This document shows, piece by piece, positions 1 through 42,295 of a stretch of 42,295 nucleotides of DNA. The notes under the pieces were generated by a model that saw only the letters and a list, made by a program, of their open reading frames with translations, was not told the origin of the DNA and did no database searches. Origin of the DNA: a virus; IMG/VR virus record IMGVR_UViG_3300044713_000087, positions 1 to 42,295 of that record; one strand, given 5' to 3'. Each line of letters begins with the position of its first letter. Positions within the stretch are counted from its first letter, which is position 1. The position numbers and the translations under genes were made by a program.

Positions 1-153
1 GTTTCCGACGCTTTCGGCGATATCGGCCGCCAGGCGGCGACCGCGTTCTCGTCGCTGTCGCGGCTGGTGCCGGTCATGGGCGCGATCGGCGGCGTGGCCT
101 CGCTCGCCGGCCTCGCCGGGCTCGGGCGGCAGTGGGCGAGTTTCGCGACGCAA
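1..153. repeat. Left copy of terminal direct repeat (genome-end overlap)
   Basis: Bases 1-153 match 42143-42295 without gaps and with two substitutions: base 15 is C here and T in the right copy, and base 27 is C here and G there. Both copies sit in the same frame of the same gene, and both differences are third-codon-position and silent (Phe and Gly codons). This shows that the window is a circular or circularly permuted molecule opened inside the tape measure gene. It is not a functional repeat within a larger chromosome. Confidence 0.95.
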
Positions 154-1818
154 TTGAAGCGCGACAGCGACTATATCCGGGGCTCGACGCCGCAAGCCCT
201 GCAACAGCTGCAACGGGCGTTTACGCTGGTGGGCGGGTCGGCCGAACAGGTTACCGGCACGCTAAAGGATCTGACCAACACCGCGGCGGCGGCGTTCCGC
301 GGCGACGCCAACGCGGCGACATGGTTTCGCACCGCCGGCATCAGCCTCGAAGATTTCAACGGCCAGCTGCGGCCGTCGACCGAGCTATTGCCCGAGGTGC
401 TGACATACATATCGAGCCTTAAAGATCCGACCGACCGCTTGACGGCGGCCAATGGTTTCGGCTCGGCGGCGTTGCGCGACATGGTGCAACAGCTGGAAGC
501 GGCGCGCCGGCCGGGCGAAAACCTTGCCGATACCTATCGCCGGGTGAATGAGCAGGCGGCGAAATACCCGCCGCTGACCGATAAGCAGATCGCCGCAATG
601 CAGCGACACAAGGAAGCGATGGCGTCGCTTGGTGTCAGCGTCGACGCCCTCGGCCAGCGGGTCGGCACCAACATGGCAAGCGCATTTACACCGTTTGTCG
701 TGGCGCTCGACAAATTCGCCAGTGACCCGGCGACGGTGAAAGCGGTTGACAATCTGACCGCAGCTTTTGGCGAACTATTGGAGGGGCTTGATTGGGATTA
801 CGTGCTCGGCTTTCTGCGCGATACGGTGGTCGAGATCACAAAGCTAATCCAATTGGTCAAGGATGCGGTCAAATGGATTCGCACCTTCAAAGAGGATTGG
901 GCGAAATTTTGGGGCGGCGAAGCGCGGGCGCCGACGCCCTCGACCAGTGCCGAGGACGTGGTTGCCGAGCTCGCTGGCGGCAGTGCCGCCTGGCAGGCGC
1001 AAAAGGCCCAGCTTGACGCCAAAGCCGCGGGGGCGGGGGGCGGCGGGCTCGGTAAATGGATTGGCGGGCTGTTTGGCGGGGGTGGGGGTGACACCTCGAT
1101 CGCCAGCGGCGAGGGCTCGCGCGGGGCGACCGTGCCGACGGCACCGGCAGCGGCAAATCAAAACCTACCGCCCGAGGCGCGCGGACTGCTCGACGTTATC
1201 GCTGGCACCGAGTCAGGCGGCAAAAACCCCTATACGCAACTTTATGGCGGCCGAAATATCGAGCTCGCGCCAGGCGAGCGGGCGCCCGCGGTGCCAATCC
1301 GCAGCGGGCCGAATGTCGGCAAAACGAGCAGCGCTTACGGGCGTTATCAATTCATCAACCCGACGTGGGAAGCGCAGGCGAAAAAACTTGGGCTAAAGGA
1401 TCGCAGCCCGGCGGCGCAAGACTTGGCCGCCTGGGATTTGGCGCAAACCCGATATCAGCGTGAAACCAAGCGCGATTTATACGCCGATTTGCAAGCCGGA
1501 CGGCATGACCTGATCGGGCCCGCCCTCGCAAAAGAATGGACGAGCCTACCCGCCGGCATTGAGCAGGCGGGCGGCAATACCGTCGGCCGCTTTTCCTCCC
1601 GGCTTGCCACGAATATCGGTCGGCATCGCGAGGCGATGCAGATCGCCCAAGGGGCACCCGCCGAGGTGACCGGCGGGCCGCCCGTCAACGGCGCCGTCGA
1701 CGTGACGATTACCCATAAGAACCCGCCGCCCGGTGCTACGGTGACCGCCTCGGCGACGGGCGACGCCACGGTCGGCGCACCGCGCACCGAGCAACAGCAA
1801 CTCGCGAACGTCGGCTGA
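1..1818 (+). CDS. Tape measure protein with GH104 muralytic domain, C-terminal part
   Basis: This continues the gene begun at 41972. The first part is Ala-rich and helical, with hydrophobic Gly/Ala/Leu stretches near the start, as in tape measure proteins. A Gly-rich linker lies near 1030-1090. From about 1175 to 1570 there is a lambda-R-like lytic transglycosylase domain (GH104). It has the segment 'IAGTESGGKN' with the presumed catalytic Glu encoded near 1210, then 'SSAYGRYQFINPTWEAQ', 'LGLKDRSPAAQDLAAW' and 'WTSLPAG', which follow the lambda endolysin order. The enzyme would open peptidoglycan locally as the tail penetrates. The rest of the C-terminus is low-complexity. The stop overlaps the next ATG (TGATG). 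No N-terminal residues are missing once the ends are joined. Confidence 0.85.
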   Translation, partial: VSDAFGDIGRQAATAFSSLSRLVPVMGAIGGVASLAGLAGLGRQWASFATQLKRDSDYIRGSTPQALQQLQRAFTLVGGSAEQVTGTLKDLTNTAAAAFRGDANAATWFRTAGISLEDFNGQLRPSTELLPEVLTYISSLKDPTDRLTAANGFGSAALRDMVQQLEAARRPGENLADTYRRVNEQAAKYPPLTDKQIAAMQRHKEAMASLGVSVDALGQRVGTNMASAFTPFVVALDKFASDPATVKAVDNLTAAFGELLEGLDWDYVLGFLRDTVVEITKLIQLVKDAVKWIRTFKEDWAKFWGGEARAPTPSTSAEDVVAELAGGSAAWQAQKAQLDAKAAGAGGGGLGKWIGGLFGGGGGDTSIASGEGSRGATVPTAPAAANQNLPPEARGLLDVIAGTESGGKNPYTQLYGGRNIELAPGERAPAVPIRSGPNVGKTSSAYGRYQFINPTWEAQAKKLGLKDRSPAAQDLAAWDLAQTRYQRETKRDLYADLQAGRHDLIGPALAKEWTSLPAGIEQAGGNTVGRFSSRLATNIGRHREAMQIAQGAPAEVTGGPPVNGAVDVTITHKNPPPGATVTASATGDATVGAPRTEQQQLANVG

Positions 1819-2624
1819 TGCAGACACCGGGCGAGCTCGCACAAGTCGCCGGCCGCAACCTTGCCGCCGACACCCGGCCTTACACCTGGCTCGACAGCCG
1901 GTGGTATGAGCAGCTTTTGCCGGGTTCCTGGCGCGGCGTGGGGTTCATGATGGACGCCGCGCAGACGGTGGCGGGCCGCCGCATCGCACTGCACGAATAT
2001 CCCTATCGCGACACGGTTTGGCCCGAGGATCTTGGCAAATTGCCGCGGCGCTTTGCGTTTCAGGCGTTCCTGGTCGGCGAGGACGTCTACCAGCAACGCA
2101 ATGCGATGATCGCCGCGGCCGAGCAGGCGGGCGAGGGCACGCTCGTTCACCCGACCCTCGGCACCCTGCAATGCGTGTTGATAGATTTCTCGACCACCGA
2201 TCGGCGCGAGCGCGGGCGCATGGTTGAAATCGCGTTTCAATTCGTGCTCGCCGGCGACGTGATGTTCCCAGCGGCCGGCATCGCCTCGGGCAACCTGATC
2301 AATCAATTCGCCGCCGCCCTCAATGGCGCCTCGGGCGCCGAGCTCGAGGGTAACCTCGGCCAGCTGCGCAGCGTGCCGATCGGCGCCACCGCGTTTGTGC
2401 CCGACTTCGCCGAGCTCGCGGTCGAGGCGGTCGACGACCCGACCCGCGCCCTAAACGCGGTCGCCGGGCTGCAGGGCTATTTCGGGCGTTACGCCGCCGG
2501 CAGCCGGGCGACGTTGCAGGCCTCGACCGCGACGGTTGATTCGGCGATCGCCGCCGGCATCGCCTCGCGGGCGGCGGTGCTTGCCGCGGCCGACGGGCTG
2601 CTCGCCGCCTCGGGGGCGCTGTGA
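1818..2624 (+). CDS. Mu gpN-like baseplate protein (DNA circularisation N-terminal domain), N-terminal half
   Basis: This 268-aa product starts at an ATG that overlaps the tape measure stop. Residues about 18-105 carry the DNA_circ_N pattern: 'WYEQLLPGSWRGVGF', 'GRRIALHEYPYRDTVWPEDLG', 'LVGEDVYQQRNAMIAA' and 'GTLVHPTLGTLQC'. In Mu-like phages this family (Mu gpN) is a tail or baseplate protein next to gpP. An Ala-rich helical region follows and stops at 2622-2624. The C-terminal half normally found in this family is in another frame (2698-3258), so the gene is split. The two halves may still act together, since their ends are linked by coupled start and stop codons. Confidence 0.8.
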   Translation: MQTPGELAQVAGRNLAADTRPYTWLDSRWYEQLLPGSWRGVGFMMDAAQTVAGRRIALHEYPYRDTVWPEDLGKLPRRFAFQAFLVGEDVYQQRNAMIAAAEQAGEGTLVHPTLGTLQCVLIDFSTTDRRERGRMVEIAFQFVLAGDVMFPAAGIASGNLINQFAAALNGASGAELEGNLGQLRSVPIGATAFVPDFAELAVEAVDDPTRALNAVAGLQGYFGRYAAGSRATLQASTATVDSAIAAGIASRAAVLAAADGLLAASGAL

Positions 2625-2698
2625 GCGGCGTGAATCGTTTGGGGTGCTATGACAGCACCCGAGGGCGTTCTGTGGCGGCTTCCCTGGCGCCCGGCTGA
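2621..2698 (+). CDS. 25-aa coupled micro-ORF between the two gpN halves (putative)
   Basis: A GTG at 2621 overlaps the preceding stop (GTGA). The frame runs 25 codons and its stop overlaps the next ATG (TGATG at 2696-2700). The peptide would begin MSGVNRLGCYDSTRG and has no recognisable domain. Its main interest is mechanical: by coupled re-initiation it would carry ribosomes from the N-terminal gpN half to the C-terminal half, which is two minus-one frame steps away. It may instead be a remnant of the linker of an originally continuous gpN gene. Expression cannot be judged from the sequence. Confidence 0.3.
   Translation: MSGVNRLGCYDSTRGRSVAASLAPG
2642..2660 (+). other. Perfect hairpin in the gpN split region
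   Basis: GGGTGCT (2642-2648) and AGCACCC (2654-2660) form a perfect 7-bp stem with a five-base loop, ATGAC. No T-run follows, so it is not a standard terminator. It lies inside the 73-base interruption of the gpN-like gene and might affect re-initiation or frameshifting. Confidence 0.5.
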
Positions 2699-3258
2699 TG
2701 GCGGTGCCCGACTTCGCCGCGGCCTCGGAACGCCTCGCGGCCGCGGTTTTGGCCTCGACCAGCGACCCGGCCGACGCGATACGGCTACTGTTCCCGCTGT
2801 GCTCTTACGTGCCGCCGCGCCTGCCCGGAACGGGCCCGCTGTCGGCGGCGATCCGCCTGGCGCAAAACGCGCTGGCGGCGAAACTGCGGTGCGACGCCTG
2901 CGCGGCGCTGGCGCGGGCGACCGCCCTCTATCAGCCGCGGTCTTACCAGGATGCGCAATCGCTGCGCCTGGCGGTGGTCGGCGCCCTCGACGCTGAGGCG
3001 ATTCGCAATGCCGACCAGGGCAACGACGCGACCTATCAGGCGTTGCGCGATCTGCGCACCGCCGTCGCCCTCGACCTGGCGATACGCGGCGCCTATCTCG
3101 CGACGCTGGTCGAGGTGCAAACCTACGTGCCGCAGCCGTCGCTCGCGCAGGCGTGGGCCCTCTATGGCGACACTACGCGCGAGCCGGAGCTCGTCGGCTC
3201 GGCCGCCCCGCGGCACCCGCTATGGCTGCCGGTCACCTTTCCGGCATTATCGCGATGA
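2698..3258 (+). CDS. Mu gpN-like baseplate protein, C-terminal half in a shifted frame
   Basis: This 186-aa product starts at an ATG in a TGATG overlap. It has the features of the C-terminal half of gpN-type proteins: a helical 'DFAAASERLAAAVLAS' start, 'DPADAIRLLFPL', 'YQDAQSLRLAVVGALDAEA', 'LRDLRTAVALDLAIRGAYL', 'YVPQPSLAQAWALYGD' and a closing 'RHPLWLPVTF'. It has no DNA_circ_N domain of its own, which is supplied by 1818-2624. The two parts plus the micro-ORF total about 480 residues, close to an intact family member by my estimate. A recent split of one gene is more likely than two unrelated genes; an assembly error cannot be excluded. Confidence 0.7.
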   Translation: MAVPDFAAASERLAAAVLASTSDPADAIRLLFPLCSYVPPRLPGTGPLSAAIRLAQNALAAKLRCDACAALARATALYQPRSYQDAQSLRLAVVGALDAEAIRNADQGNDATYQALRDLRTAVALDLAIRGAYLATLVEVQTYVPQPSLAQAWALYGDTTREPELVGSAAPRHPLWLPVTFPALSR

Positions 3259-4401
3259 GTGATCGGACTTGGGGCACCAGTTCCGCGGGGGAAGCCGGTC
3301 GGCGCCGAGGATGCCCTCGCCCTCATCGTCGGCGGCCGCGAATGGGCCGGCTGGCAACGAGTGAGTGTGACCCGGTCAATGGACACCGTACCGGCGGCGT
3401 TCGCCGTGCAAGTCACCGAACGCTATCCGCGCACCGCCGACATTGCGGTGGTGCCGGGCGATGCGTGCCAGGTCAAGATCGGCGGCGACCTGGTGATTAC
3501 CGGCTACATTGACCAATACACCTCGCAGATTAGCGCCGGCGACCACACGGTGCGCATTGCCGGGCGGTCGAAGTCGGCCGATTTGGTCGACTGCGCGGCG
3601 TTTGTCGGCTCGCCCGATGCGCCCTCGTTCCAAATCAAGGGCGGCACCGCCCTTAGCATCGCCCAACAGATCGCCAAGCCCTACGACGTCGAGATTTCCT
3701 CGGTTTCGGGGCCCGGCGCCGAGATCCCGCAGTTCAACATCGCGCTAGGTGAAACTGCATATGAAGTGATCGACCGCATTACGCGCTACAGTAAACTAGT
3801 AATATACGATATGCCCGATGGAAGCCTGGTGATGGCGCAAGCCGGCAGCGAAAAGATGGCGAGCGGGTTTGCCCAAGGCGAGAACGTCGAGCAGGCGGTA
3901 GTGACGTTCTCAATGGACCAAAGATTTTCTGAATACTATGGGCATTTGCTCTCGACTGGGGTTTTCGGCGACGACACAGGGTCGGCTGCAACGCGGGTCG
4001 GCCAGGTGGTGCGCGACGACGGGGTGAAACGCCTACGGCGCAGATATATCATCAGTGAGCAAAGCCACCTTGGCAAGTTCCTGGCGCACGACCGGGCGAT
4101 TTGGGAGCGCAACCGGCGTTATGGCCGCAGTCAAGCCGTGCAGATCACCGCCGACGCCTGGCGCGACGCGCGCCGGCAATTGTGGGCGCCAAACCACCTC
4201 GCCCCGATCAGAATCCCGGCTCTGAAACTGCCCGACGCGTCGTGGCTTGTCGCCCAAGTGCAGTATCTCAGAGATGAGACCGGGCAGCATGCCGCTTTGG
4301 TGATGATGCCGGTCGAGGCTTTCAGCCCCGAGCCGTTGGCGTTGCAGCAAACGCCGCTGATGGTCGAACACGTCGAAAGGTTCAACGCGGCGGGCCGATG
4401 A
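3259..4401 (+). CDS. Baseplate hub protein, Mu gpP-like (phage late control D / T4 gp27 type)
   Basis: This 380-aa product starts at a GTG directly after the preceding TGA. The N-terminal part has the hub-domain style 'GREWAGWQRVSVTRSMDTVP', 'FAVQVTERYPR', 'PGDACQVKIGGDLVITGYID' and 'HTVRIAGRSKSADLVDC'. The middle has 'GETAYEVIDRITRYSKL'. These strings are typical of the Mu gpP/P2 gpD family, which forms the trimeric hub joining the tail tube to the spike. Gene order (gpN, gpP, gp45) is that of Mu. The stop overlaps the spike gene start (ATGA), so the two are probably translated together. Confidence 0.85.
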   Translation: MIGLGAPVPRGKPVGAEDALALIVGGREWAGWQRVSVTRSMDTVPAAFAVQVTERYPRTADIAVVPGDACQVKIGGDLVITGYIDQYTSQISAGDHTVRIAGRSKSADLVDCAAFVGSPDAPSFQIKGGTALSIAQQIAKPYDVEISSVSGPGAEIPQFNIALGETAYEVIDRITRYSKLVIYDMPDGSLVMAQAGSEKMASGFAQGENVEQAVVTFSMDQRFSEYYGHLLSTGVFGDDTGSAATRVGQVVRDDGVKRLRRRYIISEQSHLGKFLAHDRAIWERNRRYGRSQAVQITADAWRDARRQLWAPNHLAPIRIPALKLPDASWLVAQVQYLRDETGQHAALVMMPVEAFSPEPLALQQTPLMVEHVERFNAAGR

Positions 4402-4874
4402 GCGAGCAAAGCCAACTAGATCGCCTCTATCGCCGCACCACAATGATGGTTGCGCCGGTCAAAATCGTTGCGACCAACGATGAGGGACCCGTGCATCGGG
4501 CGCAGATCGAAATCAACGGCACGCCCGAAGTATTGGACGATGTAGCTGTAGTCGAAATATATGGCGTGGCGTCACACGCACCGGTAAACAGCGATGCGAC
4601 CGCGTTTTTTGTGCAGGGAAACCGGTCGAATGCGGTCGTCATCGGCACGAATAATCAAAAATTCCGGCTGCGCGGCCTGAAATCGGGCGAGGTGGCACTT
4701 TACACCGACGAGGGCGACGAAATTCGCATGGCGCGTGGGAAAATCGTCGAGATCAAAGCCGGCGAGCAAGTGAAAATCACCTGCAAATCGGCGCTCGTCA
4801 TCGCCGAGGACAAAATGCGCGTAGAATCGCCGAGGCTAGAATGCACCGGCGATATCGAGGCTAACGTGCCGTGA
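4398..4874 (+). CDS. Baseplate spike protein, Mu gp45-like, apparently truncated at the C-terminus
   Basis: This 158-aa product starts in an ATGA overlap with the hub gene. It shows the gp45 order: an N-terminal helix with 'LDRLYRRTTMMVAPVKIV', an OB-like barrel, 'VVIGTNNQKFRLRGLKSGEV' and 'ALYTDEGDEIRMARGK', then short beta repeats ending 'VESPRLECTGDIEANVP'. Family members normally continue for another 30-40 residues with a His-containing tip (HxH) that binds a metal at the spike apex. That part is absent here, and a minus-strand nuclease cassette begins exactly at this point, overlapping the last 14 bases. I infer that the insertion removed the tip, or that the phage uses a blunt spike. 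Confidence 0.8.
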   Translation: MSEQSQLDRLYRRTTMMVAPVKIVATNDEGPVHRAQIEINGTPEVLDDVAVVEIYGVASHAPVNSDATAFFVQGNRSNAVVIGTNNQKFRLRGLKSGEVALYTDEGDEIRMARGKIVEIKAGEQVKITCKSALVIAEDKMRVESPRLECTGDIEANVP

Positions 4875-5088
4875 CTGCCCGGCTTGCCGTGCGCCAATTT
4901 GACGGCGGCGGGTTCTGTTGGTGCAGTCGCGCGAGCCTATTCAGCCATGTGGCGATCGGCGGCGGAATTGGCGTGCGACCCTGCAGCCATGCCGTCGGCA
5001 GATTGCGGTGCGAGCCGATGCGGATCGCCAATTCGCGGCCCGACCAGCCGATCGCGGTCAACGCCGCATGCAATTCGGCGGGCGTCAT
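4861..5088 (-). CDS. Small helix-turn-helix protein of the inserted cassette
   Basis: This 75-aa product starts at an ATG that overlaps the stop of the GIY-YIG gene (ATGA), so it is the last gene of a three-gene minus-strand operon. The sequence 'MTPAELHAALTAIGWSGREL' followed by 'AIRIGSHRNLPTAWLQGRTP' and 'PPPIATWLNRLA' is the pattern of small XRE-like HTH proteins in which the second helix pair contacts DNA. It could regulate the cassette or hold down nuclease activity. It ends inside the 3' end of the spike gene. The start was chosen for coupling; a longer upstream frame exists but only shadows the nuclease gene. Confidence 0.65.
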   Translation of the reverse strand: MTPAELHAALTAIGWSGRELAIRIGSHRNLPTAWLQGRTPIPPPIATWLNRLARLHQQNPPPSNWRTASRAVTAR

Positions 5089-5762
5089 GCTGCCGCCTTC
5101 TGCCGCCGGTGGGCGGCCGCCATCTTCGCGCGAGTTTCGGGCGATGCCTTCCTGCCGCGATTGGCCGCCGCTGACTTTGCGATTGCCTCGGCCGACATTT
5201 TTCGACCGAGCGCAGCCGCCGCCATCTTCGCACGCGTCTCGGGCGAGCGCTTCCGGCCAAGATGAGTCGCCTTTATTTTTGCAACGGCCTCGGGCGTATG
5301 TTTCCAACCCCATCGCTTTGCGCGGGTCGCAAGCGACTGTTTTCCGCCACGCTTGGCCGCCGCCATTTTCGCAATGGCTTCAGGCGAATGTTTGAACCCG
5401 CGTCGGGCGGCTGCCGATTTTGCAATGGCTTCGGGCGAAGGTTTCACGCCGCTCGCGCCCTCGCCGCCATCGGTCAGATTGACCAATGGACCGTGCGGAA
5501 CTCGACCAATCGCCGCGATCAGCGCAACCTCATAAGCGTTCGCCGTTGCCTCGGTCAAACCTTCGTGCAATTTGACCTTGGCGAGCTCGACGCCACGCGC
5601 TTGCAGATCGCGAATAATCGCGAAGCGATGCCCCTTGCGGCCATAGCGCGCCCGCCGCTCATGATCAAGCCAACGGTCGCCGTGGCCCTTGCCGACATAG
5701 AACGGCCGCCCGTCATCGCGGAAAAGCACGTAAACGTAAAAGTCGCTGCGCGGGGTGGTCAT
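5085..5762 (-). CDS. GIY-YIG homing endonuclease with NUMOD3-like repeats
   Basis: This 225-aa product starts at MTTPRSDFYVYV, where the ATG overlaps the stop of the upstream 49-aa gene. Residues about 6-90 are a GIY-YIG nuclease: 'YVYVLFRDDGRPFYVGKG' carries the paired Tyr motifs, followed by conserved Arg residues, the catalytic-type Glu in 'NAYEVALIAAIG', and 'NLTDGGEG'. The C-terminal 125 residues contain about seven copies of an 18-residue unit with a core like 'SPEAIAKMAAAKRG', as in NUMOD3 DNA-binding modules of phage homing enzymes. It is antisense to the tail operon and sits directly behind the spike gene, as expected for a free-standing homing gene that inserted there. It may drive its own spread between related phages. 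Confidence 0.85.
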   Translation of the reverse strand: MTTPRSDFYVYVLFRDDGRPFYVGKGHGDRWLDHERRARYGRKGHRFAIIRDLQARGVELAKVKLHEGLTEATANAYEVALIAAIGRVPHGPLVNLTDGGEGASGVKPSPEAIAKSAAARRGFKHSPEAIAKMAAAKRGGKQSLATRAKRWGWKHTPEAVAKIKATHLGRKRSPETRAKMAAAALGRKMSAEAIAKSAAANRGRKASPETRAKMAAAHRRQKAAA

Positions 5763-5908
5763 GCCGCCCTCCGTTCGCGCCACAACTTCATGAGGCGCGC
5801 AAATTCGATGCGCTGTGGCGCTGTCGGGCGGGTGCGGCGCGCGGCTTTGGCGAGACGGATACGCTCGGTTTCCGTTAACTCGCTTGTCAATTTCAGGGTG
5901 CGAACCAT
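5759..5908 (-). CDS. 49-aa basic protein, first gene of the inserted cassette
   Basis: The ATG at 5908 is preceded by an AAAGG ribosome site, and the TGA overlaps the nuclease start. The peptide begins MVRTLKLTSELTETERIRLA and continues with a basic 'KAARRTRPTAPQRIEFARLM'. It is helical and strongly charged and could bind nucleic acid, but I recognise no family. Its tight coupling to the nuclease gene supports it being real. Both the coupling and its position between nuclease and promoter suggest a regulator or a partner of the nuclease. Confidence 0.55.
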   Translation of the reverse strand: MVRTLKLTSELTETERIRLAKAARRTRPTAPQRIEFARLMKLWRERRAA

Positions 5909-5928
5909 TGCCTTTGCCTCAGTCGTGG

Positions 5929-5981
5929 CGGCGGGCATGATGACCCGCCGTCTCGGACAATATGAACAATGCCGGAGACGG
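5929..5981. promoter_or_regulatory. Two overlapping inverted repeats between the cassette and gp46
   Basis: CGGCGGG (5929-5935) pairs with CCCGCCG (5944-5950) around an eight-base loop. CCGTCTC (5948-5954) can instead pair with GAGACGG (5975-5981). The two structures share bases 5948-5950 and exclude each other. The region holds the start of the minus-strand cassette and the leader of the plus-strand gp46 gene. Candidate minus-strand promoter hexamers (TTGTCC, 16 bases, CATTGT) lie in the same stretch. Function is inferred only. Confidence 0.4.
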
Positions 5982-6015
5982 TTTCAAGGACAAAACGAAC
6001 AACGGAGGGCGGATC

Positions 6016-6618
6016 GTGCATAGTCTCGTCGAACGGCCACCGGGGTGGATTGAGGACGAGGGGCTGATCTTGCCCGGCATCCCGCGCGACATGCCCGCCG
6101 CGGTGCCGGCCGGCGATATCCGGGTGCTGTGGAACAACGCCGAGGCAATGGGCGATTGGGGGCTAGCTGCCGGCGACATTGAAACTGGAAACGACCTCGC
6201 CAGCGCCTGCCTGGTGTCGCTGTTCACCGATGCGCTGGCCTCGCCCGACTTTGTACCGACCGACGGCACCACCGAACGCCGCGGCTGGTGGGCCGATATG
6301 TACGAAGATCGGCCGCTCGGCTCGCGGCTGTGGCAATTGGAGCGGGCGAAGAAAACGCGCGCCACGCTCGGCCAGGCGCGGCAAATGGCGCTCGCGGCAT
6401 TGCAATGGCTGATCGACGACGGGCTCGCCCGCACCGTGTTGTGCAACACCATGTGGCTCGCCGGCAACATGCTCGGCATTGCCATCGGCATTGTCCGCCC
6501 CAACGGCGCCCTCGTGCAGTTTCGGTGGGGGTGGGCATGGGATGAGCTCGCGACGTTGCGCTCGCCGGTGCGCTTCCCTGATGACGCGCTGCCGCCACCC
6601 GAGCTCGTCGCCGTCTAA
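6016..6618 (+). CDS. Baseplate wedge protein, Mu gp46-like
   Basis: This 200-aa product uses a GTG at 6016 because a strong GGAGG site (6004-6008) stands seven bases before it; an in-frame ATG at 5962 lacks such a site. From residue about 34 the family pattern appears: 'DIRVLWNNAEAMGDW', 'DIETGNDLASACLVSLFTDA', 'RRGWWADMYEDRPLGSRLW' and 'LERAKKTRATLGQARQMALA'. Mu gp46 (related to T4 gp25) links the sheath to the wedge. The first 30 residues are an extension that I do not see in Mu gp46 and may reflect repair of the 5' end after the cassette inserted. The stop overlaps the gp47 start (TAATG). Confidence 0.8.
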   Translation: MHSLVERPPGWIEDEGLILPGIPRDMPAAVPAGDIRVLWNNAEAMGDWGLAAGDIETGNDLASACLVSLFTDALASPDFVPTDGTTERRGWWADMYEDRPLGSRLWQLERAKKTRATLGQARQMALAALQWLIDDGLARTVLCNTMWLAGNMLGIAIGIVRPNGALVQFRWGWAWDELATLRSPVRFPDDALPPPELVAV

Positions 6619-7757
6619 TGCCGTTCGCCCGCCCGAGCCTTACGCAGCTGCGCGACCACGCGATTCAGGACATTACCGCCTCGGGCGTGCCGGGGCTGTC
6701 GGGGCTGTTGCGCAACGCGGTGCTGCGGGTGTTGGCCTGGGCGATGGCTGGGTTAGCTTACGGCGCCTATGGCTATGCCGACTGGATTGCCCGCATGGGC
6801 GTCCCGTTCACCGCCGAAGATGAATTTATGTACGCGTGGGCGGCGCTGGTCGGTATCAACCCGAGCGACGCCACGCCGGCGCGCGGCAATGCGCTGTTCT
6901 CGGGCGTGCCCGACCGCCTATTGCCGGCGCAAACCCCGCTCACCCGGTCGGACGGCACGCCATACGAGACGACGGCCGAGGGGCATATTGGCCTCGACGG
7001 CTTTGTGACGGTGCCAATCCTCGCGCTGGTGCCGGGCGCGTTCACGAATTGCGACCCGCAAACCCCGATGTCGATCGCCCGGCCGATATCCGGCATCAAC
7101 TCGGGCGGACTGACAATCGGCGACACCGTCGGCGGCGCCGACCAGGAACCCAAGCCGCTAACCCGCTCGCGCATGCTGGCGCGCTACCGCGAGCCGCCGC
7201 AGGGCGGGGCGTTCAACGACTATCAGCAATGGGCGCTCGAGGTGCCGGGCGTCACCCGCGCTTGGACTGAACCGCTCGGCTATGGCGCCGGTACGGTCGT
7301 TGTCTACCCGATGTTTGACGATAACGAGCATGACGGCTTTCCGCAGGGCACCGATGGCGTTTCGGCCGGCGAACTGCGCCAGGGCGCGCCGGCGACCGCG
7401 ACCGGCGACCAGCTGCTCGTCGCCGATCACATTTGGGGGCCGCAACCGGTCACCGCCCTGGTCATCGTCTGCGCGCCGCTACCGCACCCGGTCGACGTCA
7501 CGCTGATCGCCCTAGACCCGAACACCGAGGACATACGCGAGGGCGTCGAGGCGTCGTTGCGCGACCTGTTCCTACTCTCGGGCGAGGTGGCGGGCACGCT
7601 GTACCCCTCGCAATTTTACGAGGCGATCCTCGCGACACCAGGAATTCGGACGTTCACGATGACCGTGCCGGCGGGCCCGGTCACCGCACCCGGCGGCGCC
7701 CTGCCGGTGCTCGGGCAATTCCTGGCGCCGGCGATGGTCGAGGGGCCCGATGCCTGA
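6618..7757 (+). CDS. Baseplate wedge protein, Mu gp47-like (baseplate J)
   Basis: This 379-aa product matches the gpJ/gp47 family. It starts 'FARPSLTQLRDHAIQDITA', continues with 'ALVGINPSDATPARGNALFSG', and has 'GDTVGGADQEPKPLTRSRML' and 'YQQWALEVPGVTRAWTEP' in the central, best conserved part. The C-terminal part carries 'TLYPSQFYEAILATPGI'. With gp46 and gp48 it would build the wedges around the hub. It overlaps gp48 by eight bases. Length fits the family (about 350-400). Confidence 0.88.
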   Translation: MPFARPSLTQLRDHAIQDITASGVPGLSGLLRNAVLRVLAWAMAGLAYGAYGYADWIARMGVPFTAEDEFMYAWAALVGINPSDATPARGNALFSGVPDRLLPAQTPLTRSDGTPYETTAEGHIGLDGFVTVPILALVPGAFTNCDPQTPMSIARPISGINSGGLTIGDTVGGADQEPKPLTRSRMLARYREPPQGGAFNDYQQWALEVPGVTRAWTEPLGYGAGTVVVYPMFDDNEHDGFPQGTDGVSAGELRQGAPATATGDQLLVADHIWGPQPVTALVIVCAPLPHPVDVTLIALDPNTEDIREGVEASLRDLFLLSGEVAGTLYPSQFYEAILATPGIRTFTMTVPAGPVTAPGGALPVLGQFLAPAMVEGPDA

Positions 7758-8427
7758 TCTGCCGGCCTTTGGCGCCACCGACTACCTGACGCAGTTTCAG
7801 CGGCTTTTGCCGCGCGGCCGGATCTGGCATCGCGGGTGGGGTCGGGTGCAGGACGCCGATCTGCTTACCCTCATGCCGACCTGGTCGCGGCTGCACGCCC
7901 GGCTTAACGCCCTGATCGGCGAGATTTTCCCATGCTCGACGCTCGAGCTTTTGACCGAGTGGGAGGCGACGCTCGGGCTGCCTGACCCGTGCGTCGGCGA
8001 GCTCGGCAGCGTGCAACAGCGGGTGCGCGCGGTTTGCGCCAAGTTCGCCGCCCGCGGCGGGCAATCGAAAACCTACTATCGCCAAGTCGCCGCCGCCCTC
8101 GGCTTTTCGATCCAAATTCACGAATTCACCCCGTTTACCGCCGGTTGGCCCGCGGGCTTGCCGGTTTACGGCGAGTCGTGGGCTCACACCTGGTCGATTA
8201 CCGCCGTCGCCGACATGGTTTGGTACTTTTCGGCCGGCATCAGCACCGCCGGCGAGCCCCTGCGGATTTGGGGCAACCGACTGTTGGAATGTGTTTTTGA
8301 GCGCATCAAGCCGGCGCATACCATCCTGCTTTTCCGCTATGTCGGCTCGCTGTGGGATTCCGGGCGGGCGGTTTGGGATGACGGATTGTCAATCTGGGAT
8401 ACCGAAGATAATGCCGAGCGTGATTGA
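7750..8427 (+). CDS. Tail protein, Mu gp48-like (DUF2313/YmfQ), with C-terminal WD-type repeats
   Basis: This 225-aa product shows the DUF2313 pattern: 'YLTQFQRLLPRGRIW' near the start, 'LLTEWEATLGLPDPC', 'QQRVRAVCAKFAARGGQSKT' and 'YYRQVAAALGF'. In Mu-like tails gp48 closes the wedge and connects to fibres. The last 25 residues contain three seven-residue repeats, 'LWDSGRAVWDDGLSIWD'. The same type of repeat ends the protein at 37303-37536, and each of the two proteins is followed by an overlapping fibre gene with a related N-terminus. The 3' end overlaps the fibre gene by 17 bases. Confidence 0.85.
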   Translation: MPDLPAFGATDYLTQFQRLLPRGRIWHRGWGRVQDADLLTLMPTWSRLHARLNALIGEIFPCSTLELLTEWEATLGLPDPCVGELGSVQQRVRAVCAKFAARGGQSKTYYRQVAAALGFSIQIHEFTPFTAGWPAGLPVYGESWAHTWSITAVADMVWYFSAGISTAGEPLRIWGNRLLECVFERIKPAHTILLFRYVGSLWDSGRAVWDDGLSIWDTEDNAERD

Positions 8428-9094
8428 CGAGACCTTGCCGATCGAAGGGCGCCCGACGACGGAATCGGTGCGCGACAATTTCGGCATCGCGAAAGCCGAG
8501 ATCAGCGTATTGCAGGCACTGGCCACCGGTGGGCCGTTCCTGCCGCTCATCGGCGGCACCCTGACCGGCAATCTCTCGGTCAGAGGCTCAATCAATGTTC
8601 TCTCAACCCTTTTACCATCAAGATTGCCTGCTCGACCTTTTCGCCCTCCGGCCGCAGATACGAGTGCTGCTCTAGAATATGGGTTATGGAATGACGGCAT
8701 TTTTCTGATTATCGGCACGCCGGATGACCGACAAGCCATCGCATCAATCGCCATCGAAGACGGCAACAACAGCTTTTGGGTCGAAGGTGTGTTGGGGTGC
8801 TATGCCGCTATTCCGTCATTTGCCTTAATTACTACCAGGGAGGGCGACCCCTACGTCGGGCTCTGGCATGGCGGCGAAGGGCTGCACATCGGCCTGACTG
8901 ACGCATGGGGCATGCCGGATCGGACTGTCATCAAGGTGACCGGGGCGGGCGCGGCGTTTGACCTCCCGGTGGTTTTGGCAGGCGATCCGACCCTCGCGCT
9001 GCACGCCGCAACCAAAGCTTACGTTGATAACACGGTGGCCGAACTGCGCGCCGAAATCGCCGCTTTACGAGGGGGACCTGATGGAACCGTTTGA
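8411..9094 (+). CDS. Tail fibre protein 1 (short)
   Basis: This 227-aa product starts at the ATG at 8411, inside the gp48 gene. The N-terminus 'MPSVIDETLPIEGRPTTESV' is related to that of the collagen-like fibre at 37529, which suggests a common attachment domain. Then comes a fibre-type 'LIGGTLTGNLSVRGSI' turn, beta-rich sequence, and a closing 'DPTLALHAATKAYVDNTVAE' coiled segment typical of trimeric fibre shafts. Host binding is inferred from position and from these features; I recognise no specific receptor-binding fold. Confidence 0.7.
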   Translation: MPSVIDETLPIEGRPTTESVRDNFGIAKAEISVLQALATGGPFLPLIGGTLTGNLSVRGSINVLSTLLPSRLPARPFRPPAADTSAALEYGLWNDGIFLIIGTPDDRQAIASIAIEDGNNSFWVEGVLGCYAAIPSFALITTREGDPYVGLWHGGEGLHIGLTDAWGMPDRTVIKVTGAGAAFDLPVVLAGDPTLALHAATKAYVDNTVAELRAEIAALRGGPDGTV

Positions 9095-9287
9095 ACCGAC
9101 CGCCCCGGTGGCGGTGACCTTGCAGGCGCAACAGTGGAACGGGGTCATTGCCGCGCTGGTCAAAGCGCCGTGGGAAATGGCCGACCCGCTAATCCGCCAG
9201 ATCACCGCGCAAGTCGCGAGCCAGGCGCCGAAGTCGCCGGCGGCCAACGGCGCCGCCCAAGCCGAGGCGGCCGATGCACCGCATTGA
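9081..9287 (+). CDS. 68-aa tail-region protein of unknown function
   Basis: The ATG at 9081 is preceded by GAGGGGGA at good spacing and lies within the end of fibre gene 1. The product begins MEPFEPTAPVAVTLQAQQWN and ends in an Ala/Gln-rich tail. 'QQWNGVIAALVKAPWEMADP' looks like a short amphipathic helix pair. No known family is recognised. It sits between two fibre genes and overlaps both, so it could be a fibre assembly protein, but this is only positional. Confidence 0.6.
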   Translation: MEPFEPTAPVAVTLQAQQWNGVIAALVKAPWEMADPLIRQITAQVASQAPKSPAANGAAQAEAADAPH

Positions 9288-10380
9288 CAACGCCACCGCG
9301 ATAGCGGCATTGCCGGCGCCCGAGCCGGTCGGCACGCCCGGTTTTTTCACCAACGGCAACCGCCCGGCCGGCCTCGCCCCGACCCGCGTCGACGACAATT
9401 GGCTCAACACGGTGCAAGAGGAAATCGCCAACGTCGTGCTTGCCGCCGGCTTGCAGCTGTCGAAGGTTAGCAACACACAGCTTTACGAGGCAATACAGGC
9501 AATCGCCTACGGTGCTAACCCCGATCTGTCGGCCTATCTGCCGTTGTCGGGCGGCACGCTGTCGAGTCCGGGCAATTTGACTGTTAACGGACAACTCACG
9601 GTCAATAACGGAGACTTGCTGCTCGGCGCCGGCGCTTCCGGTGTCATTACCCGAGCACCCGGCACCGTCATGTCGTTAGGGGCCACCGGTGGCGGCAATG
9701 TCGCCACGCTTAATCTCGGCGCCGATCAAGTCAACGCTATTGGCGGCCTGCATGCTCGTGCCGATCTCGATGTCAGCGGCAGCTTGACCGTTAGCGGGCT
9801 TAGCCATTTGTTGTCTGGTTGCGCGATCACCGCAAATCTCGAAGTCGCCGGCAGCTTTTCGGTTAGTGGCCCGCTTAATGCCTTTTTTGGTGGTTATGTC
9901 GTTGGAAATTTCGACGTTGCTGGGAATTTACTCGTCAGCGGTACAGATATCAACGGGGTCGATCACGGTATCATATTCAACAGATACGACAATTTTAAGA
10001 GGTTCGCCTTTTCTCAACCGGATACCCGTTTCCAGGTTTGGATCGCCGGGCTTCATTTTGGCGATATTCAATATACCCCGGCGATTGCATCGCTAACCAA
10101 CATCGCACCGGCCGCCGACAAAGACGCGCTCGCCGCAATCCGAGCTATCGAGCTTTTCGCCTACGATCGCCTAGGACGGCGCGATGAACTCGGCTTTCTC
10201 GCGGCGCAAATGCACACGGCGATTCCAGAAGCGGCGACGGTTAGCGCGGCGGGCGACGCGGGCGAGCCGCAATACACCCTCGACTGGCTACCGATTGCGG
10301 CCTATTCGGTGCGCGCCATTCAACAACTGGCCGACCGGGTCGAGGCGCTCGAGCGACGCCCGGCGCCGCTGCCAGCATGA
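9274..10380 (+). CDS. Tail fibre protein 2 with C-terminal chaperone-like (peptidase S74 type) end
   Basis: This 368-aa product has an N-terminal part with 'GFFTNGNRPAGLAPTRVDDN' and 'WLNTVQEEIANVV', common in phage fibre proteins. A shaft follows with repeated 'V.G.L.V.G' turns, including 'LDVSGSLTVSGL' and 'LEVAGSFSVSGP' about every 20 residues. The last 100 residues ('AIRAIELFAYDRLGRRDELG', 'FLAAQMHTAIPEA', 'YSVRAIQQLADRVEALER') resemble the intramolecular chaperone of S74 fibres. I see no clear Ser-Lys cleavage site, so the end may stay attached. The shaft repeats would form a trimeric beta-helix. The stop overlaps a downstream ATG. Confidence 0.75.
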   Translation: MHRIDNATAIAALPAPEPVGTPGFFTNGNRPAGLAPTRVDDNWLNTVQEEIANVVLAAGLQLSKVSNTQLYEAIQAIAYGANPDLSAYLPLSGGTLSSPGNLTVNGQLTVNNGDLLLGAGASGVITRAPGTVMSLGATGGGNVATLNLGADQVNAIGGLHARADLDVSGSLTVSGLSHLLSGCAITANLEVAGSFSVSGPLNAFFGGYVVGNFDVAGNLLVSGTDINGVDHGIIFNRYDNFKRFAFSQPDTRFQVWIAGLHFGDIQYTPAIASLTNIAPAADKDALAAIRAIELFAYDRLGRRDELGFLAAQMHTAIPEAATVSAAGDAGEPQYTLDWLPIAAYSVRAIQQLADRVEALERRPAPLPA

Positions 10381-10383
10381 GCG

Positions 10384-10665
10384 ATGCCGCCGCGCCCGCC
10401 GCGGCCGCCGTTCGACCTGTTGCGGTTCTGCTCGTGGCTGGTTGCGCTAATCGTCGGCACCGTCCTATTCATCATGATTTTTGGCGTCATCGGCTGTTTT
10501 GCTGGCGTCGCGATCGGAAAATTTCCGCCCGGTCACTGCCTCGAATCAGGGCTAGGCGACCTGGTGCACGAGTGGTGGTCAGAGCTCCTGACCCTGATTC
10601 TCGCACTATTGGTGGCGGGCCGACCGCCGCCGCCGGCGCCGCCGCCTGACGACGAGGTGACGTGA
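10384..10665 (+). CDS. Probable holin (small membrane protein)
   Basis: This 93-aa product has a Pro/Arg-rich start followed by a strong membrane segment ('WLVALIVGTVLFIMIFGVIG' continuing into 'CFAGVAIG'). A second shorter segment is near 'LLTLILALLVAG'. The C-terminus is Pro/Asp-rich. Size, topology and position immediately before the lytic enzyme gene suggest a holin. Another frame with a coupled ATG at 10377 reads as unstructured basic sequence and was not chosen. The stop overlaps the next ATG (TGATG). Confidence 0.55.
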   Translation: MPPRPPRPPFDLLRFCSWLVALIVGTVLFIMIFGVIGCFAGVAIGKFPPGHCLESGLGDLVHEWWSELLTLILALLVAGRPPPPAPPPDDEVT

Positions 10666-11042
10666 TGGCGTGGGTAGCACCGAACCCGGCGCGCTATGCC
10701 GGACAAGTGGTCGACACCGGGCATTGTGTTCGATTTGTACAGGAGTCGGCGAGTGCGCCGCACACCTCGAGGTGGCGCCGGGGTACAAGAGTCCGGGGCA
10801 ACCCGGTGGCACCCGGCACGGCAATCGCGACGTTCGACCCGGCCGGAACTTACGGCAACCACACCGACGGGCGCTCGCACGCGGCGATTCTGGTCGCCGA
10901 GCAGGCCGACGGGCTGCGGGTGTGGGATTGTTGGAAGGGGCACCCGGTCGCGCAACGCACGATCCGGTGGCATGGCGGGCAGGGCAAGGCGTCAAACGAC
11001 GCCGATGCTTTCTGCGTTATCGAGGGGCCGCCGCCCGCCTGA
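10665..11042 (+). CDS. Probable endolysin/peptidoglycan amidase, BPSL0067-type
   Basis: This 125-aa product starts at the ATG in the TGATG overlap, with GAGG seven bases before it. The pattern 'GHCVRFVQESASAPHTSRWR' followed by 'GTAIATFDPAGTYGNHTDGR' and 'SHAAILVAEQADGLRVWDCW' is that of the BPSL0067 family, which resembles NlpC/P60-like Cys-His enzymes. Cys21 and His72 are the likely catalytic pair. It lacks a signal peptide, so export would depend on the neighbouring holin. Its last 26 bases overlap a convergent minus-strand gene. The tape measure's GH104 domain has a different job (entry), so this is the best candidate for host lysis. Confidence 0.65.
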   Translation: MAWVAPNPARYAGQVVDTGHCVRFVQESASAPHTSRWRRGTRVRGNPVAPGTAIATFDPAGTYGNHTDGRSHAAILVAEQADGLRVWDCWKGHPVAQRTIRWHGGQGKASNDADAFCVIEGPPPA

Positions 11043-11685
11043 CCGCCGCGGCCGCCTCATCTATGCCGAGGGCGCCGCTGACTTCCTCGGCCATGTAAAC
11101 GGTCGTTTCGTAATCGCCGGGGTCGCGCTTGACGATGCGAAAGCGCCGCCCGGCCTCGCCGGCACGAAAAATCATCCCGTGCTTGTCGTCGACGATCACC
11201 CGCACCTCGGGCACCCATGCCGACAGCTTGCCGAGCAGCTGCCGCAACCGCTTGTGGTTTAGTTTCCGGCTGTCGCACTGCACCACGGCATAAACGCCGT
11301 GCGCCTCGGTCACAAAAAACGCGGCATAAGCGCCGATCTTGTCGGGGCGAAAGCGCTCGTCGAAATTGCCGAGCAGCCAGCCGCAGGCGAATTGCCGGCA
11401 CGCCTCGGGCTTGCTCGCGTGAATCCCGCACCCCTTGCCGGCGAAGTGACGGCACGCGACCATCGGCGGCTTTTTGAGCTCGTTCACCCCGGCGACGGTG
11501 CAGCACAAGGTGCAGCCGCCGCACTGGCGCCAGCGGCGCCGGTCGCCCTCGGCGAGAATGATCGCGTCGGGGCCCTCGCCTAGCTGAATTCGGGTCGCAC
11601 CGCCCTCGACCGCCTGCTCAATCGTCTGGCGCAGCTGGTCGAGGCGGTCGACCTCGACCCGTTCAACCGGGCGCTCGTCGGTCAT
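11017..11685 (-). CDS. YkgJ-type cysteine-cluster protein (possible lysogenic conversion gene)
   Basis: This 222-aa product contains the CxxCxxCC signature at 'QCGGCTLCCTVAGV' and later cysteines in 'CRHFAGKGCGIHASKPEACR' and 'QFACGW', as in the YkgJ family (UPF0153), where they bind zinc or an iron-sulfur cluster. The C-terminal half has no domain I recognise. Some relatives modify proteins (FliB-type), but this member cannot be assigned a reaction. It is the only gene on the far side of the candidate attP and runs toward the lysis genes. It would lie at one end of the prophage, typical for cargo genes. No clear ribosome site precedes its ATG. Confidence 0.7.
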   Translation of the reverse strand: MTDERPVERVEVDRLDQLRQTIEQAVEGGATRIQLGEGPDAIILAEGDRRRWRQCGGCTLCCTVAGVNELKKPPMVACRHFAGKGCGIHASKPEACRQFACGWLLGNFDERFRPDKIGAYAAFFVTEAHGVYAVVQCDSRKLNHKRLRQLLGKLSAWVPEVRVIVDDKHGMIFRAGEAGRRFRIVKRDPGDYETTVYMAEEVSGALGIDEAAAAVRRAAAPR

Positions 11686-11703
11686 GCGAACAGCCCGATT
11701 TGA

Positions 11704-11882
11704 GTTTGCCAGTTTTCCGCTAAGTCATTGAAACGTGGTTGCTCAAAAAACCCGGTTTGCCAGAAATTCCCTAATGTTTTCAATAGGGACCAACTGCTTT
11801 GAAGACCGCGCAAATCACCGGATTTGTCCATCTTCCCAATACCTTAGTTTGCCATTTTGTGCAATCGGGGCCGAGTTTGCCA
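11704..11882. promoter_or_regulatory. attP: Candidate attP region: four direct repeats of GTTTGCCA
   Basis: The 8-mer GTTTGCCA occurs at 11704-11711, 11755-11762, 11847-11854 and 11875-11882, always in the same orientation. Three copies extend to AGTTTGCCA. Four copies in 179 bases are far above chance. The stretch is non-coding and less GC-rich than its surroundings, and it lies 3' of the integrase operon. These properties fit arm-type integrase binding sites around an attP core. The YkgJ-type gene starts 18 bases beyond the first repeat. Confidence 0.6.
11768..11789. promoter_or_regulatory. Inverted repeat, candidate attP core
   Basis: TCCCTA (11768-11773) and TAGGGA (11784-11789) are perfect inverted arms around the ten-base spacer ATGTTTTCAA. 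The element lies between the second and third arm-type repeats. Tyrosine recombinases bind inverted core sites flanking a 6-8 base crossover region, so this is the best core candidate. No host attachment sequence is available to confirm it. Confidence 0.4.
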
Positions 11883-11907
11883 AAACAGTTCCGACCCCGT
11901 TCGCATT

Positions 11908-12006
11908 TCATCGCACCAACAGCCGCCACAAAATGCCGGCGGTCATGATCAGATTGAAGCCGACCATCCAAGTGAGCACGGCAAGCCGGCTTTCGATGTT
12001 TTCCAT
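11908..12006 (-). CDS. 32-aa single-span membrane protein
   Basis: The ATG at 12006 lies seven bases beyond the stop of the coiled-coil gene. The peptide starts MENIESRLAVLTWMVGFNLI and ends 'TAGILWRLLVR': a short charged start, one membrane segment and a basic end. Size and pairing with a coiled-coil partner recall XhlA-type lysis helpers or small antiholins. There is no separate ribosome site, so translation probably depends on the upstream gene. Confidence 0.5.
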   Translation of the reverse strand: MENIESRLAVLTWMVGFNLIMTAGILWRLLVR

Positions 12007-12013
12007 TTTTTTG

Positions 12014-12316
12014 TCAGGCGTCGAGCTTGCGGGTGATGTCGATCAGCGTCGTTTCCAGACGAGTAAGCCGGGCGTTAAGCCGGTCGTCGACAACGTTAAG
12101 CCGGTCGATGATCGCCGCCTCGACGCCGTTCAACCGTTCCTCGACCGAGGTTGCGACCGATACCATCTGCCGGGTCAAGGTCTGAATCATCGTCTGGTAG
12201 CTGGCCTCGCGCTGCTCGTCGCGCAGTGCCATGAGGTGCAGCCCCTCGCGCAACTCGCGCTGAATCGTATCGAGGCGGCGTAACACGAAATTTAAATCCG
12301 GGTCGGGCATCGGCAT
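12014..12316 (-). CDS. Coiled-coil protein, possible lysis accessory (XhlA-like arrangement)
   Basis: This 100-aa product has an AAGGAG ribosome site just before the ATG at 12316. From residue about 8 onward it is one long heptad-repeat helix: 'LNFVLRRLDTIQRELREGLH', then 'VEERLNGVEAAIIDRLNVVD' and 'DRLNARLTRLETTLIDITRK'. It has no membrane segment itself, but the next gene encodes one. Together they have the shape of a split XhlA, a membrane-associated coiled-coil lysis protein. A structural role cannot be excluded. It follows the integrase gene after a gap of seven bases. Confidence 0.6.
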   Translation of the reverse strand: MPMPDPDLNFVLRRLDTIQRELREGLHLMALRDEQREASYQTMIQTLTRQMVSVATSVEERLNGVEAAIIDRLNVVDDRLNARLTRLETTLIDITRKLDA

Positions 12317-12323
12317 TTTCTCC

Positions 12324-13364
12324 TTAACCCTCGTCGTCGAGCAGGCGCACCGCCGTTTCGGCGGCCCGCCGCATGTCCGCCCGGCGGCTGTAATGCAACG
12401 CCATCGCCGCCGTGCGCTGCCCGAGCTCGGCTTGGATCGCGCGGACGTCGGCGCCGGCATCGGCGAGCCGCGTCGCGTTGGTCGAGCGTAACCCGTGAAA
12501 CGTGAGTCCTTTCGCGATCCGCCCCTCATCTTCAAGCCGGCGGATCAGATCGCGGAAATTTGCCCGCAACGTACCCTCGGCCCAAGGGCGGCCATCGGGC
12601 CCGGCGACGATTGTTTCACCGATGCGGGGCGCGGCGTCGAGGATCTCGCGCAGCATGCGCCGCGCCGGTTTCCACACCTGATCGGACGTCTTGTTTTGTT
12701 GCCACCCGATCGCGCTGCCGTTGTAAGCCGACCAGCGCACACACACGACGTCGCCGCCGCGCATGCTGGCGAACATGCCGAGGGCAATCGCCGCCCTTAG
12801 CGTGCCTTTCGCCTCGGCGAGCACGATGCGGCACTCATCCTCGCCCCAAGGACGATTTGCGTCGCCCGGTGCCGCGAACTTTTCGAGGCCGGCGGCGCCG
12901 TTCTCATAATGCCCGAATTCGCGCCGGGTCTTACCCCACCCGAGCACCAGCGACAGCATGTGCACGACATAATTCGCAAAACGCCGTTTTTTATCCTGCA
13001 ATGCCTTGTCGCGGATTTTCTCGCAAGCCTCGGGGTCGAATTGGATTAGCGCAAAGTTGTCGAGCGTCGCGAGATAGGCCAAAACCTTTTCGTAATCGCT
13101 CTTTGTCCGCTCGCCGAGCAACGTATATTTGGCGCTTGCCCGGTAGGCCTCGACGAGTGCACCCCATGTGCCGGACCCGTGCGGCCGGCGGCGCATGATC
13201 GCTGGGCGCGGCATCGTGCCGACCTGTTTGTCGAGCTCGGCAATCTCGAGGATGAAAGCCGGGGTGTTGGGGCGCGCCTCGATCCGCTTTTTCGTCGCCC
13301 GGTGGTAATAGTACCGGCGGCCTTTGACCGTGGTTTGCTTGATGCCGCGAATTTTTGTAATCAT
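12324..13364 (-). CDS. int: Tyrosine site-specific integrase
   Basis: This 346-aa product has an N-terminal arm-binding region with 'KGRRYYYHRATKKRIEARPN', a SAM-like core-binding domain around residues 65-150, and a catalytic domain. Catalytic residues visible are Arg202 ('GMFASMRGGDVV'), Lys225 ('QQNKTSDQ'), His290 and Arg293 ('FHGLRSTNATRLADAGADV') and the nucleophile Tyr325 ('MALHYSRRAD'). The usual second His (LGH) is Gln316 here ('LGQRTAAM'), a variation that some active members tolerate. It would recombine the candidate attP at 11.7-11.9 kb with the host attB. Its start overlaps the small upstream gene (ATGA). Confidence 0.92.
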   Translation of the reverse strand: MITKIRGIKQTTVKGRRYYYHRATKKRIEARPNTPAFILEIAELDKQVGTMPRPAIMRRRPHGSGTWGALVEAYRASAKYTLLGERTKSDYEKVLAYLATLDNFALIQFDPEACEKIRDKALQDKKRRFANYVVHMLSLVLGWGKTRREFGHYENGAAGLEKFAAPGDANRPWGEDECRIVLAEAKGTLRAAIALGMFASMRGGDVVCVRWSAYNGSAIGWQQNKTSDQVWKPARRMLREILDAAPRIGETIVAGPDGRPWAEGTLRANFRDLIRRLEDEGRIAKGLTFHGLRSTNATRLADAGADVRAIQAELGQRTAAMALHYSRRADMRRAAETAVRLLDDEG

Positions 13365-13474
13365 CGGATAGCCCCTTTCGAGCTCATTCTCGACTGGTGG
13401 TCAGAGGTGCCGTGCCGTCGCAAGCGGCGCGGCGCCTCGATCCGAATATAATCGCGGCAGGCGAATTTTGCCAT
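13361..13474 (-). CDS. 37-aa basic protein between the HTH gene and int (putative)
   Basis: The start overlaps the stop of the HTH gene (TGATG) and the stop overlaps the int start (ATGA), so it is coupled on both sides. The peptide starts MAKFACRDYIRIEAPRRLRR and is strongly basic, with one Cys and two His. No family is recognised. It may only pass ribosomes on to int, or may be a small DNA-binding directionality factor. Confidence 0.4.
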   Translation of the reverse strand: MAKFACRDYIRIEAPRRLRRHGTSDHQSRMSSKGAIR

Positions 13475-13740
13475 CAGGAACGCCGCGGTTTGCCAAGTTG
13501 GGCGATACCTTCCTCGATCGGCCGCAGTGCGGGCGGGGCGAGCCCGGATTGCTGGTCGAGATAATGGTCGAGGGCGCGGACGTCCCATAGCTTGCGGGTG
13601 TTGAGCTCGATCGGCGGCACCTTTTTGCCGATTGTCTCGTCGAACAGCCCGACCGAAACGCCGCAATATTCGGCCGCCAGCTCGCGCGACAACAGCCGCG
13701 GCGTCAGACCGTAGGACAAAAGGGCGTGCTCGCGCGGCAT
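13474..13740 (-). CDS. AlpA/excisionase-like HTH protein
   Basis: This 88-aa product starts at the ATG that overlaps the preceding stop (TGATG). It contains 'RLLSRELAAEYCGVSVGLFD' followed by 'IGKKVPPIELNTRKLWDVRA' and 'LDHYLDQQSG', the winged-helix pattern of MerR-like excisionases (HTH_17), in which a recognition helix is followed by a basic wing and a 'W.+.+L' strand. Its place one gene before int suggests the recombination directionality factor. A transcription regulator is the alternative. Confidence 0.65.
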   Translation of the reverse strand: MPREHALLSYGLTPRLLSRELAAEYCGVSVGLFDETIGKKVPPIELNTRKLWDVRALDHYLDQQSGLAPPALRPIEEGIAQLGKPRRS

Positions 13741-14018
13741 CAAGCGGGCGGGTCGCCGCCAAGACCGGGCGTCGCGCGAATGTAATCAATTAGCGAGGGC
13801 CGCGGGTCGAGCTCAAAAAAAAGGCTGAAATGTTCCAACAGTGCGAGCACCGCGCGCATGGTCGCGAGCTCGCTGGCCGCCTTGCCGTCAGTCATGCGAC
13901 CGGCCGCGACTTGGCGCGGGTAAACACGTTCGCGCAAGGCGATCTCGCGCTTGATGCAAGCGATCTGAGCCGGCAGGTCGACTTTCGTGACTTCGCGAGT
14001 CCGGGGCGTGCCGATCAT
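13740..14018 (-). CDS. Conserved phage protein, unknown function
   Basis: This 92-aa product starts in an ATGA overlap with the upstream gene. 'DLPAQIACIKREIALRERVY' and 'GKAASELATMRAVLALLEHF' form two amphipathic helices. I believe similar proteins recur in the int-proximal region of alphaproteobacterial prophages, without known function. The C-terminal residues are Pro/Gly-rich. Placement in the int operon suggests a role around integration or early takeover, but nothing in the sequence proves it. Confidence 0.6.
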   Translation of the reverse strand: MIGTPRTREVTKVDLPAQIACIKREIALRERVYPRQVAAGRMTDGKAASELATMRAVLALLEHFSLFFELDPRPSLIDYIRATPGLGGDPPA

Positions 14019-14299
14019 AGCGGGTCAATCCCGAAGTCGACGGCGGCGGCGAGCCATGTCTCGAGCGTCGGGCGCGAGGTGATGCTGTCGACCAAGCGGC
14101 GCAGCATCGCCAGGGCTTCGCGTTCCTCGGCGCCGGCATGCGGGTTGCGATCCCATACCGGCGAGTTAACCCATTGGCGGCAGTAGGCGTGCAGCGCTGC
14201 GACGTGCGCGGCCGACAACTCACCGCCGCCGAGATACGCCTCGACCGCCGGCCGCAGCACGCCCGAGGTTTCGTGCATCCAAAAGCCGGGCCCGCTCAT
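14015..14299 (-). CDS. Conserved phage protein, unknown function
   Basis: This 94-aa product begins MSGPGFWMHETSGVLRPAVE at an ATG in a TGATG overlap. It continues 'LSAAHVAALHAYCRQWVNSP', then 'LRRLVDSITSRPTLETWLAA' and ends 'FGIDPL'. This order is familiar from small proteins in alphaproteobacterial prophages, again of unknown function. It is soluble, with conserved Trp residues. A TTG one codon earlier is possible but less likely. Confidence 0.6.
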   Translation of the reverse strand: MSGPGFWMHETSGVLRPAVEAYLGGGELSAAHVAALHAYCRQWVNSPVWDRNPHAGAEEREALAMLRRLVDSITSRPTLETWLAAAVDFGIDPL

Positions 14300-14550
14300 C
14301 AAATATCGCTTTCGTTGGCGGGGCGGCCGACCATACCCTCGAGCTCGCCGATCGCTTCTTTAAGACGTTCCCAACCATCATCGCCATCGTAGTAGCGCGC
14401 CCAAACGACAGTCCGCGCTTTCGTCCATACATCGGCCTCGGGCACGATCCCGACCTGGCGCAGATAAGCCGCGCAAAGGTCGTGGGCTTCCTGGACCAAT
14501 TTCGTAAGGGCTGCCTCCAATTTCGTAAGGGCTGCCTCGTCGACGCTCAT
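14299..14550 (-). CDS. 83-aa acidic protein with an in-frame tandem duplication
   Basis: The ATG at 14550 overlaps the stop of the ATPase gene (ATGA). The product begins MSVDEAALTKLEAALTKLVQ, where a seven-residue unit is present twice because of a perfect 21-bp DNA duplication. The rest ('VWARYYDGDDGWERLKEAIG') is mixed helix, with no family that I recognise. The duplication lengthens the first helix by two turns. Confidence 0.55.
   Translation of the reverse strand: MSVDEAALTKLEAALTKLVQEAHDLCAAYLRQVGIVPEADVWTKARTVVWARYYDGDDGWERLKEAIGELEGMVGRPANESDI
14496..14537. repeat. Perfect 21-bp tandem duplication
   Basis: Bases 14496-14516 and 14517-14537 are identical, with unit start CCAATTTCGTAAGGG. 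The unit is 7 codons, so the reading frame of the minus-strand gene is kept. Absence of any mismatch suggests a recent slippage event. Confidence 0.9.
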
Positions 14551-16226
14551 GCCGCTACCTCGGCGAGCTCGTGCAGCGGCTGCGCGACGCCGCCCTCGAT
14601 CCAATAGGACGCCCCGAGCTCGGCCGCCGCGAGATCGGGCACCTGTTCCTTGCGCGACAAGGTCATGCACACGAGGGCGGGCATGCTGGCCTCGACGAGC
14701 AGCGCAAAGAGCCCGCTGCGGGTCGGGCCGTCGAGCACGTCGGCCGCGTCGAGCACCACCATCGCCGAATGATCAAGGTCGGCCATTGCGACTTGCAGCA
14801 CCGCGCGCACCCGATATTGCTCGCTTGTCGAGCACAACCCGTAAGGGCGCCCGTCATAGGCCGCAGTCATGTCGAATGAGACGGTGACCGCGCGCCAGCC
14901 GGCGGCCTCGCTGTGAGCGGCGAGCGTGCGGTTGAACGCCTCGAGCACGTGCAGCAATTTGCGGGCGCGCAGCCCGTCGGGGGCGAGCAGGTCGAGCACC
15001 GCCTCGTTGGTTACGATCCGCTCGTGCAGGTCGTCGGCCTCGCGCTTCGCCCGAAAGCCGGCGAGCCGTTTCTCGGCGCGATCGAGGGCGGTTTTCGCCG
15101 TCGCGACGTCGGCGCCGGCGGCGACTGCCGGCGGCAGCGCTTTCAGATAGTTGGCGGCCTCGGCGGCGTTTTGCAGGGCGTGCCGGGCTGTCTCGACGGC
15201 GCGGTTCGCCTCGACCACCTCGCCGGTCAAGCGGCTGACCAGCCCGTCGGCCTCGGCGATTGCGTCGCGGCGCTTTTTGAGCTCGGTCGCGAGCGGCGCC
15301 GCCTCGGCCGCCTCGAGCCGGGTTTCGGCAAGGTTGACCCGGCGCAAGACGACAAACGCGCCGCAATGCGGGCACGCCATGCCGGGGTCGACGTTGCCCG
15401 GCGGCAACGCCGCCCGCGCGGCCTTGGCCTCGTCGAGCCGGCCGGCGACACCCTCGGCAAATTGCTCGGCGCCGCGCAGCAAATCCTTCGCCGGATCGAG
15501 TTTCGTGGCGCCGGCCGCCAGGCGGTCGCGTTCCGCGCTCGACACCGCGGCGGCGCCGATCGCCGTCTCGTGCTCGTGCTTGGCGCGCGCCAGGGCGGCG
15601 AGCAAATCGTTTTCGTTGGCGTCGTCGTCGTCAAGATCCGGGCGCCACGCCGCACCGATGCGTGAGCCGTAATCGCGCCCGGTCACCTGGCGCCAACGCG
15701 CTTTCAATTCGACGCCGCGGTCGCGCCGCACCTGGTGCGCGCCATCCCAACCCTTATCCTCGATGATCTGCCAAATCGCGGTGACCGCATCGGCGCCAAG
15801 CCCTATATCGGCCATCGCCGCCGCCAGGTCGGCGCGGTCGGGCGCGGCGTGCAAATAACTGCCGAAAATGCGCGCGCGATCCTTCGCCGGCAGCGCCACG
15901 ACGCTTTGCAGACCCGCCGCATAGACGCTTGCCGCCGGGGGCTCGCCATTGGCCCGCACCTGGCAACCGGGCCAGTCGATCCGCGCCGTTCCTGATTCGC
16001 CCTGTATCGCGATATAGCCGTGCTCGGCGCCGGTCTTGACCAATTGCGCCGCACCCGCCTTGGTAACGCCCGCAACCGGGGTGACGTCGCCGCACAGCAC
16101 CGCGCCGACGCCTTGGGCGAGCGACGATTTGCCCTGCGCGTTGCGCCCGGCGACAAGGGCGATCGGGGCGAGCTCGAGCGAGGCGCGCTCGCAGCCGCGA
16201 TAGTCTCGGGTTTCGATGCGGATCAT
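14547..16226 (-). CDS. SbcC/Rad50-like ATPase with a zinc-hook motif
   Basis: This 559-aa product has a Walker A motif at residues 27-35 ('GRNAQGKSS') and coiled-coil segments around a CxxC hook at 285-288 ('MACPHCGAF'). Near the end it has an ABC-type signature region ('CSTSEQYRVRAVLQVA') and Walker B-like 'MVVLDAADVLD'. The order and hook match a small SbcC/Rad50 protein that dimerises through zinc. In Walker B the usual catalytic Glu is Ala (LDAAD), so turnover may be slow or the protein may act as a clamp. No SbcD nuclease is encoded, though a PD-(D/E)XK exonuclease lies in the same operon. Likely role: DNA end handling with RecT. A RecF-like protein is the alternative. Confidence 0.8.
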   Translation of the reverse strand: MIRIETRDYRGCERASLELAPIALVAGRNAQGKSSLAQGVGAVLCGDVTPVAGVTKAGAAQLVKTGAEHGYIAIQGESGTARIDWPGCQVRANGEPPAASVYAAGLQSVVALPAKDRARIFGSYLHAAPDRADLAAAMADIGLGADAVTAIWQIIEDKGWDGAHQVRRDRGVELKARWRQVTGRDYGSRIGAAWRPDLDDDDANENDLLAALARAKHEHETAIGAAAVSSAERDRLAAGATKLDPAKDLLRGAEQFAEGVAGRLDEAKAARAALPPGNVDPGMACPHCGAFVVLRRVNLAETRLEAAEAAPLATELKKRRDAIAEADGLVSRLTGEVVEANRAVETARHALQNAAEAANYLKALPPAVAAGADVATAKTALDRAEKRLAGFRAKREADDLHERIVTNEAVLDLLAPDGLRARKLLHVLEAFNRTLAAHSEAAGWRAVTVSFDMTAAYDGRPYGLCSTSEQYRVRAVLQVAMADLDHSAMVVLDAADVLDGPTRSGLFALLVEASMPALVCMTLSRKEQVPDLAAAELGASYWIEGGVAQPLHELAEVAA

Positions 16227-16459
16227 TCGCGGAACCGCGGGTCAATGTTGACTTTGGTGTCGGGACCGATGCCGGCGCTAAACTTGCGCAACAATTCCTG
16301 ATCGGTGGCCTCGGCGCAGATCAGAATATCGTAGGAAAAACCGACGTCGCGGCCTTTGATCAAAATCGGCTCATCGGCGCGCAGCCGGTCGAGATTGCCG
16401 AATGACAGACCGATCATGAAGATTTCACGACCGTCAATTGTGCCTTTCCATTTGAGCAT
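16223..16459 (-). CDS. 78-aa phage protein, unknown function
   Basis: The ATG at 16459 is preceded by a GAGGG ribosome site and the stop overlaps the ATPase start (ATGA). The product starts MLKWKGTIDGREIFMIGLSF and continues 'LRADEPILIKGRDVGFSYDI'. It is a small, beta-rich soluble protein, probably one domain. It lies between recT and the SbcC-like gene in a coupled operon, so a part in DNA recombination is likely. No known family is recognised. Confidence 0.6.
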   Translation of the reverse strand: MLKWKGTIDGREIFMIGLSFGNLDRLRADEPILIKGRDVGFSYDILICAEATDQELLRKFSAGIGPDTKVNIDPRFRE

Positions 16460-16468
16460 AGGGGGCCC

Positions 16469-17428
16469 TCACATATCAAATTTGACCTGGCGGCGGCCCG
16501 CCGGTTTCGGCTGCTCATTCGATACTGTGGTTTGCTGCGCTGTGGTTTCCTGCGCGACAGCCTCGCCCGGCGGCGGCGGTTCCTCGCCCGCTGGCGGGCC
16601 CGCTGGGGCGGTGTTGCGCGGGCCAGGTGGTCGCCCGCGCCGCGGCCGCTCGCGAGGCTCGGCGAGCGGCCGCGGGGTGACGTCGACGAGGTTTTCCTCG
16701 AAAGTATCTTCCTCGTGGTCGAACGGCACGCCCATCAACAGCGATGGGGCAACGGTGCTCGCCAAGCGCCGCACACCGGCATACTGGATTTGAGTTTTAG
16801 GATCGGTCGCCCATAGGGTCGAATTGCGCGGCCAAGCTTGCACCAAATCGAAGTCTAGGCTGCGATCTTCGGTTTCGCCTTTGACGCGGCAACTGATGGT
16901 TACGCCGCAACCGATTTCATCTTCCGGTTTATAGGTCGGCACTGGATATTCAAAACCCTTGTCCGACCGCGCCATTCGGAATTTGCGCTGCACCTTGGTC
17001 CAGTCGCCAAAATGTTTGTATTTGACGCTGCCGGCGAGGCGCCCCGAGGCCTCGAGGATGGCTTGCACGAGCTTGCCTTCATAGCCGACCTTGCCGCCTG
17101 GTGTCTGATAGGTCGAGGCCGCGACCATGTAGGGGCTGAGATTCCAAGTCAGCGAAAGGTTAACGACCGCTAGACAGCTTTCGGTCTTGCCGAGCAGGTG
17201 CGGCGGCGCGAACCCGACGGCTTTGGCGAGACTTTGCGCCGCGGCCTGGCAGGCTTCACGCCATAGCGGATCGAAAAAAATCCGCAGGCCGATCGGCATT
17301 GTCGCCGAACCCGGCAATGCCGCCAAGGCGCCCTCGGCGGGTGCGATCTCTGCGGGCAACGCCGGCGCGGGATCGGCGGCGCCGTCCGGGCGCGGGTCGA
17401 CAAGCTGCGGGCGCGCTGTTTCAGCCAT
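16469..17428 (-). CDS. recT: RecT-family single-strand annealing protein
   Basis: This 319-aa product has an Ala/Pro-rich N-terminal tail, then the RecT core from residue about 55: 'GFAPPHLLGKTESCLAVVNL' followed by 'WNLSPYMVAASTYQTPGGKV', 'GYEGKLVQAILEASGRL', 'AWPRNSTLWATDPKTQIQYA' and 'GVRRLASTVAPSLLMGV'. The last 75 residues are a Pro/Arg/Gln-rich tail. RecT proteins anneal complementary single strands made by a partner exonuclease, here probably the Fe-S nuclease at 19402. The start is preceded by a GGAGA site. The gene follows directly on the 0.6-kb pentamer array, which lies in its 5' leader. Confidence 0.9.
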   Translation of the reverse strand: MAETARPQLVDPRPDGAADPAPALPAEIAPAEGALAALPGSATMPIGLRIFFDPLWREACQAAAQSLAKAVGFAPPHLLGKTESCLAVVNLSLTWNLSPYMVAASTYQTPGGKVGYEGKLVQAILEASGRLAGSVKYKHFGDWTKVQRKFRMARSDKGFEYPVPTYKPEDEIGCGVTISCRVKGETEDRSLDFDLVQAWPRNSTLWATDPKTQIQYAGVRRLASTVAPSLLMGVPFDHEEDTFEENLVDVTPRPLAEPRERPRRGRPPGPRNTAPAGPPAGEEPPPPGEAVAQETTAQQTTVSNEQPKPAGRRQVKFDM

Positions 17429-17461
17429 TGGTCAATCTCCCTCTCCCTCTATCCGGGAGGC

Positions 17462-18082
17462 GACGGCAGGACTGGACAACGCCAGCCCTGCCTTGCCCCG
17501 CCCGCGCCCGGCCAGACCGGGCTGGGCCGCGCCTGGCCCGCCACGCCGAGCCGGCCTTGCCACGCCATGCCGCGCACAGCTTCATCAAGCCGCACCTAAC
17601 ACGGCTAAAACCGCGCCGTGCCCTGCCGGCCTTGCCGTGCCCAGCCGCACCGCACCTAGCCGAGCCGCACCCAGCCGCGCCGAACCGCGCCGGCCTTGCC
17701 ATGCAGTGCGATGCCTCGCCCCGTATTGTTCCGCCACGCCGGGCCAAGCCCAAGCCTGCCTTGCCCCGCCGCGCCGAGCCCTGCCAGGCAATGCCCCGGC
17801 AAGCCCTGCCGTACCGCGCCGGCCTTGCCAAACGCGGCATAGCCGCGCCGAGCCTTCGCCGCGCCAGGCTGCGCATTGCCGGGCAAAGCGATGCCTCGCC
17901 GGCCTTGCCAAACGCGGCCGAGCCGGGCCATGCCATGCCACGCCAGGCATAGCCCTGCCTGGCCGAGCAAAGATTGGCCGCGCCGGCCTTGCGTTGCCAC
18001 GCAATGCCTCACCAGACCGTGCAATGCTGCGCTGCACCCGGCTATGCCAAGCCACGCTTTACCCCGCCTTGCCAATTGCCAG
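17462..18082. repeat. Degenerate 5-bp tandem array (NNGCC on the plus strand)
   Basis: This 620-base stretch has no convincing gene. It consists largely of pentamers of the form NNGCC (GGCNN on the minus, transcribed strand), for example GTGCC, CAGCC, GAGCC and ATGCC in series. A longer unit, CCGGCCTTGCC, recurs at 17551, 17626, 17690, 17819 and 17899, with a sixth copy ending in G at 17983; copies 4 and 5 share the extension AAACGCGG. Register slips occur between blocks. Long open frames here exist on both strands because the pentamers seldom form stop codons, and their translations are repetitive. It lies between the 18083 gene and recT in the early-left operon. Confidence 0.85.
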
Positions 18083-18622
18083 TCAAGCGCCGGCCGCGGC
18101 TGCCGGGCTGTCGCCCTGTCGCTGCCGTGCCCGCCGCTCGCTTATTCGTTGTCGTGCTTCCTGGACAAGCGAACAAATGTCGGTAAGTTCCTTGTACCGC
18201 CGTTCAAACGCCGCGAGCTCGCGGTCGGCTTGCCGCAATAGAAGGTCTTGCAGCGTTGCATTGTTCACGACGTCGCTGACGCGATGATAGGCGGTAACAC
18301 CGTCGGCTGTGATCGAGACATAAGCCCGAGTCAAAGCCGACCGATCCTGCGCCTTATCGTCGATAATCCTGATCGAGCTCACCAAATGCCGCGCCTGGCC
18401 CAAACGCCAATACTGCGCGGCCTCGGCATCGTCCCAATCAAAATGACGGTGCAGCACCGATTTTTCGGCACGCGCTACCTCGATAATCTTGATTGGCACG
18501 AGCAGACCGTCATGCGCCGCAGTGATCCGCGCCAGTTCTTCACCGACCGCTTGCGGATTGGCCTCGATCATGTTCTTGACAAAGAAGCCGGCATCGGCCT
18601 TGAAAGCATATTGCAATGCCAT
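18083..18622 (-). CDS. Conserved phage protein, unknown function
   Basis: This 179-aa product has GGAG nine bases before its ATG. 'FVKNMIEANPQAVGEELARI' starts a helical domain. 'KSVLHRHFDWDDAEAAQYWR' and 'LGQARHLVSSIRII' form the motif I associate with a family found in many phage early regions, where it is never functionally assigned. The C-terminal 60 residues are a charged coiled coil ending in an Arg/Gln/Ala-rich tail. It is between the recombination genes, so a nucleoprotein role is possible. The pentamer array begins right after its stop codon. Confidence 0.7.
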   Translation of the reverse strand: MALQYAFKADAGFFVKNMIEANPQAVGEELARITAAHDGLLVPIKIIEVARAEKSVLHRHFDWDDAEAAQYWRLGQARHLVSSIRIIDDKAQDRSALTRAYVSITADGVTAYHRVSDVVNNATLQDLLLRQADRELAAFERRYKELTDICSLVQEARQRISERRARQRQGDSPAAAAGA

Positions 18623-18628
18623 CGGGGA

Positions 18629-19372
18629 TTACTCCGCCGCCATCGCCATTTCAAAAGCGGGCTGCGGCAATGGGCCAGTGCCATTAGCAAAGGCATCCCA
18701 CTCGCGCGCCTCGTCGTCGCTGGCGAGATGAAACGCGCCGAAATAGCCGCTTTTTTCATTGCGCCAGTCGCCTATGCCGATCGCGAGCCCGGCTTCCTCG
18801 ATCAGATAGCCGAGCGACTCTTTGGTCAGAACGTCGACATTGAGACTGCCGGTGATTCGAAACGCCCAAATCGTAAACTGCGCGCGATAGGCAAAATCCG
18901 CGGTCTTGCGAACGCCGGCGCCGACCCGCACCATATCCTCGCGCATTTCCGGGTCTGACCCGTAAATCCGCAACAAGGGCATGTCGCAGATCGCACCGGC
19001 GAGCGCTGGCCGCGTGCGCACGATTACCGGGTCAATCCACAGTGCCGCGGCGGCGCCCAATGCGCCGCTGCGCGCAATGCCCTTGTCTTTGTGAGTAACC
19101 CCGAGGATCGCTTTTTTTAGCGCTGTCGCGGGGAACCCGTAGACTCCAGGCTGGCCCATTTCATAAAGAGAACTGAGAAAATCCGCCTCGGGGTCGCGCA
19201 CCTCTCGGCCGGCGCTGACCGATTTCACCTGTTTGGCGAGCATTTCGCGCTTGGCTTTTTCCGACCAAGCATGAGTAATCAACGGCGTGTTACCGATTAC
19301 CCAAAGTTGGAACCGTTCCTTTGTAGCGCGACGAATCATCGTCGCCGATAGTGTCGCGGTCGTCTTTGCCAT
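18629..19372 (-). CDS. Conserved phage recombination-region protein, unknown function
   Basis: This 247-aa product starts at MAKTTATLS because AAAGGAG lies eight bases before that ATG; a start at 19405, overlapping the previous stop (ATGA), would add 11 residues. Features are 'LWVIGNTPLITHAWSEKAKR', 'GVYGFPATALKKAILGVTHK' and 'YGSDPEMREDMVRVGAGVRK'. The combination 'TPLI.H...KAK..' with 'FPA.ALK.AI' is familiar from phage early proteins near exonucleases. The fold might be a ferredoxin-like single-strand binder; this is a guess. It is co-transcribed with the exonuclease and recT. Confidence 0.65.
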   Translation of the reverse strand: MAKTTATLSATMIRRATKERFQLWVIGNTPLITHAWSEKAKREMLAKQVKSVSAGREVRDPEADFLSSLYEMGQPGVYGFPATALKKAILGVTHKDKGIARSGALGAAAALWIDPVIVRTRPALAGAICDMPLLRIYGSDPEMREDMVRVGAGVRKTADFAYRAQFTIWAFRITGSLNVDVLTKESLGYLIEEAGLAIGIGDWRNEKSGYFGAFHLASDDEAREWDAFANGTGPLPQPAFEMAMAAE

Positions 19373-19401
19373 TTCCCTGACTCCTTTGCCTCGCGATGCC
19401 A

Positions 19402-20253
19402 TCATTTCTCTTGCCATTCGTGACAGAAGTCAGTCGAATGGGCCGGGCAATACTTTGCCGAGCATAAAATGCTATTGGGATTGGCCTGAAACGCCCAAGG
19501 ATCGCCGGGCAAGATTCGCCGCACCGCATCGCCGTTGCGGAACGTGTCAAGGTCGGCCGCGATATGCCGCAAAATGTTGCTCGCCGCGGTTTCGGCCTGG
19601 CCGACCGCCACCGGCTTTGATTCCGGGTCGAGCTGCGCCTTGCCGATCGCGACGCGCCGGATGCTGTCGACCGCCGCCTCGGCGATATCAAACCCGTTGG
19701 AACGCGCGAGCAGGCTATAACCGCCGATCTGCGGCGCGTGCGTGGCGCCCGTGCGGGTCGAGGTTTTGAGATCGCGCACCCGGTGCGGTTCGCGGGCGAC
19801 GACGTCGGGTTGACCCGACAGGATCACGCCCGGCAGCACCTCGGCCTCGAGGCGTTCCTCGACGATGATCGGCTCGACCGCCGGGGCAATGTGCCGATGA
19901 TAGGCGCGGGTCATGGCGACCGTCTGTACCTCGGCCTCGACCCGGTTCGCGGTCGTGCGGTCGAAGTCGACTCCCTGGCGCACACCCTCGGCCAATGTCT
20001 CGACGGCGCAGTCGGCGGCGACCGTCGACGGCGGCAGACTGCCGCTTTCGGCTTTTTCCTTAAGGATCACCTCGGCCGCACGGTGCACCGCCGAGCCGAT
20101 CGCGGCGCCGATGCCGCGCGGTGTCGAGCGCAACCGAAACCCGGCGGCGCTGATCTCGCGCCAGAACAGCCGCGCGGCACCGCGACGCGGGCAGTCGGGC
20201 CACCAGGTCAATGCCGAGCACCGGATGATTGTCGGAAGTGCGGTCTCGGTCAT
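19402..20253 (-). CDS. PD-(D/E)XK exonuclease with probable Fe-S cluster (Cas4/AddB-like)
   Basis: This 283-aa product starts in an ATGA overlap. The N-terminus has 'SALTWWPDCPRRGAARLF', the RecB-family entry motif with Cys21. Then come 'AAIGSAVHRAAEVILKE' (His57), Asp150 in 'LSGQPDVV', the catalytic pair in 'RVRDLKTSTRTGATHAPQIG' (Asp161, Lys163) and Tyr179. The C-terminus carries three cysteines ('ILCSAKYCPAHSTDFCHEW'), which with Cys21 form the usual four ligands of an iron-sulfur nuclease. It would chew double-strand ends and feed strands to RecT, replacing lambda Exo or RecE. Confidence 0.82.
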   Translation of the reverse strand: MTETALPTIIRCSALTWWPDCPRRGAARLFWREISAAGFRLRSTPRGIGAAIGSAVHRAAEVILKEKAESGSLPPSTVAADCAVETLAEGVRQGVDFDRTTANRVEAEVQTVAMTRAYHRHIAPAVEPIIVEERLEAEVLPGVILSGQPDVVAREPHRVRDLKTSTRTGATHAPQIGGYSLLARSNGFDIAEAAVDSIRRVAIGKAQLDPESKPVAVGQAETAASNILRHIAADLDTFRNGDAVRRILPGDPWAFQANPNSILCSAKYCPAHSTDFCHEWQEK

Positions 20254-20531
20254 CGCCGCCGTCGTCCGGGTTGCTGCGACGCCGGCAAAAATTCGACCGC
20301 TTGCGGCGGGTCGGGCGCGCCGAGAGGGTGCCCTGCGGTCACCCGTGAGAGCGCGCTTTCAAGAATCGCGCGCACCATCCGCAGCCAAGCGATATGAGAG
20401 AAGTGTTTAATCGGGAAGGTAAATTCGACGCGAACGCCGTCAACCTCAACCGCAGTTAATCCGTCGGCGAAGAGTTCACGAATTTGCGGGTCATCGAGGA
20501 CGATGCGAACGCGACGGGAGGAATCGGACAA
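20250..20531 (-). CDS. First gene of the early-left operon, 93 aa, unknown function
   Basis: The start chosen is TTG at 20531, because GGAGG (20542-20538) precedes it by six bases. No ATG is available in a sensible position. The product reads 'SDSSRRVRIVLDDPQIRELF', then 'LTAVEVDGVRVEFTFPIKHF' and a basic helical end. It resembles small phage proteins that precede exonuclease genes, with no known activity. Rare TTG use with a strong ribosome site suggests tuned expression. It lies just downstream of the operator-bearing promoter. Confidence 0.6.
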   Translation of the reverse strand: MSDSSRRVRIVLDDPQIRELFADGLTAVEVDGVRVEFTFPIKHFSHIAWLRMVRAILESALSRVTAGHPLGAPDPPQAVEFLPASQQPGRRRR

Positions 20532-20565
20532 CGTTGACCTCCGTTTCCCGCATTGGGAAGGAGGC

Positions 20566-20594
20566 AACCTAGCGTACGATTTTTACGAGGACAA
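20566..20594 (-). promoter_or_regulatory. Candidate early-left promoter (PL-like)
   Basis: On the minus strand, TTGTCC (20594-20589) and TAGGTT (20571-20566) are separated by exactly 17 bases, facing the early-left operon. The spacer is filled by the operator-like sequence TCGTAAAAATCGTACG. Transcription would start about 20559, 28 bases before the TTG start codon. Confidence 0.5.
20573..20588. promoter_or_regulatory. Operator-like site OL
   Basis: The minus strand reads TCGTAAAAATCGTACG. It is identical at 14 of 16 bases to the site at 20979-20994 (TCGTAAGACTCGTACG). Both contain two TCGTA half-sites nine bases apart. The position inside a promoter spacer on the side of the switch facing the early-left genes fits a repressor site. 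Confidence 0.5.
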
Positions 20595-20602
20595 TACCCT
20601 TT

Positions 20603-20619
20603 CCGTAAAATTATTACGG
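20603..20619. promoter_or_regulatory. Palindrome upstream of the early-left promoter
   Basis: CCGTAA (20603-20608) and TTACGG (20614-20619) are perfect inverted arms around AATTA. The TTACG core is shared with the two operator-like sites. It lies immediately upstream of the -35 of the early-left promoter and just behind the end of the repressor gene. It could be an additional repressor or activator site. Confidence 0.4.
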
Positions 20620-20630
20620 CTCGCCGCGTA

Positions 20631-20915
20631 TCACCGATCGATTGGATCAATCGCTCCGGGTTTTATCTCTTCTGCGGTGCCACGACGGGATTGACGTCCG
20701 TTGAACAGATATTCGATTTCCACACCGGTAATTCGGGCAAAACGTTCGACCAGGAAATGCGGCAAAGGAGTGCGTTTTTCGTAGGCCCGATAAGCCTCGT
20801 GGCCGATTCCGAGAGCGGCAGCCATTTCCATCTGGGTTAGGCCACGCGCTTTGCGGGCAGCGCGCACACGTTCGCAAAACCCTTTGAGAAAATCGCCCGC
20901 CGTTTGGACTCGCAT
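20631..20915 (-). CDS. XRE-family repressor, cI-like
   Basis: This 94-aa product starts at MRVQTAGDFLKGFCERVR. The HTH is 'ARGLTQMEMAAALGIGHEAY', followed by 'RAYEKRTPLPHFLVERFARI' and 'TGVEIEYLF'. It has no C-terminal LexA-like peptidase domain, so it would be inactivated by something other than RecA-driven cleavage. It is transcribed away from a closely related gene at 21034. No ribosome site precedes the ATG, so it may be translated from a leaderless transcript as with lambda cI; an upstream in-frame start would extend it into the operator and is unlikely. Confidence 0.75.
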   Translation of the reverse strand: MRVQTAGDFLKGFCERVRAARKARGLTQMEMAAALGIGHEAYRAYEKRTPLPHFLVERFARITGVEIEYLFNGRQSRRGTAEEIKPGAIDPIDR

Positions 20916-20969
20916 CCAACGGATTGTCGATAGCTCGCGGGGCTTTGCATGGTGCGAGTTTCGCGGCGC

Positions 20970-20998
20970 TTGACTCACCGTACGAGTCTTACGATTTT
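20970..20998 (+). promoter_or_regulatory. Candidate early-right promoter (PR-like)
   Basis: TTGACT (20970-20975) is followed after 17 bases by a weak -10, GATTTT (20993-20998). The spacer and edge of the -10 contain the operator-like site 20979-20994. It points at the Cro-like gene (GTG at 21034), whose GAGGAG ribosome site is at 21020-21025. Confidence 0.45.
20979..20994. promoter_or_regulatory. Operator-like site OR
   Basis: The plus strand reads CGTACGAGTCTTACGA and differs from the 20573-20588 site at two central bases. It lies between the two divergent repressor genes and overlaps the candidate early-right promoter, where both repressors could bind. Confidence 0.5.
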
Positions 20999-21033
20999 GT
21001 GAGCCGACCGCGTCCACCTGAGGAGCCCTCAGA

Positions 21034-21270
21034 GTGTCCGAATTTCGTGCCGTCTTTTGTGCTCGCATTAAGGCGTTACGCCTTTCTCAATCAATGAGCC
21101 AAGTCGAAATGGCGGCGGCGCTGGGGATCGGTGCCGAAGCATACCGCGCCTATGAGTCTCGTTCGCTCTTGCCGCATCATTTGGTTGAACGGTTCGCGAT
21201 ACTCACCGGCGTTGAAATCCAAGACCTATTCACGTCTTCCAAATTATCGGAAACAGCCGCGCATGTATAG
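21034..21270 (+). CDS. XRE-family repressor, Cro-like, paralogue of the cI-like protein
   Basis: This 78-aa product starts at GTG 21034, eight bases after GAGGAG. The HTH region 'MSQVEMAAALGIGAEAYRAY' is followed by 'ESRSLLPHHLVERFAILTGV' and 'EIQDLF'. It aligns without gaps to the cI-like protein through about 45 residues, with roughly two thirds identical by eye. The pair must come from a duplication, with divergent orientation. As first gene of the early-right transcript it has the position of cro. Which of the two maintains lysogeny is assigned only by position. Confidence 0.75.
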   Translation: MSEFRAVFCARIKALRLSQSMSQVEMAAALGIGAEAYRAYESRSLLPHHLVERFAILTGVEIQDLFTSSKLSETAAHV

Positions 21271-21301
21271 CCGAGCCGGCGGGCAAGATGTCATTCTAAC
21301 A

Positions 21302-21327
21302 GTGCAATGTAGGTGCATGAAAGTGCA
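21302..21327. promoter_or_regulatory. Three helically phased GTGCA repeats
   Basis: GTGCA occurs at 21302-21306, 21313-21317 and 21323-21327, at intervals of 11 and 10 bases, so all copies face the same side of the helix. They sit directly upstream of the gene starting at 21333. They could bind an early activator or repressor. Confidence 0.4.
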
Positions 21328-21332
21328 GGATC

Positions 21333-21734
21333 ATGGTTGCAGCTGAGGGCATTAATTATGCTCAACGTGCAGCGCGTGCGCTTGATGCGCTCATCCCACC
21401 GCGCGATCGCGACAAGGCAGTGGCGCGATTGTTTAATTGTTCAGTGCGTACGGCAAAATATCTGCGCGTTGGCAAAGCTTGGACGCTCGACCGGCTCAAC
21501 CAAGCGTCCACATCATTTGGCGGCGCGTTTGACCGCCTGTTGTTCGGCGGGCCGCTCGATGACGAGCGAATGCGGCAGGAAATCGTCGGACTACTCAAAA
21601 AAGTCGAAGAACAAGACGCCCGCATTCGCCAGCTTGAGGAGGATCTTAGCTACTCGCGAGAAATGATCCGCCTGGCTGCGGCAATGCTGAAGCGGGCCGA
21701 ACGCGAATGGACTGAAGAGGAGCCGACAACATGA
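21333..21734 (+). CDS. 133-aa early protein with C-terminal coiled coil
   Basis: The N-terminal half 'INYAQRAARALDALIPPRDR' and 'KAVARLFNCSVRTAKYLRVG' suggests a helix-turn-helix, the second string reading like a recognition helix. The middle 'LNQASTSFGGAFDRLLFG' is typical of small phage regulators that act on the host genome or RNA polymerase. Residues about 85-125 ('LLKKVEEQDARIRQLEEDLS') form a coiled coil for oligomerisation. Located third in the early-right region, it could be a CII-like or replication-control protein. An AGGA is only two bases from the ATG, so the start is uncertain. Confidence 0.6.
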   Translation: MVAAEGINYAQRAARALDALIPPRDRDKAVARLFNCSVRTAKYLRVGKAWTLDRLNQASTSFGGAFDRLLFGGPLDDERMRQEIVGLLKKVEEQDARIRQLEEDLSYSREMIRLAAAMLKRAEREWTEEEPTT

Positions 21735-21874
21735 AGGGCAAAAGAACCCGGCTCATCCTTGCCTATCTTGCCGTGTGGTTGCGCGGATTGGTTATTCGGT
21801 TGCTCCAACAATCGCGCCCGCCGACCACGAAGGGCAACCCAGCCGCAGCAGAAGGCCGCCCGACACCGAGATGA
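21731..21874 (+). CDS. 47-aa basic, membrane-prone small protein (putative)
   Basis: The ATG overlaps the stop of the previous gene (ATGA). The peptide begins MKGKRTRLILAYLAVWLRGL and has a single short hydrophobic, Arg-flanked segment, then a Pro/Arg-rich tail. It could sit in the membrane surface or be an amphipathic helix. Coupling is the main argument for its reality. No family is recognised. Confidence 0.4.
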   Translation: MKGKRTRLILAYLAVWLRGLVIRLLQQSRPPTTKGNPAAAEGRPTPR

Positions 21875-21878
21875 CGAT

Positions 21879-21904
21879 GGCCCCCGGCGGGGAAGCCGGG
21901 GGCC
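21879..21904 (+). other. Strong GC hairpin without T-run
   Basis: GGCCCCCGGC (21879-21888) and GCCGGGGGCC (21895-21904) pair perfectly around GGGGAA. No T-run follows on the plus strand. It lies five bases after the stop of the small ORF and 121 bases before the primase gene. It may pause or partly terminate early transcription, or protect a processed 3' end. The whole 21875-22025 stretch holds no other feature that I can see. Confidence 0.55.
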
Positions 21905-22025
21905 TGGTCGACCAATCGCCAGCCTATATCCGGGGGTCCAAATATGGCCAGCTATCGCAGAAAATGGGAATTATTCAAGAACATTAAAGCCCGTCGCGTC
22001 GGCCCGTTTTGACGAGAGCGTGGCT

Positions 22026-22997
22026 ATGACTACCCTCGTGGTTGCGGCGCTCGATTATCTCCGGCGCGGATGGCGGCCGTTGCCGATCATGCCGGGACAA
22101 AAGCGGCCTGCCCTGGCGAACTGGCCCGAACTGATTATCACTGCGGAAACCTGTGAACGTTATTTTAGCCGAGGCGAAGGACTCGGTATCATCCTCGGCC
22201 GCCGGAGCGGCGATCTCGTTGATATCGATCTCGACTGCAGCGAGGCGATCGAGCTCGCCGATATCTTTTTGCCGCTTACCAACGCCGAATTTGGCCGCGC
22301 TTCCAAACCTCGCTCTCATCGCCTCTATACAGCCAATGATATTCACAAAACCGCTTTCTCCGATCCGATAACCGGCGCCACACTGCTCGAATTGCGCACC
22401 GATGGACGCGACGGGGCGGCGCACCAGACGGTTTTCCCGCCCAGCCTGCATCCTTCGGGCGAGTGCATCGCCTGGACACACGCCAACCGCGATCCGCGCG
22501 CCTGTCCAGGCCCGTTGCTGGTGCGCCTCGCCGCCGAGCTCGCCATAGCTTGCCTCTTTTTGCGCTATGTCGGGCCCCCAGCCGGCGGAGTGTGGCATCC
22601 AGACACAATTGATGTGCTGTGGGAATTCGATCCCGAGCTCGCCCGCCCCGCTTATCATTGGCTCGATCGATCAACGCCAGATGCGCCGCGGCGTCATCTG
22701 CGGCCACGGCATGAGTTGAGCCGCCGCGAAATCGACCTTGTCGATATCGTTGCGGCGATCCCCAACCACGCCGATTGGGAGGATTGGAACAAGATCGGCA
22801 TGGCGATCTGGGCCGCTTCAAACGGCTCCAATGACGGGTTTGTGCTGTTCGACGCGTTTTCGGCGAGAAGCCCGAAATATCAGCCCCAGGCGGTTGTCGA
22901 ACGCTGGCGCAACTACACCCGCGGGCGCCCCGGTCGCATCGGCATGGGAACCCTAGTGCACCTTGCGCGTCAGGCCGGCTGGTCGAGGAGCGTCTGA
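22026..22997 (+). CDS. Primase-polymerase (bifunctional N-terminal prim-pol domain plus PriCT-2)
   Basis: This 323-aa product starts at the ATG at 22026, because upstream residues in the same frame have no phage character. The N-terminal domain has 'LDYLRRGWRPLPIMPGQKRP', the metal-binding acids in 'GDLVDIDLDCSEAIELAD' (Asp66, Asp68), 'SKPRSHRLY' (His98) and 'ATLLELRTDGRDGAAHQTVF'. The last 90 residues ('IPNHADWEDWNKIGMAIWAA', 'DGFVLFDAFSARSPKYQPQA') are a PriCT-2 domain that joins prim-pol to a helicase. It would synthesise primers for the phage fork. The helicase gene follows four bases after its stop. Confidence 0.85.
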   Translation: MTTLVVAALDYLRRGWRPLPIMPGQKRPALANWPELIITAETCERYFSRGEGLGIILGRRSGDLVDIDLDCSEAIELADIFLPLTNAEFGRASKPRSHRLYTANDIHKTAFSDPITGATLLELRTDGRDGAAHQTVFPPSLHPSGECIAWTHANRDPRACPGPLLVRLAAELAIACLFLRYVGPPAGGVWHPDTIDVLWEFDPELARPAYHWLDRSTPDAPRRHLRPRHELSRREIDLVDIVAAIPNHADWEDWNKIGMAIWAASNGSNDGFVLFDAFSARSPKYQPQAVVERWRNYTRGRPGRIGMGTLVHLARQAGWSRSV

Positions 22998-23001
22998 TGA
23001 T

Positions 23002-24252
23002 ATGGACTGGAAGCCAGGCGACCCGGATTTCGTCAAGGACATTTACGATGAAATCAACGGCGCCAAACCCAACGGGCACGGCCCCAATGGGCATGCCAAC
23101 GGCCATACGAATGGCCATGCCCACACCGGGGCGCCGCTATGGGAACATGTTCAACTCGACGCCTGGGCGCGCAGCGGGCAATCGATCCCCGAACGCCAGT
23201 GGATCATGGAAGAGTGGATCCCGCGCGGGCAGACGACCGGGCTCTACGGCATATCCGGCGTCCTCAAAACCACCTTTCTATTGCAGTTGATGATGGCCGC
23301 TTCCGCCGGTCTCGCGTTTTGTGGACTGCCGGTCGCGCGGACCCCGGTCTATGGCCTGTTTTGCGAAGACACCAAGGACGAAATCCTGCGCCGGGTCCGA
23401 CGCATCGCCGCCTTTTATGAGCGCGATCTTGATCAGTTCCCAGATTTCCACTTCGCCTCGCTGGTCGGTCAAATGGACAGCGAGCTATTAATGTTCGATC
23501 TCGGCAAGCGCCGTCCGGGCCCGGCTTTTCCGCAGTTCAAGCAGGAACTTGATTATTATCAGCCGGGCTTGTGCGTGCTCGATACTTTGCCCGATTTTTT
23601 CGGCGGCGAAGAAATCAACCGGCGGCACACGTCGCAATTTATTCGCATGCTCGACGGTCTCGGCATGCTGCACAACTGCGCAATGGTCTGCGCCGCTCAT
23701 CCATCAATGCGCGGACGCGCCTCGGGACGCCTCGACAGCGGCAATACCGGCATTGAAGGCAAGATGCGTGCGCGACTGACATTGCACGATCCCGGCGACG
23801 GTAGCGATGACGATGAAACCCCGGAAGAGCGCATCTATCGTACCGCACTCAATCCCACTGAAAAGCGCGTTTTGACCAGAGCGAACAGTAATTACGCCAA
23901 ACCTGGCGCTCAAATCGAACTAGTCATCAAGAACGGCGCTTTCTATCCGGCCGCCGTCGATCCCACTGAAGCGCAAAAGCGCGGGCCAATGCGTGAGCAT
24001 ATCGTACAAGACTTGTTTTTGCAGTTGCTCGCGCAAATCAAGGAAGAGGGCCGCTATGTCAGCAATGCGTCATTCCATGCCAGTTACTACGCCCCGCGGG
24101 TGTTTGCCCCGCACCCGCTCAATCGCAAGACCAAAGCCAATAAAAAAGAATTCGAGCGAGCAATGCTGGAATTGCTGGCGGCCGGGAAAATCAAGGTCGA
24201 AAAATCGGGGCCGCCCAGTAAATCGCATGCCGAACTGGTCGTCTGCGCCTAA
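23002..24252 (+). CDS. RepA-like hexameric replicative helicase (RecA-fold, AAA_25)
   Basis: This 416-aa product starts at MDWKPGDPDFVKDIYDEING. An unusual linker follows (residues about 24-41) with four Asn-Gly-His units. The RecA core has Walker A 'GISGVLKTT' (83-91), 'VYGLFCEDTKDEILRRVRRI', Walker B 'LCVLDTLPDFF' (190-200) and the sensor 'VCAAHPSMRGRASGR'. This is the pattern of RSF1010 RepA-type helicases found beside prim-pol genes. The C-terminal 90 residues look like a winged helix for protein contacts. A double hairpin terminator follows the gene. Confidence 0.82.
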   Translation: MDWKPGDPDFVKDIYDEINGAKPNGHGPNGHANGHTNGHAHTGAPLWEHVQLDAWARSGQSIPERQWIMEEWIPRGQTTGLYGISGVLKTTFLLQLMMAASAGLAFCGLPVARTPVYGLFCEDTKDEILRRVRRIAAFYERDLDQFPDFHFASLVGQMDSELLMFDLGKRRPGPAFPQFKQELDYYQPGLCVLDTLPDFFGGEEINRRHTSQFIRMLDGLGMLHNCAMVCAAHPSMRGRASGRLDSGNTGIEGKMRARLTLHDPGDGSDDDETPEERIYRTALNPTEKRVLTRANSNYAKPGAQIELVIKNGAFYPAAVDPTEAQKRGPMREHIVQDLFLQLLAQIKEEGRYVSNASFHASYYAPRVFAPHPLNRKTKANKKEFERAMLELLAAGKIKVEKSGPPSKSHAELVVCA

Positions 24253-24271
24253 CCCTTTCGGGTCTGGAGTT

Positions 24272-24347
24272 CGAGTGCTTTTTCGGGCTTCCGAGTGCTC
24301 CCAGTTAGCTGTTGATTTTGTTCAACAAAAAAACGGTCGTCGAGTGC
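24272..24347. repeat. Three CGAGTGC repeats in the post-helicase gap
   Basis: CGAGTGC occurs at 24272-24278, 24292-24298 and 24341-24347 in the same orientation, around an AT-rich stretch with a seven-base A-run near 24327. They could be iterons of a replication origin or regulator sites. The number of copies is small, so this is only a candidate. Confidence 0.35.
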
Positions 24348-24350
24348 CCC

Positions 24351-24367
24351 CTCTCCCTTCGGGAGAG
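24351..24367 (+). terminator. First hairpin after the helicase gene
   Basis: CTCTCCC (24351-24357) and GGGAGAG (24361-24367) pair perfectly around TTC. It is immediately followed by a second, longer hairpin at 24370, and together they form a strong barrier at the end of the replication genes. Confidence 0.5.
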
Positions 24368-24369
24368 AA

Positions 24370-24416
24370 GGGGCTGGCGCTATGCGCCGCGCCAGCCCCA
24401 ACAACCGAAGTTTTTT
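24370..24416 (+). terminator. Second hairpin with downstream T-run (probable terminator)
   Basis: GGGGCTGGCGC (24370-24380) and GCGCCAGCCCC (24389-24399) form an 11-bp perfect stem around an eight-base loop. Six Ts follow at 24411-24416, eleven bases beyond the stem. The gap is longer than in a classic terminator, so it may stop transcription only partially. Confidence 0.6.
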
Positions 24417-24446
24417 CACGTCGATTAATCACAATGGCGTCACCCA

Positions 24447-24794
24447 ATGACCGAATTCACTGGGTATCTGCTCTATTGGGATCACGATCCGCGGCGCGAC
24501 CGGCTGTTAATCGCGTTCAGCGACATGGATCTGAACGACCCTGTGTGGCTGCCGGCAGCACACGTGAACTTTCGCCTCGCTCCAGGGCGGGGCCGCTTTG
24601 GCTGGGGAGTGTTCAGCGTCCCGCCGCAATTGGCGGAACGTCGGCGGCAGTTCCTGGCGCGCGAATTACGCGACCGGGCTCGCGATGCGGCTCTTGCGGC
24701 GGCGCGGCCGACTCGACGGCCAAAGATCTTTCGGCCGAAGAAGAAAGCGGAGCCGCCGCCGATGCCGGGCTCGCCAGGCTTGCCGGGGCTGTAG
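24447..24794 (+). CDS. 115-aa phage protein with collagen-like tail, unknown function
   Basis: The ATG at 24447 is the first good start after the terminator; no clear ribosome site precedes it. The first half ('GYLLYWDHDPRRDRLLIAFS', 'VWLPAAHVNFRLAPGRGRFG') looks like a small beta domain. 'LAERRRQFLARELRDRARDA' is a helix. The last 15 residues are Pro/Gly-rich ('PPPMPGSPGLPGL'). No family is recognised. It starts a second early block that holds GapR, HNH and RuvC. Confidence 0.5.
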   Translation: MTEFTGYLLYWDHDPRRDRLLIAFSDMDLNDPVWLPAAHVNFRLAPGRGRFGWGVFSVPPQLAERRRQFLARELRDRARDAALAAARPTRRPKIFRPKKKAEPPPMPGSPGLPGL

Positions 24795-24798
24795 ACCG

Positions 24799-25122
24799 AT
24801 GAGCGCCGAGAGCGGCCGCCGCCTACTGCGCCTCGTCAGCTTCAAGGAGCTGCGCAAAGGTGGCTTGATCGGCTTCGCCACGATCGAGATGGCCCCCGGA
24901 TTGACTATCGCCGATTGCCCGCTTCAAACCAGTCACGGCCGCACCTGGTGCGGGTTGCCCGCCAAGCCGGTGCTCGATCAGGACGGGCGCCAGGTCGTGT
25001 CCGACGGCAAGAAGCAATACGCCGCGATCCTCAAGTGGCGAGATCGCGAACTCTCCGATCGCTTCTCCGACCGCATTGTCGAATTAGTGCGCGAGCAATA
25101 TCCCGAGTTATTACGTCAGTGA
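24799..25122 (+). CDS. Conserved phage/plasmid protein, unknown function
   Basis: This 107-aa product starts at MSAESGRRLLRLVSFKELRK. 'GGLIGFATIEMAPGLTIADC' and 'GRTWCGLPAKPVLDQDGRQV' followed by 'YAAILKWRDRELSDRFSDRI' give a pattern with an N-terminal sheet and C-terminal helix. The 'GFAT..L..GL.I.DCP' motif reminds me of SpoVG-like, nucleic-acid-binding folds found near primase genes in plasmids and phages; this is a weak resemblance. It is followed by a GapR-type gene nine bases downstream. Confidence 0.55.
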   Translation: MSAESGRRLLRLVSFKELRKGGLIGFATIEMAPGLTIADCPLQTSHGRTWCGLPAKPVLDQDGRQVVSDGKKQYAAILKWRDRELSDRFSDRIVELVREQYPELLRQ

Positions 25123-25130
25123 GGGAAAAA

Positions 25131-25616
25131 ATGGCCAAGACGCTGCGGAGTGAAATTCCCGATCAGTTCGGCGGGGTCATCAACGAAACCGCGCTCGCTC
25201 GCTATGTCGAACGCGTCGAGCGCCTGCACGAGGAACGCGCCTCGCTCGGCGAGGAGATCAAGGCGGTGATGGAGGAAGCCAAAAACGCCGGCTTCGTGCC
25301 CAAGATCATTCGCCAGATGGTTCGCGAGCGGAAGATGGAACCGACCGAGCTGCAGGACCACCTGGCATTGCTTGACAGCTACCGCCGCGGCCTCGGCATG
25401 CTTGCCGGCACACCGCTCGGCGACGCCGCGATGGACCGCGCCGAGGCGATCCATGCCGCGCACCCCGCCCCCAAGCGAGGGCGCAAGCCGCGATCCTTTG
25501 CCGAACAGCCGGTGCATCAGCCGCGACCGCGCGGCAGGCCGCGCAAAAATGTGGGCGAAGCGCTGGCCGATGCGCGTCTGCACCTCGGCGAGGAAGAGCC
25601 GGCGGGGACCGCGTGA
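25131..25616 (+). CDS. GapR-family (DUF2312) DNA-binding protein with two C-terminal AT-hooks
   Basis: This 161-aa product starts seven bases after a GAGGG site. Residues 15-90 match the GapR/DUF2312 pattern: 'TALARYVERVERLHEERASL', 'GEEIKAVMEEAKNAGFVPKI', 'IRQMVRERKMEP' and 'LALLDSYRRGLGMLAG'. Cellular GapR forms a clamp on overtwisted DNA in alphaproteobacteria. Here the protein is about 70 residues longer than usual, and the extra part carries two AT-hook motifs, 'KRGRKPR' (115-121) and 'PRGRPRK' (133-139). It could organise phage DNA during replication or displace host GapR. Confidence 0.8.
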   Translation: MAKTLRSEIPDQFGGVINETALARYVERVERLHEERASLGEEIKAVMEEAKNAGFVPKIIRQMVRERKMEPTELQDHLALLDSYRRGLGMLAGTPLGDAAMDRAEAIHAAHPAPKRGRKPRSFAEQPVHQPRPRGRPRKNVGEALADARLHLGEEEPAGTA

Positions 25617-25635
25617 TGATTGCTGATTTGAGCCG

Positions 25636-25989
25636 ATGAAACACGGCAAGCGCGAGACTCGGGCCGTCGCTGCGTTGTTCGAGATCCAGCACGGGAGCTG
25701 CTTTCACTGCGGCGAGCCGATGCTGCGCGGCGCAGACCAACAACGCGACAAGCGCCGCGGCTGGTCGCGCGAGCATATCGTGCCCAAGGCGCAAGCCCCC
25801 GGATTGCACGGCAACATCGTCTTGGCGCATGTCGGCTGCAACGCCGCGCGCGCCGATCGCCTGCCGACCGTCGACGAGGTCGCCCGCGCTTGGGTGATCC
25901 TGGTGCAGCTCGAGGAGCGCTTTCGCGCGCCCCTGCCGTCGCTGCGCAGCGAGTTCTTGCGGCCGAGCCCGCAGCCTGGTGCACGATGA
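25636..25989 (+). CDS. HNH endonuclease-like protein
   Basis: This 117-aa product has a CxxC knuckle in 'HGSCFHCGEPML' and the HNH core in 'WSREHIVPKAQAPGLHGNIV' followed by 'LAHVGCNAARADRLP'. The spacing matches small HNH nucleases. In a replication block it may process DNA intermediates or be a selfish element. The stop overlaps the RuvC-like start (ATGA). The C-terminus ends in a Pro/Arg-rich tail. Confidence 0.75.
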   Translation: MKHGKRETRAVAALFEIQHGSCFHCGEPMLRGADQQRDKRRGWSREHIVPKAQAPGLHGNIVLAHVGCNAARADRLPTVDEVARAWVILVQLEERFRAPLPSLRSEFLRPSPQPGAR

Positions 25990-26591
25990 CCGGTGGCCTG
26001 CTCGCGCTCGATGTCGCGACTACGACCGGTTGGGCCTATGGCGCACCGGGCGATCGCCCAGCCTTTGGCCGCTTCCGTTCAGGCAAGCCGCGCCCAAAGG
26101 ACAGTGAAGGCAATATCGGCGAAGCCTTGCGCGCGTTTTGTTTGTGGCTTGGCGCGCGTTGCATCGAATGGCAGCCGAGCATGATTGTCTTCGAGGCGCC
26201 CTATGTGCCGCGGTTTGCACCGAAAAAGGTCCGCACGCGCACCGGCCAGGTGGTTTCGACTGAACTGACCAAGGGAATACCGATCGACATCAAGGTAATC
26301 CGCAAGCTGTTCGCCATGTGCGGCTTGGTCGAGATGGTAGCGCACGAGCACGGGATTCCGTGTCGCGAGGAACAATCCAACGTGATTTGCCGGCATTTCA
26401 CCGGTAATGGCTCGTGGGGCGGGCGCGCCAACAAGAAAGCCGCGACGCAGAAAATGTGCGCGGTTTACGGCTGGCCCGACGTGACCGAGGACGAGGCCGA
26501 CGCGCTGGCGCTTTGGGTTTACGCCGAAGCGGTGCTGTTCCCGAAACCCCGAAGCGCCGGGCCCTTGTTCGCGCAAACCGGTTTCACGTGA
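25986..26591 (+). CDS. RuvC-like Holliday junction resolvase
   Basis: This 201-aa product starts in an ATGA overlap. 'LLALDVATTTGWAYGAPGD' (Asp9), 'SMIVFEAPYVPRFAP' (Glu70) and 'DVTEDEADALALWVYAE' (Asp169, Asp172) are the four acids of the RNase H-like RuvC fold. The conserved Lys/Arg-rich region around residues 78-110 would contact the junction. It would resolve branched DNA made by replication and RecT before packaging. Confidence 0.82.
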   Translation: MTGGLLALDVATTTGWAYGAPGDRPAFGRFRSGKPRPKDSEGNIGEALRAFCLWLGARCIEWQPSMIVFEAPYVPRFAPKKVRTRTGQVVSTELTKGIPIDIKVIRKLFAMCGLVEMVAHEHGIPCREEQSNVICRHFTGNGSWGGRANKKAATQKMCAVYGWPDVTEDEADALALWVYAEAVLFPKPRSAGPLFAQTGFT

Positions 26592-26595
26592 AGCA

Positions 26596-27072
26596 ATGCC
26601 GGCGCCATCACCGTTCTACCGTCAACACCACCAGGTCGAGGCGCCGCGCGTCGACGCGGTGGAATATCGCCCGGCCTGGCGCAAGACGGATCATTTGCGG
26701 GCGTTGCATGACGCCAGCCAGATCACCCGGTTTGAATACGGCTGCGGCCTCGCGTTCCGCCACGCCGCCGAGCATGCCGCCGCTGCCGCATGGCCGCCGC
26801 CGATCTGGCTTGGCGCGGGCGGCCGTCGCCGCGGCACCGGGCAACTCACGATGCTGGCTTACAACGACGAGCTCGCCCTATTGGGGCGCGTCGAGGCGGT
26901 GCTCGGGCCGTTCGCCTGCGGGCTGTTGGAGGCCTGCCTGATTTTTGACTTCACTTGGCAGCACCTCGGGGGCTGCCTTGGTGTCGATCCGCGCACCGTG
27001 CGCGCCTGGACCGTGCTCGCGATCAAAGCGCTGGCGCGGGTGTTTTCCACAACCTCGACCAAAGGAGAATAG
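26596..27072 (+). CDS. Late-gene regulator candidate with sigma-like HTH
   Basis: This 158-aa product has a Pro/aromatic N-terminus, 'ALHDASQITRFEYGCGLAFR', and a C-terminal HTH in 'WQHLGGCLGVDPRTVRAWTV' followed by 'LAIKALARVF'. The C-terminal pattern resembles region 4 of sigma factors and late activators. Its position, last regulatory gene of the early-right block and one gene before the leader terminator, is the place of a Q-type antiterminator. Whether it acts by activation or by antitermination is open. Confidence 0.6.
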   Translation: MPAPSPFYRQHHQVEAPRVDAVEYRPAWRKTDHLRALHDASQITRFEYGCGLAFRHAAEHAAAAAWPPPIWLGAGGRRRGTGQLTMLAYNDELALLGRVEAVLGPFACGLLEACLIFDFTWQHLGGCLGVDPRTVRAWTVLAIKALARVFSTTSTKGE

Positions 27073-27076
27073 TCAT

Positions 27077-27511
27077 ATGCCGCGCTACCTTGTGACGTCC
27101 GACGGGCCGATTTCCGTGCGTGCCCTCGCCCGCCCCGGTCATGGTCTACCCTGGCCCGGTGGCCCGACAGATCCCGGATGGGGCGTCGACGAGGGCGAGC
27201 CGCCGCAGGTCGAGCCGCCCGAGGAACCACCGCCGGGGATTTGGCCGGGCCCGACACCAGGGCACCCGATCGAGCCAATTCCGCCGGGCGAGCCTGGGCA
27301 CCCCGACACCGGGTTCCCGCCGGGCTCGATTTGGCCTCGACCGCCGCACGCGCACGGCAAATTCATCGTGCTCGCCCATGTGCCGGGCTACGGCTGGCGG
27401 TATTTCTCGGTCGACATGGACGCCCTGCCCGAGCCGCCTGCGGGGGGTGTCGGCGGGCGCCCTCCCCAACGGCCGGGCGGCAGCCCGGAGGTGGACCCGA
27501 CGCGCCGGTGA
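27077..27511 (+). CDS. Pro-rich 144-aa protein, unknown function
   Basis: The ATG at 27077 lies ten bases after GGAG. The product starts MPRYLVTSDGPISVRALARP. Residues about 23-95 are strongly Pro/Gly/Glu-rich ('PPEEPPPGIWPGP'). A short folded segment 'HGKFIVLAHVPGYGWRYFSV' follows, then a Pro/Gly tail. Such spacer-like proteins occur in several alphaproteobacterial phages, without known function. It may be structural. Confidence 0.55.
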   Translation: MPRYLVTSDGPISVRALARPGHGLPWPGGPTDPGWGVDEGEPPQVEPPEEPPPGIWPGPTPGHPIEPIPPGEPGHPDTGFPPGSIWPRPPHAHGKFIVLAHVPGYGWRYFSVDMDALPEPPAGGVGGRPPQRPGGSPEVDPTRR

Positions 27512-27554
27512 CCGCTCGGCAACGTCGCCGGCTGATCTCGCGGAGAAAAAAAGA

Positions 27555-27583
27555 TTGACTGTTTTTGCATGTTGAGCATACGG
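27555..27583 (+). promoter_or_regulatory. Possible late promoter
   Basis: TTGACT (27555-27560) is followed after 17 bases by ATACGG (27578-27583), a poor -10. The surrounding stretch is AT-rich in contrast to its neighbours, and a direct repeat CTCGCGGA brackets it (27537-27544 and 27595-27602). The leader ends in a terminator at 27637, which gives the arrangement of promoter, leader and terminator ahead of late genes. Confidence 0.4.
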
Positions 27584-27636
27584 ATTTTCCTATCCTCGCG
27601 GATTTTGTCTGTGAGGTGTGAAATCCCTGACCTTGG

Positions 27637-27662
27637 CGGCCCCTATCCGGGGCCGTCTTTTT
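27637..27662 (+). terminator. Rho-independent terminator in the late leader
   Basis: CGGCCCC (27637-27643) and GGGGCCG (27649-27655) pair perfectly around TATCC, followed by TCTTTTT. It lies directly before the HNH and terminase genes, so late transcription must pass it, probably with help from a phage antiterminator. Confidence 0.8.
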
Positions 27663-27670
27663 GAGGAAAA

Positions 27671-28081
27671 ATGCCGAACCGCCGACCTGTTCATCGTGCG
27701 ATGGGTACGCAAATCATCGTCGAACGTCGGCGCCTTTCGGGGCCCGGCCGCGGTTACGACTGGCGGTGGAAAAAATTGCGCGCCAAATATCTCGCCGAGC
27801 ACCCGGTCTGCGAATGTGGCTGCGGTCGCCCGGCGAGAGTCGTCGACCACAAAATCGCGCACAACGGCGACGACGCGCTGCGCTACGATTGGAATAATTT
27901 GCAGGCGATGACAAAACCCTGCCACGACCGCAAAACCGCGGCGCGCGACGGCGGTTTCGGCAACCCGGTCAAACCGGCGGGCCCGATCACTTACACCGTC
28001 ACCAGCGGCGCCGATGTCTGGCCGCGCCTCGGCGATTTGTGGCCCGGCCTCGGCGGCGAAAACCTAGGCGGCAAAAGATGA
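27671..28081 (+). CDS. HNH endonuclease (packaging-associated)
   Basis: This 136-aa product starts four bases after GAGGAAAA. 'WRWKKLRAKYLAEHPVCECG' followed by 'CGRPARVVDHKIAHNGDDAL' and 'RYDWNNLQAMTKPCHDRKTA' is the full HNH pattern with zinc-binding cysteines. HNH proteins of this type next to terminase genes cooperate with the packaging motor in HK97-type phages. Immediate position before the small terminase supports this role. Confidence 0.82.
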   Translation: MPNRRPVHRAMGTQIIVERRRLSGPGRGYDWRWKKLRAKYLAEHPVCECGCGRPARVVDHKIAHNGDDALRYDWNNLQAMTKPCHDRKTAARDGGFGNPVKPAGPITYTVTSGADVWPRLGDLWPGLGGENLGGKR

Positions 28082-28152
28082 CTGGGGCGCGGTCTCAGTC
28101 GCAAACCGAAAAAAGTTCTGCACCCCCTATGCCGTCAATGAGGTAGCACCCC

Positions 28153-28623
28153 ATGCCGGGCCGACGCCCCAAGCCGACGGTGCTGCACAAACTGCAAGGC
28201 ACGTACAACCCGACCGATCACGGCCGCGACCGCGCCCTTGAGGCGCGAGCCGAGGGCAACTTGACGATGCCGGCGGGCATGACCGCGGGGCAGCGCTCGG
28301 CCTGGCGCTACGCGGTGCGGCATGCGCCTAAAGGGGTGCTGTTCGCGATCGACCGCGAGGTGCTGCGACTGTGGTGCGAAACCCTCGACCGCAAGGATGA
28401 GGTGCAATACTGCCTCGAGCACGACAGCGGCATGACGGCGGCAATGTGGCTTGCCTGTCATCAGCTGCTCAACCGTCATACGCTGGTGCTGGTGCGGCTG
28501 GCCGCCGAGCTCGGGTTTAGTCCCGCAGCCCGGCCGCGCATACACCTCGACCCGGCGCCGCAGACGGATGACGAGGCGAACCCGTGGTCGGCGCTGCGCT
28601 TAGTCGGCAATGATCCCGCCTGA
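28153..28623 (+). CDS. terS: Terminase small subunit, P27 type
   Basis: This 156-aa product starts MPGRRPKPTVLHKLQGTYNP with GAGG upstream. The 'GR+PKP...LQGT' opening is typical for the P27 family small terminase. The helical central part ('AIDREVLRLWCETLDRKDEV', 'LLNRHTLVLVRLAAELGFSP') and 'RPRIHLDPAP' near the end also fit. It recognises phage DNA to begin packaging. The terminal overlap seen in this window suggests headful packaging, which P27-type systems can use. Confidence 0.8.
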   Translation: MPGRRPKPTVLHKLQGTYNPTDHGRDRALEARAEGNLTMPAGMTAGQRSAWRYAVRHAPKGVLFAIDREVLRLWCETLDRKDEVQYCLEHDSGMTAAMWLACHQLLNRHTLVLVRLAAELGFSPAARPRIHLDPAPQTDDEANPWSALRLVGNDPA

Positions 28624-28957
28624 CAAGCGCGGCCACAATGAGCAGCCCTCGCAAATCACAGTGCGACCGGCGCCACCCGGAGTGTTGCGACGCATGAGCC
28701 AACGCGTTTACCCCGAGCCGATGCTACAATTTTTCGCCTACGCGCATTTGCCCGAACGCTTGCAGGCAACCTCGCGCGCATTTTCGGAATTGGCGGACAA
28801 GATCGCCGCCGAGGTGCCGCGCAATCCCGAGCGCACTGCGGCCTTGCGCAAGTTGTTGGAAGCCAAGGACTGCGCAGTGCGGGCCGTGCTGTACCAGGTC
28901 GAGGGCGCGCCGGTGATGCGCGACTCGGTGCTGATGGGCGAACCGTTCAAGAAATGA
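28610..28957 (+). CDS. Helical-hairpin phage protein, possibly Acb2/Tad1-like
   Basis: This 115-aa product starts inside the 3' end of terS; an alternative ATG lies at 28694. The conserved part is 'LQFFAYAHLPERLQATSRAF' followed by 'SELADKIAAEVPRNPERTAA' and 'LRKLLEAKDCAVRAVLYQ', two antiparallel helices with a loop carrying 'PERT'. Proteins with this outline are common in phages and resemble the Acb2/Tad1 hairpin domain, whose members sequester cyclic nucleotides of CBASS or Thoeris defence. I cannot confirm binding residues, so the relation is tentative. Confidence 0.45.
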   Translation: MIPPDKRGHNEQPSQITVRPAPPGVLRRMSQRVYPEPMLQFFAYAHLPERLQATSRAFSELADKIAAEVPRNPERTAALRKLLEAKDCAVRAVLYQVEGAPVMRDSVLMGEPFKK

Positions 28958-29055
28958 GCGAGCGCGACGCCGCCCGGCGCCGAGGCTTGTTTGTGATCCT
29001 GCCATTGTCGGCGGCGCTGTGGGCGCTGATTTGGGCGGCGCTGCACCTGGTGTGA
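28954..29055 (+). CDS. 33-aa single-span membrane peptide
   Basis: The ATG overlaps the previous stop (ATGA) and the stop overlaps the terminase start (GTGA). The peptide starts MSERDAARRRGLFVILPLSA and ends 'WALIWAALHLV', with a basic head and one hydrophobic span. I believe similar peptides occur at this place in other alphaproteobacterial phages, function unknown. It may act on the inner membrane. Confidence 0.5.
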   Translation: MSERDAARRRGLFVILPLSAALWALIWAALHLV

Positions 29056-30755
29056 GCGAACCCCTACGGTTTGTTCCTGATGCAATTGGTTATGCGGTGC
29101 TGATCGCCGAGGCGCCAGCCCTGGCAAGCGAGCACGCGCGCTTAGCGGCACAACGCTTTTTGCGCGATCTGGACGAGGCGCAGCACCCCGGCAGCGAATG
29201 GACATTCGACCCGCAACGGGCAACGCGCGCAATGCTGTTCGCGAGCACGATGCGCAACGTCAAGGGGCCCGAGGCGGGGCGGCCGATCCGGCTGATGGAT
29301 TGGCAGCAATTCGTCTATGCGAACCTGTTTGGCTTTGTCAGCCGGGCGACCGGACTGCGGCGCTTTCGTGAGGCCGCGGTCTTTGTGCCGCGCGGCAATG
29401 GCAAAACGACGATCTGCGCGCCACTGGCAATGTACCTGACATTCGGCGAGGGCGAGGGCGGCGCCGAGGGCTATGCGGCGGCGGTGACCCGCGACCAGGC
29501 GCGGATCCTGTTCGACGTGGCGAACCACATGGTGCAGCGCTCGCCCGAGATGCGCCGCGAATGGGGCGTCGAGGCGCAGACGCATGCGATCTACCAGAAT
29601 TCGACCGCCTCGAAATTCAGCGCAATATCGAGCGACGCCAAAGCGCTCGACGGTTTGTCCGTGCATGTCGCGATCTGCGATGAAATCGGCTCGCACCGCA
29701 CCAGCGAGGTTTACGATGCGCTATCAACGGCAATGGGCAAGAGGGCGCAGCCGTTCCTACTCAGTATCAGCACCGCCACCAGCAACAGCGCCGGTATCGG
29801 CAAGCAGCTCTGGGACTACGCACTGCGCATTGTGCTACAAAACCAGAATGATGATCGTTTCTTTGGGCTCGTCTATTCGATCGACGATGGCGATGACCCG
29901 TGGGCCGAGGAAACCTGGATAAAGGCAAATCCGGGGTGGGGGCAGTCGGTACAGCCCGACGGGATACGGGCGATTATGCGCATTGCGCGCAACAACCCGG
30001 CGCGCGAGGCGGCGGCGCGCACCCGCCACCTCAATGTGTGGGCAGGGGCCGACGAGCAGCTGTTTTTGATGCGCGCGTGGAACGCCTGCGCCGACCATGA
30101 TTTGAGCCTCGACGACTACACCGGGCGGCGCTGTCACCTCGCCCTCGACCTGGCGTCGAAAACCGACCTGGCGGCGCTGGCGATCGTATTCCCCGAGGGA
30201 TTGCCGTTTGCCCGAGCCGAGGGCGGCGGCTACGCCATATTTTGCCGCTGTTATCTCAATGAGGCGGCGGTGGCAGAGGCGCGCCATGCGTCCTATCCGG
30301 CATGGGCGGCCGAGGGCGATCTCGTCGTCACCTCGGGCGAGGAAACCGACTACCAGGCGATTGAAGACGATATCCTCGAATTCTGCCGGCGCTTCGAGGT
30401 GGTGTCGATCGCCTATGATCCTTGGGCCTCGACCTATCTCGCGCAGCGGCTGGCGGCCGAGAATGTGCCAATGGTCGAATTCCGCTCGACCACGCAAAAT
30501 TTCAGCGAGCCTACCAAGGAGCTCGACGCGGCAATGCGCTCACGGCGGCTGCGCCACGACGGCAACGGGGTGCTCGCCTGGTGCATCGGCAATGTCGTCG
30601 GGCACTATGACGCCAGGGGCAACGTGTTCCCGCGCAAGGCGCGGCCCGAGAACAAGATCGACGGCGCGATTGCCGCGATTATGGCAATCGCCCGGTGCGC
30701 CAGCGAACCGGGCCCGAGCGTCTATGAAACCCGCGGGGTGGTGTCGCTCGGATGA
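29052..30755 (+). CDS. terL: Terminase large subunit, HK97-type
   Basis: This 567-aa product starts at GTG 29052 in a GTGA overlap. The ATPase domain has Walker A 'AAVFVPRGNGKTTICAPL' (about 112-120), Walker B with the acidic pair at 'VHVAICDEIGS' (210-211) and the coupling region 'LLSISTATSNSAGIGK'. The nuclease domain has acidic residues in 'CHLALDLASKTDLAALAI' (Asp366), 'IAYDPWASTYLAQRL' and 'NKIDGAIAAIMAI'. It drives ATP-dependent DNA translocation into the prohead and cuts the concatemer. Its end overlaps the portal start by four bases. Confidence 0.92.
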   Translation: MSEPLRFVPDAIGYAVLIAEAPALASEHARLAAQRFLRDLDEAQHPGSEWTFDPQRATRAMLFASTMRNVKGPEAGRPIRLMDWQQFVYANLFGFVSRATGLRRFREAAVFVPRGNGKTTICAPLAMYLTFGEGEGGAEGYAAAVTRDQARILFDVANHMVQRSPEMRREWGVEAQTHAIYQNSTASKFSAISSDAKALDGLSVHVAICDEIGSHRTSEVYDALSTAMGKRAQPFLLSISTATSNSAGIGKQLWDYALRIVLQNQNDDRFFGLVYSIDDGDDPWAEETWIKANPGWGQSVQPDGIRAIMRIARNNPAREAAARTRHLNVWAGADEQLFLMRAWNACADHDLSLDDYTGRRCHLALDLASKTDLAALAIVFPEGLPFARAEGGGYAIFCRCYLNEAAVAEARHASYPAWAAEGDLVVTSGEETDYQAIEDDILEFCRRFEVVSIAYDPWASTYLAQRLAAENVPMVEFRSTTQNFSEPTKELDAAMRSRRLRHDGNGVLAWCIGNVVGHYDARGNVFPRKARPENKIDGAIAAIMAIARCASEPGPSVYETRGVVSLG

Positions 30756-32113
30756 ACCTTTGGGGATGGCTGACGGGTGCCGCCCCGCCGCCGCCGCCTC
30801 AACCGGTCGAGCCGCTGATGCCGGCGACAGCCGCGGCCGCGCCCGAGGAAAAGCAAGGCTCGCTGATTTCCTCGGTCAATAGCCTGGCGTTTCCGCAGCC
30901 GCTGCTTTACGCGGCGTTGGGCGGCTACGCCTCGAATACGGGCGTGCCGGTCACACCGCTGACGGCTTTGCAATCAGCCGCGGTTTACGGCTGCATCAAG
31001 TGCATCAGCGAGGATATCGCCGGCTTGCCGACGCAGATCCGGCGCAAGTCGGGCGATGCCTGGCTGGTCGATCAGCGGCATATTCTGAACAAGCTGTTAA
31101 AGCACCCGAACAAGTTTCAGTCGCGCTTTCAGTTCTGGTGTTATGTGCTGACCTCCTACTGTTTAAGAGGCAACGCATTTATTGTAATTCAGCGTGATTT
31201 TGCCGGCAATGCAACCGAGCTCATCCCGGTTTCGCCCGACCGGGTGACGGTGCGCATCAGCCCCGAAACGGGTTATTTGTGGTATCGGGTCAATAGCCTG
31301 CATGTCGGCTATGGGGTGCTGATCCCGCCCGAGGACATGCTCCACATGAAGAACATTTCCGTCGACGGCTATCTCGGGCTGTCGCCGATCGCCGTGGCGC
31401 AAGACGTGGTCGGGCTGGCGCTGGCAACGCAACAGCACGGGGCGGTGCTGTTTCGCCAGGGCGGGCAAGTCTCGGGCGTGGTGACGCACCCCGGCAAATT
31501 GAGCAAAGAGGCGGGCGACCGCATCGCCGAATCGTGGCGCTCGACCTATGCGGGCGTGCAGAACGCGCACCGGGTCGCGGTGCTCGAGGAAGGGATGAAA
31601 TTCGACAAGATTTCAATGACTAATGAGGACGCGCAATTTCTCGCGACCCGGCAGTTTCAGGTATTGGATATCTGCCGGCTGTTTCGCGTGCCGCCGCACA
31701 AGATCGCCGATTTCTCGCGCGCGACCTGGTCGAACCTGCAACAATCGCAACAGCAATACCGCGACGACTGCCTGACGTCGCACACCGACCAGTTGCAGGA
31801 ACTGTTAGGCGACCAGCTATTTTTTGACGACGAGCGCGACCTCTATCAAGTGCATTGGGATTACACCCCAATGTTGCAGGGCGACACCAATCAACGATTT
31901 TCAGCTTACCAAATCGCGCTGAACAACGGGTTTCTGTCGCGCAACGAGGTGCGCATGCGCGAGGGGCTTAACCCGGTGCCGGGCGGCGACGAATTCCGCG
32001 TGCCGCTCAATACCGGCGACCCGATGCACCCCGAGGCGATCCCGCAAATGATCCCCGACGAGGGCGCAAACGGAGGCGACCAGGATGCGGATAGTTTCGG
32101 CGCAGCGTTTTAA
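30752..32113 (+). CDS. Portal protein, HK97-type
   Basis: This 453-aa product starts in an ATGA overlap. After a Pro-rich N-terminus it follows the HK97 gp3 pattern: 'TPLTALQSAAVYGCIKCISE' and 'DIAGLPTQIRR', 'RFQFWCYVLTSYCLRGNAFI', 'AELIPVSPDRVTVR'-like 'ATELIPVSPDRVTVRISPET', 'EDMLHMKNISVDGYLGLSPI' and 'DICRLFRVPPHKIADFSRAT'. The dodecamer forms the DNA entry ring. It overlaps the protease gene by 29 bases. Confidence 0.92.
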   Translation: MNLWGWLTGAAPPPPPQPVEPLMPATAAAAPEEKQGSLISSVNSLAFPQPLLYAALGGYASNTGVPVTPLTALQSAAVYGCIKCISEDIAGLPTQIRRKSGDAWLVDQRHILNKLLKHPNKFQSRFQFWCYVLTSYCLRGNAFIVIQRDFAGNATELIPVSPDRVTVRISPETGYLWYRVNSLHVGYGVLIPPEDMLHMKNISVDGYLGLSPIAVAQDVVGLALATQQHGAVLFRQGGQVSGVVTHPGKLSKEAGDRIAESWRSTYAGVQNAHRVAVLEEGMKFDKISMTNEDAQFLATRQFQVLDICRLFRVPPHKIADFSRATWSNLQQSQQQYRDDCLTSHTDQLQELLGDQLFFDDERDLYQVHWDYTPMLQGDTNQRFSAYQIALNNGFLSRNEVRMREGLNPVPGGDEFRVPLNTGDPMHPEAIPQMIPDEGANGGDQDADSFGAAF

Positions 32114-32771
32114 GCTGTTCGCCGGCGAACGCACCGGCACCCGCCTGGTGCGGCGCCTCGCACCCCTCGACGTCGAGCTCGGGGTGCGCAAATTGACCAC
32201 CGAGGCGGTCGAGCCCGAGGGCGAGCGCACGCTGAGATTTGTGATCTCAACCGGCATCGTCGACCGCGACTTTGACACCATCAATCAAGCCGGCTGGCAC
32301 CTCGACGCCTATCAAAAGAACCCGGTGGTGCTATGGGCGCACGACAGTTTCAGCCTGCCGATCGGCAAGGCGGTCGACCTGGTGGCGGACGGGGCGCGGC
32401 TGTCGAGCGCGGTTAAATTCCTACCCTCGGGCTACGGCGAGGCATCGGACTTTGCCGACACCGTCTATCGCTTGTCGCGGGACGGGTGGCTGTCGGCGAC
32501 CAGCGTTGGCTTTCGCCCGCTCGCCTGGGATTTCAGCGAGGACGAGGCGCGCGGCGGCGACAGCTGGTGGCCCGGCATCGACTTCCACGAGCAAGAGCTC
32601 ATGGAATTCAGCCTTTGTTGCGTGCCGGCGAACCCCGAGGCGCTGATCGAGCCGGGCGAGCTCGTCGAGGCGGGCGACAGCCCGGCAATCGAGCCGCCGG
32701 CCGCGGGCGTCTCGGCGGCGATGATCATGCGCGCCCGGCGCCGGCGCGCAGCACTCGCCGCGGTTTGGTGA
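32085..32771 (+). CDS. Prohead protease, HK97 U35-type
   Basis: This 228-aa product has 'TLRFVISTGIVDRDFDTINQ', the catalytic His in 'NPVVLWAHDSFSLPIGKA', the catalytic Ser in 'WLSATSVGFRPLAW', and 'HEQELMEFSLCCVPANPEAL' with the conserved acidic residue and 'VP.NP.A'. It cleaves the capsid delta domain during maturation. The C-terminus is an Ala/Arg-rich tail, possibly the self-cleaved part. It overlaps the portal gene. Confidence 0.9.
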   Translation: MRIVSAQRFKLFAGERTGTRLVRRLAPLDVELGVRKLTTEAVEPEGERTLRFVISTGIVDRDFDTINQAGWHLDAYQKNPVVLWAHDSFSLPIGKAVDLVADGARLSSAVKFLPSGYGEASDFADTVYRLSRDGWLSATSVGFRPLAWDFSEDEARGGDSWWPGIDFHEQELMEFSLCCVPANPEALIEPGELVEAGDSPAIEPPAAGVSAAMIMRARRRRAALAAVW

Positions 32772-32774
32772 CCG

Positions 32775-34706
32775 ATGCCCGTACCGACACCGTCGGGCGG
32801 CGAGAGTGAGCAAGACTTTGTCAGCCGCTGCATGGGCGACGAGGGCATGCAGGAATACCCCGAAGATCAGCGGGCGGCGATTTGCTACTCGACGTTTCGC
32901 GAGCGCTCGGGCAACCCGGTGGAGGGCAAGACTATGCGTCTAGCGGAAATCAGGCACCAGCGGGCGCAAAAGATCGCCCGTTTAAAGGAGCTCGCCAAGC
33001 AAGAGGAAGAATTGCCCGAGGGCGACACGCTGCCCGAGGAAGCGATTTCCGAATTCGCCGTGCTGCAACAGGAAATCGCCGACCTGGCGGGGCGCCTGGA
33101 ACGGCTCGAGGCGGCGCTTACGGTCGACGCCAACAACGCCGAGGAAAACGACGACCAGGAAATCGGCAACGGGTCGGGCGACGAGGCTTCATTCGGAGGT
33201 GTCATTGTGCGTACACAGAACACGGCGCCGGCCGAGCTCGGCGGCGACGGGTCGGCGGCGTTCCTCGGCGAGAATTCCCGCGGTGGGCTGCGCGTATGGG
33301 CGCGGCCGAAAGCGGCGCCGGTCGAGGGCCGCGGCTACAAAGCCGCGCGGTTTATCATTGGCGTGGCGCACCGCAAATGGTTTGGCGACGACAAAGCCGC
33401 CGAATTCATCTTTAACCGGTTTAAGGACCGCGAAGTTGCGACTGCAATCAAGGCGCTGAATTACAGCGTGGTCGCCGAGGGCGGCGCGCTTATCCCGCAA
33501 GATTTCATGGCCGAATTGATTGAACTGTTGCGGGCGGCAACCGTGGTGCGCGGCGCCTCGCCGATGACCATCGGCATGCCAATGGGCAATATGACCCTGC
33601 CGCGCCTCGCTGGCGGTGCGACCGCGGGCTATCAAGGCGAGCTCGACGACATTGCGCTCACTCAGGAAGTGTTCGACGACTTGAACCTGTCGGCGAAAAA
33701 GCTAACGGCAATGGTGCCAGTAAGTAACGATTTGATCCGGCGGGCGCCAATCGGGGTCGAGGAAGTGGTGCGCGACGATCTGATTCAGACGCTCGCGCGG
33801 CGCGAAGATTTGGCGTTCATTCGCGGCGACGGCACCGGAAAATCACCGGTCGGCTGGCGCACCCTGGTATTGCCCGAAAACCTGGTGACGATTGCCGGCG
33901 CCACCCTCGACAACGTCGTCGACGGGCTGTCGGCGCTGATGCTGACTCTTGTCAACGGCATGTCGCGGATGATCCGGCCGCACTGGTTCATGAACCCGGC
34001 GACCTTGCGGTTTATCGCCACCCGCCGCGACAGCGTGGGCAGTTTCTACTACAAAGACGAAATCGCCAGCGGACAGCTTGAAGGTATCCCGTGGTCATAC
34101 ACGCAACAGATCCCGGCGAACCTGGGCGGCGGCACGCAATCGGAAATCTATCTGGTCGACATGGCCGACACGGTCATCGCCGACACCCTAAACGTGCTGG
34201 TCGACGCCTCGGACGTGGCGGCCTATTACGGCACCGACGGGGCTGTCGTCTCGGCGTTCCAACGCGACCAGACGCTATTCCGGGTGATTTCCGAGCATGA
34301 TTTCAACATGCGCCACCTTCAATCGCTGGCGATCGGCTTGACAACCGCGTGGTATCCGCCCGGCCTCAACGTGGCGCGGCGCACCGGGTCGCCGTGGTCA
34401 ACGCAGCCGCTCAACCGGACATGGGCGCAGGCGCCAGCGGCTTGGCCTGCCGATGCGCAGAACCCCGACCCGGCGCCGGTGCTGTGGGTTGCGGGCCCGC
34501 CGACGACGCCCGCGGGCGGCCCGGTGGTCGCCGGCATGGGGCACACCTCGGCCTTTGCCGGGCCGCTCACCTCGCAACCGGGCGGCACGCCGCCAATTCA
34601 ACCGCCCGACCCGCCACTCGGTGACCTGCCGGCCGAGCCGCCGGCCGCCGAGCCGCCGGCCGAGCCGCCCGAGAACGGCGCGCCCGCACCGCATCGGCGC
34701 CGCTGA
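32775..34706 (+). CDS. Major capsid protein, HK97-type, with N- and C-terminal extensions
   Basis: This 643-aa frame is far longer than a usual HK97 capsid protein (about 390-430). Residues 1-53 are a small 'ESEQDFVSRCMGDEGMQEYP' domain. Residues 54-125 are a coiled-coil delta/scaffold segment ('MRLAEIRHQRAQKIARLKEL'). The HK97 fold follows: 'GGALIPQDFMAELIELLRAA', 'AMVPVSNDLIRRA', 'RREDLAFIRGDGTGKSPVGW', 'VVSAFQRDQTLFRVI'. Residues about 540-643 are Pro-rich. A strong GGAGG site lies eight bases before an in-frame ATG at 32934 (Met54), so a shorter capsid form may be made from the same gene. The protease is expected to remove the delta segment. Confidence 0.88.
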   Translation: MPVPTPSGGESEQDFVSRCMGDEGMQEYPEDQRAAICYSTFRERSGNPVEGKTMRLAEIRHQRAQKIARLKELAKQEEELPEGDTLPEEAISEFAVLQQEIADLAGRLERLEAALTVDANNAEENDDQEIGNGSGDEASFGGVIVRTQNTAPAELGGDGSAAFLGENSRGGLRVWARPKAAPVEGRGYKAARFIIGVAHRKWFGDDKAAEFIFNRFKDREVATAIKALNYSVVAEGGALIPQDFMAELIELLRAATVVRGASPMTIGMPMGNMTLPRLAGGATAGYQGELDDIALTQEVFDDLNLSAKKLTAMVPVSNDLIRRAPIGVEEVVRDDLIQTLARREDLAFIRGDGTGKSPVGWRTLVLPENLVTIAGATLDNVVDGLSALMLTLVNGMSRMIRPHWFMNPATLRFIATRRDSVGSFYYKDEIASGQLEGIPWSYTQQIPANLGGGTQSEIYLVDMADTVIADTLNVLVDASDVAAYYGTDGAVVSAFQRDQTLFRVISEHDFNMRHLQSLAIGLTTAWYPPGLNVARRTGSPWSTQPLNRTWAQAPAAWPADAQNPDPAPVLWVAGPPTTPAGGPVVAGMGHTSAFAGPLTSQPGGTPPIQPPDPPLGDLPAEPPAAEPPAEPPENGAPAPHRRR

Positions 34707-34981
34707 TGGCACGCTCGCACCTGGTGCACCCGAGCCGCGAGGCGGGGGTGTCCTATGCCGTGCGCTTTGTGCGCACCTGGCAAATGTATTGCGCGGGCGA
34801 TGTCGCGACATTCCCGGCGCCGATCGCGCGGCGCCTCGTCGCCGCCGGGCGGGCCGAGCGCTGCAACGTGCGCGAAGAAACCGAGCAGAACCCCGCGCCC
34901 GCCGATGCGGAATGGGCAACGCGCCTGCCCTTGCCGCCGCCCTACCGCGAGGGCGGCGGGCCCGACGACGACGTGCTGTAA
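34706..34981 (+). CDS. 91-aa head-region protein, unknown function
   Basis: The ATG overlaps the capsid stop (TGATG). 'VSYAVRFVRTWQMYCAGDVA' and 'TFPAPIARRLVAAGRAERCN' form the pattern of small proteins often found just after the capsid gene, where the motif 'MY..GD.A.F....A..L...G.A' recurs. They may be head decoration or connector proteins. The C-terminal third is Pro/Asp-rich. Confidence 0.6.
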   Translation: MARSHLVHPSREAGVSYAVRFVRTWQMYCAGDVATFPAPIARRLVAAGRAERCNVREETEQNPAPADAEWATRLPLPPPYREGGGPDDDVL

Positions 34982-35173
34982 ATGGACCTGATCATAATCA
35001 TCATTCTGCTGGTGTTGCTGTTGGGCGGCGGCGGTTACTATTACCGCGGCGGCTACTACCAGCAGGGCGGGCCCTACGGCGGCATTGTCCCGATCTTGGT
35101 GGTAATCCTCGTGGTGGTGCTGATCCTGGCACTACTCGGCGGGCGCTTTGGTTACTACCACCTGGTTTACTGA
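34982..35173 (+). CDS. 63-aa Gly/Tyr-rich membrane protein, DUF3309-like
   Basis: It starts directly after the previous stop. Two hydrophobic segments ('MDLIIIIILLVLLLGGGGYY' and 'IVPILVVILVVVLILALLGG') flank a Tyr/Gly-rich loop ('YYYRGGYYQQGGPYGG'). Small DUF3309 proteins of alphaproteobacteria have a similar two-span layout. A membrane peptide inside the head operon is unusual, and its job is unknown. Confidence 0.55.
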   Translation: MDLIIIIILLVLLLGGGGYYYRGGYYQQGGPYGGIVPILVVILVVVLILALLGGRFGYYHLVY

Positions 35174-35176
35174 GTC

Positions 35177-35806
35177 TTGTTCGCCCGGCTTGAAGTCGTG
35201 ACACCGCCGACGGCCGAGCCGGTCGAGCTCGACCTTGTGCGAAAGCATTGCCGGATCGACCACGACTATGACGACGGGCTGCTCAAACTCTACCTCTCGG
35301 CCGCCCGCCAATTGGCCGAGGCGTACCTCAACCGGGCACTGTGCCCGACCGGGTTTAGGTACACGATCACCAACAGCCCGCCGCCGACCGCCTCGCCGCT
35401 GGTGCCGCAATCGCTGATCGTTTTCCCGCTCAACTGGCCGCCCTTAATCCGCAAGCCGATCGAACTGCCGCGGGCGCCGCTGCAAAAGGTGACCGAGGTA
35501 GCGTGGGGCCCGGTCGACGAGCTTAAAGTCGCCGACGCGGAACTTTACACCGTCAACGCTGGTGTCGAACCCGGCCAGGTCATGATTCAGCCCTCGCTGG
35601 TGCCGATGATGCCGGCGATGAGCGTGCGGTTTGAATACGAGGCGGGCTATGAAACGCCCGAGCAGATCCCCGACCTGGTGCGCGCCGGTATCCTGATCTT
35701 GACCGCGCATCTTTACGAGCAGCGGGGCGACGTCGAGGCGGCGTTGCCCGAGGCGGCCTACAACGTGATGGGCGCGCACCGTCTGTGGAGCTTTGGGGCG
35801 CCCTAG
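35177..35806 (+). CDS. Head-tail connector, gp6-like
   Basis: This 209-aa product appears to start at TTG 35177, after a gap of three bases from the previous stop. 'PVELDLVRKHCRIDHDYDDG' followed by 'LLKLYLSAARQLAEAYLNRA' is the gp6-like helical-bundle signature (PF05135). 'AMSVRFEYEAGYETPEQIPD' and 'LVRAGILILTAHLYEQRGDV' complete the fold. The protein would sit below the portal. Confidence 0.82.
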   Translation: MFARLEVVTPPTAEPVELDLVRKHCRIDHDYDDGLLKLYLSAARQLAEAYLNRALCPTGFRYTITNSPPPTASPLVPQSLIVFPLNWPPLIRKPIELPRAPLQKVTEVAWGPVDELKVADAELYTVNAGVEPGQVMIQPSLVPMMPAMSVRFEYEAGYETPEQIPDLVRAGILILTAHLYEQRGDVEAALPEAAYNVMGAHRLWSFGAP

Positions 35807-35809
35807 GCG

Positions 35810-36268
35810 ATGCCTGACAACCCGTCGGGTGCATTGACCGGGGCCAGCGGTATCGGTGCCCTACGCTGGCCCGTGAGCCTCTGCGAGCGACGCCAGGCGC
35901 CGGGGCCCGAGGGCGCGATCAGCGAAAGCCTGGTGCTGCTCGCAAGAGTCCACGCCGACATTCAGGCGACTTACCCCTCGACGTTCTACAACTCGGCGAT
36001 GGTCGAAACGCCCGTCTCGCATTTGATCCGGCTGCGCTGGTGCGACTACCTGCCTCTGACACACGTGATTATCCGCGCCACCCGGCGGCCGCAGGACGAC
36101 ACCTTGCGCGGCGAGATATTCCGGGTGCGGCGGCTTAAAGAGGTGGGCGGCCGCAAGCGCTTTGCCGAAGTCGAGGCAGAGCTCGAGCGCGTCGTGACGA
36201 TGGCGGACGAAACCGACTTCGCCGGGTTCCTCGAAAACCCGGCGCCCTCGCCGGCGGCGGTGCATTGA
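35810..36268 (+). CDS. Head-tail adaptor (head closure type)
   Basis: This 152-aa product begins MPDNPSGALTGASGIGALRW. 'LRWPVSLCERRQAPGPEGAI' and 'HVIIRATRRPQDDTLRGEIF' followed by 'RVRRLKEVGGRKRFAEVEAE' give the beta-barrel outline of SPP1 gp16/HK97 gp9-type adaptors. Its position between the gp6-like and gp10-like genes supports this. Its stop overlaps the next start (TTGA). Confidence 0.7.
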   Translation: MPDNPSGALTGASGIGALRWPVSLCERRQAPGPEGAISESLVLLARVHADIQATYPSTFYNSAMVETPVSHLIRLRWCDYLPLTHVIIRATRRPQDDTLRGEIFRVRRLKEVGGRKRFAEVEAELERVVTMADETDFAGFLENPAPSPAAVH

Positions 36269-36804
36269 CCGCATTGCGCGTGACTATCACGTCGTGGGGC
36301 ACGGTCGAGCTCGACAAGCGCGAACTCAAAAACCTGATGCGCTCGGCCGCGGGCACGGTGCGCACCGCGACCCGCAAGGCAATCGCCCGCAAGGGCGGCG
36401 GCGGGCGCCTCTATTCGGGGGGCGGCGGGTCGGCTTACCGTGGTGCCTACCGCCGCGGCGCCTATCGGGCGAGCGCACCAGGCGCCGCCCCGGTGTCAGT
36501 CTCGGGCACGCTCGCCGCGTCGATCGCGGCCAAGCCGTTCAAATCGGGCGAGGGGTTCGCGGTGCGCGCCCGCGCGTTCTACGGGCTTTTCCTCGAGGCG
36601 GGCGCCCGCGGTGGCGGCAACCCGCATGGCCGCACCCTCGGGCATGCGCGACGGGCCCGAGCTCGCCGGCGCGGCGCCTATGCCGCCCGCGTGTTGCTGG
36701 CGCGGCCGTTCCTGTCGCGCGTCATGGCCGAGCAGGCGCCGGAACTGGAAAAGCGGGTGCGCCTCGCCCTCGACCAAGGGCTCAAATGGCGCGAGACGAA
36801 ATGA
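36265..36804 (+). CDS. Tail completion protein, HK97 gp10-like
   Basis: This 179-aa product probably starts at TTG 36265 overlapping the previous stop. 'VELDKRELKNLMRSAAGTVR' followed by 'APGAAPVSVSGTLAASIAAK', 'FYGLFLEAGARGGG' and 'ARPFLSRVMAEQAPELEKRV' is the gp10 pattern, in which the protein helps join tail to head. A Gly/Ser/Arg/Tyr-rich insertion is present around residues 44-70. The next gene starts in an ATGA overlap. Confidence 0.75.
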   Translation: MTALRVTITSWGTVELDKRELKNLMRSAAGTVRTATRKAIARKGGGGRLYSGGGGSAYRGAYRRGAYRASAPGAAPVSVSGTLAASIAAKPFKSGEGFAVRARAFYGLFLEAGARGGGNPHGRTLGHARRARARRRGAYAARVLLARPFLSRVMAEQAPELEKRVRLALDQGLKWRETK

Positions 36805-37313
36805 GCGAGAACGGCGAGAACGGCGCCGAGCCTGGCTTTGTCGTCCCGCACCTGCTCGCCGGCACGATCGAGCAACTGCGCCAGCATGTCCCGCTGCTCG
36901 GCGGCCGGATCGCCGGCGCCGCCGACTATGTCGCCGGGCTGCAAGCGGACAATGCGACAATGCCATTACCGGCGGCCTACGTGCTGCCGCTCGACCAGGA
37001 AAGCAACGGCAATGAGGTGATGGTCGGCCTGGTGCAGACCGTCACCCGTACCTTTGGCGTCATCGTCGAATTCGCCGTGCCCGACCGCCGCGGCCAGGGC
37101 CCGGCGATGCGTTACGACGAGATGCAGGAGCAACTTTGCCGGGCATTGTTGCTATGGCAGCCGCAAGCGGCAATCGGCGGACCCGGCACCAATCGCGTGC
37201 CGAACAATCAAGGCTTTTGGCTGGCGGGCGGGCGCATGCTCGATTTCAACCGGGCGCGGCTGTTCTACCAGTGGGAATTCAGCATTGAATGGCAGTTATT
37301 CAGTGCCGGATAA
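36801..37313 (+). CDS. Tail terminator protein
   Basis: This 170-aa product starts at the ATG in an ATGA overlap (36801). 'PLPAAYVLPLDQESNGNEVM' followed by 'VGLVQTVTRTFGVIVEFAVP', 'RYDEMQEQLCRALLLWQP' and 'MLDFNRARLFYQWEFSIEWQ' is the outline of tail terminator proteins (U-like) that cap the tube and sheath at the head side. Length fits the family. Confidence 0.72.
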   Translation: MSENGENGAEPGFVVPHLLAGTIEQLRQHVPLLGGRIAGAADYVAGLQADNATMPLPAAYVLPLDQESNGNEVMVGLVQTVTRTFGVIVEFAVPDRRGQGPAMRYDEMQEQLCRALLLWQPQAAIGGPGTNRVPNNQGFWLAGGRMLDFNRARLFYQWEFSIEWQLFSAG

Positions 37314-37536
37314 CGGCGCCGAAAACCTCGGCGACACCTGGCTGTGGCCCGCCGAGGATCTGCAAGAGATTCAACTCAACATTCACCTCGCCCCGGTGGT
37401 GCGCCACCCCGACCCGGCAATCCGTATGGTCATCGCCAATTTGCAGCCGCCGACCGTGTGGGACAACCCGAACAGCCCGACGGTTTGGGACAACGCCCGC
37501 ACCGTGTGGGATTTCATAGAGCCGCCTAATGCCTAG
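37303..37536 (+). CDS. 77-aa protein ending in WD-type repeats, fibre-linked
   Basis: A GTG at 37303 overlaps the 3' end of the terminator gene. The body '[20 protein letters not shown]' is short. The C-terminus has three 'TVWDN' units ('[13 protein letters not shown]' at the end), like the repeats at the end of gp48. In both cases a fibre gene with a related N-terminus starts inside this repeat region. This suggests a docking site for fibres rather than a tail-terminator part. Confidence 0.55.
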
Positions 37537-39298
37537 CGCCATTGACCCGTCATATCCGCCCGAGCGCTTCGCGCGCACCAGTGAGGTGCGCAACAACTTC
37601 CAAGCCGCTCGCGATGAAATCCTCGACCTGCAGAGCCTCATTTCACAGGTGCGGACGGTCGCCGAGCAGGCGGCGGCGGCAGCGGCGGCGGCCGAGACGG
37701 CGGCGAACGCCGCGGTGCTCGCGGCGCAAGCCGCGGCGCAGTCGGCGGCCGATGCCTCGATATCTGCCGCCCGCGCGGTGCAGCGCACCGGCGACAGCAT
37801 GCAAGGGCCGCTCGCGGCCTGGCGCGACCCGGTCAATGACGACGAGGTGGCGACCAAGCGCTACGCGGACGCGCACGGGGGCGGTGGCGGCGGCGGCGAG
37901 GAAGGGCCCGAAGGACCGCCGGGGCCCGAGGGCCCGCCAGGACCGCAAGGCGACCCTGGCCCGCCGGGCGAGCGGGGCGACATTGGCCCGCCCGGACCGC
38001 CTGGCTTGCAAGGCGACGAGGGGCCGCCGGGCGCGGACGGCGAAAAGGGCGACGAGGGCGAGCGCGGCGACCTTGGGCCGCCCGGACCGCCTGGACCCGA
38101 GGGGCCCTTGCCGCCGACAGACGTGCTCGACGCCGACTATGTGCGCCGCGACTTCGGGCAAATGACCGGGGTCTTGATGACCGTTCCGTCGGGAAGCGGC
38201 AGCGCACCGGGACTGATGCTCGGCAACAACAGCAACGGCTTCCTCGGCCTGCCTAACATGGTGCAATTCAACGTCGGCGGCACGCTGGTCGAGGCGTGGA
38301 CTCCAGCGGCGATCATGCCGCAAGTCGAAATCAACATGAGCAACCGCAAGATCACCTCGCTCGGGGTGCCGACCGCGCCCAACGATGCCGCGCGTAAAGC
38401 CGATGTCGACGCGATCGGGGGTGCTTTTCTGCCGACCACCGGCGGGCAGATGACCGGCGACATTCACATGATCGGCACCACCGGGCCGCATGTTGACGCG
38501 CATATTTATTTTTACACACGCGGCGCCGGCATCCATTGGAATGAGGCGACTAATGCGCTGGTCATAACCAAAGGAACGGGCAACAACCCGCTCACCATCA
38601 CCGACACCGACGGCAGCAATTCGCGGCCAGTGGTCGACCAGACGCTCGGCGACGCCCGTTATCTTAGGGTGGGCGGGCAGAATGACATGGACGCCTCGCT
38701 GTTTCTCGCCGAGGGCAGCGCTGTTATCTGGCGTGACCCTCTCGGGCCGAACGGTCTCGGCATTGTCATCTATGATTACAGAACAGGCGCCAATCCCGGT
38801 TTGACACTGCGCCGCCCGGCCGGCACGAATGGAATTTACACCGAGCACAATCAAACGGGGCAGCGTGACCGCATCTTGACCGATGCGCTCGACAGCCGCG
38901 CATTTTCGATAAAGCTTGAACCCGCGACCATTGGCCCGCTGACCAACACATATCAGCAATTCTTTACGCAGCCCGTTCCGATGCCGCGGCCTGGATTGTC
39001 GCGTCTGTTAATCAGTCTCGCGGTCACTGTTGCGGTGCCGGATGGGGCGACCTGGTTGCTCGGCGCTAAACTGGTCGCACCGAGTGAGAACGTCGAACGC
39101 CGTGTTTTTATGTACGCGAACAACAGCACCGGACATTTTGATTTCTATGCCGATGTTGCGCTGCTGCAACCGCAAATCACGGTACAGCTTGCCGCCTTTG
39201 CTATTCCGCCGACCGGGTCGCCGCCCACCGGAATAACCACGATCGCGACCGGCGACTATCGCTCACAAGTTCTGATCACCGACCTGGGACCACGCTGA
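37529..39298 (+). CDS. Collagen-like tail fibre protein
   Basis: This 589-aa product begins [20 protein letters not shown], related to fibre 1 at 8411. Then come an Ala-rich coiled coil ('[20 protein letters not shown]'), '[18 protein letters not shown]', and a collagen-like block of about 24 Gly-X-Y triplets (residues about 125-196, for example '[20 protein letters not shown]'). A beta-rich shaft and a folded 120-residue head follow. The head begins near '[18 protein letters not shown]' and is the likely receptor-binding part. The gene lies between the tail terminator and sheath genes, far from the other fibres. Confidence 0.78.
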
Positions 39299-39537
39299 TG
39301 ATGAGAGTGAAACCCGCCAACCCCGACGTGAAAATCCCTTACGAGGGCACGCTCACCATGATCGACGTCGAGGGCGCCGACGTGCCCGACAATCAATACT
39401 GGCGGCGCCGGCTGCGCGACGGCGACGTGGTGCGGGTCGAGGCGCCGGCACCGAAGCCAGCGGAACACCTGCCAACTCACGCGCACGCCGACGCGGCGCG
39501 GCCAGTGGTGCACGGGCGCCGCGGAGGGCCCGAGTAA
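39298..39537 (+). CDS. DUF2635-type tail protein
   Basis: This 79-aa product starts at ATG 39298, which overlaps the fibre stop; a second ATG at 39301 is possible. 'VKPANPDVKIPYEGTLTMID' and 'GADVPDNQYWRRRLRDGDVV' match DUF2635, a small protein found directly before Mu-type sheath genes. The function is unknown. Its stop overlaps the sheath start (TAATG). Confidence 0.75.
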   Translation: MMRVKPANPDVKIPYEGTLTMIDVEGADVPDNQYWRRRLRDGDVVRVEAPAPKPAEHLPTHAHADAARPVVHGRRGGPE

Positions 39538-41012
39538 TGGCGATCAATTTCACGTTCTACCCTGAAAGCAACCGGGTTCCTGGCGTCTATGTCGAAATGG
39601 ACCCGTCGCAAGCCAACACGGCGACGACGTTTCAGCGGTCGATTGTGCTCGGGCAAATCACCGACGACGGTGAAGCCGACCCGTTGCGCCCGATACAGGT
39701 ATCGAGCCGGTCGCAGATTTGGGATGCGTGCGGCCGCGGGTCGCTGCTCGGCGCAATGGCCGAGCGCTACCGTAGCACCGACACATTCGGCGATCTGTGG
39801 ATTTTGCCATTTGAAGATGCGGCGGCCGGCAATGCGGCCGAGGGCACGGTGACAATTGCCGGTGCCGTGGCGCAAAGCAACGGCACGCTCAACCTCTACA
39901 TCGCCGGGCAGCTGGTGCGCTCGGCGATCATGGAGGGCGACACCGCGGTCGCAATCGCCACGCGGCTGCAAGCCGCCCTCGACGCCAATCTCGACTTGCC
40001 GGTCACCGCCACCAGGCTTGCGGGCGTCATTACGCTAACCGCCAAAAATGCCGGGCTGCATGGCAATCAGATCGACGTGCGCCTCAACTACTACGGCGCC
40101 GGCGGCGGCGAGTGGACACCCAAGGGCCCGACGATAACGATTGTGCAGCCGACCGGCGGCACCGCCAGCCCGATCATTGCCGACGGGCTGGCGAACCTTT
40201 CCGACCAGAATTTTGATTTCATCATCACGCCCTACACCGACACCCCGAACCTCAATGCCTTGCGGGTGTTCCTCGACGATGCAACGGGGCGCTGGTCGTG
40301 GGAGCAAATGCTCTATGGCGGGGCGTTCTCTGCCTACCGGGGCAGCTTCTCGCAATGCGTCAATTTCGGCCTCGGCCGCAATGACCAGCATATGTCGATC
40401 ATGCCCTACGACGGCAGCCCCGACCCGCCGTGGATATGGGCGGCCGAGATGGGCGCGCGGGCCGCGGCCTCGCTGCGGGTCGATCCGGGCTTGCCGCTGC
40501 AATATATCGGCACGTTCCTAAAGGGGCCGCCGACCGAAAGCCGGTGGTCGATCGGCGAGCGCAACACGCTGCTTTACTCGGGGCTGTCGAGCTTTCGCAT
40601 CAACGACGACGGGCAAGTCATCGTCGAGCGCATGGCGACGACTTACCAGAAAAACCTAAGCGGCACCGAGGACGACAGCTATCTCGACGTCGAAACCATG
40701 TACGGGCTCATGTATGTGGCGCGCGACCTCGCCCGCCACCTGATCAGCAAATACGCCAGGAAAAAGCTGGTGAGCGATCAGACGCCGATCATGCCCGGCG
40801 CGAACACTGTCAACGCGCTGATGATCCGCGCCTCGACCGTCGCCGAATATAGAGTGTTAGAAAACACCGGGCATGTGCAGAACGCGCAGAACTTCGCCCG
40901 TGACGTAGTCGTGGAGAACGCCGGGCGAGGATTGGTCAAAATCCTCGCACCGGTCGACCTTGTCAATCAACTGCGGCAAATCGCGATTTTGTTGCAATTC
41001 AGGAAATCGTGA
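39537..41012 (+). CDS. Tail sheath protein, Mu gpL-like
   Basis: This 491-aa product opens 'MAINFTFYPESNRVPGVYVE' and 'QRSIVLGQITDDG', typical of Mu-type sheath proteins. The central domain contains 'NQIDVRLNYYG' and 'LSDQNFDFIITPYTDTPNLN'. The C-terminal conserved part has 'GLMYVARDLARHLISKYARK' followed by 'KLVSDQTPIMPGANTV' and 'NPRFARDVVVE'-like 'QNFARDVVVENAGRGLVKI'. It forms the contractile sheath. The gene is followed by an unusual 94-base spacer with pentamer repeats. Confidence 0.92.
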   Translation: MAINFTFYPESNRVPGVYVEMDPSQANTATTFQRSIVLGQITDDGEADPLRPIQVSSRSQIWDACGRGSLLGAMAERYRSTDTFGDLWILPFEDAAAGNAAEGTVTIAGAVAQSNGTLNLYIAGQLVRSAIMEGDTAVAIATRLQAALDANLDLPVTATRLAGVITLTAKNAGLHGNQIDVRLNYYGAGGGEWTPKGPTITIVQPTGGTASPIIADGLANLSDQNFDFIITPYTDTPNLNALRVFLDDATGRWSWEQMLYGGAFSAYRGSFSQCVNFGLGRNDQHMSIMPYDGSPDPPWIWAAEMGARAAASLRVDPGLPLQYIGTFLKGPPTESRWSIGERNTLLYSGLSSFRINDDGQVIVERMATTYQKNLSGTEDDSYLDVETMYGLMYVARDLARHLISKYARKKLVSDQTPIMPGANTVNALMIRASTVAEYRVLENTGHVQNAQNFARDVVVENAGRGLVKILAPVDLVNQLRQIAILLQFRKS

Positions 41013-41013
41013 C

Positions 41014-41081
41014 GCCGCGTCTAGCCATGCCGTGCCGTACCACGGCGAGCCGTGCCACGCCTGGCCTCGGCAACACCATGC
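41014..41081. repeat. Second, short 5-bp tandem array (NNGCC)
   Basis: In the sheath-tube spacer, GCC or a one-base variant stands every five bases from 41014 to 41081: exact GCC at 41014, 41024, 41029, 41034, 41049, 41054, 41059 and 41064. Pentamers such as TAGCC, ATGCC, GTGCC, GAGCC and ACGCC are also those found in the array at 17.5-18.1 kb. A GGAGG ribosome site for the tube gene follows. Confidence 0.75.
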
Positions 41082-41106
41082 TTATCACACCCGGAGGTTT
41101 TAAGCT

Positions 41107-41466
41107 ATGGCCGAACGTCTTGCCGGTATAACCGGCCTAACTATAGATGGCACCGCGTACATGGTTGTTTCCGACGTTACTTGGAGTCCGGCAAGATGGA
41201 AACGCGAAACCCTGGTCGGCTTAGACTTTGTGCACGGGTTCTCGGAAACCCCGATACAGGGCTATGTCGAGGCGACGTTGCGCGACAGCGGCGCAATCTC
41301 GGTCGGCGACTTCAACGAAATGCGCGATGTCGAGGTGCTAGTGACGCTCGCGACCGGCAAGATTGTCGGGGGTGCGAGTATGTGGAACACCTCGGCGCTC
41401 GAGGTGCGGGCCGCCGAGGGCACGTTTACGGTGCGCTTCGACGGGCTCGACGTCAGGGAGCAATAG
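41107..41466 (+). CDS. Tail tube protein, Mu gpM-like
   Basis: This 119-aa product starts ten bases after GGAGG. 'LAGITGLTIDGTAYMVVSDV' opens it, followed by 'KRETLVGLDFVHGFSETPIQ' and 'GYVEATLRDSGAIS', then 'DVEVLVTLATGKIVGGASMW'. This is the Mu gpM pattern of a hexameric tube protein. Position directly after the sheath gene is standard. The gp41-like gene follows after one base. Confidence 0.9.
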   Translation: MAERLAGITGLTIDGTAYMVVSDVTWSPARWKRETLVGLDFVHGFSETPIQGYVEATLRDSGAISVGDFNEMRDVEVLVTLATGKIVGGASMWNTSALEVRAAEGTFTVRFDGLDVREQ

Positions 41467-41467
41467 C

Positions 41468-41839
41468 ATGCAGGGCGTTGAATTTTTCGACCGCACCGGC
41501 AACGGCGCCGATGTCGAGGGCATGGTCGGCGACGGCGCCGAGCAGCTGCCGCGCACCCTCGACCTGGTGCTCGACCCGCCGCTCGAATTCGCCAACGGCA
41601 AAACCTACGACAGTATGCACCTCGAGGAACCGACGGCGAAAATGGTGCGCACCGCCGAGCAGGAATTGACCGGCGATTATGGCCCGCATCATCAGCGCAA
41701 CTTTCAAATCAAATTGGTCGAGCTCGCCTCGGGCATCCCGCGCGGGGCAATCGAGCAGATGCGCATTTCTCAGTTGTTGGAAGCCTACAATTTTTTACGG
41801 CGCTGGTCGGGTCATGGCCCGGCAATTGGTCAGATTTGA
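41468..41839 (+). CDS. Tail assembly chaperone, Mu gp41-like (unshifted product)
   Basis: This 123-aa product matches the gp41/gpE-type chaperone: 'LDLVLDPPLEFANGKTYDSM' followed by 'HLEEPTAKMVRTAEQELTGD', 'HHQRNFQIKLVELASGIPRG' and 'IEQMRISQLLEAYNFLRRW'. These proteins bind the tape measure before tube assembly. The slippery sequence at 41791-41797 near its end lets some ribosomes shift to the -1 frame. Confidence 0.85.
   Translation: MQGVEFFDRTGNGADVEGMVGDGAEQLPRTLDLVLDPPLEFANGKTYDSMHLEEPTAKMVRTAEQELTGDYGPHHQRNFQIKLVELASGIPRGAIEQMRISQLLEAYNFLRRWSGHGPAIGQI
41791..41797 (+). promoter_or_regulatory. Slippery heptamer for -1 ribosomal frameshift
   Basis: T TTT TTA is in register with the gp41 frame (codons AAT TTT TTA). 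It is a canonical X XXY YYZ slip site, and the -1 frame is open from here for 63 codons. A similar -1 shift is known for tail assembly chaperones of lambda, P2 and Mu. Confidence 0.75.
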
Positions 41840-41985
41840 TCGCCGACCTTACGCGTTTTTGGCATTGGGGCCCGCATGACGCCTGGTCGCTCACCGGCAC
41901 CGAGCTCATGTGGTGGTGCCGCCAGGCGAACCGAATTCAGGCGCGTGAAGCGGCGCAGCGGGCGAGCCTAAATGGCGCAGGGTAG
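41797..41985 (+). CDS. Frameshift extension of the tail assembly chaperone (gp42-like)
   Basis: After a -1 shift at the heptamer the frame reads 'TALVGSWPGNWSDLIADLTR', then 'FWHWGPHDAWSLTGTELMWW' and 'CRQANRIQAREAAQ', with a stop at 41983-41985. 'DL...FWHW.P.......L' is the outline of the second chaperone domain (as in gpE or Mu gp42), rich in Trp and binding the tape measure. It has no good start codon or ribosome site of its own, so it is likely made only as a fusion. It overlaps the tape measure start by 14 bases. Confidence 0.72.
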   Translation, partial: TALVGSWPGNWSDLIADLTRFWHWGPHDAWSLTGTELMWWCRQANRIQAREAAQRASLNGAG

Positions 41986-42295
41986 TCAAGGGCGCGGCGG
42001 CTACGCGGTCACCTTTTCGGTCGTCGACCAGGCGACCGGGCCGATTGACGCGATACAGCGGCGCATCAGGCAGCTGCGCGAGCCGATCGACCGCATGCGC
42101 CGCGACACGCAAGATTTCATCAACCCGCAAGGGCTGCGGAAGGTTTCCGACGCTTTTGGCGATATCGGGCGCCAGGCGGCGACCGCGTTCTCGTCGCTGT
42201 CGCGGCTGGTGCCGGTCATGGGCGCGATCGGCGGCGTGGCCTCGCTCGCCGGCCTCGCCGGGCTCGGGCGGCAGTGGGCGAGTTTCGCGACGCAA
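41972..42295 (+). CDS. Tape measure protein, N-terminal part (runs off right end, continues at base 1)
   Basis: The ATG at 41972 overlaps the end of the frameshifted gp41 product, a normal position for the tail tape measure gene just after the chaperones. The frame is open to the end of the window. It continues in phase from base 1 to the stop at 1816-1818, giving about 662 residues in all. The first residues (starting MAQGSQGRGGYAVTFSVVDQ) match the usual start of Mu/P2-type tape measure proteins, which open with a short strand and then a Gln/Arg-rich helix around 'AIQRRIRQLREPIDRMRR'. The protein would set tail length inside the tube and be delivered to the host during DNA injection. Confidence 0.85.
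   Translation, partial: MAQGSQGRGGYAVTFSVVDQATGPIDAIQRRIRQLREPIDRMRRDTQDFINPQGLRKVSDAFGDIGRQAATAFSSLSRLVPVMGAIGGVASLAGLAGLGRQWASFATQ
42143..42295. repeat. Right copy of terminal direct repeat (genome-end overlap)
   Basis: This is the partner of bases 1-153, offset by 42,142 bases, which gives the likely circular genome length. The frame of the tape measure gene that starts at 41972 is kept across the join (171 bases, 57 codons, before the repeat). The two silent mismatches suggest that the ends came from slightly different molecules in a population rather than from a trivial assembly duplication. Confidence 0.95.

Follow-up and report, generated by a model that had tools for sequence, protein, structure and literature searches.

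A five-base repeat array before recT is almost certainly the guide-RNA array of a phage VIPR system

Introduction

A tract of degenerate five-base repeats lies in front of recT in the phage record IMGVR_UViG_3300044713_000087 (42,295 nt, analysed over its full length and referred to here as the window). The question raised by this locus is what such a tract (17462-18082) is for. An initial annotation considered a recombination hot spot, a partition or condensation site, or a long leader of recT. Our analysis points elsewhere, as the array is almost certainly the guide-RNA (vrRNA) part of a VIPR system. VIPR (Viral Interference Programmable Repeat), a relative of CRISPR, was described in a 2026 bioRxiv preprint (PMC13142463) in which Vipr, a small RAMP protein, uses vrRNAs of 9-16 GGY/NN repeats. 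The NN letters pair with DNA and one base is skipped per repeat (NNxNNx), and Vipr was reported to bind vrRNAs, to repress transcription and to be able to block phages, the experiments being chiefly on the SUSP1 and P. fulva systems (PMC13142463). The two ends of the window (1-153 and 42143-42295) were found to be identical at 151 of 153 positions, so that a complete genome, either circular or terminally redundant, is probably represented.

Results and Discussion

The repeat array and its units

The degenerate 5-bp repeat described initially is real. Identity at lag 5 was observed to be 0.518 in 17462-18082 against 0.310 +/- 0.018 in 1000 dinucleotide-preserving shuffles (z 11.6), with raised values also at lags 10, 15 and 20, and the highest lag-5 values of the 42.3-kb record are located in this region. 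Lag 3 was found to be below the shuffles and the array therefore has no codon periodicity. On the minus strand, the array can be parsed from 18073 to 17464 into 123 GGY-NN units (Table 1) where the spacing is 5 nt in 111 of the 122 steps, 4 nt in eight and 6 nt in three. Among these 123 units the GGY letters are conserved (entropies of 1.16, 0.35 and 0.62 bits) while the NN letters are near-random (1.96 and 1.97 bits, the maximum being 2). The first G is replaced by A, C or T in about a quarter of the units and some of the guides may therefore be decayed. The initial remark that no real gene fits was confirmed, as none of the open reading frames overlapping the array belongs to a Pfam family and the 4- and 6-nt steps disrupt any reading frame across it. 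The long open frames on both strands are present because the repeat rarely gives stop codons.

The initial annotation had also counted a longer unit six times. A recurring unit, CCGGCCTTGCC, was indeed observed, with five exact copies (at 17551, 17626, 17690, 17819 and 17899) and three one-base variants (near 17497, 17765 and 17985), and it turned out to be a guide boundary. Read on the minus strand, this unit is GGCAAGGCCGG, which holds a one-base phase slip (GGC-N-GGC) and divides the array at GGCAAGGCNGGC boundaries into about eight blocks, each of 64-90 nt. The same element was found to punctuate the arrays of relatives. Each guide starts directly after the slip and ends with the constant GGCAA-GGCN. 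Since the last NN before the boundary (AA in the window) fails to match the targets described below, the guide proper extends from the slip to one unit before the next boundary. Each guide has about 11-15 variable NN between boundaries, which can be compared with the 9-16 repeats per vrRNA of VIPR. The only constant element is 11 nt long and a structured 3' tail of the SUSP1 kind is not visible in the array; such a tail may be absent or may overlap the next guide. Three of four guides were predicted to fold barely more stably than shuffled sequences (z -0.07 to -2.8). An array interspersed with hammerheads was considered and rejected, since a comparison of the window with Rfam gave no known RNA family.

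Table 1. Positions of the VIPR genes, the neighbouring genes, the array and its guides in the window
Feature	Position	Strand	Basis or content
PD-(D/E)XK exonuclease gene, upstream of vipr	19402..20253	-	PF12705
vipr, 262-aa Vipr, RAMP (Cas7-like) fold	18629..19417	-	phrog_4652, PDB 36pp, model
vap, 179-aa Vipr-associated protein	18083..18622	-	phrog_15946; position after vipr
vrRNA (guide RNA) array	17464..18077	-	123 GGY-NN units, about eight guides, read 18077 to 17464
recT, RecT family annealing protein	16469..17428	-	PF03837, 9e-10; downstream of array
Constant boundary element GGCAAGGCCGG	17551..17561; others begin 17636, 17700, 17829, 17909	-	variants 17497, 17765, 17985
Guide 1	17986..18073	-	NN: GG AA GT TT AT CG GC GC AT AC CT GA AT GT AA + constant AA
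Guide 2	17902..17984	-	NN: GC CA TT TC CA AG TA CT GT AT AT CC TC CG TT + AA
Guide 3	17822..17900	-	NN: GA AT TT CC AA GC CT GC GA TC GC TA CG TT + AA
Guide 4	17766..17820	-	NN: GC AC AG TT GG AT CT AG TC GC GG; boundary variant GGCAAGGCAGG at 17765
Guide 5	17693..17754	-	NN: TT TT CC GT GG AA GG GA AT AC AT + AA
Guide 6	17629..17691	-	NN: GC TC GC TG GC TC TA GC GC TG AC + AA
Guide 7	17554..17627	-	NN: AG AC GC TT CG TA GC TT GA TG GC AT GT + constant AA
Guide 8, less regular	17487..17552	-	NN: TC GT G. CA GC CC CC CT CG GC GG + AA

Vipr, Vap and neighbouring genes

The gene order on the minus strand is vipr - vap - vrRNA array - recT. The array had been placed between genes for strand annealing and end processing; it does lie directly before recT, but vap and vipr separate it from the PD-(D/E)XK gene. 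Beside recT is an SbcC-like gene (559 aa, 14547-16226, weak PHROG match) which is 95-97% conserved in sister phages, and an exact 21-bp tandem duplication, CCAATTTCGTAAGGGCTGCCT, is located at 14496-14538, near the start of the 3' end of this gene.

Window Vipr and SUSP1 Vipr share phrog_4652 and match each other in a pairwise comparison at an E-value of 1e-8. When the whole PDB was searched with a Vipr profile (alignment A1, the window protein with 54 relatives), the single match was SUSP1 Vipr (36pp, E 2e-13), and the SUSP1 gene product that we used (KT454805 locus) is identical to the 36pp chain. The glycine-rich loop of Vipr is GIGDWRNEKSGYFG, with GxGEWRxEKxGxFGxF near the C terminus, and G214, W218, R219, G224 and G227 were found to be invariant among the 55 sequences of A1. 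The CRISPR RAMPs of the PDB were not matched by this profile at the sequence level, Pfam gave nothing significant for the family, and models for vipr or vap are absent from both PADLOC and NCBIfam. The AlphaFold model of Vipr (pLDDT 84, pTM 0.80) was also compared with known structures using Foldseek, where all 25 matches at E<=0.001 are CRISPR effector entries, mostly Cas7-type RAMPs, from type VII, Csm, Cmr or III-D effectors, with modest TM-scores of 0.26-0.40. The early suggestion that a 5-nt pitch would suit a protein filament agrees with Vipr being a RAMP of the Cas7-like kind; members of this family assemble into oligomers on the guide RNA.

The gene at the vap position follows vipr in nearly all loci of the window type. 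Its model (pLDDT 92) gave winged-helix-like matches that are weak, and these suggest a winged-helix-like DNA-binding domain. No relationship between the window vap (phrog_15946) and SUSP1 vap1 (phrog_5926) could be detected by profile comparison. This gene is vap by position and belongs to a family other than that of SUSP1 vap1.

Arrays and vipr in other phages

Arrays of this kind were collected by a DNA pattern of eight GGC-NN units in IMG/VR and, together with mycobacteriophage Donkeykong, they form a set of 121 loci. A Vipr-family gene was observed within 4 kb on the same strand in 83 of these loci and on the opposite strand in two, with none in the remaining 36, many of which are contig ends or weak arrays. 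Starting from the gene instead, most of 80 Vipr relatives in IMG/VR have a GGY array just downstream on the vipr strand, and one has a short array on the other strand. A BLAST search of the phage collection with the raw array matched Donkeykong only (two records), where the array, located in gp48, adjoins the phage's own vipr (gp49) and no recT is found among the annotated neighbours. Vipr is also encoded in 32 mycobacteriophage and Gordonia phage records (for example, NC_051648.1, 37364-37960), where those listed are annotated as 'hypothetical protein'; these homologues are possible laboratory systems.

One phage (L002) carries two VIPR systems in tandem. The first has a SUSP1-like vipr, a vap1-like gene and an array (892-1533, 2182-2691 and 2757-3063), and the second has a window-like vipr, vap and array (3086-3796, 3796-4278 and 4288-4981). 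A related phage (L001) has two arrays arranged in the same way. The arrays of L001 and L002 are otherwise near-identical, with 8 of 15 guides being identical and the others exchanged or changed. These differences represent guide turnover.

Such turnover is unlike a conserved leader and bears on the proposal that the array is a long 5' leader of the recT mRNA which tunes expression through structure or translation. The array does lie on the recT strand and stops about 35 nt ahead of the recT start, as a leader would, but the predicted structures are barely stabler than shuffles for three of the four guides folded. Arrays were observed to go with vipr (83/121) and not with recT, and Donkeykong has no annotated recT neighbour. 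A leader function is therefore very improbable as an explanation of the array, which may still have a secondary effect on recT expression.

The guide code

If the array encodes guides, the NN letters should match targets with one base skipped per repeat. We compared 330 guides from the window and its relatives with 1.96 Mb of phage DNA outside arrays, and at least nine of ten consecutive NN had to be identical for a match, whether the guides were real, read with another skip or shuffled. Eight guides were found to have targets at a skip of one base, against 0, 0 and 1 guides at skips of 0, 2 and 3 bases respectively and about 0.5 guides on average when the order of the NN was shuffled. The skipped base is codon position 3 in all eight of the one-base-skip targets.

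For three of the eight guides, the target is a conserved motif (EDMVRIGMGT, for example) in the vipr gene of another locus. Guides that match conserved motifs in the vipr genes of other phages are located in the arrays of the phages L201, L202 and L131, and the one in L201 can be fitted to dozens of these genes. Another guide, from L001 (2593-2650), matches the PD-(D/E)XK nuclease gene of the window (20075-20106) at 9 of 10 NN, and the nuclease copy of L001 itself has more mismatches to this guide, through a serine codon AGC in place of TCG. The remaining four targets are a DNA methylase gene, a tape-measure gene, a single-strand-binding/annealing gene and the gene family matched by guide 7 of the window. 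Single matches at the threshold of 9 of 10 NN can be due to chance. IMG/VR scans with guide 1 (10 NN), guide 2 (11 NN) and guide 3 (20 specified bases) gave no exact target, and chance matches are therefore rare at 20-22 letters. Guides 1-6 and 8 gave at most background-level matches in 2.47 Mb, so that a target was found for one of the eight window guides in the data searched, and no self-target above background was observed within the window.

A target for guide 7 in sister phages

The most specific match involves guide 7, whose 13 variable NN agree at 26 of 26 letters with one gene in two sister phages (L228, with the site at 9478-9515, and L229), where the next best site has 9 mismatches. 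The sister phages are closely related to the window, with an SbcC-like gene 95-97% identical and a shared nuclease gene and module beyond it. Neither an array nor vipr was found in the parts of the sister phages that were read. The slot filled by vipr-vap-array-recT in the window holds other genes in these phages, together with a gene for a protein of 345-348 aa; this last gene is the one matched by guide 7 and occupies the position of recT. The target protein resembles the RecT of the window solely in the first ten residues (MAETARPQLV) and in the C-terminal tail. Its family has no match in Pfam, NCBIfam or the PDB, the phage collection gave no family assignment either, and some of its members weakly match a PHROG family without annotation. 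From its place, we infer that the target could be an annealing protein.

Guide 7 is antisense to the target gene at ATIAQSKAYRNAV, and the site is the most conserved stretch of this gene, T/I-IAQSKAYRNAVL, although part of this conservation reflects the way in which the sequences had been selected. Scanning IMG/VR with 22 of the 26 letters (11 NN) gave 13 contigs and the reversed pattern, used as a control, gave none. In all 13 contigs the site is located within homologues of the target gene (50-100% identity) in the same codon frame with the skipped bases at position 3, and seven of them match all 26 letters. As these are homologous genes, the 13 contigs are not independent.

These targets weigh against the proposal that the array is a DNA element serving recT, such as a recombination hot spot, a partition or condensation site or a nucleation site for a protein filament. 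That proposal is in keeping with the location of the array directly upstream of recT and near the PD-(D/E)XK nuclease gene, but it leaves unexplained why near-random NN letters should decode, under a single skip rule, to sites that are matched exactly in rival phages. Moreover, such arrays occur beside vipr far from recT, nearly always in the vipr orientation, and sister phages without the array retain the surrounding module. We consider a DNA element to be highly improbable, and the roles first suggested (recombination hot spot, site of partition or condensation, leader of recT) are not sustained. The telling neighbours of the array are vipr and vap, on its 5' side, rather than recT, and similar arrays are located far from recT. 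Still less credible is the view that the tract is a non-functional GC-rich microsatellite under neutral drift or a degenerate gene for a repetitive protein, which would suit the long open frames on both strands but not the pitch of five bases instead of three, the frame-shifting 4-nt steps at guide boundaries, the absence of a Pfam family match, the 83:2 orientation with vipr or the exact targets. The idea that the array has been selected despite being non-coding was borne out, with the selected function being almost certainly that of a guide array.

Proposed working of the locus

As a vrRNA array, the tract would be transcribed with the operon and the RNA would be cut or terminated at the boundaries to give individual guides. 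Following the published mechanism (PMC13142463), Vipr subunits would then align along each guide and keep the GGY letters unpaired, and the NN pairs would recognise double-stranded DNA in the form NNxNNx. This recognition would be followed by a block of target transcription. In this way, guide 7 would shut down a gene of the recombination module in related phages competing for the same host. Very probably, the phage uses the array to silence this gene in competing relatives and is itself without such a target; we infer both the silencing and the benefit to the phage. Because the skipped base is the wobble position, rivals could escape only by an amino-acid change or by a few synonymous changes at positions 1 or 2. 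The serine codon of L001 in the nuclease target (AGC, compared with TCG in the window) is a difference of just this kind, and it is a single case.

We also put forward, tentatively and as a possibility that we rate at somewhat below even, that the VIPR cassettes of this clade are allele-exclusion weapons of the phage recombination module. Taken together, its parts are that the vipr-vap-array-recT cassette occupies the slot which holds another module gene in the sister phages and aims a guide at that gene, that a single exchange of cassettes both brought in the weapon and removed the phage's own target, and that the main role of the guides would be to police VIPR and homologous recombination among close relatives. 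The last part follows from other guides of the clade matching recombination genes and vipr genes of rivals. The self/non-self logic suggested here is one where the weapon replaces the gene it attacks.

The locus supports the guide code independently, in a distant clade, and shows how guides are delimited within packed arrays. Guide 7 supplies a specific natural target that is open to testing.

Comparison with known systems

Class 1 CRISPR effectors (Cas7/Csm3 RAMPs, type III and type VII) resemble the present system in that the Vipr model matches Cas7-type RAMPs and in the RNA-guided recognition by oligomerised RAMPs. In contrast to these effectors, the window has no repeat-spacer array, the code is non-contiguous and other cas genes were not seen in the module. 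CRISPR-Cas was rejected as an identification of the locus, as the unit is 5 nt with variable NN and the targets match only with gaps.

The closest likeness is to SUSP1 VIPR (type II; PMC13142463, PDB 36pp), which has a homologous Vipr (phrog_4652), the same order of vipr, vap and downstream array, GGY/NN guides, a one-base skip code with the skipped bases at wobble positions, and anti-phage targets. The locus is VIPR by every testable feature except the structured tail, a tail being described for the SUSP1 clade. It differs from SUSP1 in that the window Vipr is 24% identical and vap belongs to phrog_15946 instead of phrog_5926. In addition, SUSP1 has separate RNAs of about 100 nt with a structured tail, whereas the guides in the window are GGC-rich and follow one another head to tail, each pair being separated by an 11-nt boundary that holds a phase slip. 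The preprint also mentions 'staggered arrays with overlapping vrRNAs' (PMC13142463). The window array is similarly continuous, with no long spacers between guides, and, as far as this mention allows a comparison, it is plausibly of the same type.
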